This document shows, piece by piece, positions 1 to 64,000 of a stretch of DNA of 64,000 nt. Position 1 is the stretch's first letter. Every line of letters starts with the position of its first letter. The stretch covers positions 1-64,000 of the forward strand of contig CAIXKE010000066.1 in assembly GCA_903919975.1 (NCBI GenBank). The letters are read 5' to 3'. The notes beneath the pieces are model-generated. The model was not told where the DNA came from and did no database searches. It worked only from the letters and a program-made list of their open reading frames with translations. The DNA is from Akkermansiaceae bacterium (GTDB taxonomy: Bacteria > Verrucomicrobiota > Verrucomicrobiia > Verrucomicrobiales > Akkermansiaceae). Both the position numbers and the translations under genes were made by a program.

Positions 1-1
1 C

Positions 2-901
2 ACGCTTTCTCTCGGTCATGCGACTGACACGCTTTCCAGTAGTTCGGCAGTCTCAGTGGATGGAGCCACCGCGGTGCTTGCCATCGCCGGCAATAGCGAC
101 ACGGTCGGCGCGGTGAGTCTGAAAAACGGTGGATCCATCACCGGTTCGGGCGGCACCCTGACAGGAGCCAGCTACGCAGTGGAATCCGGCAGCGTTTCCG
201 CCAAGCTCGGCGGATCAGGCATCGCCTTGACCAAGTCCACAGCGGGCACCGTCACCCTCTCCGGGGTGAATACCTACACCGGCGCCACTCTCATCACCGG
301 CGGCACGCTGGCATTGGGTGCCAGCGGCACCATTGACAACACCAGCGAAGTGTCCCTGGGCACCGTCGGCACCTTCGATGTCTCCGCGAAGGGCTCCGGC
401 TACACGGTTGGCACCCTTAAGGGTTCCGGCAACGTGACCGGCGCGCTGACAGTGTCCACCACGCTGGCCATCGGCAATTCACCCGGCACCACCAACTTCA
501 GCGGCAACCTCACGCTGGATTCCGCAACCTATGTCTATGAAATGACAAGCGGTGCATCTCCCGTCCTCGGCTCGGCCGATCTTGGAAACGTCACCGGCGT
601 TCTAACCATCAGCGCGGGATCGATTCTCGATCTTGTCGAGCTTGGAACCTACACAGCGGGCAACAAGTTCACCTTGTTCGGATACGGCACCCTCGTCGGC
701 ACCTTCGACGGCTTGCTCAATAATGCCACCTTCCTCGACGACCTCTCCAACACTTGGCAAATCACTTACGACGACACGACCGCCGGAGCCAACGGCGGCA
801 CCGGAACGAATTTCGTCACCATCACCGCCATCCCCGAACCGAATGCCGCAGCGCTGCTCGGTGGTCTCGGCGTCCTCGTTCTGCTGCGCCGCCGCCGCTG
901 A
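2..901 (+). CDS. PEP-CTERM protein with autotransporter-associated beta repeats (5' end outside window)
   Basis: The frame is open to the left edge, so the N-terminus and signal peptide are missing. The protein is rich in Gly, Ser and Thr and contains the repeat pattern GxNTYTGATLITGGTLALG, typical of passenger-like beta-helical repeats of the autotransporter-associated type. It ends with a clear PEP-CTERM sorting signal: a Pro-Glu-Pro (IPEP), a hydrophobic stretch and a terminal run of four arginines. In known systems this tail is processed by an exosortase and the protein is surface-anchored or exported into extracellular matrix. No exosortase is in the window. The role is probably surface or adhesive; the exact function is unknown. 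Confidence 0.85.
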   Translation, partial: TLSLGHATDTLSSSSAVSVDGATAVLAIAGNSDTVGAVSLKNGGSITGSGGTLTGASYAVESGSVSAKLGGSGIALTKSTAGTVTLSGVNTYTGATLITGGTLALGASGTIDNTSEVSLGTVGTFDVSAKGSGYTVGTLKGSGNVTGALTVSTTLAIGNSPGTTNFSGNLTLDSATYVYEMTSGASPVLGSADLGNVTGVLTISAGSILDLVELGTYTAGNKFTLFGYGTLVGTFDGLLNNATFLDDLSNTWQITYDDTTAGANGGTGTNFVTITAIPEPNAAALLGGLGVLVLLRRRR

Positions 902-1024
902 GGAGCCAGTGCTTCGGTTGCCGCTTCACGGCCCGGTGCTTCAGTGAATCAGTAAGAGCAAAGCGAAAGACCCGGCGCGAAGCGGCTGATTCTTTCTCTC
1001 TTACCGAAACACCACGCCAAAGGC

Positions 1025-1088
1025 CACCGAAACACCGAAGCACCGAAACACCGAAGCACCGAAGCACCGAAGCACCGAAACACCGAAT
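1025..1088. repeat. 8-bp tandem array, CACCGAAR x8
   Basis: Eight uninterrupted copies of CACCGAAN; the last base runs A,G,A,G,G,G,A,T. It lies in the 342-bp gap between the PEP-CTERM gene and the alpha-galactosidase gene. Related words (accgaaacacc) lie just upstream near 1003-1013. I see no gene in the rest of the gap. Confidence 0.95.
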
Positions 1089-1243
1089 TCCCCGGAGTTA
1101 ATGGGTTTCCTCCGGGATCCCAAGGTGCCACCGACTGGAGGGTCGGCGGCACCTTCATCGGTCCGCTTGTCACCTCTGGATGCGCAATGAAAAGTCTTCG
1201 AAGAAATTGCGGCCCGTATCCCCGCACTGCGATTTTCCTTCAA

Positions 1244-3133
1244 ATGAACAAAACGAAACCAAAAATCACATCAGGATGGCTACTGCCATTGGGCGGCTGG
1301 ATTATGCTGCAAGGGCTGGCGCTGGCGCAAACCCCATCCACCATCTCACTAACAGCCAATCCGCTCGCATCCCTGCAAGCCCGCATCCTCCAGGCGAAAC
1401 CTTCCGTCGTTCTCGCCGATGGAAAAATCGCCGCTGACGTCATCGTCGAGGGAAGCTGGAGTGATGGCACTTGGTCTGGCAGCGTGCGCAACACCTCCGG
1501 GAAGCCGCAGTTCATTCGCGAGGTCGTCTTGTTTGAACTGGATCACCATCTGCCCGCCGAGACTCCGGTGTATGGCGAATCGTTCCAAATGCTGGCGCAG
1601 ATCACCGGCAACCTCGCCCAGCCCGAGGATCTCGGTGCCTACCCGGACCGCACACACTACCGGATCCCCGAACCTGATGGCTACCGGACCGCATCGGGCT
1701 TGCTCACCATTTCGCCAGCACGCGATGCATCGCTCGCCCTCGCCTTCACCTCCTGCAACAAGTTCGTCGGCCGGATCGGCTTCAATGCAAGCCGTGTGAA
1801 AGGCCATCTGGATACCGAAGGGCTCACCCTGGCACCGGGGGCCACATGGAAGTTGGAAAACTTCGGAGTCTTCACCGGGTCTAACCGCGATGAGACGCTT
1901 GAGGCGGTGGCGGTGAAAATCCAACAGCATTACCCTCGCCCGTTGCCCGCCAAACCACCCACCGGCTGGTGCTCGTGGTACACGTTCTACGAGGAAGTCA
2001 CGGTGCCGGACATCGAGCGCAACCTAGCGTTCTCCAAGGAAAACCTCCCGCAACTCCGCTACATCCAGATTGACGATGGCTATCAATCCAAGATGGGCGA
2101 TTGGCTGGAAACCGGCAAAGCCTTCGGTGGCAACATCCAGAATGTCCTCAAAAAAATCAAGTCCGCCGGTTTCGAGCCCGCGATCTGGGTGGCCCCGTTC
2201 ATCGCCGAAAAAACCTCCGCCATTTTCCAACAACACCCGGACTGGTTCGTCAAAGACAGCGCTGGCAATCCGCTCGACTCCAGCACCATCGGCTTCGGCG
2301 GCTGGAGATGCGCCCCGTGGTATGTGCTCGATGGCACTCACCCGGAAGTCCAAAAGCACCTTGAGCATGTCTTCAAAACCATGCGCGAGGAATGGGGCGT
2401 CACCTATTTCAAACTGGACGCCAACTACTGGGGCGCGATCCACGGCGGTGTCCATCACAACCCGGATGCCACCCGTATCGAAGCCTATCGCCAAGGCATG
2501 GCCGCCATCCAAAAAGGCGCGGGCACCTCGTTCATCCTCGGCTGCAACGCGCCGATCTGGCCGTCGCTCGGCCTGGTCGATGGCATGAGGACCTCGGGCG
2601 ATATCAACAATGATTGGAAATCCATCAAAGGCTGCGCCTTGGAAAACCTCTCACGCGCCTGGCAAAATGGCAAACTCTGGTGGAATGATCCCGATTGCAT
2701 CCTGCTAACCGAAAACACCCAGAAAAACATCAGGCACAACCTGCCCCCCAAGGATCCGACGCTCACGGAAAATGAGTTCAAGCTGCACGCCGCATCCATC
2801 CGGGCCAGCGGCGGCATGGTACTCAGCGGCGATGAAATGCCACAGATCCGGGCGAATCGCTTAAAGGTGCTCGAGAAGTTGCTCGCGCCCACCGGCAAGG
2901 CCATGCACTTCGCCAGCCCGGGATTTCCGGTAGGCCGGGTCACCCTGAGCCCCCAAATGGAAGAAGTCGCCCTGTTCAATTGGGGCGATACTCCCCTCAC
3001 CCGGTCCTTTGCAACGGAGGTGGGCTCAACGATCACCGATATCTGGACTGGAAAATCCAGGAAAGCCGAGGGCATCACCACCACCTTTGAAATACCGCCC
3101 CGCTCGGCGATTCTGCTAGAAGTCCGGAAATAG
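1244..3133 (+). CDS. secreted alpha-galactosidase, GH36/GH27-like
   Basis: The protein has 629 residues from the ATG at 1244. I chose this start because it opens a signal peptide (MNKTKPK, hydrophobic core, LALAQ); an in-frame ATG at 1187 would add 19 unlikely residues. An N-terminal beta-rich domain precedes a TIM barrel with the clan GH-D motifs GWCSWYTFYEEV, YIQIDDGYQ and PAIWVAPF. The likely nucleophile is D392 in YFKLDANYW and the likely acid/base is D453 in RTSGDINNDW. The C-terminus is a small beta domain. The expected reaction is release of terminal alpha-galactose, or a related alpha-linked sugar, in the periplasm or outside the cell. GH29 follows 60 bp downstream on the same strand, consistent with a joint role in side-chain removal. 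Confidence 0.85.
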   Translation: MNKTKPKITSGWLLPLGGWIMLQGLALAQTPSTISLTANPLASLQARILQAKPSVVLADGKIAADVIVEGSWSDGTWSGSVRNTSGKPQFIREVVLFELDHHLPAETPVYGESFQMLAQITGNLAQPEDLGAYPDRTHYRIPEPDGYRTASGLLTISPARDASLALAFTSCNKFVGRIGFNASRVKGHLDTEGLTLAPGATWKLENFGVFTGSNRDETLEAVAVKIQQHYPRPLPAKPPTGWCSWYTFYEEVTVPDIERNLAFSKENLPQLRYIQIDDGYQSKMGDWLETGKAFGGNIQNVLKKIKSAGFEPAIWVAPFIAEKTSAIFQQHPDWFVKDSAGNPLDSSTIGFGGWRCAPWYVLDGTHPEVQKHLEHVFKTMREEWGVTYFKLDANYWGAIHGGVHHNPDATRIEAYRQGMAAIQKGAGTSFILGCNAPIWPSLGLVDGMRTSGDINNDWKSIKGCALENLSRAWQNGKLWWNDPDCILLTENTQKNIRHNLPPKDPTLTENEFKLHAASIRASGGMVLSGDEMPQIRANRLKVLEKLLAPTGKAMHFASPGFPVGRVTLSPQMEEVALFNWGDTPLTRSFATEVGSTITDIWTGKSRKAEGITTTFEIPPRSAILLEVRK

Positions 3134-3193
3134 GGAATACACCTCAGATTCTCATCATCACCCACCCTTGAAACACTTTTGATAGAAATGACC

Positions 3194-5032
3194 ATGAAAA
3201 ACAGCAACCTGCGCTCCACCCTGGCCTCGATACTCACTTTGAGCGCCGCTTCATCACTTGCTCTTCACGCCGCGGATTCGATGGATAAGATGTGGGGCGA
3301 TTCCACCACCAAGGATGGCGTCGAATCCAGCGAACGCGCCGCGCTGCTGCGGGATGGCAACTATGGCATGTTCATCCACTGGGGCCTCTATTCCAACCTT
3401 GGCGGGCAATGGAAGGATCAAACGTTCTATGGCATCGGCGAATGGATCAAGCGGCAGATGAAGATCTCCGATGAGGAATACATGGGACAGGCCAAGGATT
3501 TTAATCCAAGTGAGTTCGACGCCAAGGAAATCGTCCGCATCGCCAAGGAAGCCGGCATGAAGTACATCGTGATCACCTCGAAACACCACGAGGGCTTCGC
3601 CATGTTCAAGTCCGCGCACGCATTCAACATCGTGGATGCCACGCCATTCCAACGCGACCCGATGAAGGAACTCTCCGTCGCCTGCCGCGAGGCGGGACTC
3701 GGCTTCGGTTTCTATTACTCGCACTTCCAAGACTGGACCTCACCCGGCGCCGAGGGCGGCCCGAAGACCAACCCGGATGGCTCGCCCGCCACGTTTGATA
3801 AATATTTTCGTGATAAATGTTATCCGCAGGTGGATGAGATTTGTTCGAACTATGGACCGCTCGCATTCATCTGGTTCGACACGCCAGGCAGCATGCCGAA
3901 GGAGAACATCGTGGCCTTGGAGGAACTCGTCCGCAAAAAACAACCGAATGCCATGCTCAACTCGCGCATCGGCCAAGGCCTCGGCGACTATGAGAGCCTC
4001 GGCGACATGGAAGTGCCGCGCCGCAACCACCAGGGACTATGGGAAACCCCGGACACCACCAATGACTCATGGTCCTATGCCTGGTATGACCAGAACTGGA
4101 AGACACCCAAGGAAATCCTTCACCGCCTTGTTGCCACGGTCGGCCGTGGCGGCACTTATCTCCTCAACGTCGGCCCGGATGGCACAGGCCGCATTCCCGC
4201 CCCCGCCGCACGCTATCTGGCCGAAGCCGGGCAATGGGTAAAACAACATCCCGGCGCGGTCTATGGTGCCAGCGCCTCGCCATGGGGCGTCGCCCAGCCA
4301 TGGGGGGACATCACCAGAACCGGCAACACCTTGAATGCGGTGGTCTTCGATTGGCCTGCTGATCGCAAAATCCATCTCTCCGGCTTGGTTGGAAAAATCG
4401 ACAGCGTCACCCTGCACCAGCAAAATGGCAACCGGCTCCCGCTACCCGCTTCCAAATCCGGATCCTGGACGGTGATCGATGCCACCGCCGCCGATGCTGC
4501 GACCGTTGCCTCGTTGGCAGGCCTGATCGAAATCAAGCTCGCCTCCCCCGCCAAGGTGGATCCAACGCCCGGCATCCATCCTAACATCCCGACCATGCTC
4601 TACGGCGAGTTCGCGTCCGCCCGCAACGCCGAATCGAAAGTCATCAACTGGATGGAGAAATTCGGCGAATGGAAATTCGCCCATCAGATCAGCGAATGGA
4701 AGTCCGGTGGCGTGGCCGAATGGAATGTCGATGTCGCCGCCGCTGGGGATTATTTTGTGGAGCTCACCTACAAGGGTACCGAGCGCCCGGTATGGGCCGT
4801 CACCACCTCGGAAGGCACCAAGATCCAAAACCAGCAGGTCGCCAGCCCGGTTTACAAAGCCTATCCCACAGGCATCCTCCGCTTTGCCAAGCCCGGCAAA
4901 CACACGGTGAGCGTCTCGCTGGTCGCAGGTGACCCGAAAACATCCAGTCTCCAGGCCATCCGCTTTTCACCCGTCGGCGAGTCCACAGGAGAATCCAATT
5001 CAAACATCAGTCTCTCGTTAGATGGGAAATAG
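3194..5032 (+). CDS. secreted alpha-L-fucosidase, GH29
   Basis: The protein has 612 residues from the ATG at 3194; the ATG at 3188 is an equal alternative. The signal peptide ends near ALHAAD. The GH29 barrel is unmistakable: GMFIHWGLYS (about residues 58-67), KHHEGFAMF and NVGPDGTGRIP. The nucleophile is probably D229 in AFIWFDTPG. After the barrel and its beta-sandwich there is an extra domain of about 140 residues (from about 470) with SEWKSGGVAEWNVDVAAAG, resembling the carbohydrate-binding tails seen on Verrucomicrobia and Bacteroidetes fucosidases. It hydrolyses alpha-L-fucosyl linkages. The stop codon lies 11 bp inside the next gene, so the two are probably co-translated. Confidence 0.93.
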   Translation: MKNSNLRSTLASILTLSAASSLALHAADSMDKMWGDSTTKDGVESSERAALLRDGNYGMFIHWGLYSNLGGQWKDQTFYGIGEWIKRQMKISDEEYMGQAKDFNPSEFDAKEIVRIAKEAGMKYIVITSKHHEGFAMFKSAHAFNIVDATPFQRDPMKELSVACREAGLGFGFYYSHFQDWTSPGAEGGPKTNPDGSPATFDKYFRDKCYPQVDEICSNYGPLAFIWFDTPGSMPKENIVALEELVRKKQPNAMLNSRIGQGLGDYESLGDMEVPRRNHQGLWETPDTTNDSWSYAWYDQNWKTPKEILHRLVATVGRGGTYLLNVGPDGTGRIPAPAARYLAEAGQWVKQHPGAVYGASASPWGVAQPWGDITRTGNTLNAVVFDWPADRKIHLSGLVGKIDSVTLHQQNGNRLPLPASKSGSWTVIDATAADAATVASLAGLIEIKLASPAKVDPTPGIHPNIPTMLYGEFASARNAESKVINWMEKFGEWKFAHQISEWKSGGVAEWNVDVAAAGDYFVELTYKGTERPVWAVTTSEGTKIQNQQVASPVYKAYPTGILRFAKPGKHTVSVSLVAGDPKTSSLQAIRFSPVGESTGESNSNISLSLDGK

Positions 5033-6992
5033 CATCCACTCTTTCAAAACGGCCGCACTTGCGCTGATAGGCACTGCCCATCTCATGGCACAAGACTCCC
5101 TGCCGCCGTTAGACGGTCGCCCGGCACCCACCAACCTCGCCGAAATGTGGCAGGGCTTCGACCCCTTGCGCGATCCCATCGAAACCGAAATCGTCCGGGA
5201 ATGGAAGGAGGGCGAGGCGACCTATCGCTACGTGGTCTTTACGATCGGCACATTCAAGGGCCAGAAATCCCGCGTGGCAGCGTTTTACGGTTTTCCGAAA
5301 AGCGACAAGAAGCTGCCCGGGATTGTCCAACTGCACGGAGGCGGTCAGCGGGCGTCCACTTCCAGTGTGCGAAGTGCGGTAAAATACGGCTACGCGGGTC
5401 TATCGGTCAATTGGGGCGGACGCGTGATGGAAGGCGCCAAACAGGGTGATCGCAATACCGACTACAATGCCATCACCATGGGATTTAAATCCTTCAACTA
5501 CGATAAGAACAAAGCACTGGATCCGGGAGACTCCCCCCGTAATAGCGGTTGGTTCATGGCGGTATTGGTGGCGCGTCGGGCGATTACATTTCTCCAGCAG
5601 CAACCGGAAGTGGAGCCCGGCATCATTGGCGTGACGGGACATTCCATGGGAGGCAAGATCACCACGGATCTTGCAGGTATTGACAAGCGAGTAACGGCGG
5701 CGGTCCCGTCCTGCGGTAGCAGTGGCACTCTGACTTATGGTGGCAAGATATGGAATATCCCCGGTTCAATCGGCAAAACGAAACAGTCCGCAATCATTGG
5801 TGAAAAAACCTTTGAGTCTCAGGCCTACTTGCCGACTCTGACTTGTCCGGTTTTGCATTTGAATCCAACGAATGACTACAACAGCCCCATAGATATTCTT
5901 ACCGAGAACTGGGAAAAAGCCGCCAGCAAAAATGTTTCTTTTTCCAATGCTCCGCACATGTGCCATCTGCATCTGCCGGAAAATGAGGTGTGCACATGGC
6001 TTTGGTTTGACCATTGGCTGCGCCATGAATTCAAAATGCCGGAAAACCCGGAGATCCGTGTGAATTTCAAGTCTGGCGACGGCATCCCCCGCGTGATCGT
6101 CAAGCCTGACGTTTCACGGAAAATCAAAGCGGTGGACATCTATTACTCCACCGAGCCACACATCATTACGAGATTCTGGCGTGACGGGGAGGCCAAGGCC
6201 AACGGCGACTCCTTTCAGGCCGTCTGCCCGATCCTTGGTTTAGACAAACCCTTTTACGCTTTCGCCAATATCACTTATGAATTGGAGGAGCCATTCAAGA
6301 CGAAATACGGGATCGACCACTATGTGATCACATCCAAGGAGCTGATCATCCTGCCCGACGAGTTGGCCAAATCCGGAGCCAGGGCGACGGATCAGCGGAG
6401 TAAGCTGATCGAGGATTTCTCCCGTGGCTGGCATGACTGGTATGGACGCTGGGACGAGAGCGGCGGATCGATGACGACTTATAAAATCAAGGATCCAAAA
6501 TGGCATGGAGGAGACGGGGATCTCTTTTGCATGGAAGTCAAATCGCTGCGGGATACGAAGATTGATCTAACCTTCAGTTACAACAGGTGGAACTGTTTTA
6601 TGGGCGGTAATGAGCCAAAGGCCAAACCCGGAAACTACAACGTGATCAAAGAGATCAAGGGTAGTCCGGAATGGCAAAAAGTATCCGTTAGTCTTGACGA
6701 GCTATACACCGAATCCAAGGGCCTCCAGATGCCCCCTGCCAACCAGTGGCAGTATATTGCCGATGTCAATGTGAATGCAAAGATTGATAAAATCCGTAAA
6801 ATCTATTGGGAGAAAAACACAGGGCTAATTCCCCCATCCCCACCTAGGGCCCCTGCCAAGCCCGGCTCGAAAAGGCCCGCGATGCCAAAAGATGATCTGC
6901 CGGAACTCTCCGGACAAAGTGAAGAGTTCAAGGAGGCTGTGCGAAAATCCCTGGAGGAAGAGAAGAACCAGAATAAAACCCAAGAAAAATGA
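5022..6992 (+). CDS. secreted alpha/beta-hydrolase esterase, large paralogue 1
   Basis: The 656-residue protein has a signal peptide (MGNSIHSFKTAALALIGTAH, cleavage near LMAQ). The alpha/beta-hydrolase fold shows an oxyanion segment VQLHGGGQ and the nucleophile elbow GHSMGG (S208). An acid-type loop, LNPTNDYNSPID, and a late His (APHMCHLH) complete a likely triad. The roughly 300 residues after the hydrolase are beta-rich and shared with the paralogues at 19067, 21122 and 22902; they may bind carbohydrate. These proteins resemble dienelactone-hydrolase/acetylxylan-esterase relatives, so carbohydrate deacetylation is the best guess. It overlaps the fucosidase by 11 bp and the SGNH gene by 4 bp, which indicates one operon. 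The substrate is unknown. Confidence 0.8.
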   Translation: MGNSIHSFKTAALALIGTAHLMAQDSLPPLDGRPAPTNLAEMWQGFDPLRDPIETEIVREWKEGEATYRYVVFTIGTFKGQKSRVAAFYGFPKSDKKLPGIVQLHGGGQRASTSSVRSAVKYGYAGLSVNWGGRVMEGAKQGDRNTDYNAITMGFKSFNYDKNKALDPGDSPRNSGWFMAVLVARRAITFLQQQPEVEPGIIGVTGHSMGGKITTDLAGIDKRVTAAVPSCGSSGTLTYGGKIWNIPGSIGKTKQSAIIGEKTFESQAYLPTLTCPVLHLNPTNDYNSPIDILTENWEKAASKNVSFSNAPHMCHLHLPENEVCTWLWFDHWLRHEFKMPENPEIRVNFKSGDGIPRVIVKPDVSRKIKAVDIYYSTEPHIITRFWRDGEAKANGDSFQAVCPILGLDKPFYAFANITYELEEPFKTKYGIDHYVITSKELIILPDELAKSGARATDQRSKLIEDFSRGWHDWYGRWDESGGSMTTYKIKDPKWHGGDGDLFCMEVKSLRDTKIDLTFSYNRWNCFMGGNEPKAKPGNYNVIKEIKGSPEWQKVSVSLDELYTESKGLQMPPANQWQYIADVNVNAKIDKIRKIYWEKNTGLIPPSPPRAPAKPGSKRPAMPKDDLPELSGQSEEFKEAVRKSLEEEKNQNKTQEK

Positions 6993-8374
6993 AATTTTCG
7001 CACTTTCTCACAGGTACCGTGAAGACCCATCGATTCAAAAGCTTACACCGATTCCGGTTCCGCATTCCTTATACCTTCGGTCTCTGGATTTTGCTGTGTT
7101 CCATCACCACGGTAACAGCCAAGGATTTCTTCTTACACGACGGAGACCGGGTGGTGTTCCTCGGCGACAGCATCACCGAGCAGCGAATGTACACCAACTT
7201 CATCGAGGCTTATGCCTTAACGCGCCACCCCCAATGGCAGCTCACCTTCCGCAACGCGGGCTGGGCCGGCGACACCGCCTTTTTCCGTTCCCGCTGCCAT
7301 CCCGACGGGAGCCGGGTGGTGGGCGTGGAGGAAAAAGACCAGGCACCCATGATTGATAAGATGATCCGGCGCAGCCTCGGCCGTGATGTCTTGGCGCTCA
7401 AACCGACGATTGTGACCATCGATTTTGGAATGAACGATGTGGGTGTTAGCCCGACCGCTGACGCCTACAACGCCTATGTCCGCTGCCTCACCCGAATGGT
7501 CACCGTGCTTCAGGAAAACGGCGCCCGCACCGCCTTGTTGACCCCCCAACCGGTGGAAAACAAACGGCCGGATCCCGAGCGCGATGAAAAAAACCTCGCG
7601 CTGCGCCAATTCTCCGACGGACTCAAGGAGGTTGCCGCCAAAACTGGGGTGCCCTATGTCGATCAATTCAATCCGTACCTGCAAATCCTTCGGCGCGAAC
7701 GGACCACAAACCCCGACAAATTCATCGGCGGGGGCCGGGATGGCGTTCACCCCGGTGCCATCGGCCATACCCTCATGGCTTGGGCGATTCTCAAAGAGCT
7801 TGGGGCCACGCCCTTGGTTTCGCGGGCACATTTTAACTACCAGTCCAACACCGTAGTCGCGGCCGAGGCCTGTAAAATTGAGCATCTCAAGATAACTGAT
7901 GGCAGTCTCGCGTTTGACCGCCTAGACGAGGCCTTGCCCATGCCCATCCACCCGAATGCCGAGCCGGCCCTGAAGCTCGCGCCGGTGATGGAGGAACTGA
8001 ATCAATATGGCCTGCAGATCATCGGTCTGCCACCGGGTAACTATCAATTGAGCATCGACGGTGTCCCGGTGGTCACAATGACTGCGGCAGAATGGGCGAA
8101 AGGCTGTAATTTAGCCTCCTCAGCCGGACCGATCACCCAACAAGGACTGGAATTATTAAAAGAAATCGGCGTCAAAAACGACATCTACTTCAAGCGCTGG
8201 CGTAATGTCCAGCTCTCGCAAAAAAACGAGTGGGTGCCAGCACCCGATGTGGAAACTCGCCGCGCCGCCGAATTGGCTCGGCTTGACCAACAGATTGCCG
8301 AGTCCGAAGCGAAGATCAATCAGCTGCGCAAACCGCGTTCGCACCGCTTTGAATTGAAAGCTCTCCTTCCTTAA
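6989..8374 (+). CDS. secreted SGNH/GDSL-family esterase
   Basis: The 461-residue protein starts at an ATG overlapping the previous stop (ATGA), a sign of translational coupling. An N-terminal region of about 45 residues ends in a hydrophobic signal segment. The SGNH blocks are all present: FLGDSIT (S61), NAGWAGD, FGMND and DGVHPG (D251, H254). A C-terminal extension of about 180 residues ends in a short charged helix (LDQQIAESEAKINQL). SGNH enzymes of this kind commonly remove acetyl groups from pectin or xylan; here a polysaccharide acetyl esterase role is inferred from the neighbouring fucosidase and esterase genes. Confidence 0.85.
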   Translation: MKFSHFLTGTVKTHRFKSLHRFRFRIPYTFGLWILLCSITTVTAKDFFLHDGDRVVFLGDSITEQRMYTNFIEAYALTRHPQWQLTFRNAGWAGDTAFFRSRCHPDGSRVVGVEEKDQAPMIDKMIRRSLGRDVLALKPTIVTIDFGMNDVGVSPTADAYNAYVRCLTRMVTVLQENGARTALLTPQPVENKRPDPERDEKNLALRQFSDGLKEVAAKTGVPYVDQFNPYLQILRRERTTNPDKFIGGGRDGVHPGAIGHTLMAWAILKELGATPLVSRAHFNYQSNTVVAAEACKIEHLKITDGSLAFDRLDEALPMPIHPNAEPALKLAPVMEELNQYGLQIIGLPPGNYQLSIDGVPVVTMTAAEWAKGCNLASSAGPITQQGLELLKEIGVKNDIYFKRWRNVQLSQKNEWVPAPDVETRRAAELARLDQQIAESEAKINQLRKPRSHRFELKALLP

Positions 8375-8380
8375 AATAGT

Positions 8381-9274
8381 ATGCGAACCAATTCATTAAC
8401 CGCCCTTCTCGCCGCAGTGTTAAGCATTTCCGCCATACTAGCGGTCCGCGCACAACCGCCCGCGCCGACGCCGACCGCCGCGTCTCTCCCCCTGCCCTTG
8501 TGGCCCACCGGTAAAATGCCCGGCAAGGGCGCCAAGGAGGGTGCGGTGGAGCATGCCATGACCTCGCGGGGTGACAACGTGACGCGCCTGACCGACATCA
8601 CCGAGCCGTCGCTCACGGTGTTCAAAGCGCCCGGCACCAGCAAACCGACCCCGGCGGTGATCATCAGCCCCGGCGGGGCTTATGGTCTCTTGTGTTTTGA
8701 TAAAGAAGGCACCGAGATTGCCGCCTGGCTCAACTCGATTGGCATCACTGGCATCGTGCTAAAATACCGTGTGCCGAATAATATGGATGGGGCCTTCCAG
8801 GACATCCAACGGGCCATCCGGTTGGTGAGGCAGAATGCCGGCGACTGGGCCATTGATCCGAACCGCGTGGGGGTGATCGGGTTTTCGGCCGGCGGCCACC
8901 TCAGTGCCCGGTTAAGCACTAATTACGATAAGTCCACCTATGCATCCATTGATGCAGCAGACACTCAACCTCTGCGGCCCGACTTCACGATCTTATTGTA
9001 TCCGGCGTATCTTTCGCAGGGTGGCGTGGCACTCACTAAAGAAATGCGGGTGAATGCCAAAACCCCGCCGACTTTCCTCGCCCACACCGAAGACGATAAA
9101 TCGTTCGTTCCCGGGTCCAAGTTATACCATGCCGCGCTGGAGGCCGCCCAGGTTCCGAACGAGTTTTTTTTCCGTGAAACCGGTGGCCACGGTTTCGCCC
9201 TGCGCTCTAAAGCTGAAATCAACCAGTGGCCGCAAAAGTGCAAGGAGTGGCTGATTAGACAGAGAATACTATAA
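8381..9274 (+). CDS. secreted alpha/beta-hydrolase, BD-FAE-like carbohydrate esterase
   Basis: The 297-residue protein carries a signal peptide followed by LPLWPTGKMPG, the usual opening of this secreted esterase family. It contains the HGG-like oxyanion site as SPGGAYG, the nucleophile elbow GFSAGGH (S169), an Asp region AHTEDDKS and a catalytic His in TGGHGFAL. The family (xylanase- or endo-acting-esterase-like, BD-FAE) removes acetyl or feruloyl groups from plant polysaccharides. The gene starts 6 bp after the SGNH esterase. A close paralogue lies at 13523-14398 (same LPLWP opening, same WLNSLGI and FQDIQRA segments). Confidence 0.85.
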   Translation: MRTNSLTALLAAVLSISAILAVRAQPPAPTPTAASLPLPLWPTGKMPGKGAKEGAVEHAMTSRGDNVTRLTDITEPSLTVFKAPGTSKPTPAVIISPGGAYGLLCFDKEGTEIAAWLNSIGITGIVLKYRVPNNMDGAFQDIQRAIRLVRQNAGDWAIDPNRVGVIGFSAGGHLSARLSTNYDKSTYASIDAADTQPLRPDFTILLYPAYLSQGGVALTKEMRVNAKTPPTFLAHTEDDKSFVPGSKLYHAALEAAQVPNEFFFRETGGHGFALRSKAEINQWPQKCKEWLIRQRIL

Positions 9275-9304
9275 TTCTAAGACGAAAACCGCCGCTACCC
9301 TATT

Positions 9305-9673
9305 ATGAAAGTATTCCGTATTACCTCCCTCATCCGTTCGTTTCGGTGCGCTTCGCACACCGACTCTGATGCCAAACCCATGGCCAGCACCGGGCTCGGC
9401 TTGCTCCTAGCGCTGCTAACCCTATTGCCCGCAGTCAATGCGGCAGAACCGGTAGCACCGCCCGCCCCGTTTGGGCCCGCACCGCTGCTCACCGAATTTG
9501 CCAAGACCGCGCAGATTACCTTTGTGGACATCGGCGCGAAGACGCTCGCCCCCGACGGCACGATGCCCCGGGAGATCGCGGGAGATTACTGTCACCCGAC
9601 CGAAAAAGGATATCAAATTTGGGCTGACGCGATCCAACCGTTGATCGCGGGGCCTGGTTTTCCCGGATTTTAA
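9305..9673 (+). CDS. internally deleted SGNH/GDSL hydrolase remnant
   Basis: Only 122 codons. The N-terminus has a signal-like segment (LGLLLALLTLLPAVNAAE) and is joined directly to what is normally the extreme C-terminus of platelet-activating-factor-acetylhydrolase-type SGNH enzymes: TFVDIGAKTLAPDG and HPTEKGYQIWADAI, the last holding the catalytic His block. The middle of about 150 residues, including the GDS nucleophile and the Gly and Asn blocks, is missing, yet the frame is intact. It should be inactive as a hydrolase. It may be a remnant or an assembly artefact. It lies 30 bp after the BD-FAE-like gene. Confidence 0.7.
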   Translation: MKVFRITSLIRSFRCASHTDSDAKPMASTGLGLLLALLTLLPAVNAAEPVAPPAPFGPAPLLTEFAKTAQITFVDIGAKTLAPDGTMPREIAGDYCHPTEKGYQIWADAIQPLIAGPGFPGF

Positions 9674-9786
9674 TATTATATATATAAAATTTAGGTGTCT
9701 GCGTTTATTCCTGAAATCTGTGGTTCAAATTCAGTAATTCCAGTTTAAAAAACCAGTCCGCAAATCGGCTACTTTCAAATCTATAA

Positions 9787-12700
9787 ATGAAACTGTATGC
9801 TCTTTTACTCGCGTTACTCACCACTTTGGGCGCTCCCACCCTCTTCGCGGAAGGCCCGACGGAAATCACTTCCGGACAGATGTCGCTGAAATTCACTGCC
9901 GAAGGAAAACCCAAATCCTTCAAGGTTGGAGACAAAGAGCTTCTTGACGAGCGGAACCCCGGCGACGGCTTTGAAATTCAAGGCTTCGCTTATAGTTTTG
10001 GGAGTCCCTCGGCCCTACGCATCAAGGATTTGAGTTATGATGGCAATGCATTGGTAGCGAGTATTGGCGCCAATCTACGGGTCACCTTGGAGGTCAAAAA
10101 ATCCGACCGCTATATCGCCTTTATGATTAGTCGGGTCGAGGGGCTTCCACTTAAAAATCGGCTGGGGCTTCGGTTTAATATGAACGTCGCCGACACGGTG
10201 AAGTCATTGCCCCTGGATGCGGCCACCCAGACTTCGCCTAGGGGTTGCGATATCCGCTGGCCCTGGTTGTGGATGCGTTCCGACACCGTTCCTATGGGTA
10301 GCTTCGCCCTTTATGATTCCGCAACGGAACAAGACGCCGCTGCTTTATTTCTGCATATTTGTCAGACAGAAAACCTCGCCAAGTCTGCCGACCTCAAGGG
10401 TGAGTGGACTTGGGAGTCGGCCAGGCGTTTTTTTGCCGCCCGCCAGGCCCAGTGGGCGGACTCCAATCTGGCCGAATTAAAAGCGGCATCCAGCCCTTCA
10501 ACCGGACCGGCCGCTGAAATCATATCGAAAAAAATCCAATTGAAGTTTTCCCCCGCCGGCAAACCGGTCTCCTTCATAATCAACGGCAGCGAGTCAATTA
10601 ACGCCAAGGATCCGGGTGCCGGCTTCGAGCTCTGTGGTTACGATTATGCCGAAGGCAAGCGGTTAAGCTTCCCCCTCAACCACCTACATTATGATGGAAA
10701 AAAGCTGACGGCATCGAATGGCCGCAAGGCCAAGGTTGTCTTTGATCTCGCCGCCACCGATCGCTATCTCACGTTCAAAATAAAAAGTCTGGAGGGGATT
10801 TCGAAGGAGAGCCGTCTCTGGCTTCAATTCCGTATGAACACCTCGGCGAAAACCAAGGCTTTGGCCCTCGACTATATGTGCGGGGTAGCCAAGCAGGGCA
10901 ACTCAATCGCGATTAACTGGAACTGGCTTTGGGATGACTCGGCCGGTAATCCGCTGGGCGGCTTTGCCCTCTATGCACCGACTAGTGGGGCGGACGAGGA
11001 CGAGACCCTACTTCATCTTTGGGCGAACGCAGGTCTGCCTCACCCCAAAATCAAAGGAGCGTGGAACCTCGAAACCGCCAGAAAATGGCTGGCCGACTGG
11101 CAGTCCCAATTTGCCGATGTGAGCAAAATGGTGATTTCCGCCAAAACCAATGCCGAGCTCTATGCGCTGGCCGACTATGCAAGCACGATGGACATTAAGC
11201 GCCTCTATATGCACACCGATACCTGGCGGGGTGAATACTGGCCGAATAAATACAGCTTTCTCCATCTCAACCCAGCTACCTTCCCAAATGGCGAGGAAGA
11301 TTTCCAGAAGTTCGCCCGCTATGCCCGCTCCAAGGGACTGGGGCTGACGATCCACGATGTGAGCTGTTCCATCGGTAATCATGATCCCGATTATATCGCG
11401 GCAAAAATTGATCCCCGTCTCGCCAAATGGGTTCAAGGCACCTTGGCCCAGGCCGCTTCCGAGACCGACAAAACAATTTATTTCAAACCAAATCCGGGCG
11501 AGGAAATGGTGCTCACTGCCGACCGGAATGTGACCGGCCCTTCGCAGACCAGCCCCCAGAATAACATCAATACGATATGTATCGATAACGAATTAATCGA
11601 GGTCGGCCAGTTTACAGACACGGACAAGGAAATATGGATCCTCAAAAACTGCCGCCGGGGGCATCTGAAATCAACTCCCGAATCGCATGCGATCAAGGCC
11701 CCGCTCACCGGCCTGATTCGGCCCTATGGGCAGGTCTTTACCGCCAACAATGACACCACCTTGGTAGAAGAACTCGGTCGCCGCATGGCTGAATTCTACA
11801 ACCGTAATAACATCGTTCACTGCATTCAGGATAGCGCCGAATCACACACGGTGAATCATCCCTGGGGCTACGCCAAGTTTGCGCAAGCGGTCTATACGAA
11901 CTTAGATCATCCCACGACTAGTAATAATTCCGGCGGAACACCAATGCCGTGCCATTTTGAATATAAATTTAACAGTTCCAAAAAGGCCATGCGAACCAGT
12001 GCCGACTCCGATGACTCGATTCCGGACTCCCGCGATGAACCCGCATCACTGACGCTCACCGAAAGAAATGGACTGACCATTCCGCTGATGGTTGCACGCA
12101 ATGGACGACCTGCAACTTCGCCTTATGAGCTATTTTCGCTCGTCGGCAAGCCCGTTGCAGCCGGATTAAGAAGTATTGGGCTATATAAACCTGAGCCGAT
12201 GTTTGGGGTTACCTTGGAAACGCTCCAAAATCAGGGTCTGGCTGCCTACGCCACTGAGGTGGTCAGCACTTGGAAACAAGTGGGGCCGCTCCTGACTGAA
12301 GTGCAGCGCAAAGCGATTCTATCCAGCTCGGATCAGGTCATTTTTCGTGCCGCCAAAGAAAAGGGCCAGTTGAGCATTACCCCGCTGCGGATGCTCTCTC
12401 GGCCGGGGATCGATATCGATTGGAGGGAAGGTTCCGAATTTGGGCCGATCGTACCCCGCCAATATGTAAAAACCGGCGACAGCCTTGAAGTTGAAAATCC
12501 TTATCCCGAACAAGAGCCGGAATTTATTATTCGAGTGATGAACGCCTTCGACGTTTCTCCTAACGCCGCATTAAGGAATTTCGGACAAACCGTCTCCCGA
12601 AACAAGGACGGCCAAGCGATTGATAGCTATAATATTGGCGCCGGAATCGACGCAATCGAGGGTGGGAGAACCGCGGTGAAAACACCCATATCGCACACAA

Positions 12701-13443
12701 TTGATATCCAGCCTCTGGCCGAAAAAATCAAAAACAAAGGCGATCATACGTTCATTCAGGAAGGTAATGCGATCAGGATACAATTTAAAAACAAGCGGAA
12801 TGAAGCCGTTACCAACACCGAAAAGCTCCCCAATTGGACTTGCGCGTCGGACATGACCCAAGCCCGCGGTATTGGGCTCACGGTGAACGGCGACGGTAGC
12901 GGTGCGGTGCTGATCATTCAGCCCAACAGCCGAGGGCGGCGCGACTATATCGTTCCGCTGGATTTCAAGGGGGAACGCAACATAATCATTCCCTGTGGTG
13001 AAGCCGCCTGGGCCGATGTTCGCTGGGGTTGGAAAATGGAGACGAAAGGAAGTCAATATGGAGAACTTAAAAAGGTGTCCATGGCGATTGGAAAAGTCCC
13101 ACCTAAAACCCATGTGGATATTAAAATCAGCAATTTGAGGGTTCTCCCGGAAATTCCCACTGAAGTAACTAATCCGACTGTCAACATAAGCTCAGGGTCC
13201 ATGCAAATCACTGGGAAAGTTTCCAGTGATTCCTACCTCTGGTTTCAAGGCGGCGATACAGTCGGTGTTTATGATTTGAATTGGAAAAAAATATCGGATC
13301 TAGCTGTTAAAAAACAAAAATTCATTGCCCCAAAAGGACTCGTGAAACTTTCAATGGAATATAAGGATATTAAACCCGCACCCTGGCTGGAGTGGCAATT
13401 CTTTGTCAAAGACAACCCGATGATTCTTGAAGCAAAGAAATAA
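9787..13443 (+). CDS. large secreted protein, candidate uncharacterised glycoside hydrolase
   Basis: The 1218-residue protein has a clear signal peptide (MKLYALLLALLTTLG, cleavage near LFAEG). I do not recognise the family. Residues about 25-235 and 240-445 are tandem copies of one module: each begins with a KFxxxGKPxSF segment, has a D-R-Y motif (KSDRYIAF, ATDRYLTF), an RFNMN/QFRMN segment and ends in a W-x-x-x-A-R-(R/K) helix. The central part (about 450-800) has (beta/alpha)-like features with conserved-looking polar clusters, such as YMHTDTWRGEYW, LTIHDVSCSIGNHD and HCIQDSAESH (D682, E685). The C-terminal 300 residues look beta-rich. Context argues for a polysaccharide-acting enzyme. Its A+T content appears higher than that of the flanking GH genes, and the upstream spacer contains tatatataaa. 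Confidence 0.6.
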   Translation: MKLYALLLALLTTLGAPTLFAEGPTEITSGQMSLKFTAEGKPKSFKVGDKELLDERNPGDGFEIQGFAYSFGSPSALRIKDLSYDGNALVASIGANLRVTLEVKKSDRYIAFMISRVEGLPLKNRLGLRFNMNVADTVKSLPLDAATQTSPRGCDIRWPWLWMRSDTVPMGSFALYDSATEQDAAALFLHICQTENLAKSADLKGEWTWESARRFFAARQAQWADSNLAELKAASSPSTGPAAEIISKKIQLKFSPAGKPVSFIINGSESINAKDPGAGFELCGYDYAEGKRLSFPLNHLHYDGKKLTASNGRKAKVVFDLAATDRYLTFKIKSLEGISKESRLWLQFRMNTSAKTKALALDYMCGVAKQGNSIAINWNWLWDDSAGNPLGGFALYAPTSGADEDETLLHLWANAGLPHPKIKGAWNLETARKWLADWQSQFADVSKMVISAKTNAELYALADYASTMDIKRLYMHTDTWRGEYWPNKYSFLHLNPATFPNGEEDFQKFARYARSKGLGLTIHDVSCSIGNHDPDYIAAKIDPRLAKWVQGTLAQAASETDKTIYFKPNPGEEMVLTADRNVTGPSQTSPQNNINTICIDNELIEVGQFTDTDKEIWILKNCRRGHLKSTPESHAIKAPLTGLIRPYGQVFTANNDTTLVEELGRRMAEFYNRNNIVHCIQDSAESHTVNHPWGYAKFAQAVYTNLDHPTTSNNSGGTPMPCHFEYKFNSSKKAMRTSADSDDSIPDSRDEPASLTLTERNGLTIPLMVARNGRPATSPYELFSLVGKPVAAGLRSIGLYKPEPMFGVTLETLQNQGLAAYATEVVSTWKQVGPLLTEVQRKAILSSSDQVIFRAAKEKGQLSITPLRMLSRPGIDIDWREGSEFGPIVPRQYVKTGDSLEVENPYPEQEPEFIIRVMNAFDVSPNAALRNFGQTVSRNKDGQAIDSYNIGAGIDAIEGGRTAVKTPISHTIDIQPLAEKIKNKGDHTFIQEGNAIRIQFKNKRNEAVTNTEKLPNWTCASDMTQARGIGLTVNGDGSGAVLIIQPNSRGRRDYIVPLDFKGERNIIIPCGEAAWADVRWGWKMETKGSQYGELKKVSMAIGKVPPKTHVDIKISNLRVLPEIPTEVTNPTVNISSGSMQITGKVSSDSYLWFQGGDTVGVYDLNWKKISDLAVKKQKFIAPKGLVKLSMEYKDIKPAPWLEWQFFVKDNPMILEAKK

Positions 13444-13522
13444 AAAACAAATCAAAACCGATAGAACTGCCTGTGGAGATTCCAACCATCAACATCCCTG
13501 AAAAGCCTATATATAAAAACCC

Positions 13523-14398
13523 ATGATCACCCGTCCCCGAATCACTTTGTTAATGACGCTGTTTCTAACGGCATTCCTTCAGGCGAAGGAATCCGCACCC
13601 GCATCCCCACCCTCGCTAGGCGCGATTGTCCTGCCCCTATGGCCCGAGGCAAAAATGCCGGGAGTCGGCGCAAAAGAACCGGAAAAGGTGCTCCCAGCCA
13701 GAGGCGATGGCACGACCCGGATTACCAATATCTCCGAACCGACCCTCACGCTCTATAAAGCCCCTGGAACGCCAAAACCCACCGGCGCGGTCATTTTCTG
13801 CCCAGGCGGCGGCTATGGCATCTTGGCCATGGATCCTGAAATGCCCACATGGCTTAATTCACTGGGCATCACCGTGGTCGTCCTCAATTACCGCGTGCCC
13901 GGTAACATGGGCGGGGCGTTTCAGGATATTCAGCGCGCCATGCGACTGATCAGGAACTACGCAACCGAATGGAATATCTCCCCGCAGCGCATCGGGGTGA
14001 TGGGCATTTCGGCAGGCGGCCACCTCTGTGCCCGCTTGAGCACCAACTGGAATAAATCCACTTACTTAAAGCTGGATCAGGTGGATGAAGCCACCCTCCG
14101 ACCGGACTTCACCATCCTGCTTGTCCCCGCCTACCTCTCCCAAGTCGCGGGAAAAGTCTCCAAGGATATTCCGGTCAACGCCCAGACGCCGCCTACCTTT
14201 ACGCTGCATGCAGAAGACGATAAGACCTTCGTGCGTGGCACCAAATTGTACCACACCGCCTTGGACGCCGCCCAAGTGAAGAACGAGTTTTTCAACCCCG
14301 ACGTCGGCGGCCATAGCTGCCCGCCCAATTCCAAAGAGGAAATCGGTCAATGGACGAAAAAGTGCCAGCAATGGCTGATCAAGTTTGGTATCATATGA
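13523..14398 (+). CDS. secreted alpha/beta-hydrolase, BD-FAE-like carbohydrate esterase (second copy)
   Basis: The 291-residue paralogue of the gene at 8381 has a signal peptide ending near LQAKE, then VLPLWPEAKMPG. The oxyanion segment is CPGGGYG, the nucleophile elbow GISAGGH (S163), the acid region HAEDDKTF and the catalytic His lies in VGGHSCPP. It probably deacetylates a polysaccharide or oligosaccharide outside the cytoplasm. The spacer before it contains ctatatataaaa shortly ahead of the ATG, similar to the AT-rich spacer ahead of the 1218-residue gene. The two esterase copies bracket the SGNH remnant and the unassigned large protein. Confidence 0.85.
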   Translation: MITRPRITLLMTLFLTAFLQAKESAPASPPSLGAIVLPLWPEAKMPGVGAKEPEKVLPARGDGTTRITNISEPTLTLYKAPGTPKPTGAVIFCPGGGYGILAMDPEMPTWLNSLGITVVVLNYRVPGNMGGAFQDIQRAMRLIRNYATEWNISPQRIGVMGISAGGHLCARLSTNWNKSTYLKLDQVDEATLRPDFTILLVPAYLSQVAGKVSKDIPVNAQTPPTFTLHAEDDKTFVRGTKLYHTALDAAQVKNEFFNPDVGGHSCPPNSKEEIGQWTKKCQQWLIKFGII

Positions 14399-14586
14399 AA
14401 TGATGATAGGCAGATCCGGAGAAATGCGTCAGATTGTGTTCGGTATTGGTTCAACTCACTTTTTATACGCCAATCCGCCGGCCCGCAGCTTTTCCTAATA
14501 AGTCATCACCTCGCAATCCGACACCCCGCTCTTGAAGACGATTTGTAGCTTTTTTGACAATTTGAAACGATCCTGATCTTGAATCC

Positions 14587-17500
14587 ATGTCGCTGAAAGC
14601 ACATCCATTTCCACACCCTAAGGGCTTTGCCTTGGTCGTCACGCTCTCGCTTATGATCTTGCTGTCGGTCATCGCCGTGGGCTTGTTGTCGCTTTCGAGC
14701 ATCTCGCTGCGCGCCTCCACCCAAGGTCAGGCCATGGCAGTGGCGCAAGCAAACGCCAAACTCGCCATGATGCTGGCTTTGGGCGAACTACAAAAGAACG
14801 CTGGCCCCGACCAGCGCATCACCGCACGGGGAGATATTCTCGCCACCAACACCACCAACCCCCATTGGACCGGCGTTTGGAAAACCGGTACGAACCCGCT
14901 GGATGTCGGGGCACAACCCCAACGGACCACCAGTCTCGGTGCCAGCAACCCCACCGACACACAGAAAAGCACCAATGCCGTCTGGCTGGTCTCTGGCACC
15001 GCGCCCGACCCGCTGACCTTCAGCGGCACCACGACGGGTACCAATCCCACCGCTGTTGCCCTGGCGAAGAAGCTCGGTGCTGATTCGACAACCGTGATGG
15101 CGCCACTCGTGCCTATGCAATCCTCCAACGCCGGTCGCGGAGCCTATGCATACTGGGTTTCTGACGAGGGAGTGAAAGCCAAGGTGAATATCAAAGACCC
15201 TACGCTCAATGGCGACAGCAATGCGGTCGATCCCATCACCTCACTCGCCAAAAACCAACTCCACTTCGCAGCGCCGCAGGCAATGGCGGCACACAAGATC
15301 CTCCCCGACACCCTGGCCACAGACTTTAGGCAAGCCGCCAAAGTGGAGCAAGTTCTCACCCCCCAATCTCTGCCGCTGCTGCCGGCAGCCGCGCCCAGCG
15401 GCTATGTGAGCAACCGTTACCTCGCCGATGTCACCACCTACAGTTACGGAGTGCTGGCCGATGTGCGCAACGGCGGCCTGCGCAAGGACCTCACCGCCGC
15501 CTTTGAGGATACCGGGGCCACCGCCGCAACAAATTACGCCAAGCTCAATCCCAATAGCACCGCGAATGTTTATACAACCAGTGTGGATGGAATTCCCGCC
15601 ATCACGCCGACGAATCCGATGTTTACCGGGCTGCGCTGGTTAAATCTTTATTATTATTATAACCTCTATAAGGCCACCCTGCCGACCGTCAGCAATATGG
15701 GCGGGCTGACCACCCCAGCCCTTGCGGTCCGCCCAACCGGTATCGGCGACCCCAATCCCGCCACCAACCCGCGCCCCTACGCCGCCTCGATGCACGCCTT
15801 GGGGTGGAAGGAATCTAATTCTCCCGTCTTTGCGGCGCTCACCCCCGTTTGCCTGGGGCTGCGCTGGGATGTCGCCTTATCCACGCGAAATAGCGGAGTC
15901 GGCTATGTGCCGCGTTTGCATTACTACCCGCAGGTTGTTCTTTATAATCCCTTCACCATCGCCATTAAAAGCAGTAGTTTTTGCCTTAAGCGGTCGTTGC
16001 TGGCTTTGTTTGACAAATCAACATATTCAAGTCGGGATTTCGTTGAGCTGCAAATCGGGAGTGTGACCTATTCGGCCGCCATGAACCAAGCGAGCACGGG
16101 GTGGATTATGCTCCAAACCAAGATCAGTGAATCCAGCGATTTCGCCCCGGGGGAAATTCGCGTCTATGGACTGTCGCCGGAAACCACGAAAGACACGACA
16201 CCAGCAGTACCTGGACTATATAGGAACTTTAGTAACAGTATCTCGACCGCCAGCGGGTCCTTTAATGCAACGGGTGGTGGGCTGGTCTGCAAAGATTATA
16301 ACCCGGAATCGGGTAATGTCACCGATATGTTAAGGGTGATCAATTATGCCCCATACTCTCTCTCGTCGGGGACGGGGGGGGATTATGTCGAAATCCCGCC
16401 TCAACCCGACGGGCCAGTGACCGTCTCGCTGTCCAAATACGTCATGGGTGGGGTTTATAATGGGAGGTCGTATATTAAGTGCGGCCTCATTTGGCCAAAT
16501 GCGAGCAGTGGTGATCAGCGTCTTATGGAGGTGGGACAACCTGGCTCTTATGACACCGGCTCGGCAACCCTAGCGGGAGGCAAGCCATTCCCCGCCGTGA
16601 CGCCCTACACCACTACGCTGTCCAATTTGGATATCGCCAACGGCCACCCCATATTGCTCTGGAGTATTTATTTCCGCACCAAGGGCCTGAAAGGGGAGTC
16701 CTCAGGCTATACCAATTGTAAGGCGCATCTTCCGATCTTCATGGGCAACACTGAGGCGTTTAATGCCCAGAACGACAAGTTCTTCGCGCAATGCTGGGCC
16801 GAGTTGTATGTGCGCGATAGCAGCACCCAGTGGCAGCGCTACGATTTCACGAATCTTTTTGATATGAATCTCGGTGAGTCTCCCGCTAACCCTGAAATCA
16901 AAACCACGAGCTGGGGAAATCGGAGCACCGGGGTGGACGTGCCCGCGAACGTCGTTGGTTCGCCGGCGTCCTCGGTCGTACTTGCCGATGTGCCGATCCA
17001 ACCCTTGGTTTCGCTCGGCCAGTTTATGCACATGCGGCCATTTTATGCACAGTCGGTCGTTAATATCGGTTATGCGAACATGGGGTTTGGAACGATGTTC
17101 ACCGGCGGCTCCTACGCTAACCCCAGTGTGAAGCTGGATACGACGGTCTATGATTCCGGCTCCGCGAACGGTTACCAGGTCTCCAAGAGTTACCTTTTTT
17201 GCGACCACAGCTTTCTAGCCAACCAGGCGCTGTTCGATACTTATTATTTCTCCACGGTGCCCCCGGCCAGCTTGCCCACGGCCAATTCAAGCTCTCCCAA
17301 TGCACCCGATCCTATTTTACCGGTGCGCGCCTCGGTTTATCCCGAGAATTGGGTGGCTTTTAACGCCGCCAATCCGGCGGAAGGCGCATTGAAGGACTCA
17401 AGCATACCGTTCCTGAACTCGCGCATGGTTCCCTATCATGGAAACGGAACCGCCCCGACGATGGCCGACTTGCGCGATATGGATAAAGCGGCCGCCAACC

Positions 17501-18324
17501 TGCTGCTCAACGGGGCCTTTAACATCAACTCCACCTCGATCGACGCGTGGCGCACCTTGCTCTCCAGTTTGTCGGGCAATGACCTCAGTCTGTGGAACGC
17601 GAGCACCCAGTCGGAGGTCACCTTCAAGAGCAGCGACTTACAGAATCCAATCCCACGATTCTGGACGGCGACCGGCAATGCCAATCTAAACTCTGCCTGG
17701 TGCGGCGTGCGGGCGCTCTCCGACGCCGAAATCACCGAATTAGCCACCAAAATTGTAGCTCAGGTGAAACTACGCGGACCGTTCCTCTCCATGGCCGATT
17801 TCTTAAATCGTCGACTCGGTGACACCGCCAGCGCCTTGACGCTAACCGGGGCCCTGCAAGCGGCCATCCATAACACCTCCCCCGACATCAATGCCGTGGT
17901 CAAGGCGGCCGGGGAACAAGTGAGTGTGCCCAATGTTGCGCTGCCCTATTCGGCCACACCGATTGCCGCGAATATGCAATACGCCAACCTCACCCCCTGG
18001 AACACCGCCACGGGCATCCCGGGTTATTTGATGCAACAAGACCTGGTGCAGGCGTTTTCCCCGGTGATGGCCGCGCGCTCCGATACCTTTGTCATCCGCA
18101 CCTGCGGCCAGGCGCTCAACCCGACCACCCTCAAGGTCGAGGCCACGGCCTACGTCGAGGCGGTGGTCCAGCGGGTCCCCGACTACATAGAAGCCGATAA
18201 CGCGACTAGCGCGTTGGGTGCGGCGACGCCTCTCGCCAGTCTTACGAGTAGTTCGATTAATCAAAAATTCGGCCGCCGCTTCAAGATCATCTCCTTTCGC
18301 TGGCTTGCCCCCCAGGAAATCTAA
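14587..18324 (+). CDS. Verru_Chthon cassette protein A-like, pilin-type N-terminus
   Basis: The 1245-residue protein opens with a type IV prepilin-like segment: a short basic leader, KGFALVV with a Gly-Phe processing site, then about 20 hydrophobic residues (LSLMILLSVIAVGLLSL). This matches the Verru_Chthon cassette protein A family, known from Verrucomicrobiota and of unknown function, whose members are of about this size. The remainder is a long extracellular-type region rich in Ser, Thr, Asn and Tyr without enzyme motifs that I recognise. It is usually thought to be exported and assembled by type II/IV-pilus machinery; no such machinery or B-D cassette partners are seen here. The following small gene (10 bp gap) may be its partner. 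Confidence 0.75.
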   Translation: MSLKAHPFPHPKGFALVVTLSLMILLSVIAVGLLSLSSISLRASTQGQAMAVAQANAKLAMMLALGELQKNAGPDQRITARGDILATNTTNPHWTGVWKTGTNPLDVGAQPQRTTSLGASNPTDTQKSTNAVWLVSGTAPDPLTFSGTTTGTNPTAVALAKKLGADSTTVMAPLVPMQSSNAGRGAYAYWVSDEGVKAKVNIKDPTLNGDSNAVDPITSLAKNQLHFAAPQAMAAHKILPDTLATDFRQAAKVEQVLTPQSLPLLPAAAPSGYVSNRYLADVTTYSYGVLADVRNGGLRKDLTAAFEDTGATAATNYAKLNPNSTANVYTTSVDGIPAITPTNPMFTGLRWLNLYYYYNLYKATLPTVSNMGGLTTPALAVRPTGIGDPNPATNPRPYAASMHALGWKESNSPVFAALTPVCLGLRWDVALSTRNSGVGYVPRLHYYPQVVLYNPFTIAIKSSSFCLKRSLLALFDKSTYSSRDFVELQIGSVTYSAAMNQASTGWIMLQTKISESSDFAPGEIRVYGLSPETTKDTTPAVPGLYRNFSNSISTASGSFNATGGGLVCKDYNPESGNVTDMLRVINYAPYSLSSGTGGDYVEIPPQPDGPVTVSLSKYVMGGVYNGRSYIKCGLIWPNASSGDQRLMEVGQPGSYDTGSATLAGGKPFPAVTPYTTTLSNLDIANGHPILLWSIYFRTKGLKGESSGYTNCKAHLPIFMGNTEAFNAQNDKFFAQCWAELYVRDSSTQWQRYDFTNLFDMNLGESPANPEIKTTSWGNRSTGVDVPANVVGSPASSVVLADVPIQPLVSLGQFMHMRPFYAQSVVNIGYANMGFGTMFTGGSYANPSVKLDTTVYDSGSANGYQVSKSYLFCDHSFLANQALFDTYYFSTVPPASLPTANSSSPNAPDPILPVRASVYPENWVAFNAANPAEGALKDSSIPFLNSRMVPYHGNGTAPTMADLRDMDKAAANLLLNGAFNINSTSIDAWRTLLSSLSGNDLSLWNASTQSEVTFKSSDLQNPIPRFWTATGNANLNSAWCGVRALSDAEITELATKIVAQVKLRGPFLSMADFLNRRLGDTASALTLTGALQAAIHNTSPDINAVVKAAGEQVSVPNVALPYSATPIAANMQYANLTPWNTATGIPGYLMQQDLVQAFSPVMAARSDTFVIRTCGQALNPTTLKVEATAYVEAVVQRVPDYIEADNATSALGAATPLASLTSSSINQKFGRRFKIISFRWLAPQEI

Positions 18325-18333
18325 TTCACCCGC

Positions 18334-19032
18334 ATGAACTCTATCCGACTCATTTGCCTGTGCGTTTTCCTTGGTGGGATGTCCGGCGCGTTGCACGCGG
18401 CCGAGGCGTCCGGGCAACTGTCCTTTAGGACCCTGGGCGTGGATGACGTGGCTGACGATATCTACTACACCTCTGGGGGAAAAGACACGCTGGTGACGGT
18501 TAACCCGCAGTGCCGCTCGCCTTACTACCCATATACGGGCACCCTCACCAAACTGGTTTTTTTCCGATGGATCGCCGGGCCCGACGGGGAAAAAATCAAG
18601 CAGCCGGTGGCGACGGCGAACGTGTCCGCTTTGGGCAAACGGCCGATCCTGATCTTCATCGCGGACCCCCAGAACCCCGATGCCTATCGGGTGCTGGGGT
18701 TCGCAGATTCGGTCAAGGACATACCGCCGGGCGGCTATCGGTTTTTAAATTTAACCAAGCAGCAAGTCGGGGTGGTATTAGAGAAGGAAAAGCTGCTGAT
18801 TCCCCCCGCCGGCGAGGGCATACTGGTGAGCAAACCCAGCGCCGGTGAGACCTCCTGCCAGGTGGTGGTTTACGGCATCATCGACCAGGTGCCAAGGGCT
18901 GTTTACAGCAGTATCTGGACCTGGAATGAGAAACGGCGGAGCATGGTCATTGTCGTGCCGGCCCCCTCGCGCTCGTCTGGCGTTGCCGTGCGCTGCCTGC
19001 CCGAAAATGTCAGCAATATCCCGGCCCAGTGA
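18334..19032 (+). CDS. secreted protein of unknown function next to Verru_Chthon A
   Basis: The 232-residue protein begins with a signal peptide (IRLICLCVFLGGMSGALHAAE). No family is recognised. It contains an all-beta-looking pattern with FRTLGVDDVADDIYY, a GKRPILIFIAD strand and a conserved-looking IPPAGEGILV turn. It starts 10 bp after the Verru_Chthon A stop codon, so co-expression is likely. A structural partner of that protein is plausible but inferred only from position. It is followed, after 34 bp, by the second large esterase. Confidence 0.6.
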   Translation: MNSIRLICLCVFLGGMSGALHAAEASGQLSFRTLGVDDVADDIYYTSGGKDTLVTVNPQCRSPYYPYTGTLTKLVFFRWIAGPDGEKIKQPVATANVSALGKRPILIFIADPQNPDAYRVLGFADSVKDIPPGGYRFLNLTKQQVGVVLEKEKLLIPPAGEGILVSKPSAGETSCQVVVYGIIDQVPRAVYSSIWTWNEKRRSMVIVVPAPSRSSGVAVRCLPENVSNIPAQ

Positions 19033-19066
19033 CCAACTCGCTACGAAAAATCCTCTAAATCAACAC

Positions 19067-21085
19067 ATGAAACTGAACGTTCGCGGCGCTGCGGTGGCTG
19101 CCATTCTCGCCATAATTGGAACCACCCGCCTCGCGGCGGAAACCCTACCTCCGCTCAAGGATGGCAAGGTCCCGCAGAATCTCGACGAATTGTGGGGCAA
19201 TTATGACCCCAGGAAAGAGCCTCTCGAAACCGAAGTCCTCAAGGAATGGGAACAGGATGGCGTGGTCGCGCGGCTGGTTCGCTACCAAGTGGGCACGTTC
19301 AAAGACACCGCCTCGAAGGTCGCTGGCATCTTCTGTTTTCCCAAAGACGGCACCAAGCTGCCAGGCCTGCTCCATTTGCACGGCGGCGGCCAATCGGCCA
19401 GCCTCGACGGGCCGATGGCCGACGCCAAAAACGGCTATGCCAGCCTCTCGCTCAACTGGGGCGGCAACAAGATCCCCGTTCCGAAATCCGTCACCGCCAG
19501 TGGAACATGGGACGGCCTGCAGACCGACTGGGGGAAGCTCGACGCCACTCATCCGCCGCAACGCAACAAGGTTAACCATTTTCCCGGCGGATTCACGCCG
19601 GACGACTTCACCCTCGATGCCGTCGAGTCACCCCGCAACTCTAACTGGTTCATCGTTTTGATCGCCGCCCGCCGGGGTCTGACATTTTTACAGCAACAGC
19701 CCGAAGTCGATCCAACCCGTTTAGGCGTATACGGTCACTCAATGGGCGGTAAACTCACCACCAATCTTGCCGGCATCGACCGCCGCGTCAAAGCAGCTGT
19801 GCCATCCTGCGGCGGTTGCGGCGAGATCGATCTCAGCCAGACCGACCTGCCCGGCTGCATCAAAACCAGCGTCAACCCGATCCAGCGCGCCTGCATTTCC
19901 GACAATGCCTACATCCCGCGCATCACCTGCCCGATACTCTGGCTGTCGCCGACTAACGATTTTCATGCGACCATCGACCACATGGCGTGGAATTGGCGCA
20001 ACGTGCCCGACTCCCTCATCCGCTTCAGCATCACGCCCCATCGCAACCATATCCACAACGAAGCCCACGGCCTCACCAAACACCTCTTCTTCGAGCAACA
20101 TCTCAAGAAAGCCTTCACCTTCCCGCAGACACCGCAATTCACCTTGCTAACCAAAACTTCCGATGGAGTGCCGATCCTCAGCGCGACTCCCGACGAGTCG
20201 CTGCCCGTCAAGTCCGTGGATATCTATTACTCCGTGGACCCGCATCCCACCACCCGCTTCTGGCGTGATGCCAAGGCAGTGAAAAAAGGCAAGCAATGGA
20301 CTGCCGCCGCCCCGCTCATGTCATTGGATCAACCGCTCTTTGCCTACGCCGACGTGACCTACGACACGCCCGAAGCGCATCGAAAAATCGCCCACCCGCC
20401 CGGTTCCGGAAACTCCGATGTGTTCACGATCAGTTCCCGCGTGCTTGCCGCTTCGCCCGCCAAATGGCAGGCTGCTGGCGTGCGTGCCACCGACCTGCCC
20501 GAGCGCATGATCGATGCCGGTGACCGTGGCTGGCACGATTGGTATCTCTCCAACTGGGGTCACCCGCCGCTCTGGGCTGCGATCACCGCCAAGCTCAAAG
20601 ACCCGAAATGGCGCGGTCCTAACGGTGGCAAGTTGGTCTTTGAGATCCGCTCGACCAACGACAACTCCCTCGCCGTCGTGATCAGCACCAATGCATGGGG
20701 AATTTATGGCAACAAGGTGCCCACGGGCGACTATGTCGCTGCCAAGGAGTTGAAAGGCTCACCCGATTGGCAGATAATCACTGTGAGTCTCGAAGATTTC
20801 GTCGCCAATGAAACCAAAATCACCACGCCGCTTGCCGATTGGCAGACCGTGACCGATCTGCGCATCAGCCCCACCTATCAGGGCGGACCAAAGGGCCGCG
20901 TCAACATCGCCGGCAAAGCGTGGCAGGGACCGCGCGAGATTCGCAACCTGCACTGGGAAGGCGGCCAATATGCCGCCGTGCAGCCAGTGGGCTCCACCCT
21001 CAGCGCCGAGGAACACCAGCGTCAATTCAACTCCGCGATCAATAGATCCCTGGAACAGGAAAAGCTGGAGCGGAACCAGAAGTAA
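19067..21085 (+). CDS. secreted alpha/beta-hydrolase esterase, large paralogue 2
   Basis: The protein has 672 residues from the ATG at 19067. I chose this start because it opens a signal peptide (MKLNVRGAAVAAILAIIGTT, cleavage near LAAET); the frame is open further upstream but overlaps the preceding gene there. The family signature PPLKDGKVPQ, an oxyanion segment LHLHGGGQ, the elbow GHSMGG (S225), an acid loop WLSPTNDFHATID and a His in PHRNHIHNEAH are visible. The C-terminal half of about 300 residues is the beta-rich tail shared by the paralogues, with WRDAKAVKKG and KDPKWRGPNG. A polysaccharide esterase is the most likely role; the bond cleaved cannot be told from sequence. Confidence 0.8.
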   Translation: MKLNVRGAAVAAILAIIGTTRLAAETLPPLKDGKVPQNLDELWGNYDPRKEPLETEVLKEWEQDGVVARLVRYQVGTFKDTASKVAGIFCFPKDGTKLPGLLHLHGGGQSASLDGPMADAKNGYASLSLNWGGNKIPVPKSVTASGTWDGLQTDWGKLDATHPPQRNKVNHFPGGFTPDDFTLDAVESPRNSNWFIVLIAARRGLTFLQQQPEVDPTRLGVYGHSMGGKLTTNLAGIDRRVKAAVPSCGGCGEIDLSQTDLPGCIKTSVNPIQRACISDNAYIPRITCPILWLSPTNDFHATIDHMAWNWRNVPDSLIRFSITPHRNHIHNEAHGLTKHLFFEQHLKKAFTFPQTPQFTLLTKTSDGVPILSATPDESLPVKSVDIYYSVDPHPTTRFWRDAKAVKKGKQWTAAAPLMSLDQPLFAYADVTYDTPEAHRKIAHPPGSGNSDVFTISSRVLAASPAKWQAAGVRATDLPERMIDAGDRGWHDWYLSNWGHPPLWAAITAKLKDPKWRGPNGGKLVFEIRSTNDNSLAVVISTNAWGIYGNKVPTGDYVAAKELKGSPDWQIITVSLEDFVANETKITTPLADWQTVTDLRISPTYQGGPKGRVNIAGKAWQGPREIRNLHWEGGQYAAVQPVGSTLSAEEHQRQFNSAINRSLEQEKLERNQK

Positions 21086-21121
21086 ACCAATGCCTTACGG
21101 CGGCTAATCTCAGAAACAAAT

Positions 21122-22855
21122 ATGAAACCACTGAAGCACTTTTGTCTACTGGCCGTTCTTGCGCTCACTTGTCTTAGCTCGACCGATGCCGAGCCATTAC
21201 TCAACCCGAAGCAAGTCTGGGCGGACTACGATCCCAACAAGGGCGATTTCAAAGAAGAGATCGTCAAGCAGGAAACCAAGGATGGCCTCTATTACCGGGA
21301 ATCCTACATCAGTGCCTACGTGCTGGGCGAGGAAGTCCGCATTTACACCCTCTATCAAGTCAAAGAAAGTGCTCAAAAAGCACCCGGTCTCTTGAATGTT
21401 CATGGCTGGATGGGGGCTCCCTCCATCAACAAGGATTATGTCGCCGACGGTTGGGCGGTCATGTCGTATGACTATTGCGGGAAAAACGACAACCGGGCGC
21501 ATTACACCAAATATCCGGAAAAACTCAGTTATGGCGAGATGGGCGGAGGCAAGGTGACCAACTGCTCGTTGCCCGACAAGACTTCGATCACCGACCCGAA
21601 GCAGACTTCCGACTACCTCTGGTATGCGATCGAGTCCCGCGTGCTCAGCTATTTGGAACAACAGAAGGAGGTCGACAAGTCCCGGCTCGGCGCCGTGGGA
21701 TATTCCTATGGCGGCACCATCATGTGGTTCCTGGGAATGGATCCCCGCATCAAGGCGATCGTCGCCTACTTCGGCATCGGCTACACGGAATACTATCGGA
21801 ACCGTGGCGTGATGATGTACAATGTTCCTTACGTCGAACCCGAAAAAACTTCCGGGGAGAAAATCTATCTGGCGGGCATCGCGCCCGAGGCGCACGTTCC
21901 TTACATCACGGCCCCCACGTTGTTTCTCAATGGTTCGAACGATCACCACGGTGTCTTCGAACGAGGACTGGAAAGCTTCAAAGTCTTTCCGAAAGATGTT
22001 CCATGGGCATTCGCAGTTCAGGCCCGTGGCCATCACAATACCGAAAAAATCGGCCAGAACACCAAGATGTGGCTGGAAAAACACGTCTTGAAAAAAGACG
22101 TCTTTTGGCCCGATCATCCGCAATCGGTCATCAAGCTTGATGCCGGTGGCGTTCCTCAACTGATCGTCAAACCGTCGAATCCGCAGCGGGTCAAAAACAT
22201 TGAGATCTACTATGCGCTGAAGAACCCATCCTGGATCAGCCGCGCCTGGCGCGATGCCACTGTGGTGCGCCAGGGGGATCACTGGTCGGCTAAACTTCCA
22301 GTCATCCATGTTGACGACTACGTGTTCGCTTATGCCAACGTGATCTATGACACGACGGCCGTGGTCTCTACCGACTTCACCGCCGCCATCCCATCCAAAC
22401 TGGGCAAAGCCAAGGCGACCGACACCGCTTCGACGGTGCTTTACAGCGGCGATGGCGGGCTTGGGGCCTGGTCCCATGTCGCAGAGGTGGAAGGTGCTGG
22501 CGGCATCAAAGGGTTTCGCTGCATCGACAACAAAACGGGCTTCGGCAACGCCCAAATGAACGACCCCAAGTGGCAGGCTCCCGCAAATGCCGCGCTGGGT
22601 TTCAAGTTCTATTGCACCGAACCCCAGACGCTCATTTTCACGGCGGGTGATTATAGTGGCGAAATCGAGATCACCGCGTCCGATACCTGGCAGGAAATAG
22701 TCATCCCCAAGGAAAATCTCGTCAATCGCCACAATCCAAATGCCTCAATGCCCAATTGGAACAATGTGCCAAACATTCAATTCAAGCCCAAGGCAGGAGC
22801 CGACATCACCAAGATCCTCTTTGCTAACTTCAAGTGGGTGGAAAAAAAGCCGTAA
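21122..22855 (+). CDS. secreted alpha/beta-hydrolase esterase, large paralogue 3 (divergent)
   Basis: The 577-residue protein has a signal peptide (MKPLKHFCLLAVLALTC, cleavage near TDAEP). It is the most divergent of the four paralogues. The oxyanion segment is LNVHGWMG rather than HGGGQ, and the nucleophile elbow is GYSYGG (S195) rather than GHSMGG. The acid loop LNGSNDHHG and a late His (RGHHNTEK) are in the expected order. The C-terminal beta-rich tail (WRDATVVRQGDHW, NDPKWQAPANAA) is shared with the others. The gene lies 36 bp after paralogue 2 and 46 bp before paralogue 4, forming a tandem set. The altered oxyanion loop suggests a different substrate. Confidence 0.78.
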   Translation: MKPLKHFCLLAVLALTCLSSTDAEPLLNPKQVWADYDPNKGDFKEEIVKQETKDGLYYRESYISAYVLGEEVRIYTLYQVKESAQKAPGLLNVHGWMGAPSINKDYVADGWAVMSYDYCGKNDNRAHYTKYPEKLSYGEMGGGKVTNCSLPDKTSITDPKQTSDYLWYAIESRVLSYLEQQKEVDKSRLGAVGYSYGGTIMWFLGMDPRIKAIVAYFGIGYTEYYRNRGVMMYNVPYVEPEKTSGEKIYLAGIAPEAHVPYITAPTLFLNGSNDHHGVFERGLESFKVFPKDVPWAFAVQARGHHNTEKIGQNTKMWLEKHVLKKDVFWPDHPQSVIKLDAGGVPQLIVKPSNPQRVKNIEIYYALKNPSWISRAWRDATVVRQGDHWSAKLPVIHVDDYVFAYANVIYDTTAVVSTDFTAAIPSKLGKAKATDTASTVLYSGDGGLGAWSHVAEVEGAGGIKGFRCIDNKTGFGNAQMNDPKWQAPANAALGFKFYCTEPQTLIFTAGDYSGEIEITASDTWQEIVIPKENLVNRHNPNASMPNWNNVPNIQFKPKAGADITKILFANFKWVEKKP

Positions 22856-22901
22856 CCGAGAACATTTACGCGCCTTTCTCTAGCAAAAAATCAAATACCC
22901 C

Positions 22902-25337
22902 GTGTTAAAAAAATTTATCTTAGTCGCCCTTGTTACCGCGAATCATCTCCATGGTGCAGAGGAATCCCTACCTCCGCTGATAGATTGCAAGGCCCCGCAA
23001 ACCTTTGAGGCTCTTTGGGCAAGTTACGACCCACGCAAGGAACCCTTGGAAACCGAAGTCTTGAAAGAGTGGGAGGAAGACGGGGTGGTGCTGCGCGTCA
23101 TCCGCTATCAGATCGGAGTGTTCAAAGGCCAAAAAACCATGATGGCCGCCGTCTATGGATTTCCCAAAGGAGGCAGCAAACTTCCAGGCTTGGTGCAGAT
23201 TCATGGCGGCGGGCAGTTCGCGGATTACAAAGCCCCGCTCACCAATGCCAAACGCGGTTATGCCACCATTTCCCTCGCCTGGGCTGGCCGGATCAGCGCT
23301 CCCGGCTACGCGGTGGACAGTGATATCGTCAACCTCTTCATCGAAGGCAAAACGGGCGATCCCACCTACAAGATGACAACTGACTGGAGAGGTTTCAACG
23401 GCTATCATGCGGTCGATCGTAAGAATCGGCCCCCAGCGGTTTTTCCCGAATGGAAACTCGATGAAGTCGCCGACTCGCCGCGCAACTCCACTTGGTTCAT
23501 GTGGGAAATGGGTGCACGCCGAGCGTTGACCTATCTTGAACAGCAACCCGAAGTGAACGCGGAGAAACTCGGCGTTTACGGTCACTCCATGGGCGGCAAG
23601 CTCACCGTCATGACCGCTGCCGCCGATTCCCGGGTGAAAGCCGCGGCCCCATCGTGCGGTGGGGTCAGCGCACGGTCGGAGAGCAGCGTGGCTCCCGCGC
23701 CAATCGATGACGGGGTTTCCCTTTCACAGATCAGCTGCCCGATCATCTTCCTGAATCCAGCCAATGATTTCCACGGCCAAATCGATGATCTGCAAAAAGC
23801 TCTCACCGAAATCAAAAGCAAGGACTGGCGGGTCACCTGCTCAGCCCACGGCAACCATCAGGATCTAGCGGAATTCGAAGTCGCCACCCAGCTGTGGTTC
23901 GACCAATACCTAAAAGGCTCCTTCCAATTCCCCGCGACTCCGACCACGCGCTTGGAGTTAAAGACGGCCAATGCTGCCCCCTGTTTCACGGTCACTCCGG
24001 ATGCTTCCAAAGCCATCCAATCGGTGGACATTTATTATACCCAGCAAGGCCGCCCAGTGGGAACGAAGCACGGCATGTTCCATACGATGAACCGTTTCTG
24101 GCATCGCGCCAAAGCAACCCGCAATGGCGACACCTGGAGCGCGGAATTGCCCGTGCTTACCATCGAAAAGCCATTGTGGGTCTATGCCAATGTGCTTTAT
24201 CCGTTGGACCAACCCGTCACGGGAGCAGGTTACTATTACGGAAAGTATACAACTCGGGCGTTCAATATTTCGTCCAGCATGGCGATTATCTCCCCCGCTG
24301 AGTTAGAAGCTGCCGGAGTCCGGGCGACAGCGCAACCTTCCCTGTTGATCGAATCCTTTGATGCCGGCTGGGAAAAAGAGTGGTTCACATACGATGCGTC
24401 CAAATGGGCCCGTTCCACTCATAAAGTTTATGATGCCAAATGGCAGGCACCGGAGGGCGCGAAACTCGCGTTCTCGGTCCGCAGCGCACAGGCTAACAAA
24501 CTAGTCGTGAGCGTGGACGATCGAGCCAGCGAGGTGGCCGTCCAAGGCGGCAATCAGTGGCAGAAGGTGGCACTGTCGTTGAATGACTTCCGCGACGCCA
24601 AGGCGAACACCATGAAAGACTGGAAAGGCCTCAAAACCCTTCGCCTGTCGGGCAAAGAGACACTCAAGGCCAAGGTGGACGGCGTGGAAAAAACGGTCGC
24701 CTTGGGTGGCGAATGGGTAGGGGCGCCCCCCGAGTTCAAGGACCTGCAGTGGGTGGAGACGGTGCCGCAACCCGAGGCTAATTTAGAAGCGGCTGAGATC
24801 AAAAAAATCATGGCCCGGGTGGCGGACTGGCAGATCGCCCATCCCCCGAAGAGCAGCTACGATCATGGCCCTGACCGCTGGACCATGGGGGCGCTGTATG
24901 TGGGCATGTTCCTATGGAGCCAGATTAACGGCGATGATAAATACCTGAACTATCTGAAATCTCAAAGCGAAACGAGCGGTTGGAAGCTGGGGCCGGCGCA
25001 ACATTATGCCGATGATCATTGTGTCGGTGCCCTCTACCTTGAGCTTTACCATAGAGAACAGGATCCCCGGATGATCGCCGCGTTGAAAACGCAATTCGAT
25101 GAGATCATACAAAAGCAGCCGACGAAGGCGCAACCGATCGGAGCAAATCCTCAGAAAGTGACGGCCGATATGACCGAGGTGTATGGGGTCGGCGCGTTTC
25201 TCCTGGCCGGCCTCGAAGTGTTAAAAATGGAACACGGGCGCTACCCCAACCTTGTTCGACGACAACTGAATAAGCGGCCTGCGGTTCCCAAGCCGATGCC
25301 GCAACCACGACCGATCTGCATGCGCGAATCGCAATAA
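22902..25337 (+). CDS. secreted esterase (large paralogue 4) fused to a shortened GH105-like domain
   Basis: The 811-residue protein probably starts at GTG 22902, opening a signal peptide (MLKKFILVALVTANHLHGAE). Residues up to about 620 are the esterase and tail of this family: oxyanion VQIHGGGQ, elbow GHSMGG (S229), acid loop FLNPANDFHGQID and His in AHGNHQD. From about residue 630 a different domain begins: RVADWQIAHP, WTMGALYVGM, then YADDHCVGALYLELYH (D704, D705), as at the N-terminus of GH105/GH88 unsaturated uronyl hydrolases. After about 735 it jumps to QPIGANPQK and EVYGVGAFLLAG, the usual end of such proteins. About 200 residues that normally lie between are absent, so the GH105 part is probably inactive. 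Confidence 0.78.
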   Translation: MLKKFILVALVTANHLHGAEESLPPLIDCKAPQTFEALWASYDPRKEPLETEVLKEWEEDGVVLRVIRYQIGVFKGQKTMMAAVYGFPKGGSKLPGLVQIHGGGQFADYKAPLTNAKRGYATISLAWAGRISAPGYAVDSDIVNLFIEGKTGDPTYKMTTDWRGFNGYHAVDRKNRPPAVFPEWKLDEVADSPRNSTWFMWEMGARRALTYLEQQPEVNAEKLGVYGHSMGGKLTVMTAAADSRVKAAAPSCGGVSARSESSVAPAPIDDGVSLSQISCPIIFLNPANDFHGQIDDLQKALTEIKSKDWRVTCSAHGNHQDLAEFEVATQLWFDQYLKGSFQFPATPTTRLELKTANAAPCFTVTPDASKAIQSVDIYYTQQGRPVGTKHGMFHTMNRFWHRAKATRNGDTWSAELPVLTIEKPLWVYANVLYPLDQPVTGAGYYYGKYTTRAFNISSSMAIISPAELEAAGVRATAQPSLLIESFDAGWEKEWFTYDASKWARSTHKVYDAKWQAPEGAKLAFSVRSAQANKLVVSVDDRASEVAVQGGNQWQKVALSLNDFRDAKANTMKDWKGLKTLRLSGKETLKAKVDGVEKTVALGGEWVGAPPEFKDLQWVETVPQPEANLEAAEIKKIMARVADWQIAHPPKSSYDHGPDRWTMGALYVGMFLWSQINGDDKYLNYLKSQSETSGWKLGPAQHYADDHCVGALYLELYHREQDPRMIAALKTQFDEIIQKQPTKAQPIGANPQKVTADMTEVYGVGAFLLAGLEVLKMEHGRYPNLVRRQLNKRPAVPKPMPQPRPICMRESQ

Positions 25338-25373
25338 AAGCCACTGACCGATTATTCAATTTAAAAAATCTCG

Positions 25374-27929
25374 ATGAATACCTCCCAAACGATCAACGCC
25401 CTAGCACTTGCATGTGTTTTTTTTGTCGCCGGCGCGCGCGCCCAGACGCCCCCGACTTCGCCCGCCCAGCAGCCGCCCCCATTGCCCGCACTTGAACGCC
25501 TGCCGGTTGACGCGGGTAAAAACTCCCTGTGGAGCATGCCATGGCAGGACCGGGCGTCCGTCACCGGCAGCCCGTCCCGACCGGATGGAAAGCTGAACCT
25601 CTGGTATCGCGCGCCTGCCGCGGAATGGTATGAGGCGCTTCCGCTCGGCAACGGCCGCCTCGGCGCTATGCTGTTTGGTGGCGTCGCCGACGAGTGCATT
25701 CAACTCAATGTGGATTCGCTCTGGGACGGCGGACCTAAAGATGTCAGCAACCCGGCCGCCTTGAAGGTGCTCCCGGAGGTGCGTCGGCTGATGTTTGAGG
25801 GCAAGAATCCCGAAGCCACCAAACTCGCGTGCGCCAACATGATGGGTCTGCCGCCGCGCATCAAATCCTATCAGACACTTGGCGAACTTTACATCGAAGC
25901 ACCGGGGGTAAGCACCGCTACCGATTACCTCCGCAGCCTCGATCTGGAAACCGCCGTCGCGAAAGTCTCCTATCAATCCGGCGGGGTGAAATTTTCCCGC
26001 GAAGCATTCAGTTCCGCTCCCGCCAATGTCATCGCCATCCGCTATACGGCGAGCAAACCGGGTTCGATCACCCTGCGGATGACGCTCAAGCGTGCAATGG
26101 ATGCCCATTGCGCAGCCGATCCAGCGAACCCGAAGGCGATCCAACTCATCGGGCAGATCAATCGTGGCAAGGAGCCGATCCCGGGCGTGCGCTTCAACGC
26201 TTCCGTTCTCGCGCAGAACGAGGGTGGCCGCGTCACCAACACCGGCGGCATTCTAACCGTTGAGGGTGCCGATTCCCTCACCCTGCTGATCGCGGGCGCA
26301 ACCAACTATCCAGGCATGGGCAAGGGGGCCCCCGATCCCGGCCTTGATCCCGCGACGAGCACTGCTGCCACCCTGGCAAAAGTCCCCGCCTATGCAAAAC
26401 TGCGCAGCGATCACATCTCCGATTACCAAACGTATTTCAGTCGCGTCTCGCTGGACCTTGGTGCCGACTCGCCCGACGTGGAGAACCTGCCAACCCATGA
26501 GCGGCTCAAGCGGTTCAAGACCCTCAAGACAAACCAGTCCGACCCCGGCTTGGTCGCGCTCTATTTTCAATACGGCCGCTACCTCCTAATCAGTTGTTCC
26601 CGGCCCGGCTCATTGCCCGCCAACCTTCAGGGAATCTGGGCATGGAAGATTAATAATATTTGGAGCTCGGATTTTCATACCAACGTCAACGTCCAGATGA
26701 ATTACTGGATGGCCGAACAGACCAATCTCGCGGAGCTGCATCTGCCGCTCTTCGACCTTATGGACAGCCTGGTAGGACCCGGCACGCAGACGGCAAAGGT
26801 CCAATATGATGCGAACGGCTGGGTCGTCCACCATCTCACGGATGCTTGGGGATACACCGCCTGCGCCAATGGCGTGTGGGCGATCTGGCCGATGGGTGCG
26901 GCCTGGTTGGCTCGTCACCCGTGGGAACACTACCAATATACGGGCGACACTGCGTTTCTTAAAAACCGCGCATGGCCACTCATGAAAGGAGCGGCACGCT
27001 TTATTTTGGATATTCTCGTCGTGGCACCGGCCGGCAGCCCGGTGGCGGGCAAACTGGTCACCAACCCGTCCTACTCGCCGGAAAACCACTTCATTCTGGC
27101 CGACGGAAAAACGGAGGGTTCGTTAAGTTATGGAGTGACGATGGATCTCCAGATCATTCAGGACCTGCTCTCGAACTGCATCGATGCCAGCAAGATTCTA
27201 AAGATCGATCCCGAGTTCCGGAAGGAATGTGAAATAGCGCTGGCCAAGCTCGCTCCTATGCGTATCAGCCCGGCAACCGGACGGATCATGGAATGGATCG
27301 AGGATTACAAAGAACGTGATCCCCGCCACCGGCACACCTCCCACCTCTACGGTCTGCACCCGGCCAATTCGATCACCAAGGCGACCCCCGACTTCTATCA
27401 GGCGGCACGCAAGGTGTTGGAGGGACGTGGCGATGGCGGGACCGGCTGGAGCATGGCTTGGAAGATCAACATGTGGGCCCGGCTCGGCGATGGCGACCAT
27501 GCCTACCTGCTGCTCACGAATCTGCTGAAAAAGTGCACGCTGCCTAACCTCTTCGACACGCACGCGCCATTCCAGATCGACGGCAACTTCGGGGCCACCG
27601 CCGCCGTTACCGAAATGCTCGTGCAAAGCCAGATCCGCATGGGCGGCAAGGAGCCGATTCCCTACCGGCAGGAATTCCAAATCGATCTCCTGCCCGCTTT
27701 ACCAAGCGCCTGGCCTACCGGCCGTGTCGTCGGCCTCCGCGCGCGCGGAGGATTCACCGTCGATCTCGATTGGAAAGACGGGAAGCTCGTCGCAGCCCGT
27801 GTTCTATCCACTCTCGGCGGTCCGCTCCATTTACGCCTGGGCGACAAAATCGCCAGCTTTGAAACGAAACCCGGACAATCGATCGTCGTGGACGGATCAC
27901 TCGCTGCAAAACGGCTCCAACAGAAATAG
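25374..27929 (+). CDS. secreted alpha-L-fucosidase (or alpha-L-galactosidase), GH95
   Basis: The 851-residue protein has a signal peptide ending near ARAQT. The GH95 hallmarks run in order: the N-terminal beta-supersandwich (WYRAPAAEWYEALPLGNGRLG, LNVDSLWDGG), then the (alpha/alpha)6 barrel with NLQGIWAW. N437 and N439 lie in HTNVNVQMNYW, the putative general acid E570 in SYSPENHF, and D736 in QIDGNFGAT. These correspond to the catalytic Asn/Asn/Glu/Asp set described for bifidobacterial AfcA. Hydrolysis is inverting, on alpha-1,2-L-fucosyl or L-galactosyl groups. Together with GH29 upstream it gives the locus two fucosidase folds. It precedes an esterase remnant and a two-component system. 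Confidence 0.92.
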   Translation: MNTSQTINALALACVFFVAGARAQTPPTSPAQQPPPLPALERLPVDAGKNSLWSMPWQDRASVTGSPSRPDGKLNLWYRAPAAEWYEALPLGNGRLGAMLFGGVADECIQLNVDSLWDGGPKDVSNPAALKVLPEVRRLMFEGKNPEATKLACANMMGLPPRIKSYQTLGELYIEAPGVSTATDYLRSLDLETAVAKVSYQSGGVKFSREAFSSAPANVIAIRYTASKPGSITLRMTLKRAMDAHCAADPANPKAIQLIGQINRGKEPIPGVRFNASVLAQNEGGRVTNTGGILTVEGADSLTLLIAGATNYPGMGKGAPDPGLDPATSTAATLAKVPAYAKLRSDHISDYQTYFSRVSLDLGADSPDVENLPTHERLKRFKTLKTNQSDPGLVALYFQYGRYLLISCSRPGSLPANLQGIWAWKINNIWSSDFHTNVNVQMNYWMAEQTNLAELHLPLFDLMDSLVGPGTQTAKVQYDANGWVVHHLTDAWGYTACANGVWAIWPMGAAWLARHPWEHYQYTGDTAFLKNRAWPLMKGAARFILDILVVAPAGSPVAGKLVTNPSYSPENHFILADGKTEGSLSYGVTMDLQIIQDLLSNCIDASKILKIDPEFRKECEIALAKLAPMRISPATGRIMEWIEDYKERDPRHRHTSHLYGLHPANSITKATPDFYQAARKVLEGRGDGGTGWSMAWKINMWARLGDGDHAYLLLTNLLKKCTLPNLFDTHAPFQIDGNFGATAAVTEMLVQSQIRMGGKEPIPYRQEFQIDLLPALPSAWPTGRVVGLRARGGFTVDLDWKDGKLVAARVLSTLGGPLHLRLGDKIASFETKPGQSIVVDGSLAAKRLQQK

Positions 27930-27973
27930 CTCCCCATGACAAGGATCTGAATTCCTAAGCATTTTTTTGTAAC

Positions 27974-28170
27974 ATGAAAAAACTTACCACCCTAATGACA
28001 TTAGCCCTGCTAATGGTGCAGAATGGGGTATTCCTCAACGCGGAAGATTCATTGCCGCCGCCAATGGTTATGCCGGACTCTCGATCAACTGGGGTGGCAA
28101 CAAAATGAAAGTGGGGCCGATGCAGGACGAGTATCCACCCGCGATATCACCTTGCCACATTCTGCCATGA
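27974..28170 (+). pseudogene. remnant of a fifth large esterase paralogue
   Basis: An ATG at 27974 opens a signal peptide (MKKLTTLMTLALLMVQNG) followed by AEDSLPPP, the exact opening of the large esterases (compare AQDSLPPL at 5022). The frame then runs to a stop at 28108. In another frame, from about 28060, the DNA reads NGYAGLSINWGGNKMKVG, matching NGYASLSLNWGGNKIPV of the paralogue at 19067, and it stops at 28170. About 100 residues are missing between the two pieces, the join is out of frame, and everything downstream is gone. A weak match to the ITCP/NDFH segment may exist near 28148. No functional product is expected. Confidence 0.75.
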
Positions 28171-28285
28171 CTTCACTCATTCACGGGGTTGACGGGGACC
28201 ACCGATGGGCTGAGACTCCTGAAGTTCGCGGGATTTCCCACAACCGACCCATTCGGTTCGGCCGCAGGTGGGGTTCCATCGATCA

Positions 28286-30280
28286 ATGAAAATGCATACC
28301 ATTCGGATCATAGGAACCGCTCTGCTGCTGGTGGGATTTCTCCCCGGCATGTCTGCATCCGTGGAGCCCGCAGTACCGCTCACCACGCTGTCCACCAACG
28401 GGCTTGAGCAACGTCTGGTGTCGATCGACGCCGAACTCGCGACGCTTGCAAGCTACAGTCTGCTGAGCGGGGTCGGCTCAGTAGGCTACCGGACAGAAGC
28501 CCACAACAAAAGCACTCACCCAGAGTGGATTCAAATCGAGCTGGGCAAGGAGGAAACGATTGACCAAGTCATCTTGGTCCCAGCCATTTGGCGTGACACC
28601 AAGAGCGGCTTCCGGGCGGATGGTTTCCCTCTGGAATTCCGTATTATCGTGGGAACCGTCCAAGACACCAAAGGCACCGTGGTGGCCAGCTTCGGTGAGC
28701 AGGACAACCTGCTGCCACGGATCTCTCCCGTCGTGGCATCCTTCCCTGCGACCCAGGCATCCTGGGTGCGGGTCGAGGCCTCGGTTTTGTCACCCCGCGC
28801 ATGGGACGGCCTCTACATTTTCCAGTTGTCCGAGATCTTCGTGTTTGGCGACGAGGAAAATGTAGCCCTGCAAAAGCCCGTAAAAAGCTCATCCCCCGAG
28901 CGCGACAAAGGCGGGGCAAGGGACAAACAATTCCTGACAGATGGATTCGTGCCCTACCTGATGGATGCCGCCCAAGGTGATCAGAGTCTGGCGTTTTTGA
29001 GCAAGATCGGCATTGGCGACCAGCCCGCGATGACAATCGACCTCGGAACCAGCCAACCATTGAACCGGATCCATCTGCATTCGTTGGATCTAAGCGACAC
29101 CGTTCCCCAGTCCACCCCCGCCGATTTTGGCACTCCCCGCCGACTTGTCATCGAAGGCGCGAACCGACCGGATTTCTCCGACACCGTTCGCTTGACCGAA
29201 TACCACATGGACTCGATTTATGATGCGGGCCCTATCATCATGCGACGCTTTCCGGAAACTTCGTGCCGCTATATCCGCCTGACCGCCATTGAGCCATTCA
29301 TCAATGTGCTGGGTGAGACCAGTGGATCACAGATCGGGTTTGCGGAAATCGAGATTTTCTCCCAAGGCAGGAATGTCGCGCTTGCCAAACCGGTGCAAGC
29401 GAACTTCGCAGTGATTGAAGCGGAACGTTCGTTTTCCGCACTGACCGATGACAGCAACCTCTATGGTCGCATCTTACCGGTGCGGGATTGGCTGGGCGAA
29501 CTGGCCCGACGCCACGACCTGGAAACCGAGCGGCCTCTCGTGGTGGCCGAACTGGGTCAACGCTATGCCCGCCAGAAAACCAACCTGAAGCGGATGGGCT
29601 GGCTGGCGACGCTGTTAGCCGGCGGAATCATCTTCATCATCCTGATCGACCGGATCATCCGGATGCGGCATGTCAGCCGTGTCAGGGAGCGCCTGGCCGC
29701 CGACCTGCACGACGAACTGGGGGCGTCCATCCATACCATTGGCTTGCTCAGCGATCTCGCCGAAGATGCCAGAGGCACCCCGCAGGAACTCGCCACCCTC
29801 CATCGACGAATCCGCTCGGAAACGGAGCGCTCCGGTGCCGCCGTGCGCCACTGCACTGACATGCTGCAAGCCGACGGTCTCTACTCGGATCTTCTGGCAG
29901 ACATGCATCGCGCATCCAACCGGATCATGGCCAAGCTGGAACACGACATTTCCATCGAAGGTCAGGAATTCCTCAACCAACTGAAACCGCGCACCCGCGC
30001 CGACTTGTTTCTTTTTTACAAGGAATGCCTGGTCAACATCAGCCGCCACTCCGAGGCCACAAAGTTCACCACGCGCCTAACCGCCGACCGCCGCGGAATC
30101 CATCTCAGGATCAGCGACAACGGCCGGGGCTTGGCGCAGTCCGGAAAAGCAGGGGTGCCATCCTCCATCGAGCGCAGGGCCCGATTGTTAGGTGCCAAAG
30201 TAACCGTAGACAGTCCCGCAACCAGCGGAACCTGCATCGACCTAAAACTCCGGACCCGCCACTGGGGATTTCGGAAATAG
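28286..30280 (+). CDS. sensor histidine kinase with periplasmic discoidin-like domains
   Basis: The protein has 664 residues from the ATG at 28286; a GTG at 28268 is an alternative. After a signal sequence there are two jelly-roll regions of the F5/8C (discoidin) type, about residues 50-200 and 205-375. Each shows the pattern of an ordered beta strand, WIQIELG or TIDLGTSQPLN, and a closing LSEIFVFG or FAEIEIFSQG strand. A transmembrane helix follows at about 438-458. The cytoplasmic part has a HisKA_3 dimerisation box with the phospho-acceptor H475 in LAADLHDELGAS and a HATPase with ISDNGRGLAQSG. Discoidin domains often bind glycans, so a sugar ligand is inferred. The response regulator gene starts 7 bp later. 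Confidence 0.88.
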   Translation: MKMHTIRIIGTALLLVGFLPGMSASVEPAVPLTTLSTNGLEQRLVSIDAELATLASYSLLSGVGSVGYRTEAHNKSTHPEWIQIELGKEETIDQVILVPAIWRDTKSGFRADGFPLEFRIIVGTVQDTKGTVVASFGEQDNLLPRISPVVASFPATQASWVRVEASVLSPRAWDGLYIFQLSEIFVFGDEENVALQKPVKSSSPERDKGGARDKQFLTDGFVPYLMDAAQGDQSLAFLSKIGIGDQPAMTIDLGTSQPLNRIHLHSLDLSDTVPQSTPADFGTPRRLVIEGANRPDFSDTVRLTEYHMDSIYDAGPIIMRRFPETSCRYIRLTAIEPFINVLGETSGSQIGFAEIEIFSQGRNVALAKPVQANFAVIEAERSFSALTDDSNLYGRILPVRDWLGELARRHDLETERPLVVAELGQRYARQKTNLKRMGWLATLLAGGIIFIILIDRIIRMRHVSRVRERLAADLHDELGASIHTIGLLSDLAEDARGTPQELATLHRRIRSETERSGAAVRHCTDMLQADGLYSDLLADMHRASNRIMAKLEHDISIEGQEFLNQLKPRTRADLFLFYKECLVNISRHSEATKFTTRLTADRRGIHLRISDNGRGLAQSGKAGVPSSIERRARLLGAKVTVDSPATSGTCIDLKLRTRHWGFRK

Positions 30281-30287
30281 CAAAATC

Positions 30288-30965
30288 ATGACTCAAAAAA
30301 TTCGCATCATGCTGGTCGAAGACCATCCGGAATACCGGGAAATCGTTGAGCTCGCCTTGGGGCGCGAGCCCGACATGGAGCTGACGAGCCAGTTCGGCAC
30401 CGCCGAACGCGCACTGCGCAACTTGCTGGATCACGACGCGCCAAATCAACCCGACATCATCCTGCTCGACCTGAACCTACCGGGCATCAGCGGCCTGGAG
30501 GCGATCCCCCATTTCACCGCCACCCTTCCGGGTGCCAAAATCATCATTCTCACCCAGTCCGACCGCGAGGCCGACATCCTACAAGCCGTCATGCTCGGCG
30601 CATCCGGATACTTCTTGAAATCCACCACGGTAAAGCAACTCACCGAAGGCATCCGGATCGTCATGGGCGGCGGTGCCTCGCTGGATGCCAAGGTTGCCAA
30701 GTTTGTGCTCAACACCCTGAAAACCAAACTCACTCAGCGCGACATCCAACTGCTGCTCACCGAGCGGGAAATGGAGATCCTCAGCCAACTTGCAGCGGGC
30801 CAAGTAAAAAAGGAAATCGCCGAGCGGCTCGGCATCAGCATCAACACCGTGGTCACCCACGTCAGTCACATTTACGAAAAGCTCAACGTCAAGAACGCCC
30901 CGGCCGCCATCGCCAAAGCCTTTCAAATGGGCATCCTCCCGGGTCACTCAAATATTTTTCTGTGA
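30288..30965 (+). CDS. NarL/LuxR-family response regulator
   Basis: The 225-residue protein has an N-terminal receiver domain with acidic residues in VEDHPEY, phospho-acceptor D61 in IILLDLNLPG and the Lys of FLKSTT. A C-terminal LuxR-type HTH (about 155-215) shows LTEREMEILSQLAAGQVKKE and ISINTVVTHVSHIYEKL. It pairs with the HisKA_3 kinase encoded 7 bp upstream, as usual for this class. Being the last genes of the carbohydrate locus, the pair probably regulates the upstream esterases and fucosidases; that link is inferred from position. Confidence 0.92.
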   Translation: MTQKIRIMLVEDHPEYREIVELALGREPDMELTSQFGTAERALRNLLDHDAPNQPDIILLDLNLPGISGLEAIPHFTATLPGAKIIILTQSDREADILQAVMLGASGYFLKSTTVKQLTEGIRIVMGGGASLDAKVAKFVLNTLKTKLTQRDIQLLLTEREMEILSQLAAGQVKKEIAERLGISINTVVTHVSHIYEKLNVKNAPAAIAKAFQMGILPGHSNIFL

Positions 30966-31230
30966 ATTCTTCTGATTGAGATCTGGAAAGCCAGTGGCAT
31001 TTCGGCTTACCCGAATCCGATCGCGTGACGCGGTTCCCCTCCCTCAAAATCGGCACCTTGTGCTGACCAACGCGACAGTTTCTCCGCGCTGGTCCAATCG
31101 GGCCAGGCGGACGATGGAACCACTGATTGATCTCAGCTGAGAGTATCGAATGTCGATACGGCAATAATGCTAATTTCCTGAAGTTTTCAGCTTCTTCTCC
31201 ATATCCTCGTAGTCCGCCAGATGCGCACGC

Positions 31231-31393
31231 ATGACGGAAGCGCACCGGCACTTGGCGGAGTTGAAGGGCTTGTGCGAGTCGCTGCCGAACCAGGGCATTT
31301 TGCTCGATATGCTGGGAATCTAGGAGGCGAAGGACAGCTCCGAGATCGAGAACATCATCACGACGCACGACGAGCTGTATGCTTTTCAGGAGG
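31231..31393 (+). pseudogene. Fic-family protein, N-terminal fragment with in-frame stop
   Basis: The + strand from 31231 reads TEAHRHLAELKGLCESLPNQ, a TAG at 31321-31323, then EAKDSSEIENIITTHDELY. This is the typical N-terminal region (Fic_N) of Fic/DOC AMP-transferase proteins, with the conserved SSEIENI helix. The gene breaks off soon after residue 50, before the catalytic HPFxxGNGR region. The broken end meets the broken end of the integrase fragment, which lies on the opposite strand. No function is expected. Confidence 0.75.
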
Positions 31394-31727
31394 ATTTCTC
31401 CAGCAACCGCATCGCGGCGACATAGTTGTCCCGTTCATGGGGTTTGATGTCAGTGACGTGCTGCATACCGGACTGAATTCGCTGCGCCACGAACTGCGCC
31501 TCTTTCTTCGCGGCGGCAAGGTCGGCGAATGCCTTGCGAATCCGTTTGCCGTCCCGGTAGTGGGCAATAAAATAGCGTTTCCGCCCCTTGGATTCCGAAA
31601 GGTAGATGGGCACGGAGGCCGAGCCGAATTTCACTGTGGCGATGGGCCCGGCCTTGCCGCCCTTGGGCGATCGGTCGTTAGGATTCCCTTTGCCGTTTGT
31701 CACCAATTTGTCACCAGCCGCGTTCAT
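31386..31727 (-). pseudogene. truncated tyrosine recombinase (integrase), N-terminal part
   Basis: From an ATG at 31727 the - strand encodes 113 residues with RKRYFIAHYRDGKRIRKAF, AAKKEAQFVAQRIQSG and KPHERDNYVAAMRLL. This is the arm-type DNA-binding N-terminus of tyrosine recombinases common in Verrucomicrobiota. The core-binding and catalytic domains (R...HxxR...Y) are missing. The frame can be read back through the tRNA-Met gene, but that stretch is simply translated tRNA. The gene lies immediately 3' of the tRNA and points away from it, the usual arrangement for an integrated element with the tRNA as attachment site. Confidence 0.75.
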
Positions 31728-31819
31728 ACGACTAGGGACGATGTCAACGTGGACCGCCGCTTCGCTCGTAATCCCTTGATTATTAGGGCTTTGAAGACGA
31801 GCACACTCCAGTTTAGGAG

Positions 31820-31896
<77 letters not shown>

Positions 31897-32056
31897 ATTG
31901 GAACCATGCGCCTTTCGGCGCGGGGCGGGATAGTTACTTGCACTTCGGATCACAGGCAAGAGAAATTTTGCCTTTCGCCACAGTTCGTGGTTGTTTCGCG
32001 CAGCGATGCGCTTCCAACCACCATCTGCCGTCCTCCCAGCTTCCATTTGGCGGTCG

Positions 32057-32950
32057 ATGGCGGAGGCGCACCGGGCACGGGCGGAGCGCCATACGCACCC
32101 GGCGCGGAGTCGCCGGGATCGTGGCCAACCCCACCCGATCGCGGATTTCCTGTTCGAATACTATCCATTCTCATTTGCCTCTCTGGAAAAATGGCATCCA
32201 GGCATCGGTGTCGCTTTGGAATGGAAGGATGCCCGGCCGTCGCCGGATTTTGAACGTTGGTATTCGCTTGAAGACGGCAAGCTGGAAGTGAATCCCGCGC
32301 GCATCTCGGATAAGAAGATGCTGCGCTTCGGCTATATCGCCGAACTCCTGGAAGCCACTCGCGGCCGGGCACCGAATTTTGCCTGTCATGGACTTCACGA
32401 ATGGGCGATGGTCTATCAGGGAAAAGAACTCCGCCACGAAAAGACCCTGAAACTTCGCCTACCGCAGGCGGCAATCGATGCACTCGTCGAGACCCGCGCG
32501 ATTTGTTGCTCGCACCATGATGCGTTCCGGTTTTTTGCAGCGGAGGCCCGACCCATGAACCACTTGCAGCCGACTCTTGAAACGAGAGTTCTGCTAGAGC
32601 AACCGGGTTGCCTGCATGCGAACATGGACCTCTACAAATGGGCGGCTAAATCCATGCCTTGGACCGGCTCAGACTTGTTATTGGATTGCTTCGAGCTGGC
32701 GATCGAGCTTCGCGACCTCGACATGCGCGCCAGCCCTTACGACCTAACACCATGGCTACGCGAGCCGGTGCGCATCGAAACTTCGGAAGGTCGGCGGGTC
32801 TATGAAAACGAGCAACGAAGGCTCGCCGCAATCGCCCAACCCTTGCGCGAGCGTCTGATCGATGTGCTCCGGCGGATCACACCCCTTGCCAGCCCAGCTT
32901 CTGCCGAAGTGTCTCGTAAAATGACCGATCTCCCAGTCGCAGCAGGTTGA
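32057..32950 (+). CDS. conserved protein annotated elsewhere as 3-methyladenine DNA glycosylase-like
   Basis: The protein has 297 residues from the ATG at 32057; an upstream in-frame ATG at 31991 adds 22 residues not expected in the family. The conserved blocks are HPIADFLFEYYPFS, GLHEWAMVYQG, SHHDAFRFF, EQPGCLHANMDLYKWA and LDMRASPYDL. Proteins with these blocks in Actinobacteria and Verrucomicrobia carry the name 3-methyladenine DNA glycosylase, but I see no helix-hairpin-helix or other established glycosylase motif, so the activity is doubtful. The conserved His, Cys and Asp residues suggest an enzyme. The last 74 bp overlap the end of nadK on the opposite strand. Confidence 0.75.
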   Translation: MAEAHRARAERHTHPARSRRDRGQPHPIADFLFEYYPFSFASLEKWHPGIGVALEWKDARPSPDFERWYSLEDGKLEVNPARISDKKMLRFGYIAELLEATRGRAPNFACHGLHEWAMVYQGKELRHEKTLKLRLPQAAIDALVETRAICCSHHDAFRFFAAEARPMNHLQPTLETRVLLEQPGCLHANMDLYKWAAKSMPWTGSDLLLDCFELAIELRDLDMRASPYDLTPWLREPVRIETSEGRRVYENEQRRLAAIAQPLRERLIDVLRRITPLASPASAEVSRKMTDLPVAAG

Positions 32951-33731
32951 AGGATCGATCGGATTTCCTAACCTCGATGCGATCGCCGGGACCGATGTGC
33001 ATGTTGTCCCTGCCATCCACGGTGAAAATCATCGGCCCGGTTTCACGATCATCCGATGAGAGTTCGACCACGCATGAATCGGATAGAGCCAAGGCCCGTT
33101 GACTCAGGCTGTGCGGACAAATCGGCGTGATCAGAAAAACCGCAGCGCAAGGTGCGATCAGCGGTCCGCCCGCAGATAATGAATACGCGGTGGAACCGGT
33201 AGGCGTCGCAACAATCAAACCATCAGCCCGGTAGCGGTTGAGCAATTCGCCATTCACCCGCGCGATGAGCGAAACCATGCGTCCGGTATCTCCGCGGGCG
33301 AGCGTGACTTCATTGAGCGCCGTGAATGAGAGCGGATCCTTGCCGGGCCGCAGCACGACCGCTTCTAACAAAGTCCGCGCGCTAATCTTGAAGCGCCCCT
33401 CAGCCAAGGCCTCCGCGAATTCGCCGACCTCGGAATCCGTGCAACTGGTGAGAAACCCCAAGGTGCCGATGTTGATTCCCGCCACGGGTTTCTCAAAGTC
33501 CCCAAGGCGTGAAACGGCATGCAGCATGGTTCCATCGCCACCGATCACTGCCGCGACATCGACATTCTGTGCAAACGAACTGGCTGGAATTCCACCGCCT
33601 TCGCCCATGAGCGCGGCGGTTTCCTCATCCAACGACACTCTGATCCCCTTCCCTTCAAGGGCCGCCCTAAGTGTCTGGACCGTAGGAACCGAACCGGGCT
33701 TGTGGGGATTTGCGAAGATGCCGACGTTCAC
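32877..33731 (-). CDS. nadK: NAD kinase
   Basis: The protein has 284 residues from a GTG at 33731. I chose this start because it precedes the first strand NVGIFANPHKPG; upstream codons in frame have no family match. The GGDGTML motif (64-70) is the ATP/Asp site; ALNEVTLARG and DGLIVATPTGSTAYSLSAGGP are the NAD-binding and catalytic blocks; the C-terminus has IFTVDGRD. It phosphorylates NAD to NADP in the cytoplasm. mtnP lies 76 bp upstream on the same strand, possibly co-transcribed. The gene's end overlaps the glycosylase-like gene tail to tail. Confidence 0.95.
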   Translation of the reverse strand: MNVGIFANPHKPGSVPTVQTLRAALEGKGIRVSLDEETAALMGEGGGIPASSFAQNVDVAAVIGGDGTMLHAVSRLGDFEKPVAGINIGTLGFLTSCTDSEVGEFAEALAEGRFKISARTLLEAVVLRPGKDPLSFTALNEVTLARGDTGRMVSLIARVNGELLNRYRADGLIVATPTGSTAYSLSAGGPLIAPCAAVFLITPICPHSLSQRALALSDSCVVELSSDDRETGPMIFTVDGRDNMHIGPGDRIEVRKSDRSFNLLRLGDRSFYETLRQKLGWQGV

Positions 33732-33807
33732 GATGCAGCATCCTAATCCAAGAATTGCCGCTCTGGCAAGCTGCTGTCCTAAAATGAAACGAAGGCAGGG
33801 ACCGACT

Positions 33808-34686
33808 CTAAGAAAACCGCCCGAGAATCGGCGCGAGATCGGCAGCACTCTGCTCCGGCCACATTTCACGCGGCGTGAAAATCGCCGCATCCAGCGCGCG
33901 ATGCGCAAGGCTCTCCGGAGTTTCCGGAATCAGCGGGATCACACTCCGAATGATCTTTTTCGCCAGCGCGCTATTCGCATGGAGATTCTCGACCACCGCC
34001 TGCACATCCACCGCCGTTTCATCCTCTTTCCAGCAATCGTAGTCCGTCACCAGCGCGAGCACGGCCGAGGAAATTTCCGCCTCACGGCACAACCGGGTTT
34101 CCGGAGCGTTCGTCATGCCGATGAGATCCGCGCCCATCATCCGATGCATCGCCGCTTCCGCCCGTGTGGAAAATGCAGGACCATTCATGCAAAAATAAGT
34201 ACCGCCATCATGCAGCCTAGGAGCCAGCGGGCCAGCCGCCGCCAGCAGGCATTGCCGCAAATCGCCGCAATAAGGATCGGCGAATCCCACATGCGCCGCG
34301 ATTCCATTCCCAAAAAACGTGTGCTTCGCGCCAGTCCCCGTGCGGTCGATCAATTGGTCCGGCACCACAATATCACGCGGCGCGAAATCCTCCCGCAAAC
34401 TGCCCACCGCCGTCACCGAAATCACCCAGCGCACTCCCAACGACCGCAGCGCCCAGATGTTTGCCTTGTGATTGATCTCATGCGGCAGCAGCCGGTGCCC
34501 CACCCCATGCCGCGGCAGGAAACAAACCCGCCGACCCTCAATCCAGCCGACAATCACCCGATCCGACGGATCCCCAAACGGCGTCCGAACCGCATGCGCC
34601 TCCACGCCCTCCAAACCCTCCATTTCATAAAGCCCACTCCCGCCGACCACTCCAATTGCCGCTTCCCCTGAGTTTTTCGAAGTCAT
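33808..34686 (-). CDS. mtnP: S-methyl-5'-thioadenosine phosphorylase family
   Basis: The protein has 292 residues from the ATG at 34686. It shows the PNP/MTAP fold motifs GVVGGSGLYEMEG (phosphate-binding start), FLPRHGVGHRLLPHEINHKAN, SVTAVGSLREDFAPRDIVVPDQ, FCMNGPAFSTRAE and GMTNAPETRLCREAEI, the last with the Met-Thr-Asn seen in MTA and 6-oxopurine phosphorylases. ALVTDYDCWK carries the purine-contacting Asp pair. It phosphorolyses methylthioadenosine (or related purine nucleosides) to adenine and methylthioribose-1-phosphate. MTAP versus MTIP specificity cannot be settled by eye; the NAPE/TDYD region favours MTAP. A 117-bp divergent spacer separates it from the helicase. Confidence 0.9.
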   Translation of the reverse strand: MTSKNSGEAAIGVVGGSGLYEMEGLEGVEAHAVRTPFGDPSDRVIVGWIEGRRVCFLPRHGVGHRLLPHEINHKANIWALRSLGVRWVISVTAVGSLREDFAPRDIVVPDQLIDRTGTGAKHTFFGNGIAAHVGFADPYCGDLRQCLLAAAGPLAPRLHDGGTYFCMNGPAFSTRAEAAMHRMMGADLIGMTNAPETRLCREAEISSAVLALVTDYDCWKEDETAVDVQAVVENLHANSALAKKIIRSVIPLIPETPESLAHRALDAAIFTPREMWPEQSAADLAPILGRFS

Positions 34687-34803
34687 GCGGCTCCGCATAA
34701 ACCATTCCGCAACGCCCGACAAGGCCTTCAACTCCCCGCAGATGACCTAAATCAACAATCGCCCCTTGACCCCGGCTCGCTTGCCCACTACCTAGGCCGT
34801 CGT

Positions 34804-36000
34804 ATGGGATTTGACACACTTGGGCTCTCCGCAGCCGTTCTGGAAGCCATTGAGGAATCCGGTTACACCACGCCAACGCCAATCCAGGCCCAGGCGATTC
34901 CGATTATTCTCGAAGGAAAGGACGTCATCGGCGCCTCCCAGACAGGCACCGGGAAAACCGCCGCTTTCGCTCTGCCGAGCCTCTCCAAGATCACCAAAAT
35001 GGGTAAACCCCAGATCCTCGTCCTCGAACCCACACGCGAACTCGCTCACCAAGTCGCCGAACAATTCGAAAAATACGGCAAACACACCGGCATGAAAGTC
35101 GCCCTGCTCTATGGCGGCGTCGGCCTCGGAACCCAATCCGAACAACTTGCCGCAGGCGCCGATATCGTAGTCGCCACCCCCGGCCGCCTCGTCGACCATT
35201 TCTACCGCACCACCATGCGCTTCGGCGAAATCAAGGTGCTCATCCTCGACGAAGTGGACCGCATGCTCGACATGGGTTTCCTCCCTCAAGTCCGGAAAAT
35301 CGTCAACCTCTGCCCGTGGGACGAGCGCCAAACGTTGTTCTTTTCCGCCACCATGCCACCGGCCATCCAGACCTTCGCGCAATGGTGCCTCACCGATCCC
35401 GTCAGCATCGAAATTGCCCGCTCCTCCATCCCGACCACCGTCACGCACGCGTTCTATCCGGTCGCCATGGACCAACGCGATGAACTCCTCCTCGAGTTGC
35501 TCAAACAAACCGACTACCACTCGGTGATGATCTTCACCCGCACCCGCAAGGAAGCGGACCAACTCACCTCACTCATCAAGTCCACCGGCCAGCAGAAAGT
35601 CGCCGCCATGCACTCGGACATCAACCAAGTGGACCGCATGAAAGCCCTCGCTGGCTTCAAATCCGGTGACTACGAAATCCTCGTCGCCACCGACGTCGCC
35701 GCACGCGGCATCGATATTTCCGGCGTCTCCCACGTTATCAACTACCGCGTCCCCGAAAACGCCGAAGACTACGTCCACCGCATCGGCCGCACCGGCCGTG
35801 CCGAGGCCGAGGGCGATGCCTTCACCATCCTCACCGCCGACGAACTCGACTACGCGAAGTCCGTTGAAATTTTCATCGATCAGAAAATCCCCCGCCGCAA
35901 ACTCGAGGATTTCGAATACATCTACACCGCCCTACTCGACGAAACACCCATCAAACCGGTGCGCAAAAAGAAAATGGGCGGCGGCAAAAAGCGGCGTTAA
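34804..36000 (+). CDS. DEAD-box ATP-dependent RNA helicase (RhlE-like, DEVD variant)
   Basis: The 398-residue protein has all helicase core motifs: Q motif (TTPTPIQAQAIP), Walker A ASQTGTGKT (44-52), PTREL, TPGRLVDH, motif II as DEVD (149-152) in place of DEAD, SATMP (181-185), TRTRKEAD, DVAARGIDISGV and HRIGRTGR. A short Lys/Gly-rich tail (KKKMGGGKKRR) probably binds RNA. It unwinds short RNA duplexes, for example in ribosome assembly or RNA turnover. The Ala-to-Val change in motif II is conservative and probably tolerated. A multi-hairpin repeat begins 39 bp after its stop codon. Confidence 0.93.
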   Translation: MGFDTLGLSAAVLEAIEESGYTTPTPIQAQAIPIILEGKDVIGASQTGTGKTAAFALPSLSKITKMGKPQILVLEPTRELAHQVAEQFEKYGKHTGMKVALLYGGVGLGTQSEQLAAGADIVVATPGRLVDHFYRTTMRFGEIKVLILDEVDRMLDMGFLPQVRKIVNLCPWDERQTLFFSATMPPAIQTFAQWCLTDPVSIEIARSSIPTTVTHAFYPVAMDQRDELLLELLKQTDYHSVMIFTRTRKEADQLTSLIKSTGQQKVAAMHSDINQVDRMKALAGFKSGDYEILVATDVAARGIDISGVSHVINYRVPENAEDYVHRIGRTGRAEAEGDAFTILTADELDYAKSVEIFIDQKIPRRKLEDFEYIYTALLDETPIKPVRKKKMGGGKKRR

Positions 36001-36039
36001 TTCTTCAACTGGAGCGCCTATATCCTACGAGGGGTATAC

Positions 36040-36160
36040 GGAGCGCCGACATTCTGTCGGCTGCCGGACGGGGGACATACTGTCACCCGTCTTCCGCGAA
36101 GCGACTCGCCGGACAGTATGTCCGTCATCCAGCAGCGTGCAGAATGCACGCGCTCCGACA
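36040..36160 (+). repeat. 121-bp multi-palindrome repeat, copy A
   Basis: Near-identical (about 93% by eye) to 61431-61551 in opposite orientation. It contains the short palindromes CCGACATTCTGTCGG, GACATACTGTC, GGACAGTATGTCC and GCGTGCAGAATGCACGC, and it is closed by the outer arms GGAGCGC/GCGCTCC. The whole can also fold as one long hairpin. It lies in the 236-bp gap between the helicase and a small antitoxin-like frame. MITE- or REP-like by appearance; no transposase is linked. Confidence 0.9.
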
Positions 36161-36236
36161 TTTTAAATCCTCAGGCAGTGGAATTCATTCCGCGAATTGA
36201 ACCGGTGCCGGACAAGCGCTCTTTTTACCACCTTAT

Positions 36237-36425
36237 TTGAAAGCAAAGTTGACTCGACTCCATGCAGAATTGCCGCATGCTTTCAACATGACGGAAGCGG
36301 CCGACGTTAGTGAATTATGTGACACCCCCCAAGCACTCATGCGGCGTGTTTCCCGTGAGGAGGAGATAACACTCACATTGAACGGCAAGCCCTTCGCACG
36401 GTTGGTTCCGGAAAATCCAGAATAG
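36237..36425 (+). CDS. small Phd/YefM-like antitoxin candidate
   Basis: The 62-codon frame starts at TTG 36237; an ATG at 36288 would give 45 residues. The C-terminal half, LMRRVSREEEITLTLNGKPFARLVP, resembles the first strands of Phd/YefM antitoxins (a 'repress-then-protect' fold that ends in a strand such as GKPVARLVP). No toxin gene (PIN, RelE or Doc) follows; the next gene is ruvC after 84 bp. It may be an orphan antitoxin or a remnant. Short length makes this uncertain. Confidence 0.5.
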   Translation: MKAKLTRLHAELPHAFNMTEAADVSELCDTPQALMRRVSREEEITLTLNGKPFARLVPENPE

Positions 36426-36509
36426 TCTAAATCAAATCGACCGATAGAAGCACCAAGCAGCAGTCTGTCCAAATGACGACAAGAGTGTAGTCACTCCTTA
36501 CTTAAACCC

Positions 36510-37013
36510 ATGCGCGTCCTCTCCATCGATCCCGCCGTCCGCAACACCGGTTACGCCGTGCTGGAAGGCGATCCGCGCAAACCGACCGTGCTCGCATTCG
36601 ACGTGATTTCCATCCCGTCGAAAATTCCGCAATCTGCCGCGCTCTCGGCCATTCGCTCGCATCTGGTCAACGTCATCCAAAAATTCCAACCCGATGAAGT
36701 CGCTGTGGAAGGCATCATCTACGTGCAATCCCACCAAACCGCCATCTCGATGGGTGCCGCTCGCGCCGCCGCACTCATCGCCGCCGCCGACCACGGCCTG
36801 CCAGTCTATGAATACGCCCCACGCAAAGTGAAAAGCGCAGTCGTCGGCAATGGCAATGCCGACAAATCGCAAGTCGCATTCATGGTCCGCGCCCTGCTCG
36901 GACTATCAGAAACTCCGCCGGCCGATGCCGCCGACGCCCTCGCCATCGCCATGGCACACCTCCAAGCCTCAGATCCACTCAAAGCAAAACTCCTTGAAAG
37001 AAGGATGGTATAA
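36510..37013 (+). CDS. ruvC: Holliday junction resolvase RuvC
   Basis: The 167-residue protein begins with the RNase H-like strand MRVLSIDPAVRNTGYAV. The four catalytic acidic residues are in place: D7, E67 (VAVEGIIY), D139 and D142 (ADAADALAIA). It cuts four-way DNA junctions as part of the RuvABC resolvasome. ruvA and ruvB are not in the window. Its length is normal for the family. A large inverted repeat begins 4 bp after the stop codon and could act as a bidirectional barrier between ruvC and lipB. Confidence 0.95.
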   Translation: MRVLSIDPAVRNTGYAVLEGDPRKPTVLAFDVISIPSKIPQSAALSAIRSHLVNVIQKFQPDEVAVEGIIYVQSHQTAISMGAARAAALIAAADHGLPVYEYAPRKVKSAVVGNGNADKSQVAFMVRALLGLSETPPADAADALAIAMAHLQASDPLKAKLLERRMV

Positions 37014-37017
37014 ACAC

Positions 37018-37145
37018 GAAATCTTAAGCACTAAATTCGAAACAAAGAATGCAAGCCAATCAACATCCATGGAAATTAAAGTCCACGCCTTCTGGAAATT
37101 CTTTTCCGCGAGATCTTCCGTTTCAAATTTAGTGCTTAAGATTTC
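37018..37145. repeat. inverted repeat with 26-bp arms ending at the lipB start codon
   Basis: The left arm (37018-37043) and right arm (37120-37145) are reverse complements with one mismatch; the loop is 76 bp. The arms begin GAAATCTTAAGCACTAAATT. The right arm ends at base 37145, directly before the lipB ATG at 37146. Transcribed, it would form a strong hairpin that could hold the lipB initiation region. It does not look like a classic intrinsic terminator (no T run). Confidence 0.9.
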
Positions 37146-37787
37146 ATGCTTCAATTGATCCATTTCCCGGAACCCATCACCTACGAGGAAGGACTCCAAC
37201 TGCAACAACAGCACGTGGACGCCATCCTCGCTGGAACCGACGGCGATACGATATTATTGTTAGAGCATTACCCCGTTTACACCATCGGCCGCCTTCGCGA
37301 CCAATCCTCCTTACGGGATTCATCCACCCTCCCCTTTCCCGTTCACGAAACCAACCGCGGTGGCCAAGCCACTTACCACGGCCCCGGCCAACTCGTCGGC
37401 TACCCGATTCTCGATCTCAACCCGCGCGGACGCGATCTTCACGAACACCTGAGAAACCTCGAAGAAGTCCTCATCCGCGCCTGCGCCAACTTCGGCGTAA
37501 ATGCCGGCCGCCGCGAAAACATGACCGGCGTCTGGGTGGAAAACCGCAAACTCGCATCCATCGGTGTAGGTGTTAGAAAATGGATCAGCATGCACGGCTT
37601 CGCCATCAATATCACCGACGAAAGCCTACCGCCTTTTTTCGCCATCACTCCATGCGGCCTTGATGGCGTGCGCATGACCAGCCTCGCCGCCGAAGCCGGA
37701 CGCCCGATCACCGTTGCTGAAGCCGCAGCGGTGGTAGAACAGGAACTGCGCCAACTCCTTTCCCGCCACGCGCCAAGTGCACTATAG
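37146..37787 (+). CDS. lipB: lipoyl(octanoyl) transferase LipB
   Basis: The 213-residue protein has the family motifs RGGQATYHGPGQLVGYPILDL, the substrate Lys K135 in RKLASIGVGVRKWISMHGFA, and the acyl-accepting C170 in ITPCGLDGVRMTSL. It moves octanoate from acyl carrier protein to the lipoyl domains of 2-oxoacid dehydrogenases and GcvH. The ATG has no room for its own leader: the base before it is the end of an inverted repeat. An MBL-fold gene follows after 24 bp. lipA is not in the window. Confidence 0.95.
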   Translation: MLQLIHFPEPITYEEGLQLQQQHVDAILAGTDGDTILLLEHYPVYTIGRLRDQSSLRDSSTLPFPVHETNRGGQATYHGPGQLVGYPILDLNPRGRDLHEHLRNLEEVLIRACANFGVNAGRRENMTGVWVENRKLASIGVGVRKWISMHGFAINITDESLPPFFAITPCGLDGVRMTSLAAEAGRPITVAEAAAVVEQELRQLLSRHAPSAL

Positions 37788-37811
37788 CGGAGCACCGCAA
37801 CACCACTCGTT

Positions 37812-38774
37812 ATGCGCCCGCTCAATTTCCGAAATCCTTGGCCTCACGACGAGCATGGCATCCTCGATGTTCTACGATGGAAACTAGGCCTACTTCCACA
37901 TGAGCCGCCGCAACTGCCGGACGCGCCGAATTCCCCTGCGGCAAGAATCCCTCTGGATCTCAAGGAAATCGCCCGACCGCCAGCCCATGGTTGGCGCGTC
38001 GTTTGGCTAGGGCATGCCTCATTTCTTTTTCAAGGGGCAGGCATCTCACTGTTAGTCGACCCAGTTTTCTCCTCGCACTGCGCCCCGGTCAAGCTGCCAT
38101 CCATGCGTCGCCTATCCGCACTTCCCTGCACCTTGGATGATCTCCCGCATATCGATGCGATACTGCTCACCCACTCGCACTACGATCATTTGGACCTTCC
38201 CACCCTCCGCCAACTGGGAAAACACCTGCCGCTCTTTGTCCCGGAAGGTCATGCGACATGGCTGAAACGTGCGGGCTTCACGCATGTCACTGAAGTCCCA
38301 TGGTTTGGCAATATCCAGATCACTCCCGAAGTAAAACTCACCGCCACGCCCGCCCAACATTTCACCGCACGCAGCCTGTGGGATCGAAACCAAGGCCACT
38401 GGTGCGGATGGCTGATCGAAGGAGCCGACTGCTCTCTGTGGCACGCCGGAGACAGCGGCTACTGCGAGACCTTCCGCAAGATCGGTGAACGCTTCGGACC
38501 CATCGATTTCGGCATGATCCCGATCGGCGCCTATCAACCGCGCCGCATCCTGAGCTCGATGCACATGAACCCGGAAGAAGCCGCGCGCGTCTTTCTCGAA
38601 ACCCGCTGCCGCCGCGCCGTCGCCATGCATTGGGGGACTTTCCACCTGACCGATGAACCCCTCGGCGAACCGCCCCTTCTCCTCACCGCAGCACTGGAAA
38701 AAAACGGGATTCCCCCGGAAAAATTCGCCATCGGAGCGATCGGCCAATCATGGCACGTCACTCCCTCGTCCTGA
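37812..38774 (+). CDS. MBL-fold metallo-hydrolase, NAPE-PLD/UlaG-like
   Basis: The 320-residue protein has the metallo-beta-lactamase metal site LTHSHYDHLD, preceded by WLGHASFLFQ and LLVDPVFSSHCAPV, then HAGDSGYCETF and a late His in AMHWGTFHLTDEP. The order and the FSSHCAPV segment fit the N-acyl-phosphatidylethanolamine phospholipase D-like branch. No signal peptide is seen, so it is probably cytoplasmic. The substrate is unknown; phosphodiester hydrolysis of a lipid is one option. Its last 17 bp overlap the end of the cytochrome fusion gene on the opposite strand. Confidence 0.85.
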   Translation: MRPLNFRNPWPHDEHGILDVLRWKLGLLPHEPPQLPDAPNSPAARIPLDLKEIARPPAHGWRVVWLGHASFLFQGAGISLLVDPVFSSHCAPVKLPSMRRLSALPCTLDDLPHIDAILLTHSHYDHLDLPTLRQLGKHLPLFVPEGHATWLKRAGFTHVTEVPWFGNIQITPEVKLTATPAQHFTARSLWDRNQGHWCGWLIEGADCSLWHAGDSGYCETFRKIGERFGPIDFGMIPIGAYQPRRILSSMHMNPEEAARVFLETRCRRAVAMHWGTFHLTDEPLGEPPLLLTAALEKNGIPPEKFAIGAIGQSWHVTPSS

Positions 38775-40590
38775 AATTCGGCTCCCCACGAAGACGCAGA
38801 ATTTCGGCTGTAAGCGCGTTGATTTGAGCGTCGGTCATCACCTCGTGACCCGGCATATCCGTGCCAATGGCTCCATACTTGATCACCCGCGCGATGCGTA
38901 ACGCATGGTCCGCGCCGGGTGCCGTCCACAAGAATGGACCTGTCACCAAATTCGCAGGAGGTCTCGTAAAATTCCCGGCCATGGCACCACCGCCGCGCCC
39001 ATCCGCACCGTGGCAAGCCGCACAGTTGTTAGTATAAAGCGACTTACCATCCGCTGTTCCCGCGTTTGCCTCCGGCAACCAAACCGCCGCTTGCGCCATC
39101 AATTCCGCCGTGGTCGCCACACCGGATTCTTTGAGATACCTCACCAAATCCGCGCCCCGGCAATCCTCAAAAAGATGCGCATAATTTGGCATCGAACTAT
39201 CCGCCACCAATCCGCGCGGATTGATGAAATGCGCCTTCAACCATGCCTCCGATCGCCTCGCCCCCACGTTGCTCAAGTCAGGTCCCTGCCGCCGATTGCC
39301 AATGATCACCGGCTCGCCCTTCATCACCTCCTCCACCTTCGGTGCCGGCCCCCAGATTTGCTCATCGGCAGATCCCGGGCGCACGTACCGCGAATGACAA
39401 TGAATGCAACCTTCCGAAACATAAACCTTCCGACCACGCTCAGCCGCGGAACTAACAACAGCACTGGTTTCCCTCCCTTTCGAAATCCCACCCATCCAAC
39501 CGACCAACACCACTCCCGCAACGGCCAAAGCAATCCGCCAGTTTCCTCGATTGGATAAAATCATCACAGCACCCACCACCGCACCCGCGCCAGCCACAAA
39601 CACCGGCGGCACGCGCTCCAGCGATTCCGCCATTCCGATGCCGTTGGCGGAGCCAAACCAACCGGCAATCGCAAACAACCACGCCGCTCGCCAAGCCGCC
39701 ACACGCATGCCGACAGCCCCACTATACCAGCCCGGCCAAGCCACCAGCGCTGCGGAATACAGCGAAACTCCCGCCGGATAGAACCAGCCGGAAATTCCCC
39801 GCGTGGACTCGTCATTCACCGTGAGCGCCGCGATCGCCAACAAAAGCCATGCAGTCCCGGGCAATGATCGCGCCCCGCCCCGCGCCAGCCAGACACCCGC
39901 CCCACACGCCAGCACCAGATGCACCGCCGCATTGCGCCAAAGCAAGGTTTCCCCCCAGGTCTCCGACTTCAAATCCCCGGAATGCTGGATGATGAAAAAT
40001 GCCGCGGAATCCATCCACACCAGTGCCGTAAAGATGGCCAGCACACCCCACCATGGAAAGACCTTCTCCCCACCCGTTTGCTCACTCCACTCCGCCTTCA
40101 ATGGCATCGCAACCACCCCCACTCCCGCAAATCCAGCTGCGATCCACGCCTGGCCGGATGGCGATTGCAGAAACACCGCTGGCACATTGCACATGGTATA
40201 TCCCAAGCCCGTCCCCAATCCCACCCACGCCACCCCGCACCACGCAGGCAACAGCGCGGACAGGCACACCGTCGCAACGCCGAGCGTCACTCCTGTCATC
40301 AAAGCGATTCCCGCAAAACCAAAAACGTTAGAAACCAACGGAGCCACGGCCGCCACCAAGCCCGCCACTCCCAGCGCGATTCTCGCAACACGCGGAGACA
40401 CCCCACGCCAAGCTGTTAAAAATCCACCGGCGATTCCCCCCACCGCCATACCACCTAGCAACATCTTCTCCGCATCGACCCCCAAACCCGCACCTCTCAA
40501 CAACTCGACGAAGGAAAACTGCGCGAAGATCAGGAAAAATCCATACACCGCCGCCACCGCAAGCGTCGCACGCATCGCGAGCCAATTCAC
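38758..40590 (-). CDS. membrane protein fused to two cytochrome c domains (CcoO/CcoP-like)
   Basis: The 610-residue protein probably starts at GTG 40590, whose GTGA overlaps the previous stop codon. Residues 1 to about 380 form some twelve hydrophobic helices resembling an MFS-type bundle. Two haem-c sites follow: C395-I-H-C-H399 with RYVRPG just after, as in the CcoO subunit of cbb3 oxidases, and C523-A-A-C-H527 with GADGRGG, as in small CcoP-like cytochromes. Distal Met ligands are plausible in SSMPNYAHL and TDMPGHEVM. It is probably the electron-entry subunit of a respiratory complex with the CcoN-like protein two genes upstream. The MFS-like fusion is unusual. Confidence 0.8.
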   Translation of the reverse strand: MNWLAMRATLAVAAVYGFFLIFAQFSFVELLRGAGLGVDAEKMLLGGMAVGGIAGGFLTAWRGVSPRVARIALGVAGLVAAVAPLVSNVFGFAGIALMTGVTLGVATVCLSALLPAWCGVAWVGLGTGLGYTMCNVPAVFLQSPSGQAWIAAGFAGVGVVAMPLKAEWSEQTGGEKVFPWWGVLAIFTALVWMDSAAFFIIQHSGDLKSETWGETLLWRNAAVHLVLACGAGVWLARGGARSLPGTAWLLLAIAALTVNDESTRGISGWFYPAGVSLYSAALVAWPGWYSGAVGMRVAAWRAAWLFAIAGWFGSANGIGMAESLERVPPVFVAGAGAVVGAVMILSNRGNWRIALAVAGVVLVGWMGGISKGRETSAVVSSAAERGRKVYVSEGCIHCHSRYVRPGSADEQIWGPAPKVEEVMKGEPVIIGNRRQGPDLSNVGARRSEAWLKAHFINPRGLVADSSMPNYAHLFEDCRGADLVRYLKESGVATTAELMAQAAVWLPEANAGTADGKSLYTNNCAACHGADGRGGGAMAGNFTRPPANLVTGPFLWTAPGADHALRIARVIKYGAIGTDMPGHEVMTDAQINALTAEILRLRGEPNFRTRE

Positions 40591-40988
40591 GGCAACACCT
40601 CCCTCCACCAGCCCTTCCGGAGAATCACGATTTGCACCACCGCAACCACACCATCGGATAGAGCAACCACCGCCCAAACACTCTCCAGCACGCCTCTGCT
40701 GATTGAAACCACCAGAAAAACCGCCACCAACATCCGCACCAATGCCGTGAATACCCAAACCGCCTCACCCCGCCCACGAGAATTTCCCAGCGCGATCCCA
40801 TAACTCAAACCGACGCCCATCACAAAAACCCCGATCCAACTCAAAAACACCAGCGCATCCGGTGATGGCAATGCGATCCCCAACAAACGAAGCACGAGCC
40901 CCGGCGCAATGACCAGTAAAAGCCCCGTCAACGCGTCCATCGATCCCACTGCGAAACTCCAGAATTTAAGAAAATTTATTTTAGTCAT
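40587..40988 (-). CDS. small membrane protein, middle gene of oxidase-like operon
   Basis: The protein has 133 residues from an ATG at 40988 that overlaps the previous stop codon (ATGA); its own stop overlaps the next start. Four hydrophobic helices are visible (WSFAVGSMDALTGLLLV, LVFLSWIGVFVMGVGLSYG, VFTALVRMLVAVFLVVSI, VWAVVALSDGVVAVVQIV). No family is recognised. Tight coupling on both sides implies equal production with the CcoN-like and cytochrome-fusion proteins, so it is probably an accessory or structural subunit of that complex. Confidence 0.7.
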   Translation of the reverse strand: MTKINFLKFWSFAVGSMDALTGLLLVIAPGLVLRLLGIALPSPDALVFLSWIGVFVMGVGLSYGIALGNSRGRGEAVWVFTALVRMLVAVFLVVSISRGVLESVWAVVALSDGVVAVVQIVILRKGWWREVLP

Positions 40989-42223
40989 AGCATTCTCCAT
41001 TTCATCCACCAACTCACAGAAACTCCGAACATCAGGAGACCGCACAAGCTGCGAATCCAAAGTCCCAACTCCCGCCACACCGGCTGCTCCAGCATCCAAG
41101 ACGGACCTCCACCCTCACGCCATCCCATCGTGGCAAGCGTCACAATCATCGCCAACGTCGCAACATGCCAAACCCCCACCGAAAAACCGCTGCCTATCCG
41201 TTTTCCCGTGAGAAGCACCAGCAACAACGAACAAAACGACGTGGTGAATCCTGCCATCGCCAAATGCGAATGCGCCACCAATCCCTGCGTGAACTTCAAT
41301 CGGTCCAGAACCCCGGCTTGATACATCAACAAACCGCTCACCACCAGCACACCCCACCACCCGAACATCGCACCACGCCAAAACCGGGAACCGTCAGGCC
41401 ACTCAAACCCGGCCCAGTCCCGCGGTAGCCACCACACCCACGGCAAAAGAAACAACATCGATACGATCTGATGCACCTCAAAGTGCGTCCCACCCATCGC
41501 CTCGGTCACCCCGAACACCAACCAGGAAACCCCGAAAAACACCCAAATCCATACGCTTTTACGCCCCGGACGGGCAAGCGCCGTGACCCTCGGCAATATT
41601 AACATCAAACCCACCACCAAAAGCGAAGAGCCTAACAAACTCGAACCGGTCGGTCCGCCGGTTGTCCGGTCCACCGGCGGATACACGGCGGGCGATGCGG
41701 CGAACACCAATGACATCGGCACCAACGCCAAGCCGCATAATCCCGCTAAAGTTGCCGACCTCCGCAGCTTCGTCCACCCTCCGGAATGTTCCCGCCATGA
41801 AGCCGCCAACACACACCACAACAATCCCTGTGCGGCGATAAACGCCCACAAGGCACCACCCTTCCAATCCAGAAAAATCTTACCGGACGTCACCGCGCCC
41901 AGCCATTGGAATGCTCCCAGCGCCAGCGCCGCCGTCCACGCCCAAACTGCGGCAGACGCCCATGCCCGCGCCTTGCCGGAGTCTACCTGATAGATCGAAA
42001 ACAACCACGCCACCAAGGGCAGCGACGTCCAGCCATAGAGCTGCGAATTCAAATGCACCGGCACCCAACGCCCATAGGTCCATGACCCGAGTTGAAGTTC
42101 CGGAAACAATAACAAAGTGGATAGATAAAGACCCACCAGATTCCCAAACACCAACCAACCCAGCGCGTGCCGCAACGCCGTGGATAAGCCCGAGGGATCT
42201 GGCATGAAGGGGCGTTCAGACAT
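40985..42223 (-). CDS. divergent haem-copper oxidase/NO reductase subunit I-like (CcoN-like) protein
   Basis: The 412-residue protein starts at the ATG at 42223 and has about 12 transmembrane helices. H57 in RWVPVHLNSQLYGW matches the low-spin haem b ligand of CcoN/NorB helix II. H318 and H320 in VAHSHLAMAGF match the HxH pair that ligates the high- and low-spin haems. H247 and H251 (GGTHFEVHQIV) lie where helix VI would offer a metal ligand. The usual HH pair of the copper/iron site in helix VII is not evident. It may be a divergent terminal oxidase, an NO reductase relative, or a haem b membrane cytochrome. First gene of a three-gene operon. Confidence 0.7.
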   Translation of the reverse strand: MSERPFMPDPSGLSTALRHALGWLVFGNLVGLYLSTLLLFPELQLGSWTYGRWVPVHLNSQLYGWTSLPLVAWLFSIYQVDSGKARAWASAAVWAWTAALALGAFQWLGAVTSGKIFLDWKGGALWAFIAAQGLLWCVLAASWREHSGGWTKLRRSATLAGLCGLALVPMSLVFAASPAVYPPVDRTTGGPTGSSLLGSSLLVVGLMLILPRVTALARPGRKSVWIWVFFGVSWLVFGVTEAMGGTHFEVHQIVSMLFLLPWVWWLPRDWAGFEWPDGSRFWRGAMFGWWGVLVVSGLLMYQAGVLDRLKFTQGLVAHSHLAMAGFTTSFCSLLLVLLTGKRIGSGFSVGVWHVATLAMIVTLATMGWREGGGPSWMLEQPVWRELGLWIRSLCGLLMFGVSVSWWMKWRML

Positions 42224-42468
42224 GTGCAAACAGACTAAGATCGAACTGGTTGGTGTCAATCGCGCGGAATCAAACAATCCGCCACACCGCACAACCCTTC
42301 ATCAGGATGATTCGCATGACGTCAGCCGCCGGCACCAGTAGTAAACCGCAAACCTGTCACATTTTGACTGACTGGACGGAATTTCCAGCTATCAATCCTA
42401 GGCATGGCGCAGCAAATCCTCCCACGTTACTCCGGAAACCTTACTGATTGAGCACCACCGAATCCCAA

Positions 42469-43866
42469 ATGCACGCCATCCGCCACCTCGCGCTCGCCGT
42501 CATCGCCGCATCAACCCTATGCGCCGCAGCACCTCCCAACATCATCTTCATCCTCAGCGACGACTTGGCTCAGGGCGACATTGGAGCTTATGGCCAGAAA
42601 ATCATCCAAACACCCCGGCTCGACCGCATGGCCGGGGAAGGCACCCGTTTCAACCAAGCCTACTGCGGCACCACCGTTTGCGCCCCAAGCCGCGCCTCCC
42701 TGATGACCGGACTCCATTCCGGCCACTGCCCGATCCGCGGCAATTGGGAAATCAAGGCCGAAGGCCAGAAACCCCTTCCCGCCGAAACCGTCACCGTGGC
42801 GGAAATCCTTAAGTCCGCCGGCTATGCCACCTGCGTCACAGGCAAGTGGGGCATGGGGTTCTTCGATACCACCGGCAGCCCACTCAAACATGGGTTCGAT
42901 CGCTTTTATGGCTACAATTGCCAACGCCACGCGCACTCCTACTTTCCTCCCTACCTCTGGGATAACGACCAGCGAATCGAACTGCCCGGCAACAAAGTCG
43001 GTCCCCAATCCACCGGCAAAAAAACCTACGCCCAAAACCTCATCCAAAAGGAAACACTCGACTTCATCCGAACTAACAAATCAAAACCATTCTTCCTCTA
43101 CTACGCCGTCACCCTGCCCCACGGTAACCACGAGATCGACGATCTCGGCATCTATGCCGACAAGCCATGGAGCTTGGAGGAAAAATCCTACGCCGCCCAG
43201 GTCACGCGTCTCGATTCCGATGTCGGCGCGGTGATGGATTTACTCAAGGAGATCGGTATCGACGACAACACTCTCATCATCCTTGCCGGCGATAACGGCT
43301 CCTCGTTTTCCCCGGAGTCCGGTATCGGCAAGCGTTTCAATCAGGCCGCCAACGGGTTCCGCGGATTCAAACGCGGACTCTATGAAGGCGCACTCCGCCA
43401 AGCCAGCATCGCCCGCTGGCCCGGCAAAGTTCCCGCTGGCCGCGTTTCGGACGAACCGTGGGCCTTTTGGGATTTTCTTCCCACCGCAGCTGAACTCGCC
43501 GGAGTCCCGATCCCTGTCGAATGCAAAACCGACGGCCTCTCGCTCGTCTCTCATCTCAAAGGCGGTCCCGCTCCAAATCGTGAATCGTTCTATTGGGAAC
43601 TTCACGAAGGCAAACCCATCCAAGCCGTCCGTTTTGGCGATTGGAAGGCCGTGAAAAACGGTCCGAAAGCACCGATCGAACTCTACGACCTCTCCAAAGA
43701 CTCCGGCGAAGCCACCAACATCGCAGAAATTCATCCCGAACTGGTGGAAAAGGCCGAGGCATTGATGAAACAAAATCACAGCCCATCACCCGACTGGCCG
43801 CTCACCGGACCGCCGCCCCAGCGCCTGGCCGACCGTCAGGATAAGACCAAGAAAACACCGCGCTGA
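42469..43866 (+). CDS. secreted sulfatase (S1 family)
   Basis: The protein has 465 residues from the ATG at 42469, chosen because it opens a signal peptide ([16 protein letters not shown]); a TTG at 42448 is in frame. The calcium-binding start [19 protein letters not shown] and the formylglycine signature C71-A-P-S-R75 with ASLMTG are present, followed by TGKWGMG, LPHGNHE and LAGDNGSS. It removes sulfate esters, probably from a polysaccharide. It requires a formylglycine-generating or anaerobic maturation enzyme, neither of which is in the window. It stands alone, about 14 kb from the fucosidases, divergent from the oxidase-like operon. Confidence 0.93.
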
Positions 43867-44188
43867 GATACTTTCGTCCCACAACATGGCGTGGAAGATT
43901 GGACTCGGCCATTGACTGCATCGCCTTATTTCCAAAGCGGTGCCACTGTGATCCATACGGAATGCGCCGTTCGAACCTCGTTAAATTTCCCTATCATATC
44001 CTATTTCAACAGCATTTGGATTGCGTCCGAATCATAGTCATCCGTCACCATCACCGGATTCCGACCTATGGCCTCGGCCGGCAATGAATCGCGGCACTAT
44101 AGAATCCAAAGATGCTGCCGTGACGCTTTTTATCAAGTCGTATTTCTTGTCAGTGCGGCGAACCAATGAGAAATAGCAAGACCGTCAT
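43867..44188. other. 322-bp intergenic region, possible transposase remnant
   Basis: No intact gene between the convergent sulfatase and ABC transporter genes. On the - strand near 44008-44048 a short frame reads VTDDYDSDAIQMLL, reminiscent of the D-containing motif (DKGYDSDAIR) of IS5-family transposases. It ends in a stop, and no terminal repeats are seen. The match is weak. Confidence 0.3.
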
Positions 44189-44872
44189 TTATATTCCCTC
44201 CCCCTCGATCCTACCGTCGCGCATGCGCACGGTGCGATCGCAACGACCGGCGAGTTCCGGGTCATGCGTGGCCAGCACCAGCGTGCGGCCGCGCGAGCGG
44301 ACCAGTTCCAATAACAAATCGAAGATCTTTTCGCGGTTGCTCTCGTCCAGGGCGCCGGTCGGTTCGTCGCAGAGTAGGATTTCCGGATCATTCATCAATG
44401 AACGGACCAATGCTCCGCGCTGGCGTTCGCCGCCGGAAAGCTCTCGCACCCGCTGAGCTAACCGATGAGCCACGCCGGTGGCCTCCGCAAGCTCGCACAA
44501 GCGCGCCAGACCCTCCGAACGTTTTCCACCCGCCGCGATCACCGGCACCATGCAGTTTTCAGCAAGTGTGAGATCCGGCATGAGGTGGTGCATTTGAAAA
44601 ACATAGCCAATGCGATGGCGAAGCAGTTCGATACGCGTCGGCTCATCCACCACATCACGTCCAGCCACACGAACCAAGCCGCGGTCCACTTCCTCCAGAC
44701 CGGAAATCACATTCAACAAGGTGGACTTGCCACAACCGGAGGTGCCACACAGCGCGACGATTCCACCTTTCTCGACACGAAGCGTGACGCCTTTGAGCAC
44801 CTCGATACGGCCGCCATCGTAACTTTTCCAAACATCCTCCACCCGGATCTCCATGTCATCGCTCGCACTCAT
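44189..44872 (-). CDS. ABC transporter ATP-binding protein (LolD/MacB-like)
   Basis: The 227-residue protein has Walker A GTSGCGKST (43-51), the Q-loop (VFQMHHLMPDLTLAEN), signature LSGGERQR (145-152), Walker B ILLCDEPTGALDESN and the H-loop ATHDPE. The HHLMPDLTxxEN and GALD patterns put it in the LolD/MacB/FtsE group, which drives mechanotransmission-type rather than pore-type transport. The permease gene upstream overlaps it by 4 bp. The pair probably extracts a lipoprotein, exports a peptide or acts in cell-envelope processing. No periplasmic adaptor gene (MacA-like) is adjacent. Confidence 0.93.
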   Translation of the reverse strand: MSASDDMEIRVEDVWKSYDGGRIEVLKGVTLRVEKGGIVALCGTSGCGKSTLLNVISGLEEVDRGLVRVAGRDVVDEPTRIELLRHRIGYVFQMHHLMPDLTLAENCMVPVIAAGGKRSEGLARLCELAEATGVAHRLAQRVRELSGGERQRGALVRSLMNDPEILLCDEPTGALDESNREKIFDLLLELVRSRGRTLVLATHDPELAGRCDRTVRMRDGRIEGEGI

Positions 44873-45981
44873 TCGAATCTCAGCGCTTCCGCAGGTTTGA
44901 GGTTAGCGGCATACCATGCCGGATAGAGGGCGCCCACCAGTGCGGTGACGACCGCCAGCGAGAGCGCACCTGTCACTTCCGCCCAGCCGATCCGCGGCTC
45001 GATGTAACCCTGCAACTGCGGCACCGCCCGCAGCGCATACAGCCCCGCGGTGCTTAGCCCCCAGCCGAACGCCGTGCCGATGGCCGAAACCAACAACGAC
45101 TCGCCGAAAATCATCCGCGCAACTTGCCCGCGTGAAAATCCGCAAACGCGCGCGATGGCCAGTTCCTTGATGCGGCCAAAGACCGAGAGAATAATCGTGT
45201 TGGTAACGCTCAGACCACCTAACAAAAATGCACAACCACCCACCACCCAGGCCGTGGTTTTCATGATCTTGAACTGGGAGTAGCTGCGGCTGAACTCCTC
45301 ATTTTCAAGTGCGGTGAGACGTTCGTGATTTTGTTCCATCCAGCGTTTCACCTCGGCGGATTCATGGCCTTCAGCGAGCGCCACTGTGATGACTGATGAC
45401 ACGCCTTCCTTGTGAAACGCACGCTGGCATGTGCCCAACGGCATAAACACGCCGCCATTCTCAAATCCATTTTCCAGCCGCACCACCCCCACCACCTGAT
45501 AGGTTCCTTGGCCGAGTTCGATGCTGCCGCCCGCCTTGGCATTAAGGAAATCCGCCGCCCGCTCGCCGAGCACCACGACATCATTTCCATCGATAAAATC
45601 CGCCGCCGAGCCGCTGAGCCACTCGCCCTTGCCAAGACGCGGGTCGGAAATCTCAATCCCGAAACACGTGACCACCGGCCGCTCGGGCGCGGCAATGATG
45701 CTAAAAAGGACCGGCCGCGCCTCCTTCACAAACGCTTGCTGCTCCAACTCCTTTGCCACCTCCACCGGAACATTACTGAAAAATAAATCCGAAACGTTTT
45801 TCTCAAACACCACCATCTCCGAGTCACTTTGCAGGATGCGCTCGAACATTTTCACAGCCCCACCTAACAGACCCACCACGCTCAGCATCGTCGCCACCCC
45901 GAGCGCAATGCCCGTCGCTCCGATAGCCGTGCGCACGCGGTGGCGGCGCAGGTTGGTAAATACCATTCTCCAAAGACTCAT
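44869..45981 (-). CDS. ABC transporter permease, MacB/FtsX type
   Basis: The 370-residue protein has one N-terminal transmembrane helix (IGATGIALGVATMLSVVGLL), a periplasmic MacB-like domain of about 200 residues (VVVLGERAADFLN, VVGVVRLENGFENGG), then three C-terminal helices and the FtsX-type ending YPAWYAANLKPAEALRFE. This is the typical four-helix type VII ABC permease. It is encoded just upstream of its ATPase with overlapping stop and start codons. The substrate is unknown. The polyprenyl synthase gene, on the same strand, ends 29 bp before it. Confidence 0.92.
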   Translation of the reverse strand: MSLWRMVFTNLRRHRVRTAIGATGIALGVATMLSVVGLLGGAVKMFERILQSDSEMVVFEKNVSDLFFSNVPVEVAKELEQQAFVKEARPVLFSIIAAPERPVVTCFGIEISDPRLGKGEWLSGSAADFIDGNDVVVLGERAADFLNAKAGGSIELGQGTYQVVGVVRLENGFENGGVFMPLGTCQRAFHKEGVSSVITVALAEGHESAEVKRWMEQNHERLTALENEEFSRSYSQFKIMKTTAWVVGGCAFLLGGLSVTNTIILSVFGRIKELAIARVCGFSRGQVARMIFGESLLVSAIGTAFGWGLSTAGLYALRAVPQLQGYIEPRIGWAEVTGALSLAVVTALVGALYPAWYAANLKPAEALRFE

Positions 45982-46010
45982 CGCAGTTAGGTTTCCTCAG
46001 GTTTCCGCTC

Positions 46011-46949
46011 TCAGCTTGCGCTGGAAACCACCGACTGCAACACCATTTCCGGGCTTGTTGGCAATGTCACGCGCAAGGGCGCCAGCATGCCCCATCGCTC
46101 GGCCGATCCCGGCAGCGCGGATTGCATGCGGTCGCCAGCCTGACGCAATCGTTTGAAGCGCCGCAAGGTCGCTTGGAAACCCTCTGCCAGAATTAAACTC
46201 GGTCGCCCCATTTCCTGATCGCGCCCCCCCGTTTTTCCGCTCTCCTCTTCACCGCAAAGCACATCCTTCAAATCGTCCGCCGCTTGGTATGCCAGACCAC
46301 GCAGCAAACCGATGCGGTCCAAGAGTTGGATTTCCCGCTCCGTGCCGCGTCCGATCAAGGCCGGCAGCACGAGCGTGAGCCGCAACAAATCACCGGTTTT
46401 ACGCGCAGCTACCTCGCTGACCTCCGCCGCGGTTTGTTCGCCGCGCCAACCCGCCAAATCAAATGCCTGACCACCAATCACCCCACGTGTCCCGAGCCGC
46501 GCATCCACCCAATCACCGGCTCGCTCGCGCCGTGACGAAGAAGCCCGCCGGATTCCCTGCCAGATCATCCCATAACCACGGTTGATCAAAGCCAGCGCCG
46601 CAAGCATCGCCACCGCCTCACCATGCACCACGTGCGGGCAAGCAGCACCACGCCTAACCCTCGCATCATCCATCGCCGGAAGATCATCAAAAACCAATGA
46701 CGCCGTGTGGAGATACTCGATGCCGCAAGCCACCGCTCTAGCAGCCTCTTCCGCCACGCCCATTTCAATACCCACAAGATAAGCCGCAACCGCGCGCACC
46801 ATAGAACCCGGCCGCGCCAGAATATCTCCAAGCGCCGACGCAAGCCGCGGCTCCACCCGCGCCATCGACCCCATGCCGTGGGTAAAACTACCCGCCAACA
46901 GAGTCTTCGCGCAACCTGAACGCCTCTTCCACCATGATTCCTGAGTCAT
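46011..46949 (-). CDS. polyprenyl (farnesyl/geranylgeranyl) diphosphate synthase
   Basis: The 312-residue protein has the first Asp-rich motif DDLPAMDD (88-95), the extended bacterial form, followed by RRGAACPHVVHGEAVAML. The second motif is YQAADDLKD (D225, D226, D229). It condenses isopentenyl diphosphate with allylic diphosphates in the cytoplasm. Tyr80 and Leu81, a few residues before the first motif, are the area that sets chain length, but I cannot read product length reliably. The downstream ABC genes may be co-transcribed. A link with ispH in the isoprenoid pathway exists only by function, since ispH is 10 kb away. Confidence 0.9.
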   Translation of the reverse strand: MTQESWWKRRSGCAKTLLAGSFTHGMGSMARVEPRLASALGDILARPGSMVRAVAAYLVGIEMGVAEEAARAVACGIEYLHTASLVFDDLPAMDDARVRRGAACPHVVHGEAVAMLAALALINRGYGMIWQGIRRASSSRRERAGDWVDARLGTRGVIGGQAFDLAGWRGEQTAAEVSEVAARKTGDLLRLTLVLPALIGRGTEREIQLLDRIGLLRGLAYQAADDLKDVLCGEEESGKTGGRDQEMGRPSLILAEGFQATLRRFKRLRQAGDRMQSALPGSAERWGMLAPLRVTLPTSPEMVLQSVVSSAS

Positions 46950-46979
46950 TTGAAATATTTGTTAGTTAACCGATGCGCT

Positions 46980-47528
46980 TCACTTGACCTTGCCGACAAC
47001 ATGAAAGCGCACGACGAGTTGTGGCTCCACCGTCATCACCGCCATCGCACGAATGATCGGCAAACTGAAATTCTGGTAATCCATCGACACCTTGCCGTCG
47101 ATTGTCACCCAGTCTCCGTCTTTTTTAGCGGTGAATGGAAAGGAAACGCTCTTGGAGACACCGTTGATGGTGAGGGTGCCCATGCCTTGCTCATTACCGG
47201 CCTTGTCGGTCCAGGCTTTAACAAATTTAAAACTTCCCTTCGGCGTGCCGCCGCCCAGCCACTTGACCATCTCCGCATCGCGCTTCACATCATCAGTTTT
47301 CAAATCGGTGAAATTCCAACTCAAGGTGAAGGCGGATGGTTTGATCGACTCCGCATCTCCCGAGGCACTGGCAGTATAATCGCTGAGCGTGCCCGTAAAA
47401 TTATGGCCGGTCGCCTTCGCATCGACTTGAATTCGACTCCGTTCTTTGTCCAAATCAAGCGTGGCGGCATGACCGAGAGTCGCTGCAAAAAGGAATCCGC
47501 ATAGAGTGGCAAGGTTTCTTTGGTTCAT
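46980..47528 (-). CDS. YceI-family periplasmic protein
   Basis: The protein has 182 residues from the ATG at 47528, which opens a signal peptide (MNQRNLATLCGFLFAATLGHA). The YceI lipocalin-like barrel shows DKERSRIQVDAKATGHNFTG, FTLSWNFTDLKTDD and GTLTINGVSKSVSFPF. YceI proteins bind polyisoprenoids such as ubiquinone in the periplasm. The divergent cytochrome b561 gene across a 181-bp spacer repeats the known YceI-b561 pairing, associated with superoxide handling and envelope stress in proteobacteria. The spacer is A/T-rich near 47575-47600 and could hold shared promoters. Confidence 0.9.
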   Translation of the reverse strand: MNQRNLATLCGFLFAATLGHAATLDLDKERSRIQVDAKATGHNFTGTLSDYTASASGDAESIKPSAFTLSWNFTDLKTDDVKRDAEMVKWLGGGTPKGSFKFVKAWTDKAGNEQGMGTLTINGVSKSVSFPFTAKKDGDWVTIDGKVSMDYQNFSLPIIRAMAVMTVEPQLVVRFHVVGKVK

Positions 47529-47709
47529 AATCATGGTGATGAGTTTCGCGATGTAAGCGCCGCGATCAATCATCCAGTTGATAAAAAAATTCTTATCCGA
47601 AATCACTTCGCATATCCTGCTGTGGAGACCAAGGTTGAATCAATGAAGCGATTCACGTGAAAATTATTCATCCCGCACCGCAGAAGCGCTTCTTCCATCC
47701 CACAAAACC

Positions 47710-48447
47710 ATGAGAATTCCAACCACTATGACTAAAATCCTTGTTTGGGATATTCCTGCCCGCCTATTTCACTTTGCATTCGCCGCCTCATTATCCGCTG
47801 CCATCGGCATCGGTTTCCTTGTGGACGATGATGAACCGCTGTTTCAACTGCACATGATTTTTGGAATCGTTGCGGGTTTTTTGCTGCTAATACGCGTGGT
47901 TATGGGAGTATTCGGATCGCGCTATTCGCGATTCTCAAGCTTCCCGGTGCATCCCCGTGAAATCGTCCGCTACATGATCAGCGCCACTATTTCGAAGACG
48001 AAACGGTATGCGGGAAACAATCCCGGCTCGGCACTGGCGGCGGTGATCATGTTTCTTCTTGTTCCCGCCTTGTTCATCTCGGGCATAGGCTACGGCGGGG
48101 AGGACCTCGAGGAATTGCATGAGTTGTTCGCCTGGACTCTGCTTGTGGTGGTGGTTCTGCACCTCATAGGCCTCGCGTGGCACACGATCCGACATCGGGA
48201 GAACATCTCACTCGCTATGGTCACAGGCATGAAGGAGGGCAAGGCGGAGGATGCCATTTCATCCAGTCACGCAGTCTGGGGCGTGGTGATCGGCATCCTA
48301 GCCGGAACTTGGATCGCAGCCCTCTTTGCAGCGCATAACGCCCGCACCGCCACCGTCAAAGTTCCCGGCACCGATGTAACTCTACGACTTGGCGAAAACG
48401 AGTCTGGTAAAGACGAGAGGGAGCGTCATCACGACGACGACGATTGA
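47710..48447 (+). CDS. cytochrome b561-type membrane protein
   Basis: The 245-residue protein starts at ATG 47710 (an ATG at 47728 is also possible). The N-terminal segment ILVWDIPARLFHFAFAASL holds the first haem-ligating His of the Ni-Fe-hydrogenase/b561 type; further His residues lie in FQLHMIFG, ELHELFAW and VLHLIGLAWHTIRHREN, spread over four or five helices. It carries two haem b and passes electrons between quinone and a periplasmic partner. It ends with an unusual polar tail (ERERHHDDDD). It is divergent from yceI and lies 4 bp ahead of the repeat-protein gene. Confidence 0.88.
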   Translation: MRIPTTMTKILVWDIPARLFHFAFAASLSAAIGIGFLVDDDEPLFQLHMIFGIVAGFLLLIRVVMGVFGSRYSRFSSFPVHPREIVRYMISATISKTKRYAGNNPGSALAAVIMFLLVPALFISGIGYGGEDLEELHELFAWTLLVVVVLHLIGLAWHTIRHRENISLAMVTGMKEGKAEDAISSSHAVWGVVIGILAGTWIAALFAAHNARTATVKVPGTDVTLRLGENESGKDERERHHDDDD

Positions 48448-48451
48448 AATC

Positions 48452-50911
48452 ATGAAACCCATTCTCCTACTGTGCCTGCTTCTGTCCGCGCCTTGTGCGC
48501 AGGCAGGTGTGGTATTTGAGCAGGCGCACGACGGCAGCGGGACATTGCATCATTCCTCGCGCTACCAACCGAACGGCACGGACTATGATCAATTCGTCTG
48601 GGATTCATTCAGCGTAACGAACGCGCAGGCGGTGACCGAGATTCGTTGGCGTGGCGGCTACAACCCCGGTTCGGCCTACTGGGCGGGTCAAATCGCGAAT
48701 TTCCACGTTTCCATCTACGCGTCCATCCCGGGCCTTTCGCAGCCGTTTCTCGGCACCGGCTATCCGCATACGCCCGCCACGCTCATTGCCTACGATACGG
48801 GAAACAAAGCCGGAGAAACCAGCGCGGGAGTGTTCGGTGGCGTGGAAATGTTTGATTACCACTTCACCTTGCCCACGCCGTTCCAAGCGGCGGCCAACAC
48901 GGTCTATTGGGTGCAGATCGAAGCGGATTTCGTGAATGGCATTCCATCCTGGGGTTTTGCCAATGGCGCGCCGAACGGTTCTTATTTCCGCCGGATCCCC
49001 AATCAGGCCGATTACTATTTCCAGATTGCTCCGGGAAATGCCGCCTTAGGCATCGTCACCAGCGACGGGCCTGTTTACACCCTCGCCGCGAGCGCATCGC
49101 CTACGGAAGGTGGCACCGTCACGAATATCGGCCTTTACCCGGAAAACTCCGCCGCGCCTCTCATCGCCACCCCAAACGCGGGTTACGCCTTCGCGAACTG
49201 GACGAAAAATGGAGCGGTGGTGAGCACGAATCCAAATTATACCTTCACCGTCACAGCCGACCACACATTGGTCGCAAATTTTTCCGCAGGCTCGCTCATC
49301 ACGGTGTCCGCCTCGCCAGCCAATGGCGGCACCGCAGAAGGTGGCGGGAGTTTCGTGAATGGCAGCAGTGTGACCCTTCAGGCGCAGCCCGCAGCGAACT
49401 ATGTGTTCGTGAACTGGAAGGAAAACGACGTGCCCGTCAGCACGAACGCATCCTTTTCCTTCACCTCCGCTGGCGACCGCGATCTCATTGCCCATTTCAC
49501 TTCGGCTGCCACCAACCCCGGGCTGGTCTTCTCACAACTACCCTCGGGGACCGACACGCTGTATGAATCCTCCTACCTCGCCCCGGATGGCGACACGGAC
49601 AACATGCAGTATCAATACGAGCGATTTGCGCTGGCCACGACCGAAAACATCTCCCACATCGCTTGGCGCGGCGGATACTCGGGGAACAACAGAGCCAGCA
49701 ACCCGGTGACGGATTTTGTCATCGAAATATATGCTTCCACCGCGAACGGTTTCTATCCGGATTTCGCAACCCGCCTCAAAAAATACCAGATCAGCGGAAA
49801 CTGCACCGAAACGCCCGCAGATATCTCTGGCGGCGTTCAGATGTATGATTACGCCCTTACGCTGCCGACCTCTTTTCCCGCACAAGCCGGAGTTTATTAC
49901 TGGGTACAGATCGAGGCTTGGCAATACGTCTATCCACTCACATGGGGACACAACTCCGGTAGCGGCGGAAACGGCTACCACTACCGGCGCTACATCAACA
50001 ACTACTCAAGCCAGTCGGGAGACCTCGCCATGAACCTCTCGGCCGACGTGCCCACCAGCTATGCCATCGCCGCCTCATCGTCTTCAGTGAATGCCGGCAG
50101 CGTCAGCGGCTCGGGAAATTACGCGCTGGATGCCAGCGTAAATCTCACCGCCACGCCTAATGCCGGATACATTTTCATGAACTGGACGGAAAGCGGAGTC
50201 ATCGTCAGTTCCTCCGCAAACTATACCTTCAGCGCAACCACCGCTCGCTCGCTCGTCGCCAACTTTGTGCCTGCCTACACGCTCGCACTAACCAGCTCCT
50301 CCTCCATCATGGGCACCGTCAGCGGCGCGGGCACCTTTCCCGCGGGAGACACGATAGCTGTCACGGCCACGGCGAAGCCCGGCTATGTGCTCCTCAACTG
50401 GACTGAATCCGGAACCCTCGTCAGCACTTTACCAAGCTATGCCTTCCCGATTCTCACATCCCGCACCTTGCGTGCGAACTTCGCCGCCGGCTACACGATG
50501 ACCGCCGGTTCGTCCTTCGCTCCCGGCGGCACCGTCACCGGCAGCGGCGGTTATTCGACCGGCGGCACCGTCACACTCAGCGCATCAACGGCCGATGGCT
50601 ATCAATTCACCGGTTGGACCGAAAACGGAATTTCTATTAGTATGAGCGCCTTCATTTCATTCCCGTGTGCGGCCAACCGCACTCTCTTAGCACACTTCGT
50701 CCCAATCCTTGGAGTGCACCCCGGCACGCCAAGTGAAATCCAACTCTCATGGCCCGACAGCGCCGCTGGCTGGACGATTGAAGAAAGTCCCGACCTTTCG
50801 GCAGGATCATGGACCCTCTCAAACCGAGCTGTGACCACAGCCAACGGCACCCATCAAGTTGCGATTCCGACCACGGAAGGGCGCCACTTTTTCCACCTGC
50901 ACGCACCCTGA
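48452..50911 (+). CDS. secreted repeat protein with InlB-type repeats and a duplicated beta-sandwich module
   Basis: The protein has 819 residues from the ATG at 48452, chosen for its signal peptide (MKPILLLCLLLSAPCAQAG). One module occurs twice: residues about 20-205 and 354-540, each opening with VVFEQ or LVFSQ and containing (I/H)xWRGGY and a YWVQIEA strand. Both are followed by divergent InlB B-repeats (GYAFANWTKNG, NYVFVNWKEND, GYIFMNWTESG, GYVLLNWTESG, GYQFTGWTENG), five or six in all. The C-terminus (IQLSWPDSAAGWTIEESPDL) is a tail common in Verrucomicrobia exported proteins. It is probably a surface adhesin-like or binding protein; no catalytic motif is seen. Confidence 0.85.
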   Translation: MKPILLLCLLLSAPCAQAGVVFEQAHDGSGTLHHSSRYQPNGTDYDQFVWDSFSVTNAQAVTEIRWRGGYNPGSAYWAGQIANFHVSIYASIPGLSQPFLGTGYPHTPATLIAYDTGNKAGETSAGVFGGVEMFDYHFTLPTPFQAAANTVYWVQIEADFVNGIPSWGFANGAPNGSYFRRIPNQADYYFQIAPGNAALGIVTSDGPVYTLAASASPTEGGTVTNIGLYPENSAAPLIATPNAGYAFANWTKNGAVVSTNPNYTFTVTADHTLVANFSAGSLITVSASPANGGTAEGGGSFVNGSSVTLQAQPAANYVFVNWKENDVPVSTNASFSFTSAGDRDLIAHFTSAATNPGLVFSQLPSGTDTLYESSYLAPDGDTDNMQYQYERFALATTENISHIAWRGGYSGNNRASNPVTDFVIEIYASTANGFYPDFATRLKKYQISGNCTETPADISGGVQMYDYALTLPTSFPAQAGVYYWVQIEAWQYVYPLTWGHNSGSGGNGYHYRRYINNYSSQSGDLAMNLSADVPTSYAIAASSSSVNAGSVSGSGNYALDASVNLTATPNAGYIFMNWTESGVIVSSSANYTFSATTARSLVANFVPAYTLALTSSSSIMGTVSGAGTFPAGDTIAVTATAKPGYVLLNWTESGTLVSTLPSYAFPILTSRTLRANFAAGYTMTAGSSFAPGGTVTGSGGYSTGGTVTLSASTADGYQFTGWTENGISISMSAFISFPCAANRTLLAHFVPILGVHPGTPSEIQLSWPDSAAGWTIEESPDLSAGSWTLSNRAVTTANGTHQVAIPTTEGRHFFHLHAP

Positions 50912-51041
50912 ATCCACTCGGCTTGCTGCTTAGCCCCCCCGCACAGCCTCGCCGATCTCTCCCTCTCGCCACCTTGTTGATCGCGTGTATCCCAAAATTT
51001 CGGCGCTTCCCAGAGATAATCCAGCATGGCAGGCTTCCGCC

Positions 51042-51728
51042 ATGCGAATCCTCGTTGCCGAAGATGACGCCCGCCTGCGCAAGCATCTGGTGGCGGCACT
51101 TAGAGATGTCGGCCATGAGGTCGATGACACCGGCGACGGCTTGAAGTCCTTGGATTTGTTAGGCCGTCATCTGTATGACGTCGGCGTGCTCGACATCACC
51201 ATGCCGGGCATGGACGGCGTCAGTGTGATCCGAGAGGCCCGCGCCAACGGCTGCCGGGCGACTTTATTGCTCTCCACCGCCCGCGGTGAACTCAGGGACA
51301 AAGTCGCGGGACTCGATGCCGGAGCGGACGATTACCTGGTCAAACCATATTCCACCGAAGAATTACTCGCTCGGCTGCGTGCCGCAGAGCGCCGTGCCAA
51401 ACCGGAGGCTCCGCGCCTGCTCCGGGTGGCGGATCTCGAGATCGACCCGCTCACCCGCACCGCGCTGCGTGCCGGTTCGCAGATCATACTCACCAACCGC
51501 GAATTCGCTCTGTTGGAAACCTTGGCCAACGCCTCGCCGCGTCCGATTTCCAAAGCCGCTCTCATCGAGCGAGTCTGGGACCACTACTTCGATCCCGGTT
51601 CGAATGTCGTGAATGTTTACGTCAACTACCTGCGCAAAAAAATCGACCTGCCAGGACTCAAACCCTTGATCCACACGCTTCGCGGAGTGGGTTTCGCCCT
51701 GCGCGAGGAAGGGGAATCAGCACCATGA
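51042..51728 (+). CDS. OmpR/PhoB-family response regulator
   Basis: The protein has 228 residues from the ATG at 51042; in-frame codons upstream have no receiver homology. The receiver domain has VAEDDARL, phospho-acceptor D51 in GVLDITMPGMDG and the Lys of YLVKPYST. The C-terminal winged helix shows LTNREFALLETLAN, SKAALIERVWD and VVNVYVNYLRKKID. It is a DNA-binding regulator paired with the downstream kinase, whose start overlaps its stop codon by 4 bp (ATGA). Confidence 0.95.
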   Translation: MRILVAEDDARLRKHLVAALRDVGHEVDDTGDGLKSLDLLGRHLYDVGVLDITMPGMDGVSVIREARANGCRATLLLSTARGELRDKVAGLDAGADDYLVKPYSTEELLARLRAAERRAKPEAPRLLRVADLEIDPLTRTALRAGSQIILTNREFALLETLANASPRPISKAALIERVWDHYFDPGSNVVNVYVNYLRKKIDLPGLKPLIHTLRGVGFALREEGESAP

Positions 51729-52756
51729 GCTTTCGTTTCCGCATCGCCGCTTGGGTCGTCCTCTCCTGCACGCTGCTCATCGGCGTCATGATGACCACCG
51801 GATACCGGCAGATTGAGGAGGAACTGCGCGAAGGACGTAAGGATCCCACTCACCCGGGAACCATGGAATGGACCATCCATAACAGTTATGCAGAAGAGGA
51901 AATCCGGGACATCCTCGCCGAGATGACACGCGCATGGCTGTGGACCGGGATTCCCATCATCGCCCTCTCGCTCGGCGCTGGCTTGCTGCTTGCCCGCCGC
52001 TCACTGCGTCCCGTGCATGATATCAACCGCCAACTCTCCACCATGCGCCCGGACTCACTGCACGGTGGCATCACGATCCCCGAAACGGATCCAACGATCG
52101 AGGACCTCGCGAATCACCTCAATATATTACTGGAACGCGCGGGCATGGCTTATCAGGAAATGGCGGAGTTTTCCGCACGCGTTGCGCACGAACTGCGAAC
52201 GCCACTGATGTTGCTGCGGATGCGCATCGAGCACGCTCCAGCCGGGATTCCCGCAACGTTTCAAGAAGAGTTGCAGGACGAACTGGCACGACTCTCACGC
52301 TTCGTTGAGCGGTCGCTGCTCGCCGCCAAAACAGACCAAGGCGCTCTGGAGATCACCTTGGTCTCTCTCAGTCTCACCGACCTATTGCGGGACATGACCG
52401 ATGATTACCAACTTCTCGCCAGCGAGCGCGGACTTGAAATGTATGTGAACCTCGCACCCGATATTCAGGTCAACGCAGACCCCGACCTCATGCGCCAGGT
52501 TCTTCACGGACTGCTTGAAAACGCCGTCCGCTACGCGAAATCCAAAATCTTCATTACGATTCGCAGCGATAACGGAAATGCGCTTCTGGAAATCCAAAAT
52601 GACCGCGAGCCCACCACCATGGCTACCGCTGGCCTCGGCCTCGGCCTCCGCTTCGTCCGCGGCATTTGCAATGCCTCCACCATCCACTTTCAAATCGACC
52701 AAACCGATCATGATTTTCGCGCAATGATCCGTTTTAACCCCCATCCATCACCCTGA
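51725..52756 (+). CDS. membrane sensor histidine kinase
   Basis: The 343-residue protein has two transmembrane helices (about 7-25 and 71-90) around a short periplasmic loop, a HAMP linker (RRSLRPVHDINRQL), a HisKA box with H155 in ARVAHELRTPL and an ATPase domain with the N-box LLENAVRYA and the G2 box AGLGLGLRFV. The G1/D-box region reads LEIQNDREPT, so the usual DNGPG is not preserved. The kinase may have altered ATP binding. The sensed signal is unknown. It overlaps the OmpR-type regulator gene by 4 bp. Confidence 0.9.
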   Translation: MSFRFRIAAWVVLSCTLLIGVMMTTGYRQIEEELREGRKDPTHPGTMEWTIHNSYAEEEIRDILAEMTRAWLWTGIPIIALSLGAGLLLARRSLRPVHDINRQLSTMRPDSLHGGITIPETDPTIEDLANHLNILLERAGMAYQEMAEFSARVAHELRTPLMLLRMRIEHAPAGIPATFQEELQDELARLSRFVERSLLAAKTDQGALEITLVSLSLTDLLRDMTDDYQLLASERGLEMYVNLAPDIQVNADPDLMRQVLHGLLENAVRYAKSKIFITIRSDNGNALLEIQNDREPTTMATAGLGLGLRFVRGICNASTIHFQIDQTDHDFRAMIRFNPHPSP

Positions 52757-52853
52757 GTCGCGCCTGACGGTGGAAAAACCCAACAGCCTCCCATCATGAA
52801 TTCTCTTGATTTCCGCGCATTAACTGGCTGATTCCTCTACACCTTCGAACATC

Positions 52854-53339
52854 ATGACCTCCCGAATTTTCAAACTTACCGGAATCGCGCTTGCCGCCAC
52901 CGCCCTCTCCATCAGTCTCACAACCGCGGCTCCCTACGCAGTGGGATCCAAGGTCGAACCATTCACGGCCAATGACCAGCATGAGCAATCATTCACCCTG
53001 AAGCCTACGGAAACCCAGTTCCTACTCACCAGCCACGACATGGAAACCGGCAAAAAAGCCAATGCGGTGCTCACCGCCTTAGGCAAGGACTACCTCGGAG
53101 GCAAAAAAACCGTTTATATCGCCAACATCCACGGCATGCCCGGCATCGGCCGGATGTTTGCACTGCCGAAAATGAAAAAATACGCCCATCAAATCATTCT
53201 CGGCGACGATGCCGAGCTGATCGCTAAATTTCCCGAGGAAAAAGGCAAAGTGACGGTTCTCAAGATGACCAGCGGCAAGGTATCATCCATTTCCTATTGG
53301 TCCCCTGAAACCGAAGCTCTCGACACCATCCTCAAGTGA
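52854..53339 (+). CDS. secreted thioredoxin-like protein of unknown function (YtfJ-like)
   Basis: The 161-residue protein has a signal peptide (FKLTGIALAATALSISLTTA). The opening VGSKVEPFTANDQHEQSFTL is typical of peroxiredoxin/thioredoxin-like folds, followed by a helix, a strand KTVYIANIHGMPG, and a strand-turn IILGDDAELIAKFP. No CxxC pair is present; there are no Cys residues in the mature part. Redox catalysis by a thioredoxin mechanism is therefore unlikely. It stands 97 bp after the kinase gene and could be a target of that system, which is a guess. Confidence 0.6.
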   Translation: MTSRIFKLTGIALAATALSISLTTAAPYAVGSKVEPFTANDQHEQSFTLKPTETQFLLTSHDMETGKKANAVLTALGKDYLGGKKTVYIANIHGMPGIGRMFALPKMKKYAHQIILGDDAELIAKFPEEKGKVTVLKMTSGKVSSISYWSPETEALDTILK

Positions 53340-53360
53340 TTTGAGAATGCGGCCCATCGG

Positions 53361-53861
53361 CTAGACAGCAGGTGGGCAAAAATCCAACTCCGCCGGGCCG
53401 ATTTTTAGATTTCCGCTGTCAAGAATCCTACAGCGCAGTCCTCCCCTGCCCTTCATGATGTCCTCGGTACCCGGTTTCCCACAGGCCTCGTCCATCCAAT
53501 AACACGGCCGACATTCCTCTGTGCCTTCCAAACGAATCCCCGCAATCGTAAAGATCTTGCCGATCAACGAATTCAGATTCACACCGCTGATCACCACGTT
53601 CCTGCGAAACGCGCTCGCAGGCAAATCCGGATTTCCCGCATGGCAGCGAATATCATCAATCACTTGCTGATCGATGAAAGTGAGTTGGCCTTTGTAACTT
53701 TCTTTCCAATCAAAAAAGCGATCCCCCGGAATACCACGGCCGGCGACCAATTCGATCGATTCATGCGCGATGATTTCGTGCTCTCCGGATTCCTGACCAT
53801 GGCGTCCGAAGAAATTGTGCCCCGGCGAAGTGAACAAGGCGCGCAATTCAACGGTCGGCAT
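53361..53861 (-). CDS. MOSC-domain protein
   Basis: The 166-residue protein has the MOSC fold pattern: HESIELVAGRGIPGDRFFDW, LTFIDQQVIDDI, RRNVVISGVNLNSLIG and the conserved Cys in EGTEECRPCYWMDEA. MOSC proteins bind molybdenum cofactor or carry sulfur, as in mARC and YiiM. The start codon lies 12 bp after the trpG stop on the same strand, so it is probably transcribed with trpE-trpG although it has no known link to tryptophan. The substrate is unknown. Confidence 0.88.
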   Translation of the reverse strand: MPTVELRALFTSPGHNFFGRHGQESGEHEIIAHESIELVAGRGIPGDRFFDWKESYKGQLTFIDQQVIDDIRCHAGNPDLPASAFRRNVVISGVNLNSLIGKIFTIAGIRLEGTEECRPCYWMDEACGKPGTEDIMKGRGGLRCRILDSGNLKIGPAELDFCPPAV

Positions 53862-53873
53862 CAGTCAGGTGAG

Positions 53874-54437
53874 TTAGATCTTCAAAAACGCCTCCAACAT
53901 GCGCTTCCCTTCCTGCGTCAGGATCGACTCAGGGTGGAACTGCACGCCGTGAACCGGGTGTTCTTTGTGCATCAGACCCATAATTTCACCCTCTTCAGTC
54001 CAAGCGGTGATTTCAAGGCAATCCGGCAAGGTCTCGCGCTTGACGATGAGTGAGTGGTAGCGGGTGGCCTCAAATGGACTCGGTAAACCGGCGAACAAAC
54101 TCTTCGAGGCATGATGGATCGGCGAGGTTTTACCATGCATCAATCGATCGGCGCGGACGACGTCACCACCATAAACCTGGCCAATCGATTGGTGGCCGAG
54201 GCAGACCCCGAGGATCGGCGTGGTGGCACCGAATTCACGAATCAGATCACAGGAAATCCCCGCCTCGTTAGGCGTGCATGGCCCCGGCGAAATGCAGATA
54301 CGGGAAGGCTTGAGCGCTTTCACTTCATCCACGGTGATCGCATCGTTGCGGAACACCTTCATCTCCGCGCCAAGCTCGCCGAAGTATTGAACGAGGTTAT
54401 AGGTGAACGAATCGTAGTTATCGAGAATGAGGAGAAT
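53874..54437 (-). CDS. trpG: anthranilate synthase glutaminase subunit, apparent ATT start
   Basis: From the proposed ATT at 54437 the protein has 187 residues. The class I glutamine amidotransferase features are complete: [30 protein letters not shown], the nucleophile Cys in [21 protein letters not shown] and the His/Glu pair in VQFHPES. It supplies ammonia from glutamine to TrpE and may serve PabB too. The frame has a TAA at 54450-54452, and no ATG, GTG or TTG lies between it and the conserved N-terminal strand. The first canonical start, ATG 54362, would remove DNYDSFTYN. Initiation at ATT is the simplest reading; sequencing error is the alternative. Confidence 0.88.
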
Positions 54438-54443
54438 GACTTT

Positions 54444-54476
54444 GAAATCTTAAATTCTAAATCTTAAATCCGAAAC
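54444..54476. repeat. AT-rich imperfect 14-bp duplication in the trpE-trpG spacer
   Basis: Two imperfect copies of AAATCTTAAAT(T/C)C at 54445-54458 and 54459-54472. The stretch begins GAAATCTTAA and ends CGAAAC, the same boundary words as each arm of the inverted repeat before lipB. It occupies nearly the whole spacer between trpE and trpG, where a trpG start and ribosome site would be expected. Confidence 0.75.
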
Positions 54477-54479
54477 GAA

Positions 54480-55994
54480 TCAATCTTCCAGCGTGCGCGC
54501 GAGGGCGATGGCGCGGAGCATGCCTTTGGCTTTATTGACGGTTTCGATGTATTCGTAGGTGGGATCAGAATCCGCGACAACTCCGGCCCCCGCTTGGACG
54601 TAGGCTTTGCCATCCTTGAGCAAACACGTGCGTAAGGTGATGCAACTGTCGTGCGAGCCATCAAACCCGAAATACCCAACAGCTCCGGCATACGCACAGC
54701 GTTTGTTTTTCTCCAACGAGTTGATGATTTGCATCGCCCGGATTTTCGGTGCACCGCTGACGGTGCCCGCGGGAAACGTGGCGCGCAGCACGTCATACGC
54801 GCTGTGCGAGGGATCAAGCTCACCGCTGACGTTGGAAACGATGTGCATGACGTGGCTGTATCGCTCCACGATCATGAAATCATCTACTTTCACCGAGGCA
54901 TGCTTGGCGATGCGGCCGACATCGTTGCGCGCGAGATCGACGAGCATCAAGTGCTCCGCACGCTCCTTGGGATCCGCTAACAAATCAGCAGCAAGCGCAT
55001 CATCCTCTTCCGGCGTGGCCCCTCTCCAGCGCGTTCCGGCGATCGGGCGGATATCGATCCGGCCATGAATGGAGCGCACGTGAACTTCCGGAGAGCTGCC
55101 GACGAGCGCGAAATCGCCGAGTTCCAAGATGAACATGTATGGTGACGGATTCACCAGACGCAACGCCCGATAAAGATCCACCGGGGGCAGCGAGAAATCG
55201 GTTTCAAAGCGCTGACTGGGGACAAATTGAAAAATATCCCCGGCCACGATGAATTCCTTACCGGCACGGACGATTTCCTCAAATTCCTCCTGCGTCGTGT
55301 TGCTGCGGGCATCCACCGGCTCCACTTTGACCAATCCATTGAGCGCCGGAACGTGCAACGGACGGTTGAGAATTTCCACGATGGCCGCAATTTTTCCGCG
55401 GGCCTCGGCAAATGCGTCCTGCGGCGTGGCAAACTCGTCGATGAAAGCATTCGCGATCACCTGCAAGCGACGCAGGCGGTGGTCGAACACCAGCAGCGTG
55501 TCAGCCAACAAAAACATCGCGTCAGGAATCCCCAGCGGATCAGCTGGCGGAGGACCCAGCGAAGGCTCGAACTGGCGCACCGCATCATAAGAGAGATAGC
55601 CAACCATCCCGCCGGAAAACAACGGCAGCGCGCCATGCGTGACCGGCTTGTAAGCAGCCATTTCGCGCTCCAGCGCGGCCAAGACATCATCCTCAGCCAG
55701 AAATGTGCGGGAATTCGACCCTTCACGGATGGTGATTTGCTTGTCTCGCGCCTCGAAAATCAAGCGCGGGTGGCTGCCGATGATCGACCAACGGCCGCCT
55801 TTTTCGGTGCTCTCCGCACTCTCAAGCAGAAATGAATGACGGCTATCCCGCAATTTCAAATAGGCGGAAAGCGGGGTCTCAAAGTCCGCCGCAAGCTGGG
55901 TATATACAGGGACAACATTTCCCCGCTTCGCCAGCTCGACGAAGACTTCCAATGATGGCTCGACCGGAATAGAACTCACAACGCCGCGAAGCAT
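54480..55994 (-). CDS. trpE: anthranilate synthase component I
   Basis: The 504-residue protein opens with a TrpE N-terminal domain (LAADFETPLSAYLKLRDSRHSFLLES, with the LLES element near the tryptophan site). The chorismate-binding core has IFQFVPSQRF, PSPYMFIL, PIAGTRWRG, LVDLARNDVGR, FPAGTVSGAPKIRAM and QAGAGVVADSDPTYE. It makes anthranilate from chorismate with TrpG. trpG and a MOSC gene follow on the same strand. The 84-bp gap to divergent ispH holds the promoter; I see no leader peptide or attenuator. Confidence 0.96.
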   Translation of the reverse strand: MLRGVVSSIPVEPSLEVFVELAKRGNVVPVYTQLAADFETPLSAYLKLRDSRHSFLLESAESTEKGGRWSIIGSHPRLIFEARDKQITIREGSNSRTFLAEDDVLAALEREMAAYKPVTHGALPLFSGGMVGYLSYDAVRQFEPSLGPPPADPLGIPDAMFLLADTLLVFDHRLRRLQVIANAFIDEFATPQDAFAEARGKIAAIVEILNRPLHVPALNGLVKVEPVDARSNTTQEEFEEIVRAGKEFIVAGDIFQFVPSQRFETDFSLPPVDLYRALRLVNPSPYMFILELGDFALVGSSPEVHVRSIHGRIDIRPIAGTRWRGATPEEDDALAADLLADPKERAEHLMLVDLARNDVGRIAKHASVKVDDFMIVERYSHVMHIVSNVSGELDPSHSAYDVLRATFPAGTVSGAPKIRAMQIINSLEKNKRCAYAGAVGYFGFDGSHDSCITLRTCLLKDGKAYVQAGAGVVADSDPTYEYIETVNKAKGMLRAIALARTLED

Positions 55995-56078
55995 GGCCGG
56001 GAAACGCCACAGGGCAAGCCCGGAGAGATCACGAAAATGAGTTGGTGCCCGCGGGTTTCGCGATTATATCCCCCGCAG

Positions 56079-57308
56079 ATGAGCGAAGCACCCGCAGAAA
56101 CCAAACGCCCCCGCGTCAATGTACGCCGTCCGGATGTCATGGAACTCGTTTCCGCCGAGGTCGCCGTGCATTTCCACTCGTCCATCGTCGAAAAACTCCG
56201 CGATAAGGGCGGAAAAATCACCGTCGGCAACACCACGCTGCTGCTCGCTGAACAATTCGGTTTCTGTTACGGCGTCGAGCGGGCGATCGATCTCGCCTAC
56301 GCCTCACGCCGCGTCTTTCCCAACAACCGGATTTTCCTCATCGGCGAAATCATCCACAATCCAGAGGTAAACCGCCACTTGCGCGAAATGGGCATCATCT
56401 CGCTGCCATGGCAGGAAATGAACTCGAGCTACGACGACCTCACCGAGGACGACGTGCTGATCGTCCCGGCTTTCGGCGCGCCCACCACCTTCATGGATAA
56501 GGTCGCCGAACGCGGCTGTTACGTGGTCGACACCACTTGCGGCGACGTCATGAAAGTTTGGCGCCGGGTCCGCGGATACGCGAAAGATGGCTTCACCTCG
56601 ATCATCCACGGCAAGTCCAACCATGAGGAAACCCGCGCCACCGCCTCACGCGCACTGGGTGAAAATGGCGACGGCCAATACCTCGTGGTGCTCACGCTGG
56701 CCGATGTCGATTTCGTCTGCGACTTCATCCGCCACGGTGGAGACAAGGATACCATCCTATCACGTTTCAAAGAAAGCCTTTCGCCCGGATTCGATCCGGA
56801 TCTCCACTTGCGCAAAGTGGGCATCGCCAATCAAACCACGATGCTCAAAAGCGAGACCGAGGAAATCCAGCGCCGCGTCCGGCAAGCCATCCTCGACCGC
56901 GACGGCGATAGCGCCGCATTTCAGATGTTCGACACCATCTGCGGAGCAACCCAAGAACGCCAGGACGCGCTTTTTGAAATGCTCCGCAACCCAATGGACC
57001 TGCTGCTCGTCGTCGGCGGTTATAACAGCTCGAACACCGCCCACCTTGTCGAGATCGCCGAGCCACAGTTGCCGACTTTTTTCATCCGCAGCGCATCTTG
57101 CATCAAGTCGCTCTCGGAAATCGTCCACTACGATCTGCATCGGGCTGAGGAAATCACCTCGGACTATGCGAAATTATTTTCTAACGAACGCCCTGTCACT
57201 ATCGGCATCACCGCCGGCGCATCATGCCCAAACAACCTGATCGAGGAGACGATTTTCAAAGTTTTCGAACTTCGCGGCGTAGACCGCGAAACGCTGGCGA
57301 AAGCGTGA
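56079..57308 (+). CDS. ispH: 4-hydroxy-3-methylbut-2-enyl diphosphate reductase, long form
   Basis: The protein has 409 residues from the ATG at 56079. The three iron-sulfur ligands are C63 (FGFCYGVERA), C154 (VDTTCGDVMKVW) and C383 (TAGASCPNN). Further conserved sites are EIIHNPEVN, HGKSNHEET and SSNTAHLVEIA. Its length and the HRAEEITSDYAKL insert fit the cyanobacterial/plant-type long IspH. It catalyses the last step of the MEP pathway to IPP and DMAPP, feeding enzymes such as the polyprenyl synthase at 46011. It is divergent from trpE and convergent with the transporter fusion, 27 bp apart. Confidence 0.95.
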   Translation: MSEAPAETKRPRVNVRRPDVMELVSAEVAVHFHSSIVEKLRDKGGKITVGNTTLLLAEQFGFCYGVERAIDLAYASRRVFPNNRIFLIGEIIHNPEVNRHLREMGIISLPWQEMNSSYDDLTEDDVLIVPAFGAPTTFMDKVAERGCYVVDTTCGDVMKVWRRVRGYAKDGFTSIIHGKSNHEETRATASRALGENGDGQYLVVLTLADVDFVCDFIRHGGDKDTILSRFKESLSPGFDPDLHLRKVGIANQTTMLKSETEEIQRRVRQAILDRDGDSAAFQMFDTICGATQERQDALFEMLRNPMDLLLVVGGYNSSNTAHLVEIAEPQLPTFFIRSASCIKSLSEIVHYDLHRAEEITSDYAKLFSNERPVTIGITAGASCPNNLIEETIFKVFELRGVDRETLAKA

Positions 57309-57335
57309 ATTCGAGTTATTTCGCGCCCGCCCGTC

Positions 57336-59207
57336 TCAGATGTGCGGCATGAACGCCGTATAAACCTCGCCCGGAATATCCAGCAGGCTGTAGTCCTTGG
57401 AAGAAACGAAGAGCAGGCTTTGTTTCCCCTTACCGAGCAATTCGTTTTCCGATCCGAAAATCTGGTGCTCCAAGGTGCAGAACTTACGGTTGAAATCCGC
57501 CACCCGTATCTTGATCGTGATCACATCGAACTCCCGCGCCTCACGCACGAATTTGTGCTCGAACGACCGGGTGAGAATGAAAAACTTGCTGGTTTTCAGG
57601 TCGAAATCCGGCATCACCGTATTGAAAAACAATTCGCGGGTCTTTCCGACATAGAGACCATACATGCCGAAATAGATGTTACCCACCGAATTGGTGTCCT
57701 GATAGGTGGCGATCATCGAATACACAAACCACTTGCCCTCAAAATGACCGCTCAGCGCATGAGCATCCTGCGGGATCGGCGCAACCACTTGCGAACCAGT
57801 CACCACGTTGGCGGTTTTCGTCAGCGCCTTGATGGCCGGGATTTCAGATGCCGCCTCGATCACCTCCCCCGCCTTCTCCGTGACAACACGCAGCAGGTCG
57901 GTATTAAAGACTAGCCAGACCACATAGAGCACCGGCAGTAAGGATCCTAACAGGAGCATGGCATTCGCCCCGGTGAAGTAGCCAAACGCGAAGATGACCA
58001 ACGAAATGCTGGCAAACGAAAACATCCGGATTTGCGGCAACGGTTGTTGCGAGTTCGGCACAAAACACCGGGCGATCGCCAACGCGCCGTAGCCGATGAA
58101 AAACGAAGCGTAAAACACCATGAAATACTCCAATTCCAACTGCGCCCATAGACCACCGAGCGTAATCCCCGCAACAATCAGAAACGTCGGAATCGGCGAC
58201 TCCAACAAGCGCATGGGCAGCATGCCGATCAATATGTTTTGGCTCTTGCTCAAATTGACCCCGAGGAACCATTTCAGCGCCACATAGCCGCTATCCAAAG
58301 TCGTTAATGCACAGATGCACAGGAACGAAAAATAGGCGGCCGGCAACATTCCCTTCGAGCTCTCGTCGAGCTGGTTCATGTATTTCACGATCAGTTCGTG
58401 CGCATACTGAAAGTGGTCGAGCTTGGAGGCGTAAGTTTCCACCCCTCCCTTGCTCAGCACCCATGCCGCCAGACAGCCATGGAAAAGCAACAGCAGGAAA
58501 AAGATCAGCCCACCGAAAAAGTAGCTGCTGCGGATCGAGGTGTTTTCGCGGTGAATCTGAATCGCCCGCTGCCAGTGTTGCAGATCCAACCACGGCCCGA
58601 CCAGCAGCCCGACCAATAAAGGAATTGCATAGCCGAAAAGATCCGGCCCCGCCCAAGCACCGGGCAACTCAGCATCCCAACGGAAATTTTGCGGAACCAA
58701 GGGGTGCAGATTGGAAATCACCACCGCAATGCAAACCAACAACAAGACCCCGAAAACGCCGTGCCCGAATTTAATCCGCTGGATGCCGAATTCCTCTCCA
58801 AACAAGCAACCCGACGCCAACACCACGAACACCACCATGCACAGATAAAGCCCGGTCATCGAACCGGAAACCAGATCGAGCGGCCAAAATAGGTATTTCG
58901 TCAGCGCAAACACCGTCAACGTGAGCGCCACCACTTGATAGATATAAAAAATCAGTCGGAACGGCTTGGCGAATTTATCAAAAAAGATCGCCAGAGATTC
59001 CTGTCCGCCCGCATGCCGTTTTGCCACGATTTGCGTCAAAAAACCGAACAACATCAGGCCGAGTGCGTTTGGAATTGCGAACATCAACAGCCCCTGCAAG
59101 CCGAACATGAACGTCATTTGGACGCTGAAAAACAGTCCCAACCCCCACATCCAGGCCAGTGCCACGGAATTCCCCCAAAGTAACGCGTTGATCGAACGGA
59201 GATTCAT
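57336..59207 (-). CDS. multi-pass transporter-like protein fused to a hotdog thioesterase domain
   Basis: The protein has 623 residues from the ATG at 59207. Residues 1 to about 450 hold 12-13 hydrophobic helices (FFSVQMTFMFGLQGLLMF, VVALTLTVFALTKYLFW, LFGYAIPLLVGLLVGPWLDL), reminiscent of sodium-solute symporter or APC-type carriers, though I cannot name the family. Residues about 495-610 match the 4HBT/hotdog fold: YQDTNSVGNIYFGMYGLYVGKTRELFF, then ILTRSFEHKFVREAREFDVITIKI and LEHQIFG. Asp504 sits at the usual active-site position of acyl-CoA thioesterases. It suggests uptake or sensing of an acyl compound coupled to thioester hydrolysis on the cytoplasmic side. Confidence 0.75.
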   Translation of the reverse strand: MNLRSINALLWGNSVALAWMWGLGLFFSVQMTFMFGLQGLLMFAIPNALGLMLFGFLTQIVAKRHAGGQESLAIFFDKFAKPFRLIFYIYQVVALTLTVFALTKYLFWPLDLVSGSMTGLYLCMVVFVVLASGCLFGEEFGIQRIKFGHGVFGVLLLVCIAVVISNLHPLVPQNFRWDAELPGAWAGPDLFGYAIPLLVGLLVGPWLDLQHWQRAIQIHRENTSIRSSYFFGGLIFFLLLLFHGCLAAWVLSKGGVETYASKLDHFQYAHELIVKYMNQLDESSKGMLPAAYFSFLCICALTTLDSGYVALKWFLGVNLSKSQNILIGMLPMRLLESPIPTFLIVAGITLGGLWAQLELEYFMVFYASFFIGYGALAIARCFVPNSQQPLPQIRMFSFASISLVIFAFGYFTGANAMLLLGSLLPVLYVVWLVFNTDLLRVVTEKAGEVIEAASEIPAIKALTKTANVVTGSQVVAPIPQDAHALSGHFEGKWFVYSMIATYQDTNSVGNIYFGMYGLYVGKTRELFFNTVMPDFDLKTSKFFILTRSFEHKFVREAREFDVITIKIRVADFNRKFCTLEHQIFGSENELLGKGKQSLLFVSSKDYSLLDIPGEVYTAFMPHI

Positions 59208-59360
59208 TGTCGGGCGAACAAACCCGTATTTTCCGCCCCCGGCAAGCTGCATTCTCCTCCGCCGCAGAAGGATCTCCCGAAAACCCGTAAGAATTACCAT
59301 TGAAGCCCAGCGGATCACACTCTTTACTCCCGCCTTCACCGAACCCGCAGCACTCGCTTC

Positions 59361-61040
59361 ATGATTGAAAACATCCGCAAATACAGAGCCCTCATCATTC
59401 TCAGCCTCGTTGTCGTCGCCATCGCCTTGGTCGTCGGCCTCCAGAGCAGTAGTGTTGCCAGAGGGGGAAATGGCCGCGCAATCCTGAAAATCGCCGGCCG
59501 CACATACGATGACAAAGAATACCAACACCTCGGAAGCGGTGCTTTCGAGCTCACCTCCAGCCTCGCCCGCTCCGGTGATTTCACCCTTTACCAATTTCTC
59601 ATGGGCCTCTCAGCCGGCGCCACCACCCAAGAAGATGCCGTGGAAAAATTCTTCATCGGCCGCATGCTCATCCGCCAGGCAAAGGATGAATTCGGCGTTC
59701 ACCCTGGCGATCAGGAAATCTCAGACTACATCCGCAACCTCCGCGTCTTCAGCGATAAAGACGGCAAATTCAACGAGGACAACTACCGCAACTTCGTCAA
59801 AAAAGGCCTCGGCCGCCTCGGCATGACTGAAGGCGACCTCCGGGATCTCGCTGCCGATATCATCGCCTCCAAAAAAATCAATGCGATCGTCGGCTCCGGC
59901 CTTGGCGTAAACCGTGAGATGGTCGCCCTGGAAGTTGCCCTCGAGAACCAACAAATCGAAGGCGAAATCGCCAGCCTTTCCATCGATCCCTTCGAAAAGG
60001 AAATCAAACCCACGGATGAAGAAATCAAAGCCTACTGGGAAACCATTCAGGACGCCTTCACCACCGAACCGCTGCGCAAATTCACCTACGTCATCGCCAC
60101 TCCGGACATGCCTGCAGACGCAGCAGCAGAAACCAAAGACGCCCCGGAATCCATCGCCGATGTCGCCGCCAGCGACGAAGCGAAGAAGGCCGCCGCCAAG
60201 AAAAAGGCCGATGAAAAGGCCAAAGCCGCCGCTGAACTCGCCGAAGCACGCCGCAAGAAACAAATCGAACTCGATTCACTCGTCGATGATTTCACTTTCA
60301 AGCTCGAAGAACAAAAAGGTGCCGGTTTCGAGGAACTCGCCGCGAAAAACAACTGGACAGTGAAGACCACCGAACTCTTCCCGCAATCCAAACCGCCCGC
60401 CGAACTTGACGTCAACCTCCGCTCCTCCAACAACCGTGGTGCCAAGGCCGTCAATGATTTGTTCCGCATCAAGCTCACCTCCGATCCGATTTCAAAAATC
60501 TCCCAACCCATCGCCATCGACGAAAATCAGTGGCTCGTCGCACGTCTCGACGGTGAGGAAAAATCCCGCCCCAAGACCTATGAAGAAGCCAAAGACGAGG
60601 CCCGCGCCCAATACATCTCGGAAAAAGCCGCCGATGCCATGAAAGCCGCCGCCAAAGTGGCCGCCGAAAAAATCAAGACCGCCCTTGCCGCCGGCAAACC
60701 TCTCACCGAAGCCGCCAAAGAAGCTGGAATCGAAAAAACCAAGGCCTTCACCAAAGTGAATTCCACTTACCGCCCGGACACCGCCACCGAACCGAAAAAC
60801 CTGTTTGAGGCTGCTCGCAGCGTCGATCCCGGAAGTCTCGCCGAACTCATCATCGAAGCCGACCGCACCTTCATCGTCCACGTCGCCAAACGCGAAGTCG
60901 TGAAAGAAGCAAATGCCGCCGAGCGCCTCGATAGCGAAGTCGCATCCCGCGCCAGCCAGAACGAAACCCTCGCCTTCGCCGCCTGGATCACCACCCAAAC
61001 CGAAGCCGCCAAGGTCGAGCAACTCTACAAAAATAAGTAA
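59361..61040 (+). CDS. PpiD/SurA-like periplasmic chaperone
   Basis: The 559-residue protein has one N-terminal membrane anchor (ALIILSLVVVAIALVVGL), then a SurA_N-like region with AILKIAGRTYDDKEYQ and long helices (GRMLIRQAKDEFGVHPGDQEISDYI). The middle is charged and Ala/Lys-rich (about 250-310). A C-terminal helical region follows (KTYEEAKDEARAQYISEKAA, as seen in PpiD). A convincing parvulin PPIase core is not visible, so chaperone function without isomerase activity is likely. It assists folding of exported proteins. The 153-bp spacer upstream is divergent with the transporter fusion. Confidence 0.75.
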   Translation: MIENIRKYRALIILSLVVVAIALVVGLQSSSVARGGNGRAILKIAGRTYDDKEYQHLGSGAFELTSSLARSGDFTLYQFLMGLSAGATTQEDAVEKFFIGRMLIRQAKDEFGVHPGDQEISDYIRNLRVFSDKDGKFNEDNYRNFVKKGLGRLGMTEGDLRDLAADIIASKKINAIVGSGLGVNREMVALEVALENQQIEGEIASLSIDPFEKEIKPTDEEIKAYWETIQDAFTTEPLRKFTYVIATPDMPADAAAETKDAPESIADVAASDEAKKAAAKKKADEKAKAAAELAEARRKKQIELDSLVDDFTFKLEEQKGAGFEELAAKNNWTVKTTELFPQSKPPAELDVNLRSSNNRGAKAVNDLFRIKLTSDPISKISQPIAIDENQWLVARLDGEEKSRPKTYEEAKDEARAQYISEKAADAMKAAAKVAAEKIKTALAAGKPLTEAAKEAGIEKTKAFTKVNSTYRPDTATEPKNLFEAARSVDPGSLAELIIEADRTFIVHVAKREVVKEANAAERLDSEVASRASQNETLAFAAWITTQTEAAKVEQLYKNK

Positions 61041-61080
61041 GGGCCATCACCGGTCACTCGGTCCTGCTTTCCTCTCCTCC

Positions 61081-61410
61081 ATGCCCTCCGTCCAGAATCT
61101 CTTCGACGACGCCAACGGCCACTTCGCCATCGGCGAGATCGACGAGGCCACCGCCCTCTACCGGCAATGCGTCGCGCTGGACCCCGATTTTTTCGACGGC
61201 TGGCACGCCCTCGGCATGGCCCTTCTAAAAACCGACCACGTCAAGGAAGCCATCGGCTGCGGCCTCCAAGCTGTCACCCTTAAGCCCAACGACCTGTTAG
61301 CTTGGACCAGCCTGTCCCAAATGTATGTCCGGGACGGTAACATTCCCGAAGCCGAAGCCGCTAAAGGCAACGCACGCATCCTCTCCCTAGGCGGCAGAGT
61401 CGTCAAGTAA
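61081..61410 (+). CDS. small tetratricopeptide-repeat protein
   Basis: The 109-residue protein consists almost only of three TPR units: ANGHFAIGEIDEATALYRQC, DGWHALGMALLKTDHVKEAI and LAWTSLSQMYVRDGNIPEAE. No signal peptide. TPR proteins mediate protein-protein contacts; the partner is unknown. It lies 40 bp after the PpiD-like gene and may be in the same transcript. Confidence 0.85.
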   Translation: MPSVQNLFDDANGHFAIGEIDEATALYRQCVALDPDFFDGWHALGMALLKTDHVKEAIGCGLQAVTLKPNDLLAWTSLSQMYVRDGNIPEAEAAKGNARILSLGGRVVK

Positions 61411-61430
61411 TCGCCAACCGACGATCAACC

Positions 61431-61551
61431 CGTCGGAGCGCGTGCATTCTGCGCGCTGCTGGATAACGGACATTCTGTCCGGCGTGTCGCTTCGCGGAAG
61501 ACGGGTGACAGAATATCCCCCGTCCGACAGCCGACAGAATGTCGGCACTCC
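61431..61551 (-). repeat. 121-bp multi-palindrome repeat, copy B
   Basis: Reverse-orientation copy of 36040-36160, with about eight differences. It holds the palindromes CCGACATTCTGTCGG and GGACAGAATGTCC and the outer arms GGAGTGC/GCGCTCC. It sits 20 bp after the TPR gene, in the 319-bp gap before metG. Its frames can be translated, but the apparent peptides are only the repeat. Confidence 0.9.
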
Positions 61552-61636
61552 GCCCCCCTCTCACTCCGCCTTGCACACCCCGCCCACGTCTGCTTTCCTC
61601 CCCTCCTCCAAGTCTTGCCTCTACTCCCTCTTCTCT

Positions 61637-61722
61637 GCTCACTGCTCACTGCTTACTTCTTCTCTTCTCACTGCTCACTGCTCACTGCTCACTGCTCACT
61701 GCTCACTTCTTCTCTTCTCACT
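61637..61722. repeat. GCTCACT tandem array with 15-bp interspersed unit, just before metG
   Basis: Layout: GCTCACT x2, GCTTACT, TCTTCTCTTCTCACT, GCTCACT x5, TCTTCTCTTCTCACT. The array is pure pyrimidine apart from the G and A of each unit. It ends 7 bp before the metG ATG, so it occupies the ribosome-binding region. It could vary in length by slippage. Confidence 0.95.
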
Positions 61723-61729
61723 CGCTCCC

Positions 61730-63301
61730 ATGTTTTACCTCACCACTGCCATCGATTATACCAACGGCTCGCCCCATATCGGTCATGCTTATGAAAAAGT
61801 GCTTGCCGATGTGATCGTCCGCTACCGCCGCCTGCGCGGCGACGAGGCGTTTTTCCTCACCGGCGTGGACCAGCATGGCCAAAAAGTGCAACAAACGGCC
61901 GAAAAAGAGGGCGTAAACCCCGCGACTTTTGTGAAACGCACGACCAAGAAGTTTCTCAACCTCTGGGAAAAACTCGGCGTGCAATACGATGGCTGGGCGG
62001 AAACCATCGACCCGCGCCACAAGGCCTGCGTCCAAGCCATCCTCACCACCCTCAAGGAGCAAGGCCAACTCTACAAAAAAGCCCACTCCGGCCACTACTC
62101 GGTGCGCCAAGAACAATTCCTCTCCGACCGCGACCGCGATGAATCCGGCAATTTCGGCCCGGAATGGGGTGAAGTCATCGTCATCGAGGAGGAAAATTGG
62201 TATTTCAAACTCAGCGAACACACCGAATGGCTGAAAGCCTACCTCGAAGCCACGACCGATGCAGTGCTGCCCGCTTTCCGGAAATCCGAACTCCTCAACG
62301 CCCTCGAACGCAACTCCGGAACCGACCTCTGCATTTCCCGCCCGAAAGAGCGCCTGCGCTGGGGCATCGAGTTTCCCTTCGATCCCGATTTCGTCACCTA
62401 CGTTTGGTTCGACGCCCTCATCAACTACATCTCCTTCGCCGGCTACCGCGCCGCCCCGGATGCAGAACTCCCGGAATTCGAGCGCTTGTGGACCTCCGAC
62501 GAGCGCCCGGTCCACATCATCGGCAAAGATATCCTCGTCCCCGCCCACGGCATCTACTGGCTTTGCATGCTCCGTGCGATGGGTTTCCCTGATGCGCAAA
62601 TGCCACGGCTGTTAGTCCACGGCTGGTGGAATATCCGCGGTGAAAAAATGAGCAAATCGATCGGCAATATCGTCGACCCCTCGGAACTCGCCGACAAATT
62701 TGGCGTCGAAGCACTGCGCTATTACCTCGTGCGCGACATCGTCACGGGCAAGGACTCGGATTTCGATGTCGAGCGACTCATCATGCTTTTCAACACCGAA
62801 CTCGCCAACGAACTCGGCAATCTCTGCAACCGCGCCCTCAACATGAGCCAGCGCTTCACCGACGGCATCATCTCCCGCGGCGGCAGTTTCTCCGATGACG
62901 ACCTCGCCCTGCAAACTTCACTCGCCGAATCCACCGACGCCTACCGCGCCGCCATGGATGAGTTCGACGTTTCCAAAGGACTCGAAGCCCTCAGCCGCCA
63001 CGTCGTCCATTGCAACGTCTATGCCGAGCGCATGAAACCCTGGGAGCTCAATAAGGACCCGGAAAAGAAAGCCCGCCTCGCCACCGTCCTCCAGCACCTC
63101 GCCGAGAGTGTCGCCCATTGCGCCGTGTTGCTCTCCCCCATCTTGCCGGATGCCGCAGCCAAGCTTGCGGATCAACTCAATCTCCCCTCGCTCAGCACCC
63201 TCCAACTCTCCGATCTCCGCTGGGGACTCATTTCCGAAGGCCACACTATCGGAAAACCCAAACCCGTGTTCCCAAGAATCCTCATCGAGGAACCCACGTA
63301 A
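61730..63301 (+). CDS. metG: methionyl-tRNA synthetase
   Basis: The protein has 523 residues from the ATG at 61730. The frame is open 5' of this, but only through repeat DNA. The class I signatures are SPHIGHAYE (HIGH) and GEKMSKSIGN (KMSKS), with VTYVWFDALINYIS and the anticodon-binding helices after about residue 370 (NELGNLCNRALNMSQRF). The connective peptide lacks the four zinc-binding cysteines. There is no C-terminal tRNA-binding (EMAP-like) extension. It charges tRNA-Met for initiation and elongation. The start codon directly follows a GCTCACT array that may affect translation. Confidence 0.96.
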   Translation: MFYLTTAIDYTNGSPHIGHAYEKVLADVIVRYRRLRGDEAFFLTGVDQHGQKVQQTAEKEGVNPATFVKRTTKKFLNLWEKLGVQYDGWAETIDPRHKACVQAILTTLKEQGQLYKKAHSGHYSVRQEQFLSDRDRDESGNFGPEWGEVIVIEEENWYFKLSEHTEWLKAYLEATTDAVLPAFRKSELLNALERNSGTDLCISRPKERLRWGIEFPFDPDFVTYVWFDALINYISFAGYRAAPDAELPEFERLWTSDERPVHIIGKDILVPAHGIYWLCMLRAMGFPDAQMPRLLVHGWWNIRGEKMSKSIGNIVDPSELADKFGVEALRYYLVRDIVTGKDSDFDVERLIMLFNTELANELGNLCNRALNMSQRFTDGIISRGGSFSDDDLALQTSLAESTDAYRAAMDEFDVSKGLEALSRHVVHCNVYAERMKPWELNKDPEKKARLATVLQHLAESVAHCAVLLSPILPDAAAKLADQLNLPSLSTLQLSDLRWGLISEGHTIGKPKPVFPRILIEEPT

Positions 63302-63452
63302 CGGCGATTATCGGTCGCCGATTCGTCTCCCCCCACCCATTGCTCCGAATCCAATTCAACTAGGCCACCGCCCAACAACCCGGCGAAATACCCAATATTC
63401 CTAGAGTTTCTATGAAAGAACTCAAAGCGCCATCTGGTATCCAGTGCTTCTT

Positions 63453-64000
63453 ATGAAAAAATTCATCACCACCGCCGCACTTTGCATCGCCACATCCACC
63501 ACGCTGTCCGCCGATGACGCATCGTCGGTGAAATATCCCGGCGGCAGCGGCCCCGGCAAAGGCAAGCATGTCGTCCTGATCGCCGGTGATGAGGAATATC
63601 GCTCCGAAGATTCCCTGCCGATGATGGGAAAAATCCTATCCCAACGCCATGGTTTCGATTGCACCGTGCTCTTCTCGGTTTCGCCAGATGGAAAAATCGA
63701 CCCGAATGCCGGAACCAGCCTCAGCAACCCCGAAGCCCTCGATACCGCCGATGCCATCATCCTGTTGATCCGCTTCCGCAAGTGGCCCGAGGAAACGATG
63801 AAACGCTTTGAAGCCGCCATGAAACGCGGCGTCCCGGTGATCGCCTTGCGCACCAGCACTCATGCCTTCCAACTGCCAGCAACCAGCGCATTCAAGGACT
63901 ATAACAGTTTTGGAAAACGCATCCTCGGCGAACAATGGGTCACCCATTGGGGCAAGCACAAAGCCGAAGCCACTCGCGGCGTAATCGAATCCGCCAACGC
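63453..64000 (+). CDS. secreted ThuA-like domain protein (3' end outside window)
   Basis: The first 182 codons are visible. A signal peptide (MKKFITTAALCIATSTTLSA) is followed by KGKHVVLIAGDEEYRSEDSLPMM, a strand-helix start typical of ThuA-like (trehalose utilisation, glutamine-amidotransferase-like) domains in Planctomycetes and Verrucomicrobia, then DAIILLIRFRKWPEETMKRF and VPVIALRTSTHAF. In this group the Cys of amidotransferases is usually replaced. The function is unknown, often linked to sugar metabolism genes. The 151-bp spacer after metG contains no gene that I can see. Confidence 0.8.
   Translation, partial: MKKFITTAALCIATSTTLSADDASSVKYPGGSGPGKGKHVVLIAGDEEYRSEDSLPMMGKILSQRHGFDCTVLFSVSPDGKIDPNAGTSLSNPEALDTADAIILLIRFRKWPEETMKRFEAAMKRGVPVIALRTSTHAFQLPATSAFKDYNSFGKRILGEQWVTHWGKHKAEATRGVIESAN

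Follow-up and report, generated by a model that had tools for sequence, protein, structure and literature searches.

The α-galactosidase superfamily, taken here to comprise GH27, GH31 and GH36 and to be related in fold or in sequence to GH97, GH101 and GH129, appears to hold the closest described counterparts of the protein reported here. The signature motif is K-x-D in GH27 and GH36 and W-x-D in GH31; in GH13 it is G-x-R-x-D, with an arginine two residues before the β4 aspartate, and the catalytic residues of GH101 are an aspartate on β4 and a glutamate on β5. As stated in excerpts of the papers concerned, the nucleophile of the superfamily is an aspartate at the C-terminus of β4 (PMC1249566), and in GH97 a GH27-like barrel serves inverting as well as retaining enzymes (PMC2670981), the inverting ones lacking the β4 aspartate (PMC1249566, PMC2670981). 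Hypothetical hydrolase families have been designated GHL1–GHL15 (Naumoff 2011, cited in an excerpt of PMC5352709).

The gene that we describe occupies positions 9787–13443 (+ strand) of the window, a stretch of 64,000 nucleotides of Akkermansiaceae DNA. The frame is open and encodes 1218 amino acids, as had been claimed from the sequence, and an orthologue in another genome is 79% identical across residues 4–1215. Over 1218 aligned codons the two genes differ 176, 128 and 440 times at the first, second and third codon positions; this is therefore a real gene under selection at the protein level. By inspection of the translation the N-terminus resembles a signal peptide (ending LFA-EG), which supports the proposal that the protein is exported. 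Its features, together with two neighboring genes, are as follows.

9787..9849, + strand: signal-peptide-like N-terminus (residues 1–21), read off the translation
9850..10464, + strand: N-terminal β module copy 1 (residues 22–226), 37% identical to copy 2 and matched by the family profile
10486..11124, + strand: N-terminal β module copy 2 (residues 234–446), from the model of residues 239–1218; aligns with the GH36 N-terminal β domain
11125..12324, + strand: (β/α)8 barrel, predicted catalytic domain (residues 447–846), from two models and fold comparison
11353..11355, + strand: H523 near the end of β3, conserved in 38/39
11419..11706, + strand: Rcc01698_C-like insert after β3, in the position of a "domain B" (residues 545–640), from profile matches and strands in the barrel model
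11830..11832, + strand: D682, predicted nucleophile, conserved in 39/39; last residue of strand 676–682 in the barrel model
11839..11841, + strand: E685, acidic in 36/39
12127..12129, + strand: E781 at the start of α6, possible second acid, acidic in 38/39
12337..12546, + strand: antiparallel β domain after the barrel (residues 851–920), from the model of residues 239–1218
12784..13161, + strand: putative CBM11-like β-sandwich (residues 1000–1125), by extension from distant members
13168..13440, + strand: C-terminal β-sandwich (residues 1128–1218), from the model; common to family members
3179..5032, + strand: GH29 α-L-fucosidase (context), PF01120 E 6.6e-74
25374..27929, + strand: GH95-type hydrolase (context), PF22124 E 6.1e-174

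The protein belongs to a family that is present in 37 of the 387 genomes searched from the same phylum; two Embleya (Actinomycetota) records hold distant members, and identity to the window protein (P0001) falls as low as 16%. Among the papers listed in literature searches none describes the family, as judged by title or the start of the abstract. The window protein matched no Pfam or NCBIfam model above the cut-off, and among PDB sequences nothing scored better than E 0.47. When members were scanned against the same model collections, the barrel region gave no match except for the insert and one weak match to GH97 (PF10566, E 0.0057, in 1 of the 39 aligned members). The genes are therefore likely to be labelled hypothetical.

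Searches with individual family models gave the same picture. For GH36 (PF02065) and GH31 (PF01055) there was no match above the curated cut-off in P0001 and none at E ≤ 0.01 in the 39 barrels; Melibiase gave a single match (E 0.075) among 14 aligned members. GH101 (PF12905) matched none of the 14 members or 39 barrels, and GH129 (PF11308) and GH29 (PF01120) matched neither these nor P0001. Comparison by hhalign with small local sets (three GH101, seven GH129, one GH31 and the Melibiase-like protein of the window) gave probabilities of at most 1.3%, and at most 0.7% for the GH101 and the GH129 sequences. Thus, the statement of the initial annotation that the protein could not be placed in a known GH family holds against the known GH family models of Pfam. 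An α-L-rhamnosidase label (NF041573), carried by 3 of the 39 sequences, was rejected: the matches (residues 714–898 of L021, 1040–1209 of L037 and 1056–1209 of L038) lie beyond the barrel, score far below the cut-off and cover only part of positions 115–305 of the 1028-position model, and we read them as a common jelly-roll-like domain. CBM11 (PF03425) matched three of seven proteins in one Pfam scan (two above the cut-off) and 1 of 14 in another, with no match in the window protein itself. A profile built from the 39 barrels did reach GH36 galactosaminidase (E 1.1e-4) and GH27 α-galactosidase (E 2.4e-4), the best unrelated match being a designed TIM barrel (0.005); the match to GH36 and GH27 spans only β2, α2 and β3 and does not extend to D682.

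Structure prediction yielded a model of residues 239–1218 (mean pLDDT 80) and a model of residues 440–870 (mean pLDDT 82.9), the stretch before β6 being of low confidence. The predicted models place a β module ahead of a (β/α)8 barrel, where GH31 and GH36 have a β-sandwich domain. In a Foldseek comparison of the larger model with the PDB, the best E value was to the endo-α-N-acetylgalactosaminidases of GH101 (5a59, 2zxq; 8e-13), with GH36 at best 1.6e-8, GH129 7e-7 and GH31 1e-6, all with low TM-scores and large rmsd. VIA aligned the same model with GH36 at Z 13.3 over 358–422 residues including the N-terminal module (rmsd ~6 Å; the alignment with GH36 chains such as 9awt begins at model residue 5) and with GH13 amylases at Z 13.1 over 267 barrel residues (3.8 Å). 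With the barrel model alone, GH36 1zy9 scored Z 15.7 (265 residues, 3.8 Å) and GH13 amylases Z 15.6 (274 residues, 3.8 Å), and in Foldseek pyruvate kinases ranked first, probably because they too have a β-barrel insert after β3. The absence of GH29 and other fucosidase structures from the best 50 of either VIA list is not evidence of difference. On these models, module and barrel together would lie near GH101, GH36, GH129 and GH31, and GH13 amylases would fit the barrel itself equally well. The TIM-barrel-like core that had been proposed from clusters of polar residues is thus supported, as a glycosidase-type barrel, by structure prediction and fold comparison.

The residues named as catalytic candidates fared unequally. 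D682 and E685 are the residues claimed, and residue 461, put forward as an acidic candidate, is leucine. D682 is aspartate in all 39 aligned sequences and is the only fully invariant carboxylate of the barrel core outside the insert; its equivalent, like that of H523, is kept in the Embleya protein. The E685 column is largely acidic, with 33 glutamates and 3 aspartates, but holds 3 glycines. We read D682 as lying at the end of β4, the position of the conserved superfamily aspartate, although it would fall on β5 if strand 639–646 were counted as a barrel strand. The residue two positions before it is Y in 16 sequences, E in 14, H in 5, I in 2, V in 1 and D in 1, and K, W or R in none of the 39. 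No acid is conserved among the 39 sequences just after β6 (767–771). E781, 15 residues past β6 and behind the low-confidence stretch that precedes that strand, occupies a column of 19 glutamates, 19 aspartates and 1 histidine.

The nearest comparison is with GH36 (Thermotoga maritima 1zy9/5m0x; Flavonifractor plautii 9awt/8x1b), which shares the N-terminal β domain followed by a (β/α)8 barrel, sequence similarity at β2 and β3 (FP-G...D) and an aspartate at the position read as β4. In contrast, identity in the fold alignments is 7–11%, and the present family lacks K-x-D and a conserved acid just after β6; the window protein has the insert domain after β3 and extra C-terminal modules. GH101, for all its Foldseek E value, finds no Pfam or hhalign match in the family; its β5 acid, by alignment with EngBF, falls near N713 of P0001, a position with glutamate in 14 of the 39 members.

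Of the 39 barrels, 15 have an insert after β3 that matches Rcc01698_C (PF23666) at E ≤ 0.01. Against a cut-off of 27 bits, the window protein scored 14.2, paralogue C15 25.2, and paralogue C111 29.3 in the genome search and 26.5 as a whole ORF. Rcc01698_C comes from the baseplate "megatron" protein of a gene transfer agent (excerpt of PMC7296036); the similar insert of the window protein, by comparison, lies inside a glycosidase-like barrel. E602, R624 and G625 are invariant (39/39) and H634 nearly so (38/39), a degree of conservation that at first suggested a catalytic role. The closest PDB match to an insert profile was a domain of phage tip-attachment protein J (8rk3), at a non-significant E of 0.3, in which the DE, RG, T and H pattern recurs; a tblastn search of a phage collection with one insert gave no match. 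Catalysis by the insert was rejected, as the phage tail domain has the same pattern and PF23666 also derives from a tail protein, and we treat these four residues as a probable structural signature of the module.

We consider it probable that the window protein is secreted and acts as a glycosidase, most likely a retaining one, and that it represents an uncharacterised family in or beside the α-galactosidase superfamily. As to activity, mechanism and substrate, we infer that D682 would attack the anomeric carbon of an α-type glycoside and that the resulting covalent intermediate would be hydrolysed, with a second carboxylate, for which E781 and E685 are candidates, as acid/base. The N-terminal β modules and C-terminal β-sandwiches would most likely shape or bind the polysaccharide, and the enzyme may act with the GH29, GH95 and esterase products of the locus in stripping an acylated polysaccharide that contains fucose. 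A more specific proposal, which we offer tentatively, is that the protein founds a new GH family of the superfamily, one that has lost K-x-D and the β6 proton donor, relies on E781 or E685 as acid/base instead and uses a phage/GTA-baseplate-type domain as a "domain B" framing the active site. The earlier suggestion of a possible new GH family stands insofar as no Pfam or NCBIfam family model fits; it remains a prediction, with E781 and E685 no more than candidates for the second catalytic acid.

Could the barrel instead be of GH13 type (clan GH-H), with domain B after β3, a β4 nucleophile aspartate and α-glucans as substrates? The tie with GH36 on the barrel and the insert after β3 would suit this, but the arginine two residues before D682 is missing throughout, the N-terminal β module aligns with GH36, HMMER places GH36 and GH27 above neopullulanase (absent among the matches listed in later profile searches), and the glycosidases encoded nearby (GH29 and GH95) are of non-amylolytic families; we regard a GH13-type barrel as quite unlikely. 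An inverting glycosidase of the same fold, comparable to the inverting half of GH97, in which the general base would be D682 or a different acid, would accord with the coexistence of both mechanisms in GH97, with the lack of a conserved canonical β6 acid and with the one weak PF10566 match. It is nonetheless unlikely, given that inverting GH97 members, in the excerpts cited above, lack the β4 aspartate, whereas D682 is invariant. Lastly, several β modules and a phage-tail-like insert, none catalytic in itself, and a lone invariant carboxylate in the barrel core outside the insert would be in keeping with a non-enzymatic carbohydrate-binding or scaffold protein built on a degenerate TIM barrel. 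Against this, D682 never varies, even in sequences only 16% identical to the window protein, E685, H523 and E781 change in very few of them, and the members examined lie in loci with degradative enzymes, making a scaffold role very improbable.

A secreted glycosidase, the reading that we favor, would be in suitable company. The surroundings had been described as polysaccharide-degrading, and Pfam confirms this: besides the GH29 and GH95-type genes, the window holds a Melibiase/GH31-like protein, several esterases and a partial GH88. (The neighbor at 14587–18324 was rejected as a relative of the window protein, the best two-sequence E being 2.8.) The locus has in common with the PUL-1 type GH29 locus of Akkermansiaceae/Puniceicoccaceae (excerpt of PMC8857213) a GH29 gene amid PF07859-type hydrolases, and Verrucomicrobiota are reported there to specialise in the use of polysaccharides rich in fucose and rhamnose. 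Using a home-made four-sequence profile (E ≤ 1e-15) and at least 7.5 kb around each member, we found GH29 near 6 of 15 distinct member loci, the flanks being unequal in length; 39 of 45 member-bearing genomes were searched, of which 35 have GH29 and 4 do not. A GH29 companion is therefore common without being required, and glycosidase genes tend to cluster in any case. The family is spread through the phylum with several members in fucosidase loci; having a candidate nucleophile that can be tested and a proton donor still to be assigned, it offers a definite object for the search for a new activity and tests how far the catalytic set of the superfamily can vary.

Finally, the two tandem β-rich N-terminal modules noted at the outset are borne out: residues 21–233 align with 234–450 over 206 columns at 37% identity (E 1e-44), and copy 1 is recovered as a separate domain match to the family profile (i-E 6.9e-36). 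The tandem arrangement is present in only 4 of the 39 members used (a few of whose ORFs are cut by contig ends) and is therefore a feature of a subfamily, outside the family core. In a FastTree phylogeny of the modules, the node joining copy 2 with copy 1 of G490 and G396 had a support of 0.40, and the single modules of G275 and G394 grouped with copy 1 (support 0.92), so that the tree may at most suggest that the modules duplicated early, with subsequent loss.

The 1218-residue protein P0001 proposed by the initial annotation is encoded by an open reading frame (9787-13443, + strand), and an orthologue with 79% identity across residues 4-1215 is present in an Akkermansiaceae MAG (by coordinates, contig C105 of genome G055). 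The two genes differ at 176, 128, and 440 first, second, and third codon positions, respectively, over 1218 aligned codons, as is expected for a conserved protein. The N-terminus, as read from the translation, looks like a typical signal peptide, in keeping with the suggested export, and the tandem N-terminal modules are evident as well (37% identity between copies, E 1e-44). The module is duplicated in four members (P0001, its G055 orthologue, and proteins of genomes G490 and G396) of an alignment of 39, whose identity to P0001 runs from 80% down to 16%; some fragmentary or weaker matches to a 13-row family profile, and the sequences L027, L056, and L057, lie outside this alignment. In the G490 protein an F5/8-type domain sits between the two copies.

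Like the initial annotation, we could not place P0001 in a known glycoside hydrolase family: its single Pfam match scored 14.2 bits (cut-off 27), NCBIfam yielded no match at E <= 0.1, and a sequence search of the PDB gave nothing better than E 0.47. The genome of P0001 holds two paralogues (contigs C15 and C111), and family matches at E <= 1e-5 were found in nine genomes out of a set of 195 relatives that includes this genome itself. With the 13-row profile, a sample of 387 genomes from the phylum yielded a match at E <= 1e-10 in 37. Distant members also occur in two Embleya (Actinomycetota) records, and the one examined, an unannotated 798-aa protein on an Embleya plasmid (L088:2972-5368), scored 4e-42 against the family profile and retains the Asp and insert signature described below.

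AlphaFold2 modeled residues 239-1218 with a mean pLDDT of 80 and residues 440-870, using 39 rows, with a mean of 82.9. Foldseek ranked GH101 first for the longer model (E 8e-13), followed by GH36, GH129, and GH31, all with low TM-scores. VIA placed GH36 chains highest (Z 13.3, about 6 A) in alignments that begin in the N-terminal module, so that the duplicated module aligns with the GH36 pre-barrel beta domain; GH13 amylases came next (Z 13.1, 3.8 A), their alignments being confined to the barrel. For the barrel alone, GH36 (Z 15.7, 3.8 A, 265 residues) and GH13 (Z 15.6, 3.8 A, 274 residues) were tied. We resolve this tie toward GH36 because the barrel profile matched a GH36 galactosaminidase (E 1.1e-4) and the rice GH27 alpha-galactosidase (2.4e-4), both from beta-2 to beta-3 only, as against 0.005 for a designed TIM barrel that served as a noise marker. 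Foldseek with the barrel alone ranked pyruvate kinases first, and we think that this likeness, and that to GH13, is aided by a common beta-barrel insert after beta-3:

Residues 545-640 of P0001: Rcc01698_C-like stretch

Within the insert, E602 and R624 (39/39) and G625 are invariant, and C622 (37) and H634 (38) nearly so. The insert matches Rcc01698_C at E <= 0.01 in 15 of the 39 barrels; for the C111 paralogue the score was 29.3 bits in one search and 26.5 in another (cut-off 27). One published account assigns Rcc01698_C to the gene-transfer-agent baseplate "megatron" protein as one of its domains (PMC7296036). Against the PDB, the top match was a domain of the phage tip-attachment protein J, which has a common signature with the insert (E 0.3, not significant). 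We considered the invariant residues as a catalytic set, but they make more sense as a signature of the module itself. Rcc01698_C (PF23666) also exceeds its cut-off, at 31.1 bits, in an 843-aa frame of a genome of the same genus (G018:C56:21315-21494); this genome was absent from the family holders in the 195-genome search at E <= 1e-5.

Taking MVIS, RLYM, LTIH, and HCIQD as beta-1 to beta-4, D682 would lie in the model at the end of beta-4, the nucleophile position of the alpha-galactosidase superfamily, where a published description puts the nucleophile of GH27 and GH31 (PMC1249566). Of the acids originally proposed as candidates, D682 is Asp in all 39 members and in the Embleya protein, E685 is acidic in most (E 33, D 3) but Gly in three, and residue 461 proved to be Leu rather than Asp. 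The His at position 523 (H523), towards the end of beta-3, is kept in 38 members, and the E781 column is divided (E 19, D 19, H 1). The D682-x-x-E685 pattern is reminiscent of the D-M-N-E of GH31. Other superfamily marks are absent: the residue at -2 from D682 varies (Y16/E14/H5/I2/V1/D1), and the alignment has no conserved acid just after beta-6. Thus, with D682 at the end of beta-4 but the other marks missing, P0001 appears to belong in or beside the superfamily and outside each of its families. The proposal of a new family is supported as far as predicted fold and conservation allow, the D461 candidate apart, and we rate the family as an uncharacterised one with a putative catalytic set that departs from the superfamily's on a known glycosidase fold. 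These departures make it worth bench study.

Among seven distant members scanned, three have a CBM11-type domain (two above cut-off) and two have LamG. By alignment to such members, residues 1000-1125 of P0001 should be a CBM11-like domain; the Pfam scan gave no direct CBM11 match in P0001. Three family members (L021, L037, and L038) have an extra jelly-roll-like domain matching the N-terminal part of an alpha-L-rhamnosidase model, which could lead annotation astray.

The polysaccharide-degrading surroundings noted initially are borne out by the neighbors:

1187-3133, + strand: divergent Melibiase/GH31-like protein, 648 aa, a second divergent member of that group in the locus
3179-5032: GH29
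9305-9673, + strand: 122-aa ORF just upstream of the P0001 gene, C-terminal end only of the GDSL-lipase profile
14587-18324, + strand: 1245-aa protein, no Pfam match
22902-25337, + strand: esterase-like part, then partial GH88 (profile positions 3-112 of 352), in one ORF
25374-27929: GH95

Esterases of the AXE1, GDSL, and BD-FAE types flank the P0001 gene on both sides. The 122-aa ORF, whose match (E 1.7e-4, profile positions 135-178 of 178) falls short of the cut-off, is possibly a truncated esterase, the ORF with partial GH88 is either a fusion or a truncated gene, and the N-terminus of the 1245-aa protein weakly matches T2SS GspK (E 0.0027). Among 15 places examined, whose flanks were unequal, six have GH29 near the family gene: the window, the loci of the two paralogues, the two G055 loci, and the one in genome G275. 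GH29 is present in 35 of the 39 member-holding genomes searched (45 known) and absent from four. Most likely, P0001 would take an alpha-linked sugar off a fucose-containing acylated polysaccharide. As in the "PUL-1" type GH29 loci of Akkermansiaceae and Puniceicoccaceae, described as rich in uncharacterised PF07859 hydrolases (PMC8857213), PF07859 proteins lie on either side of the P0001 gene.

Finally, we note that the G055 locus also has a Melibiase-matching protein (L087:624-2735) and, directly downstream, a DUF5703_N protein (L006:13662-15911) with a partial GH95 catalytic match (38.1 bits, cut-off 27; profile positions 87-230 of 408).
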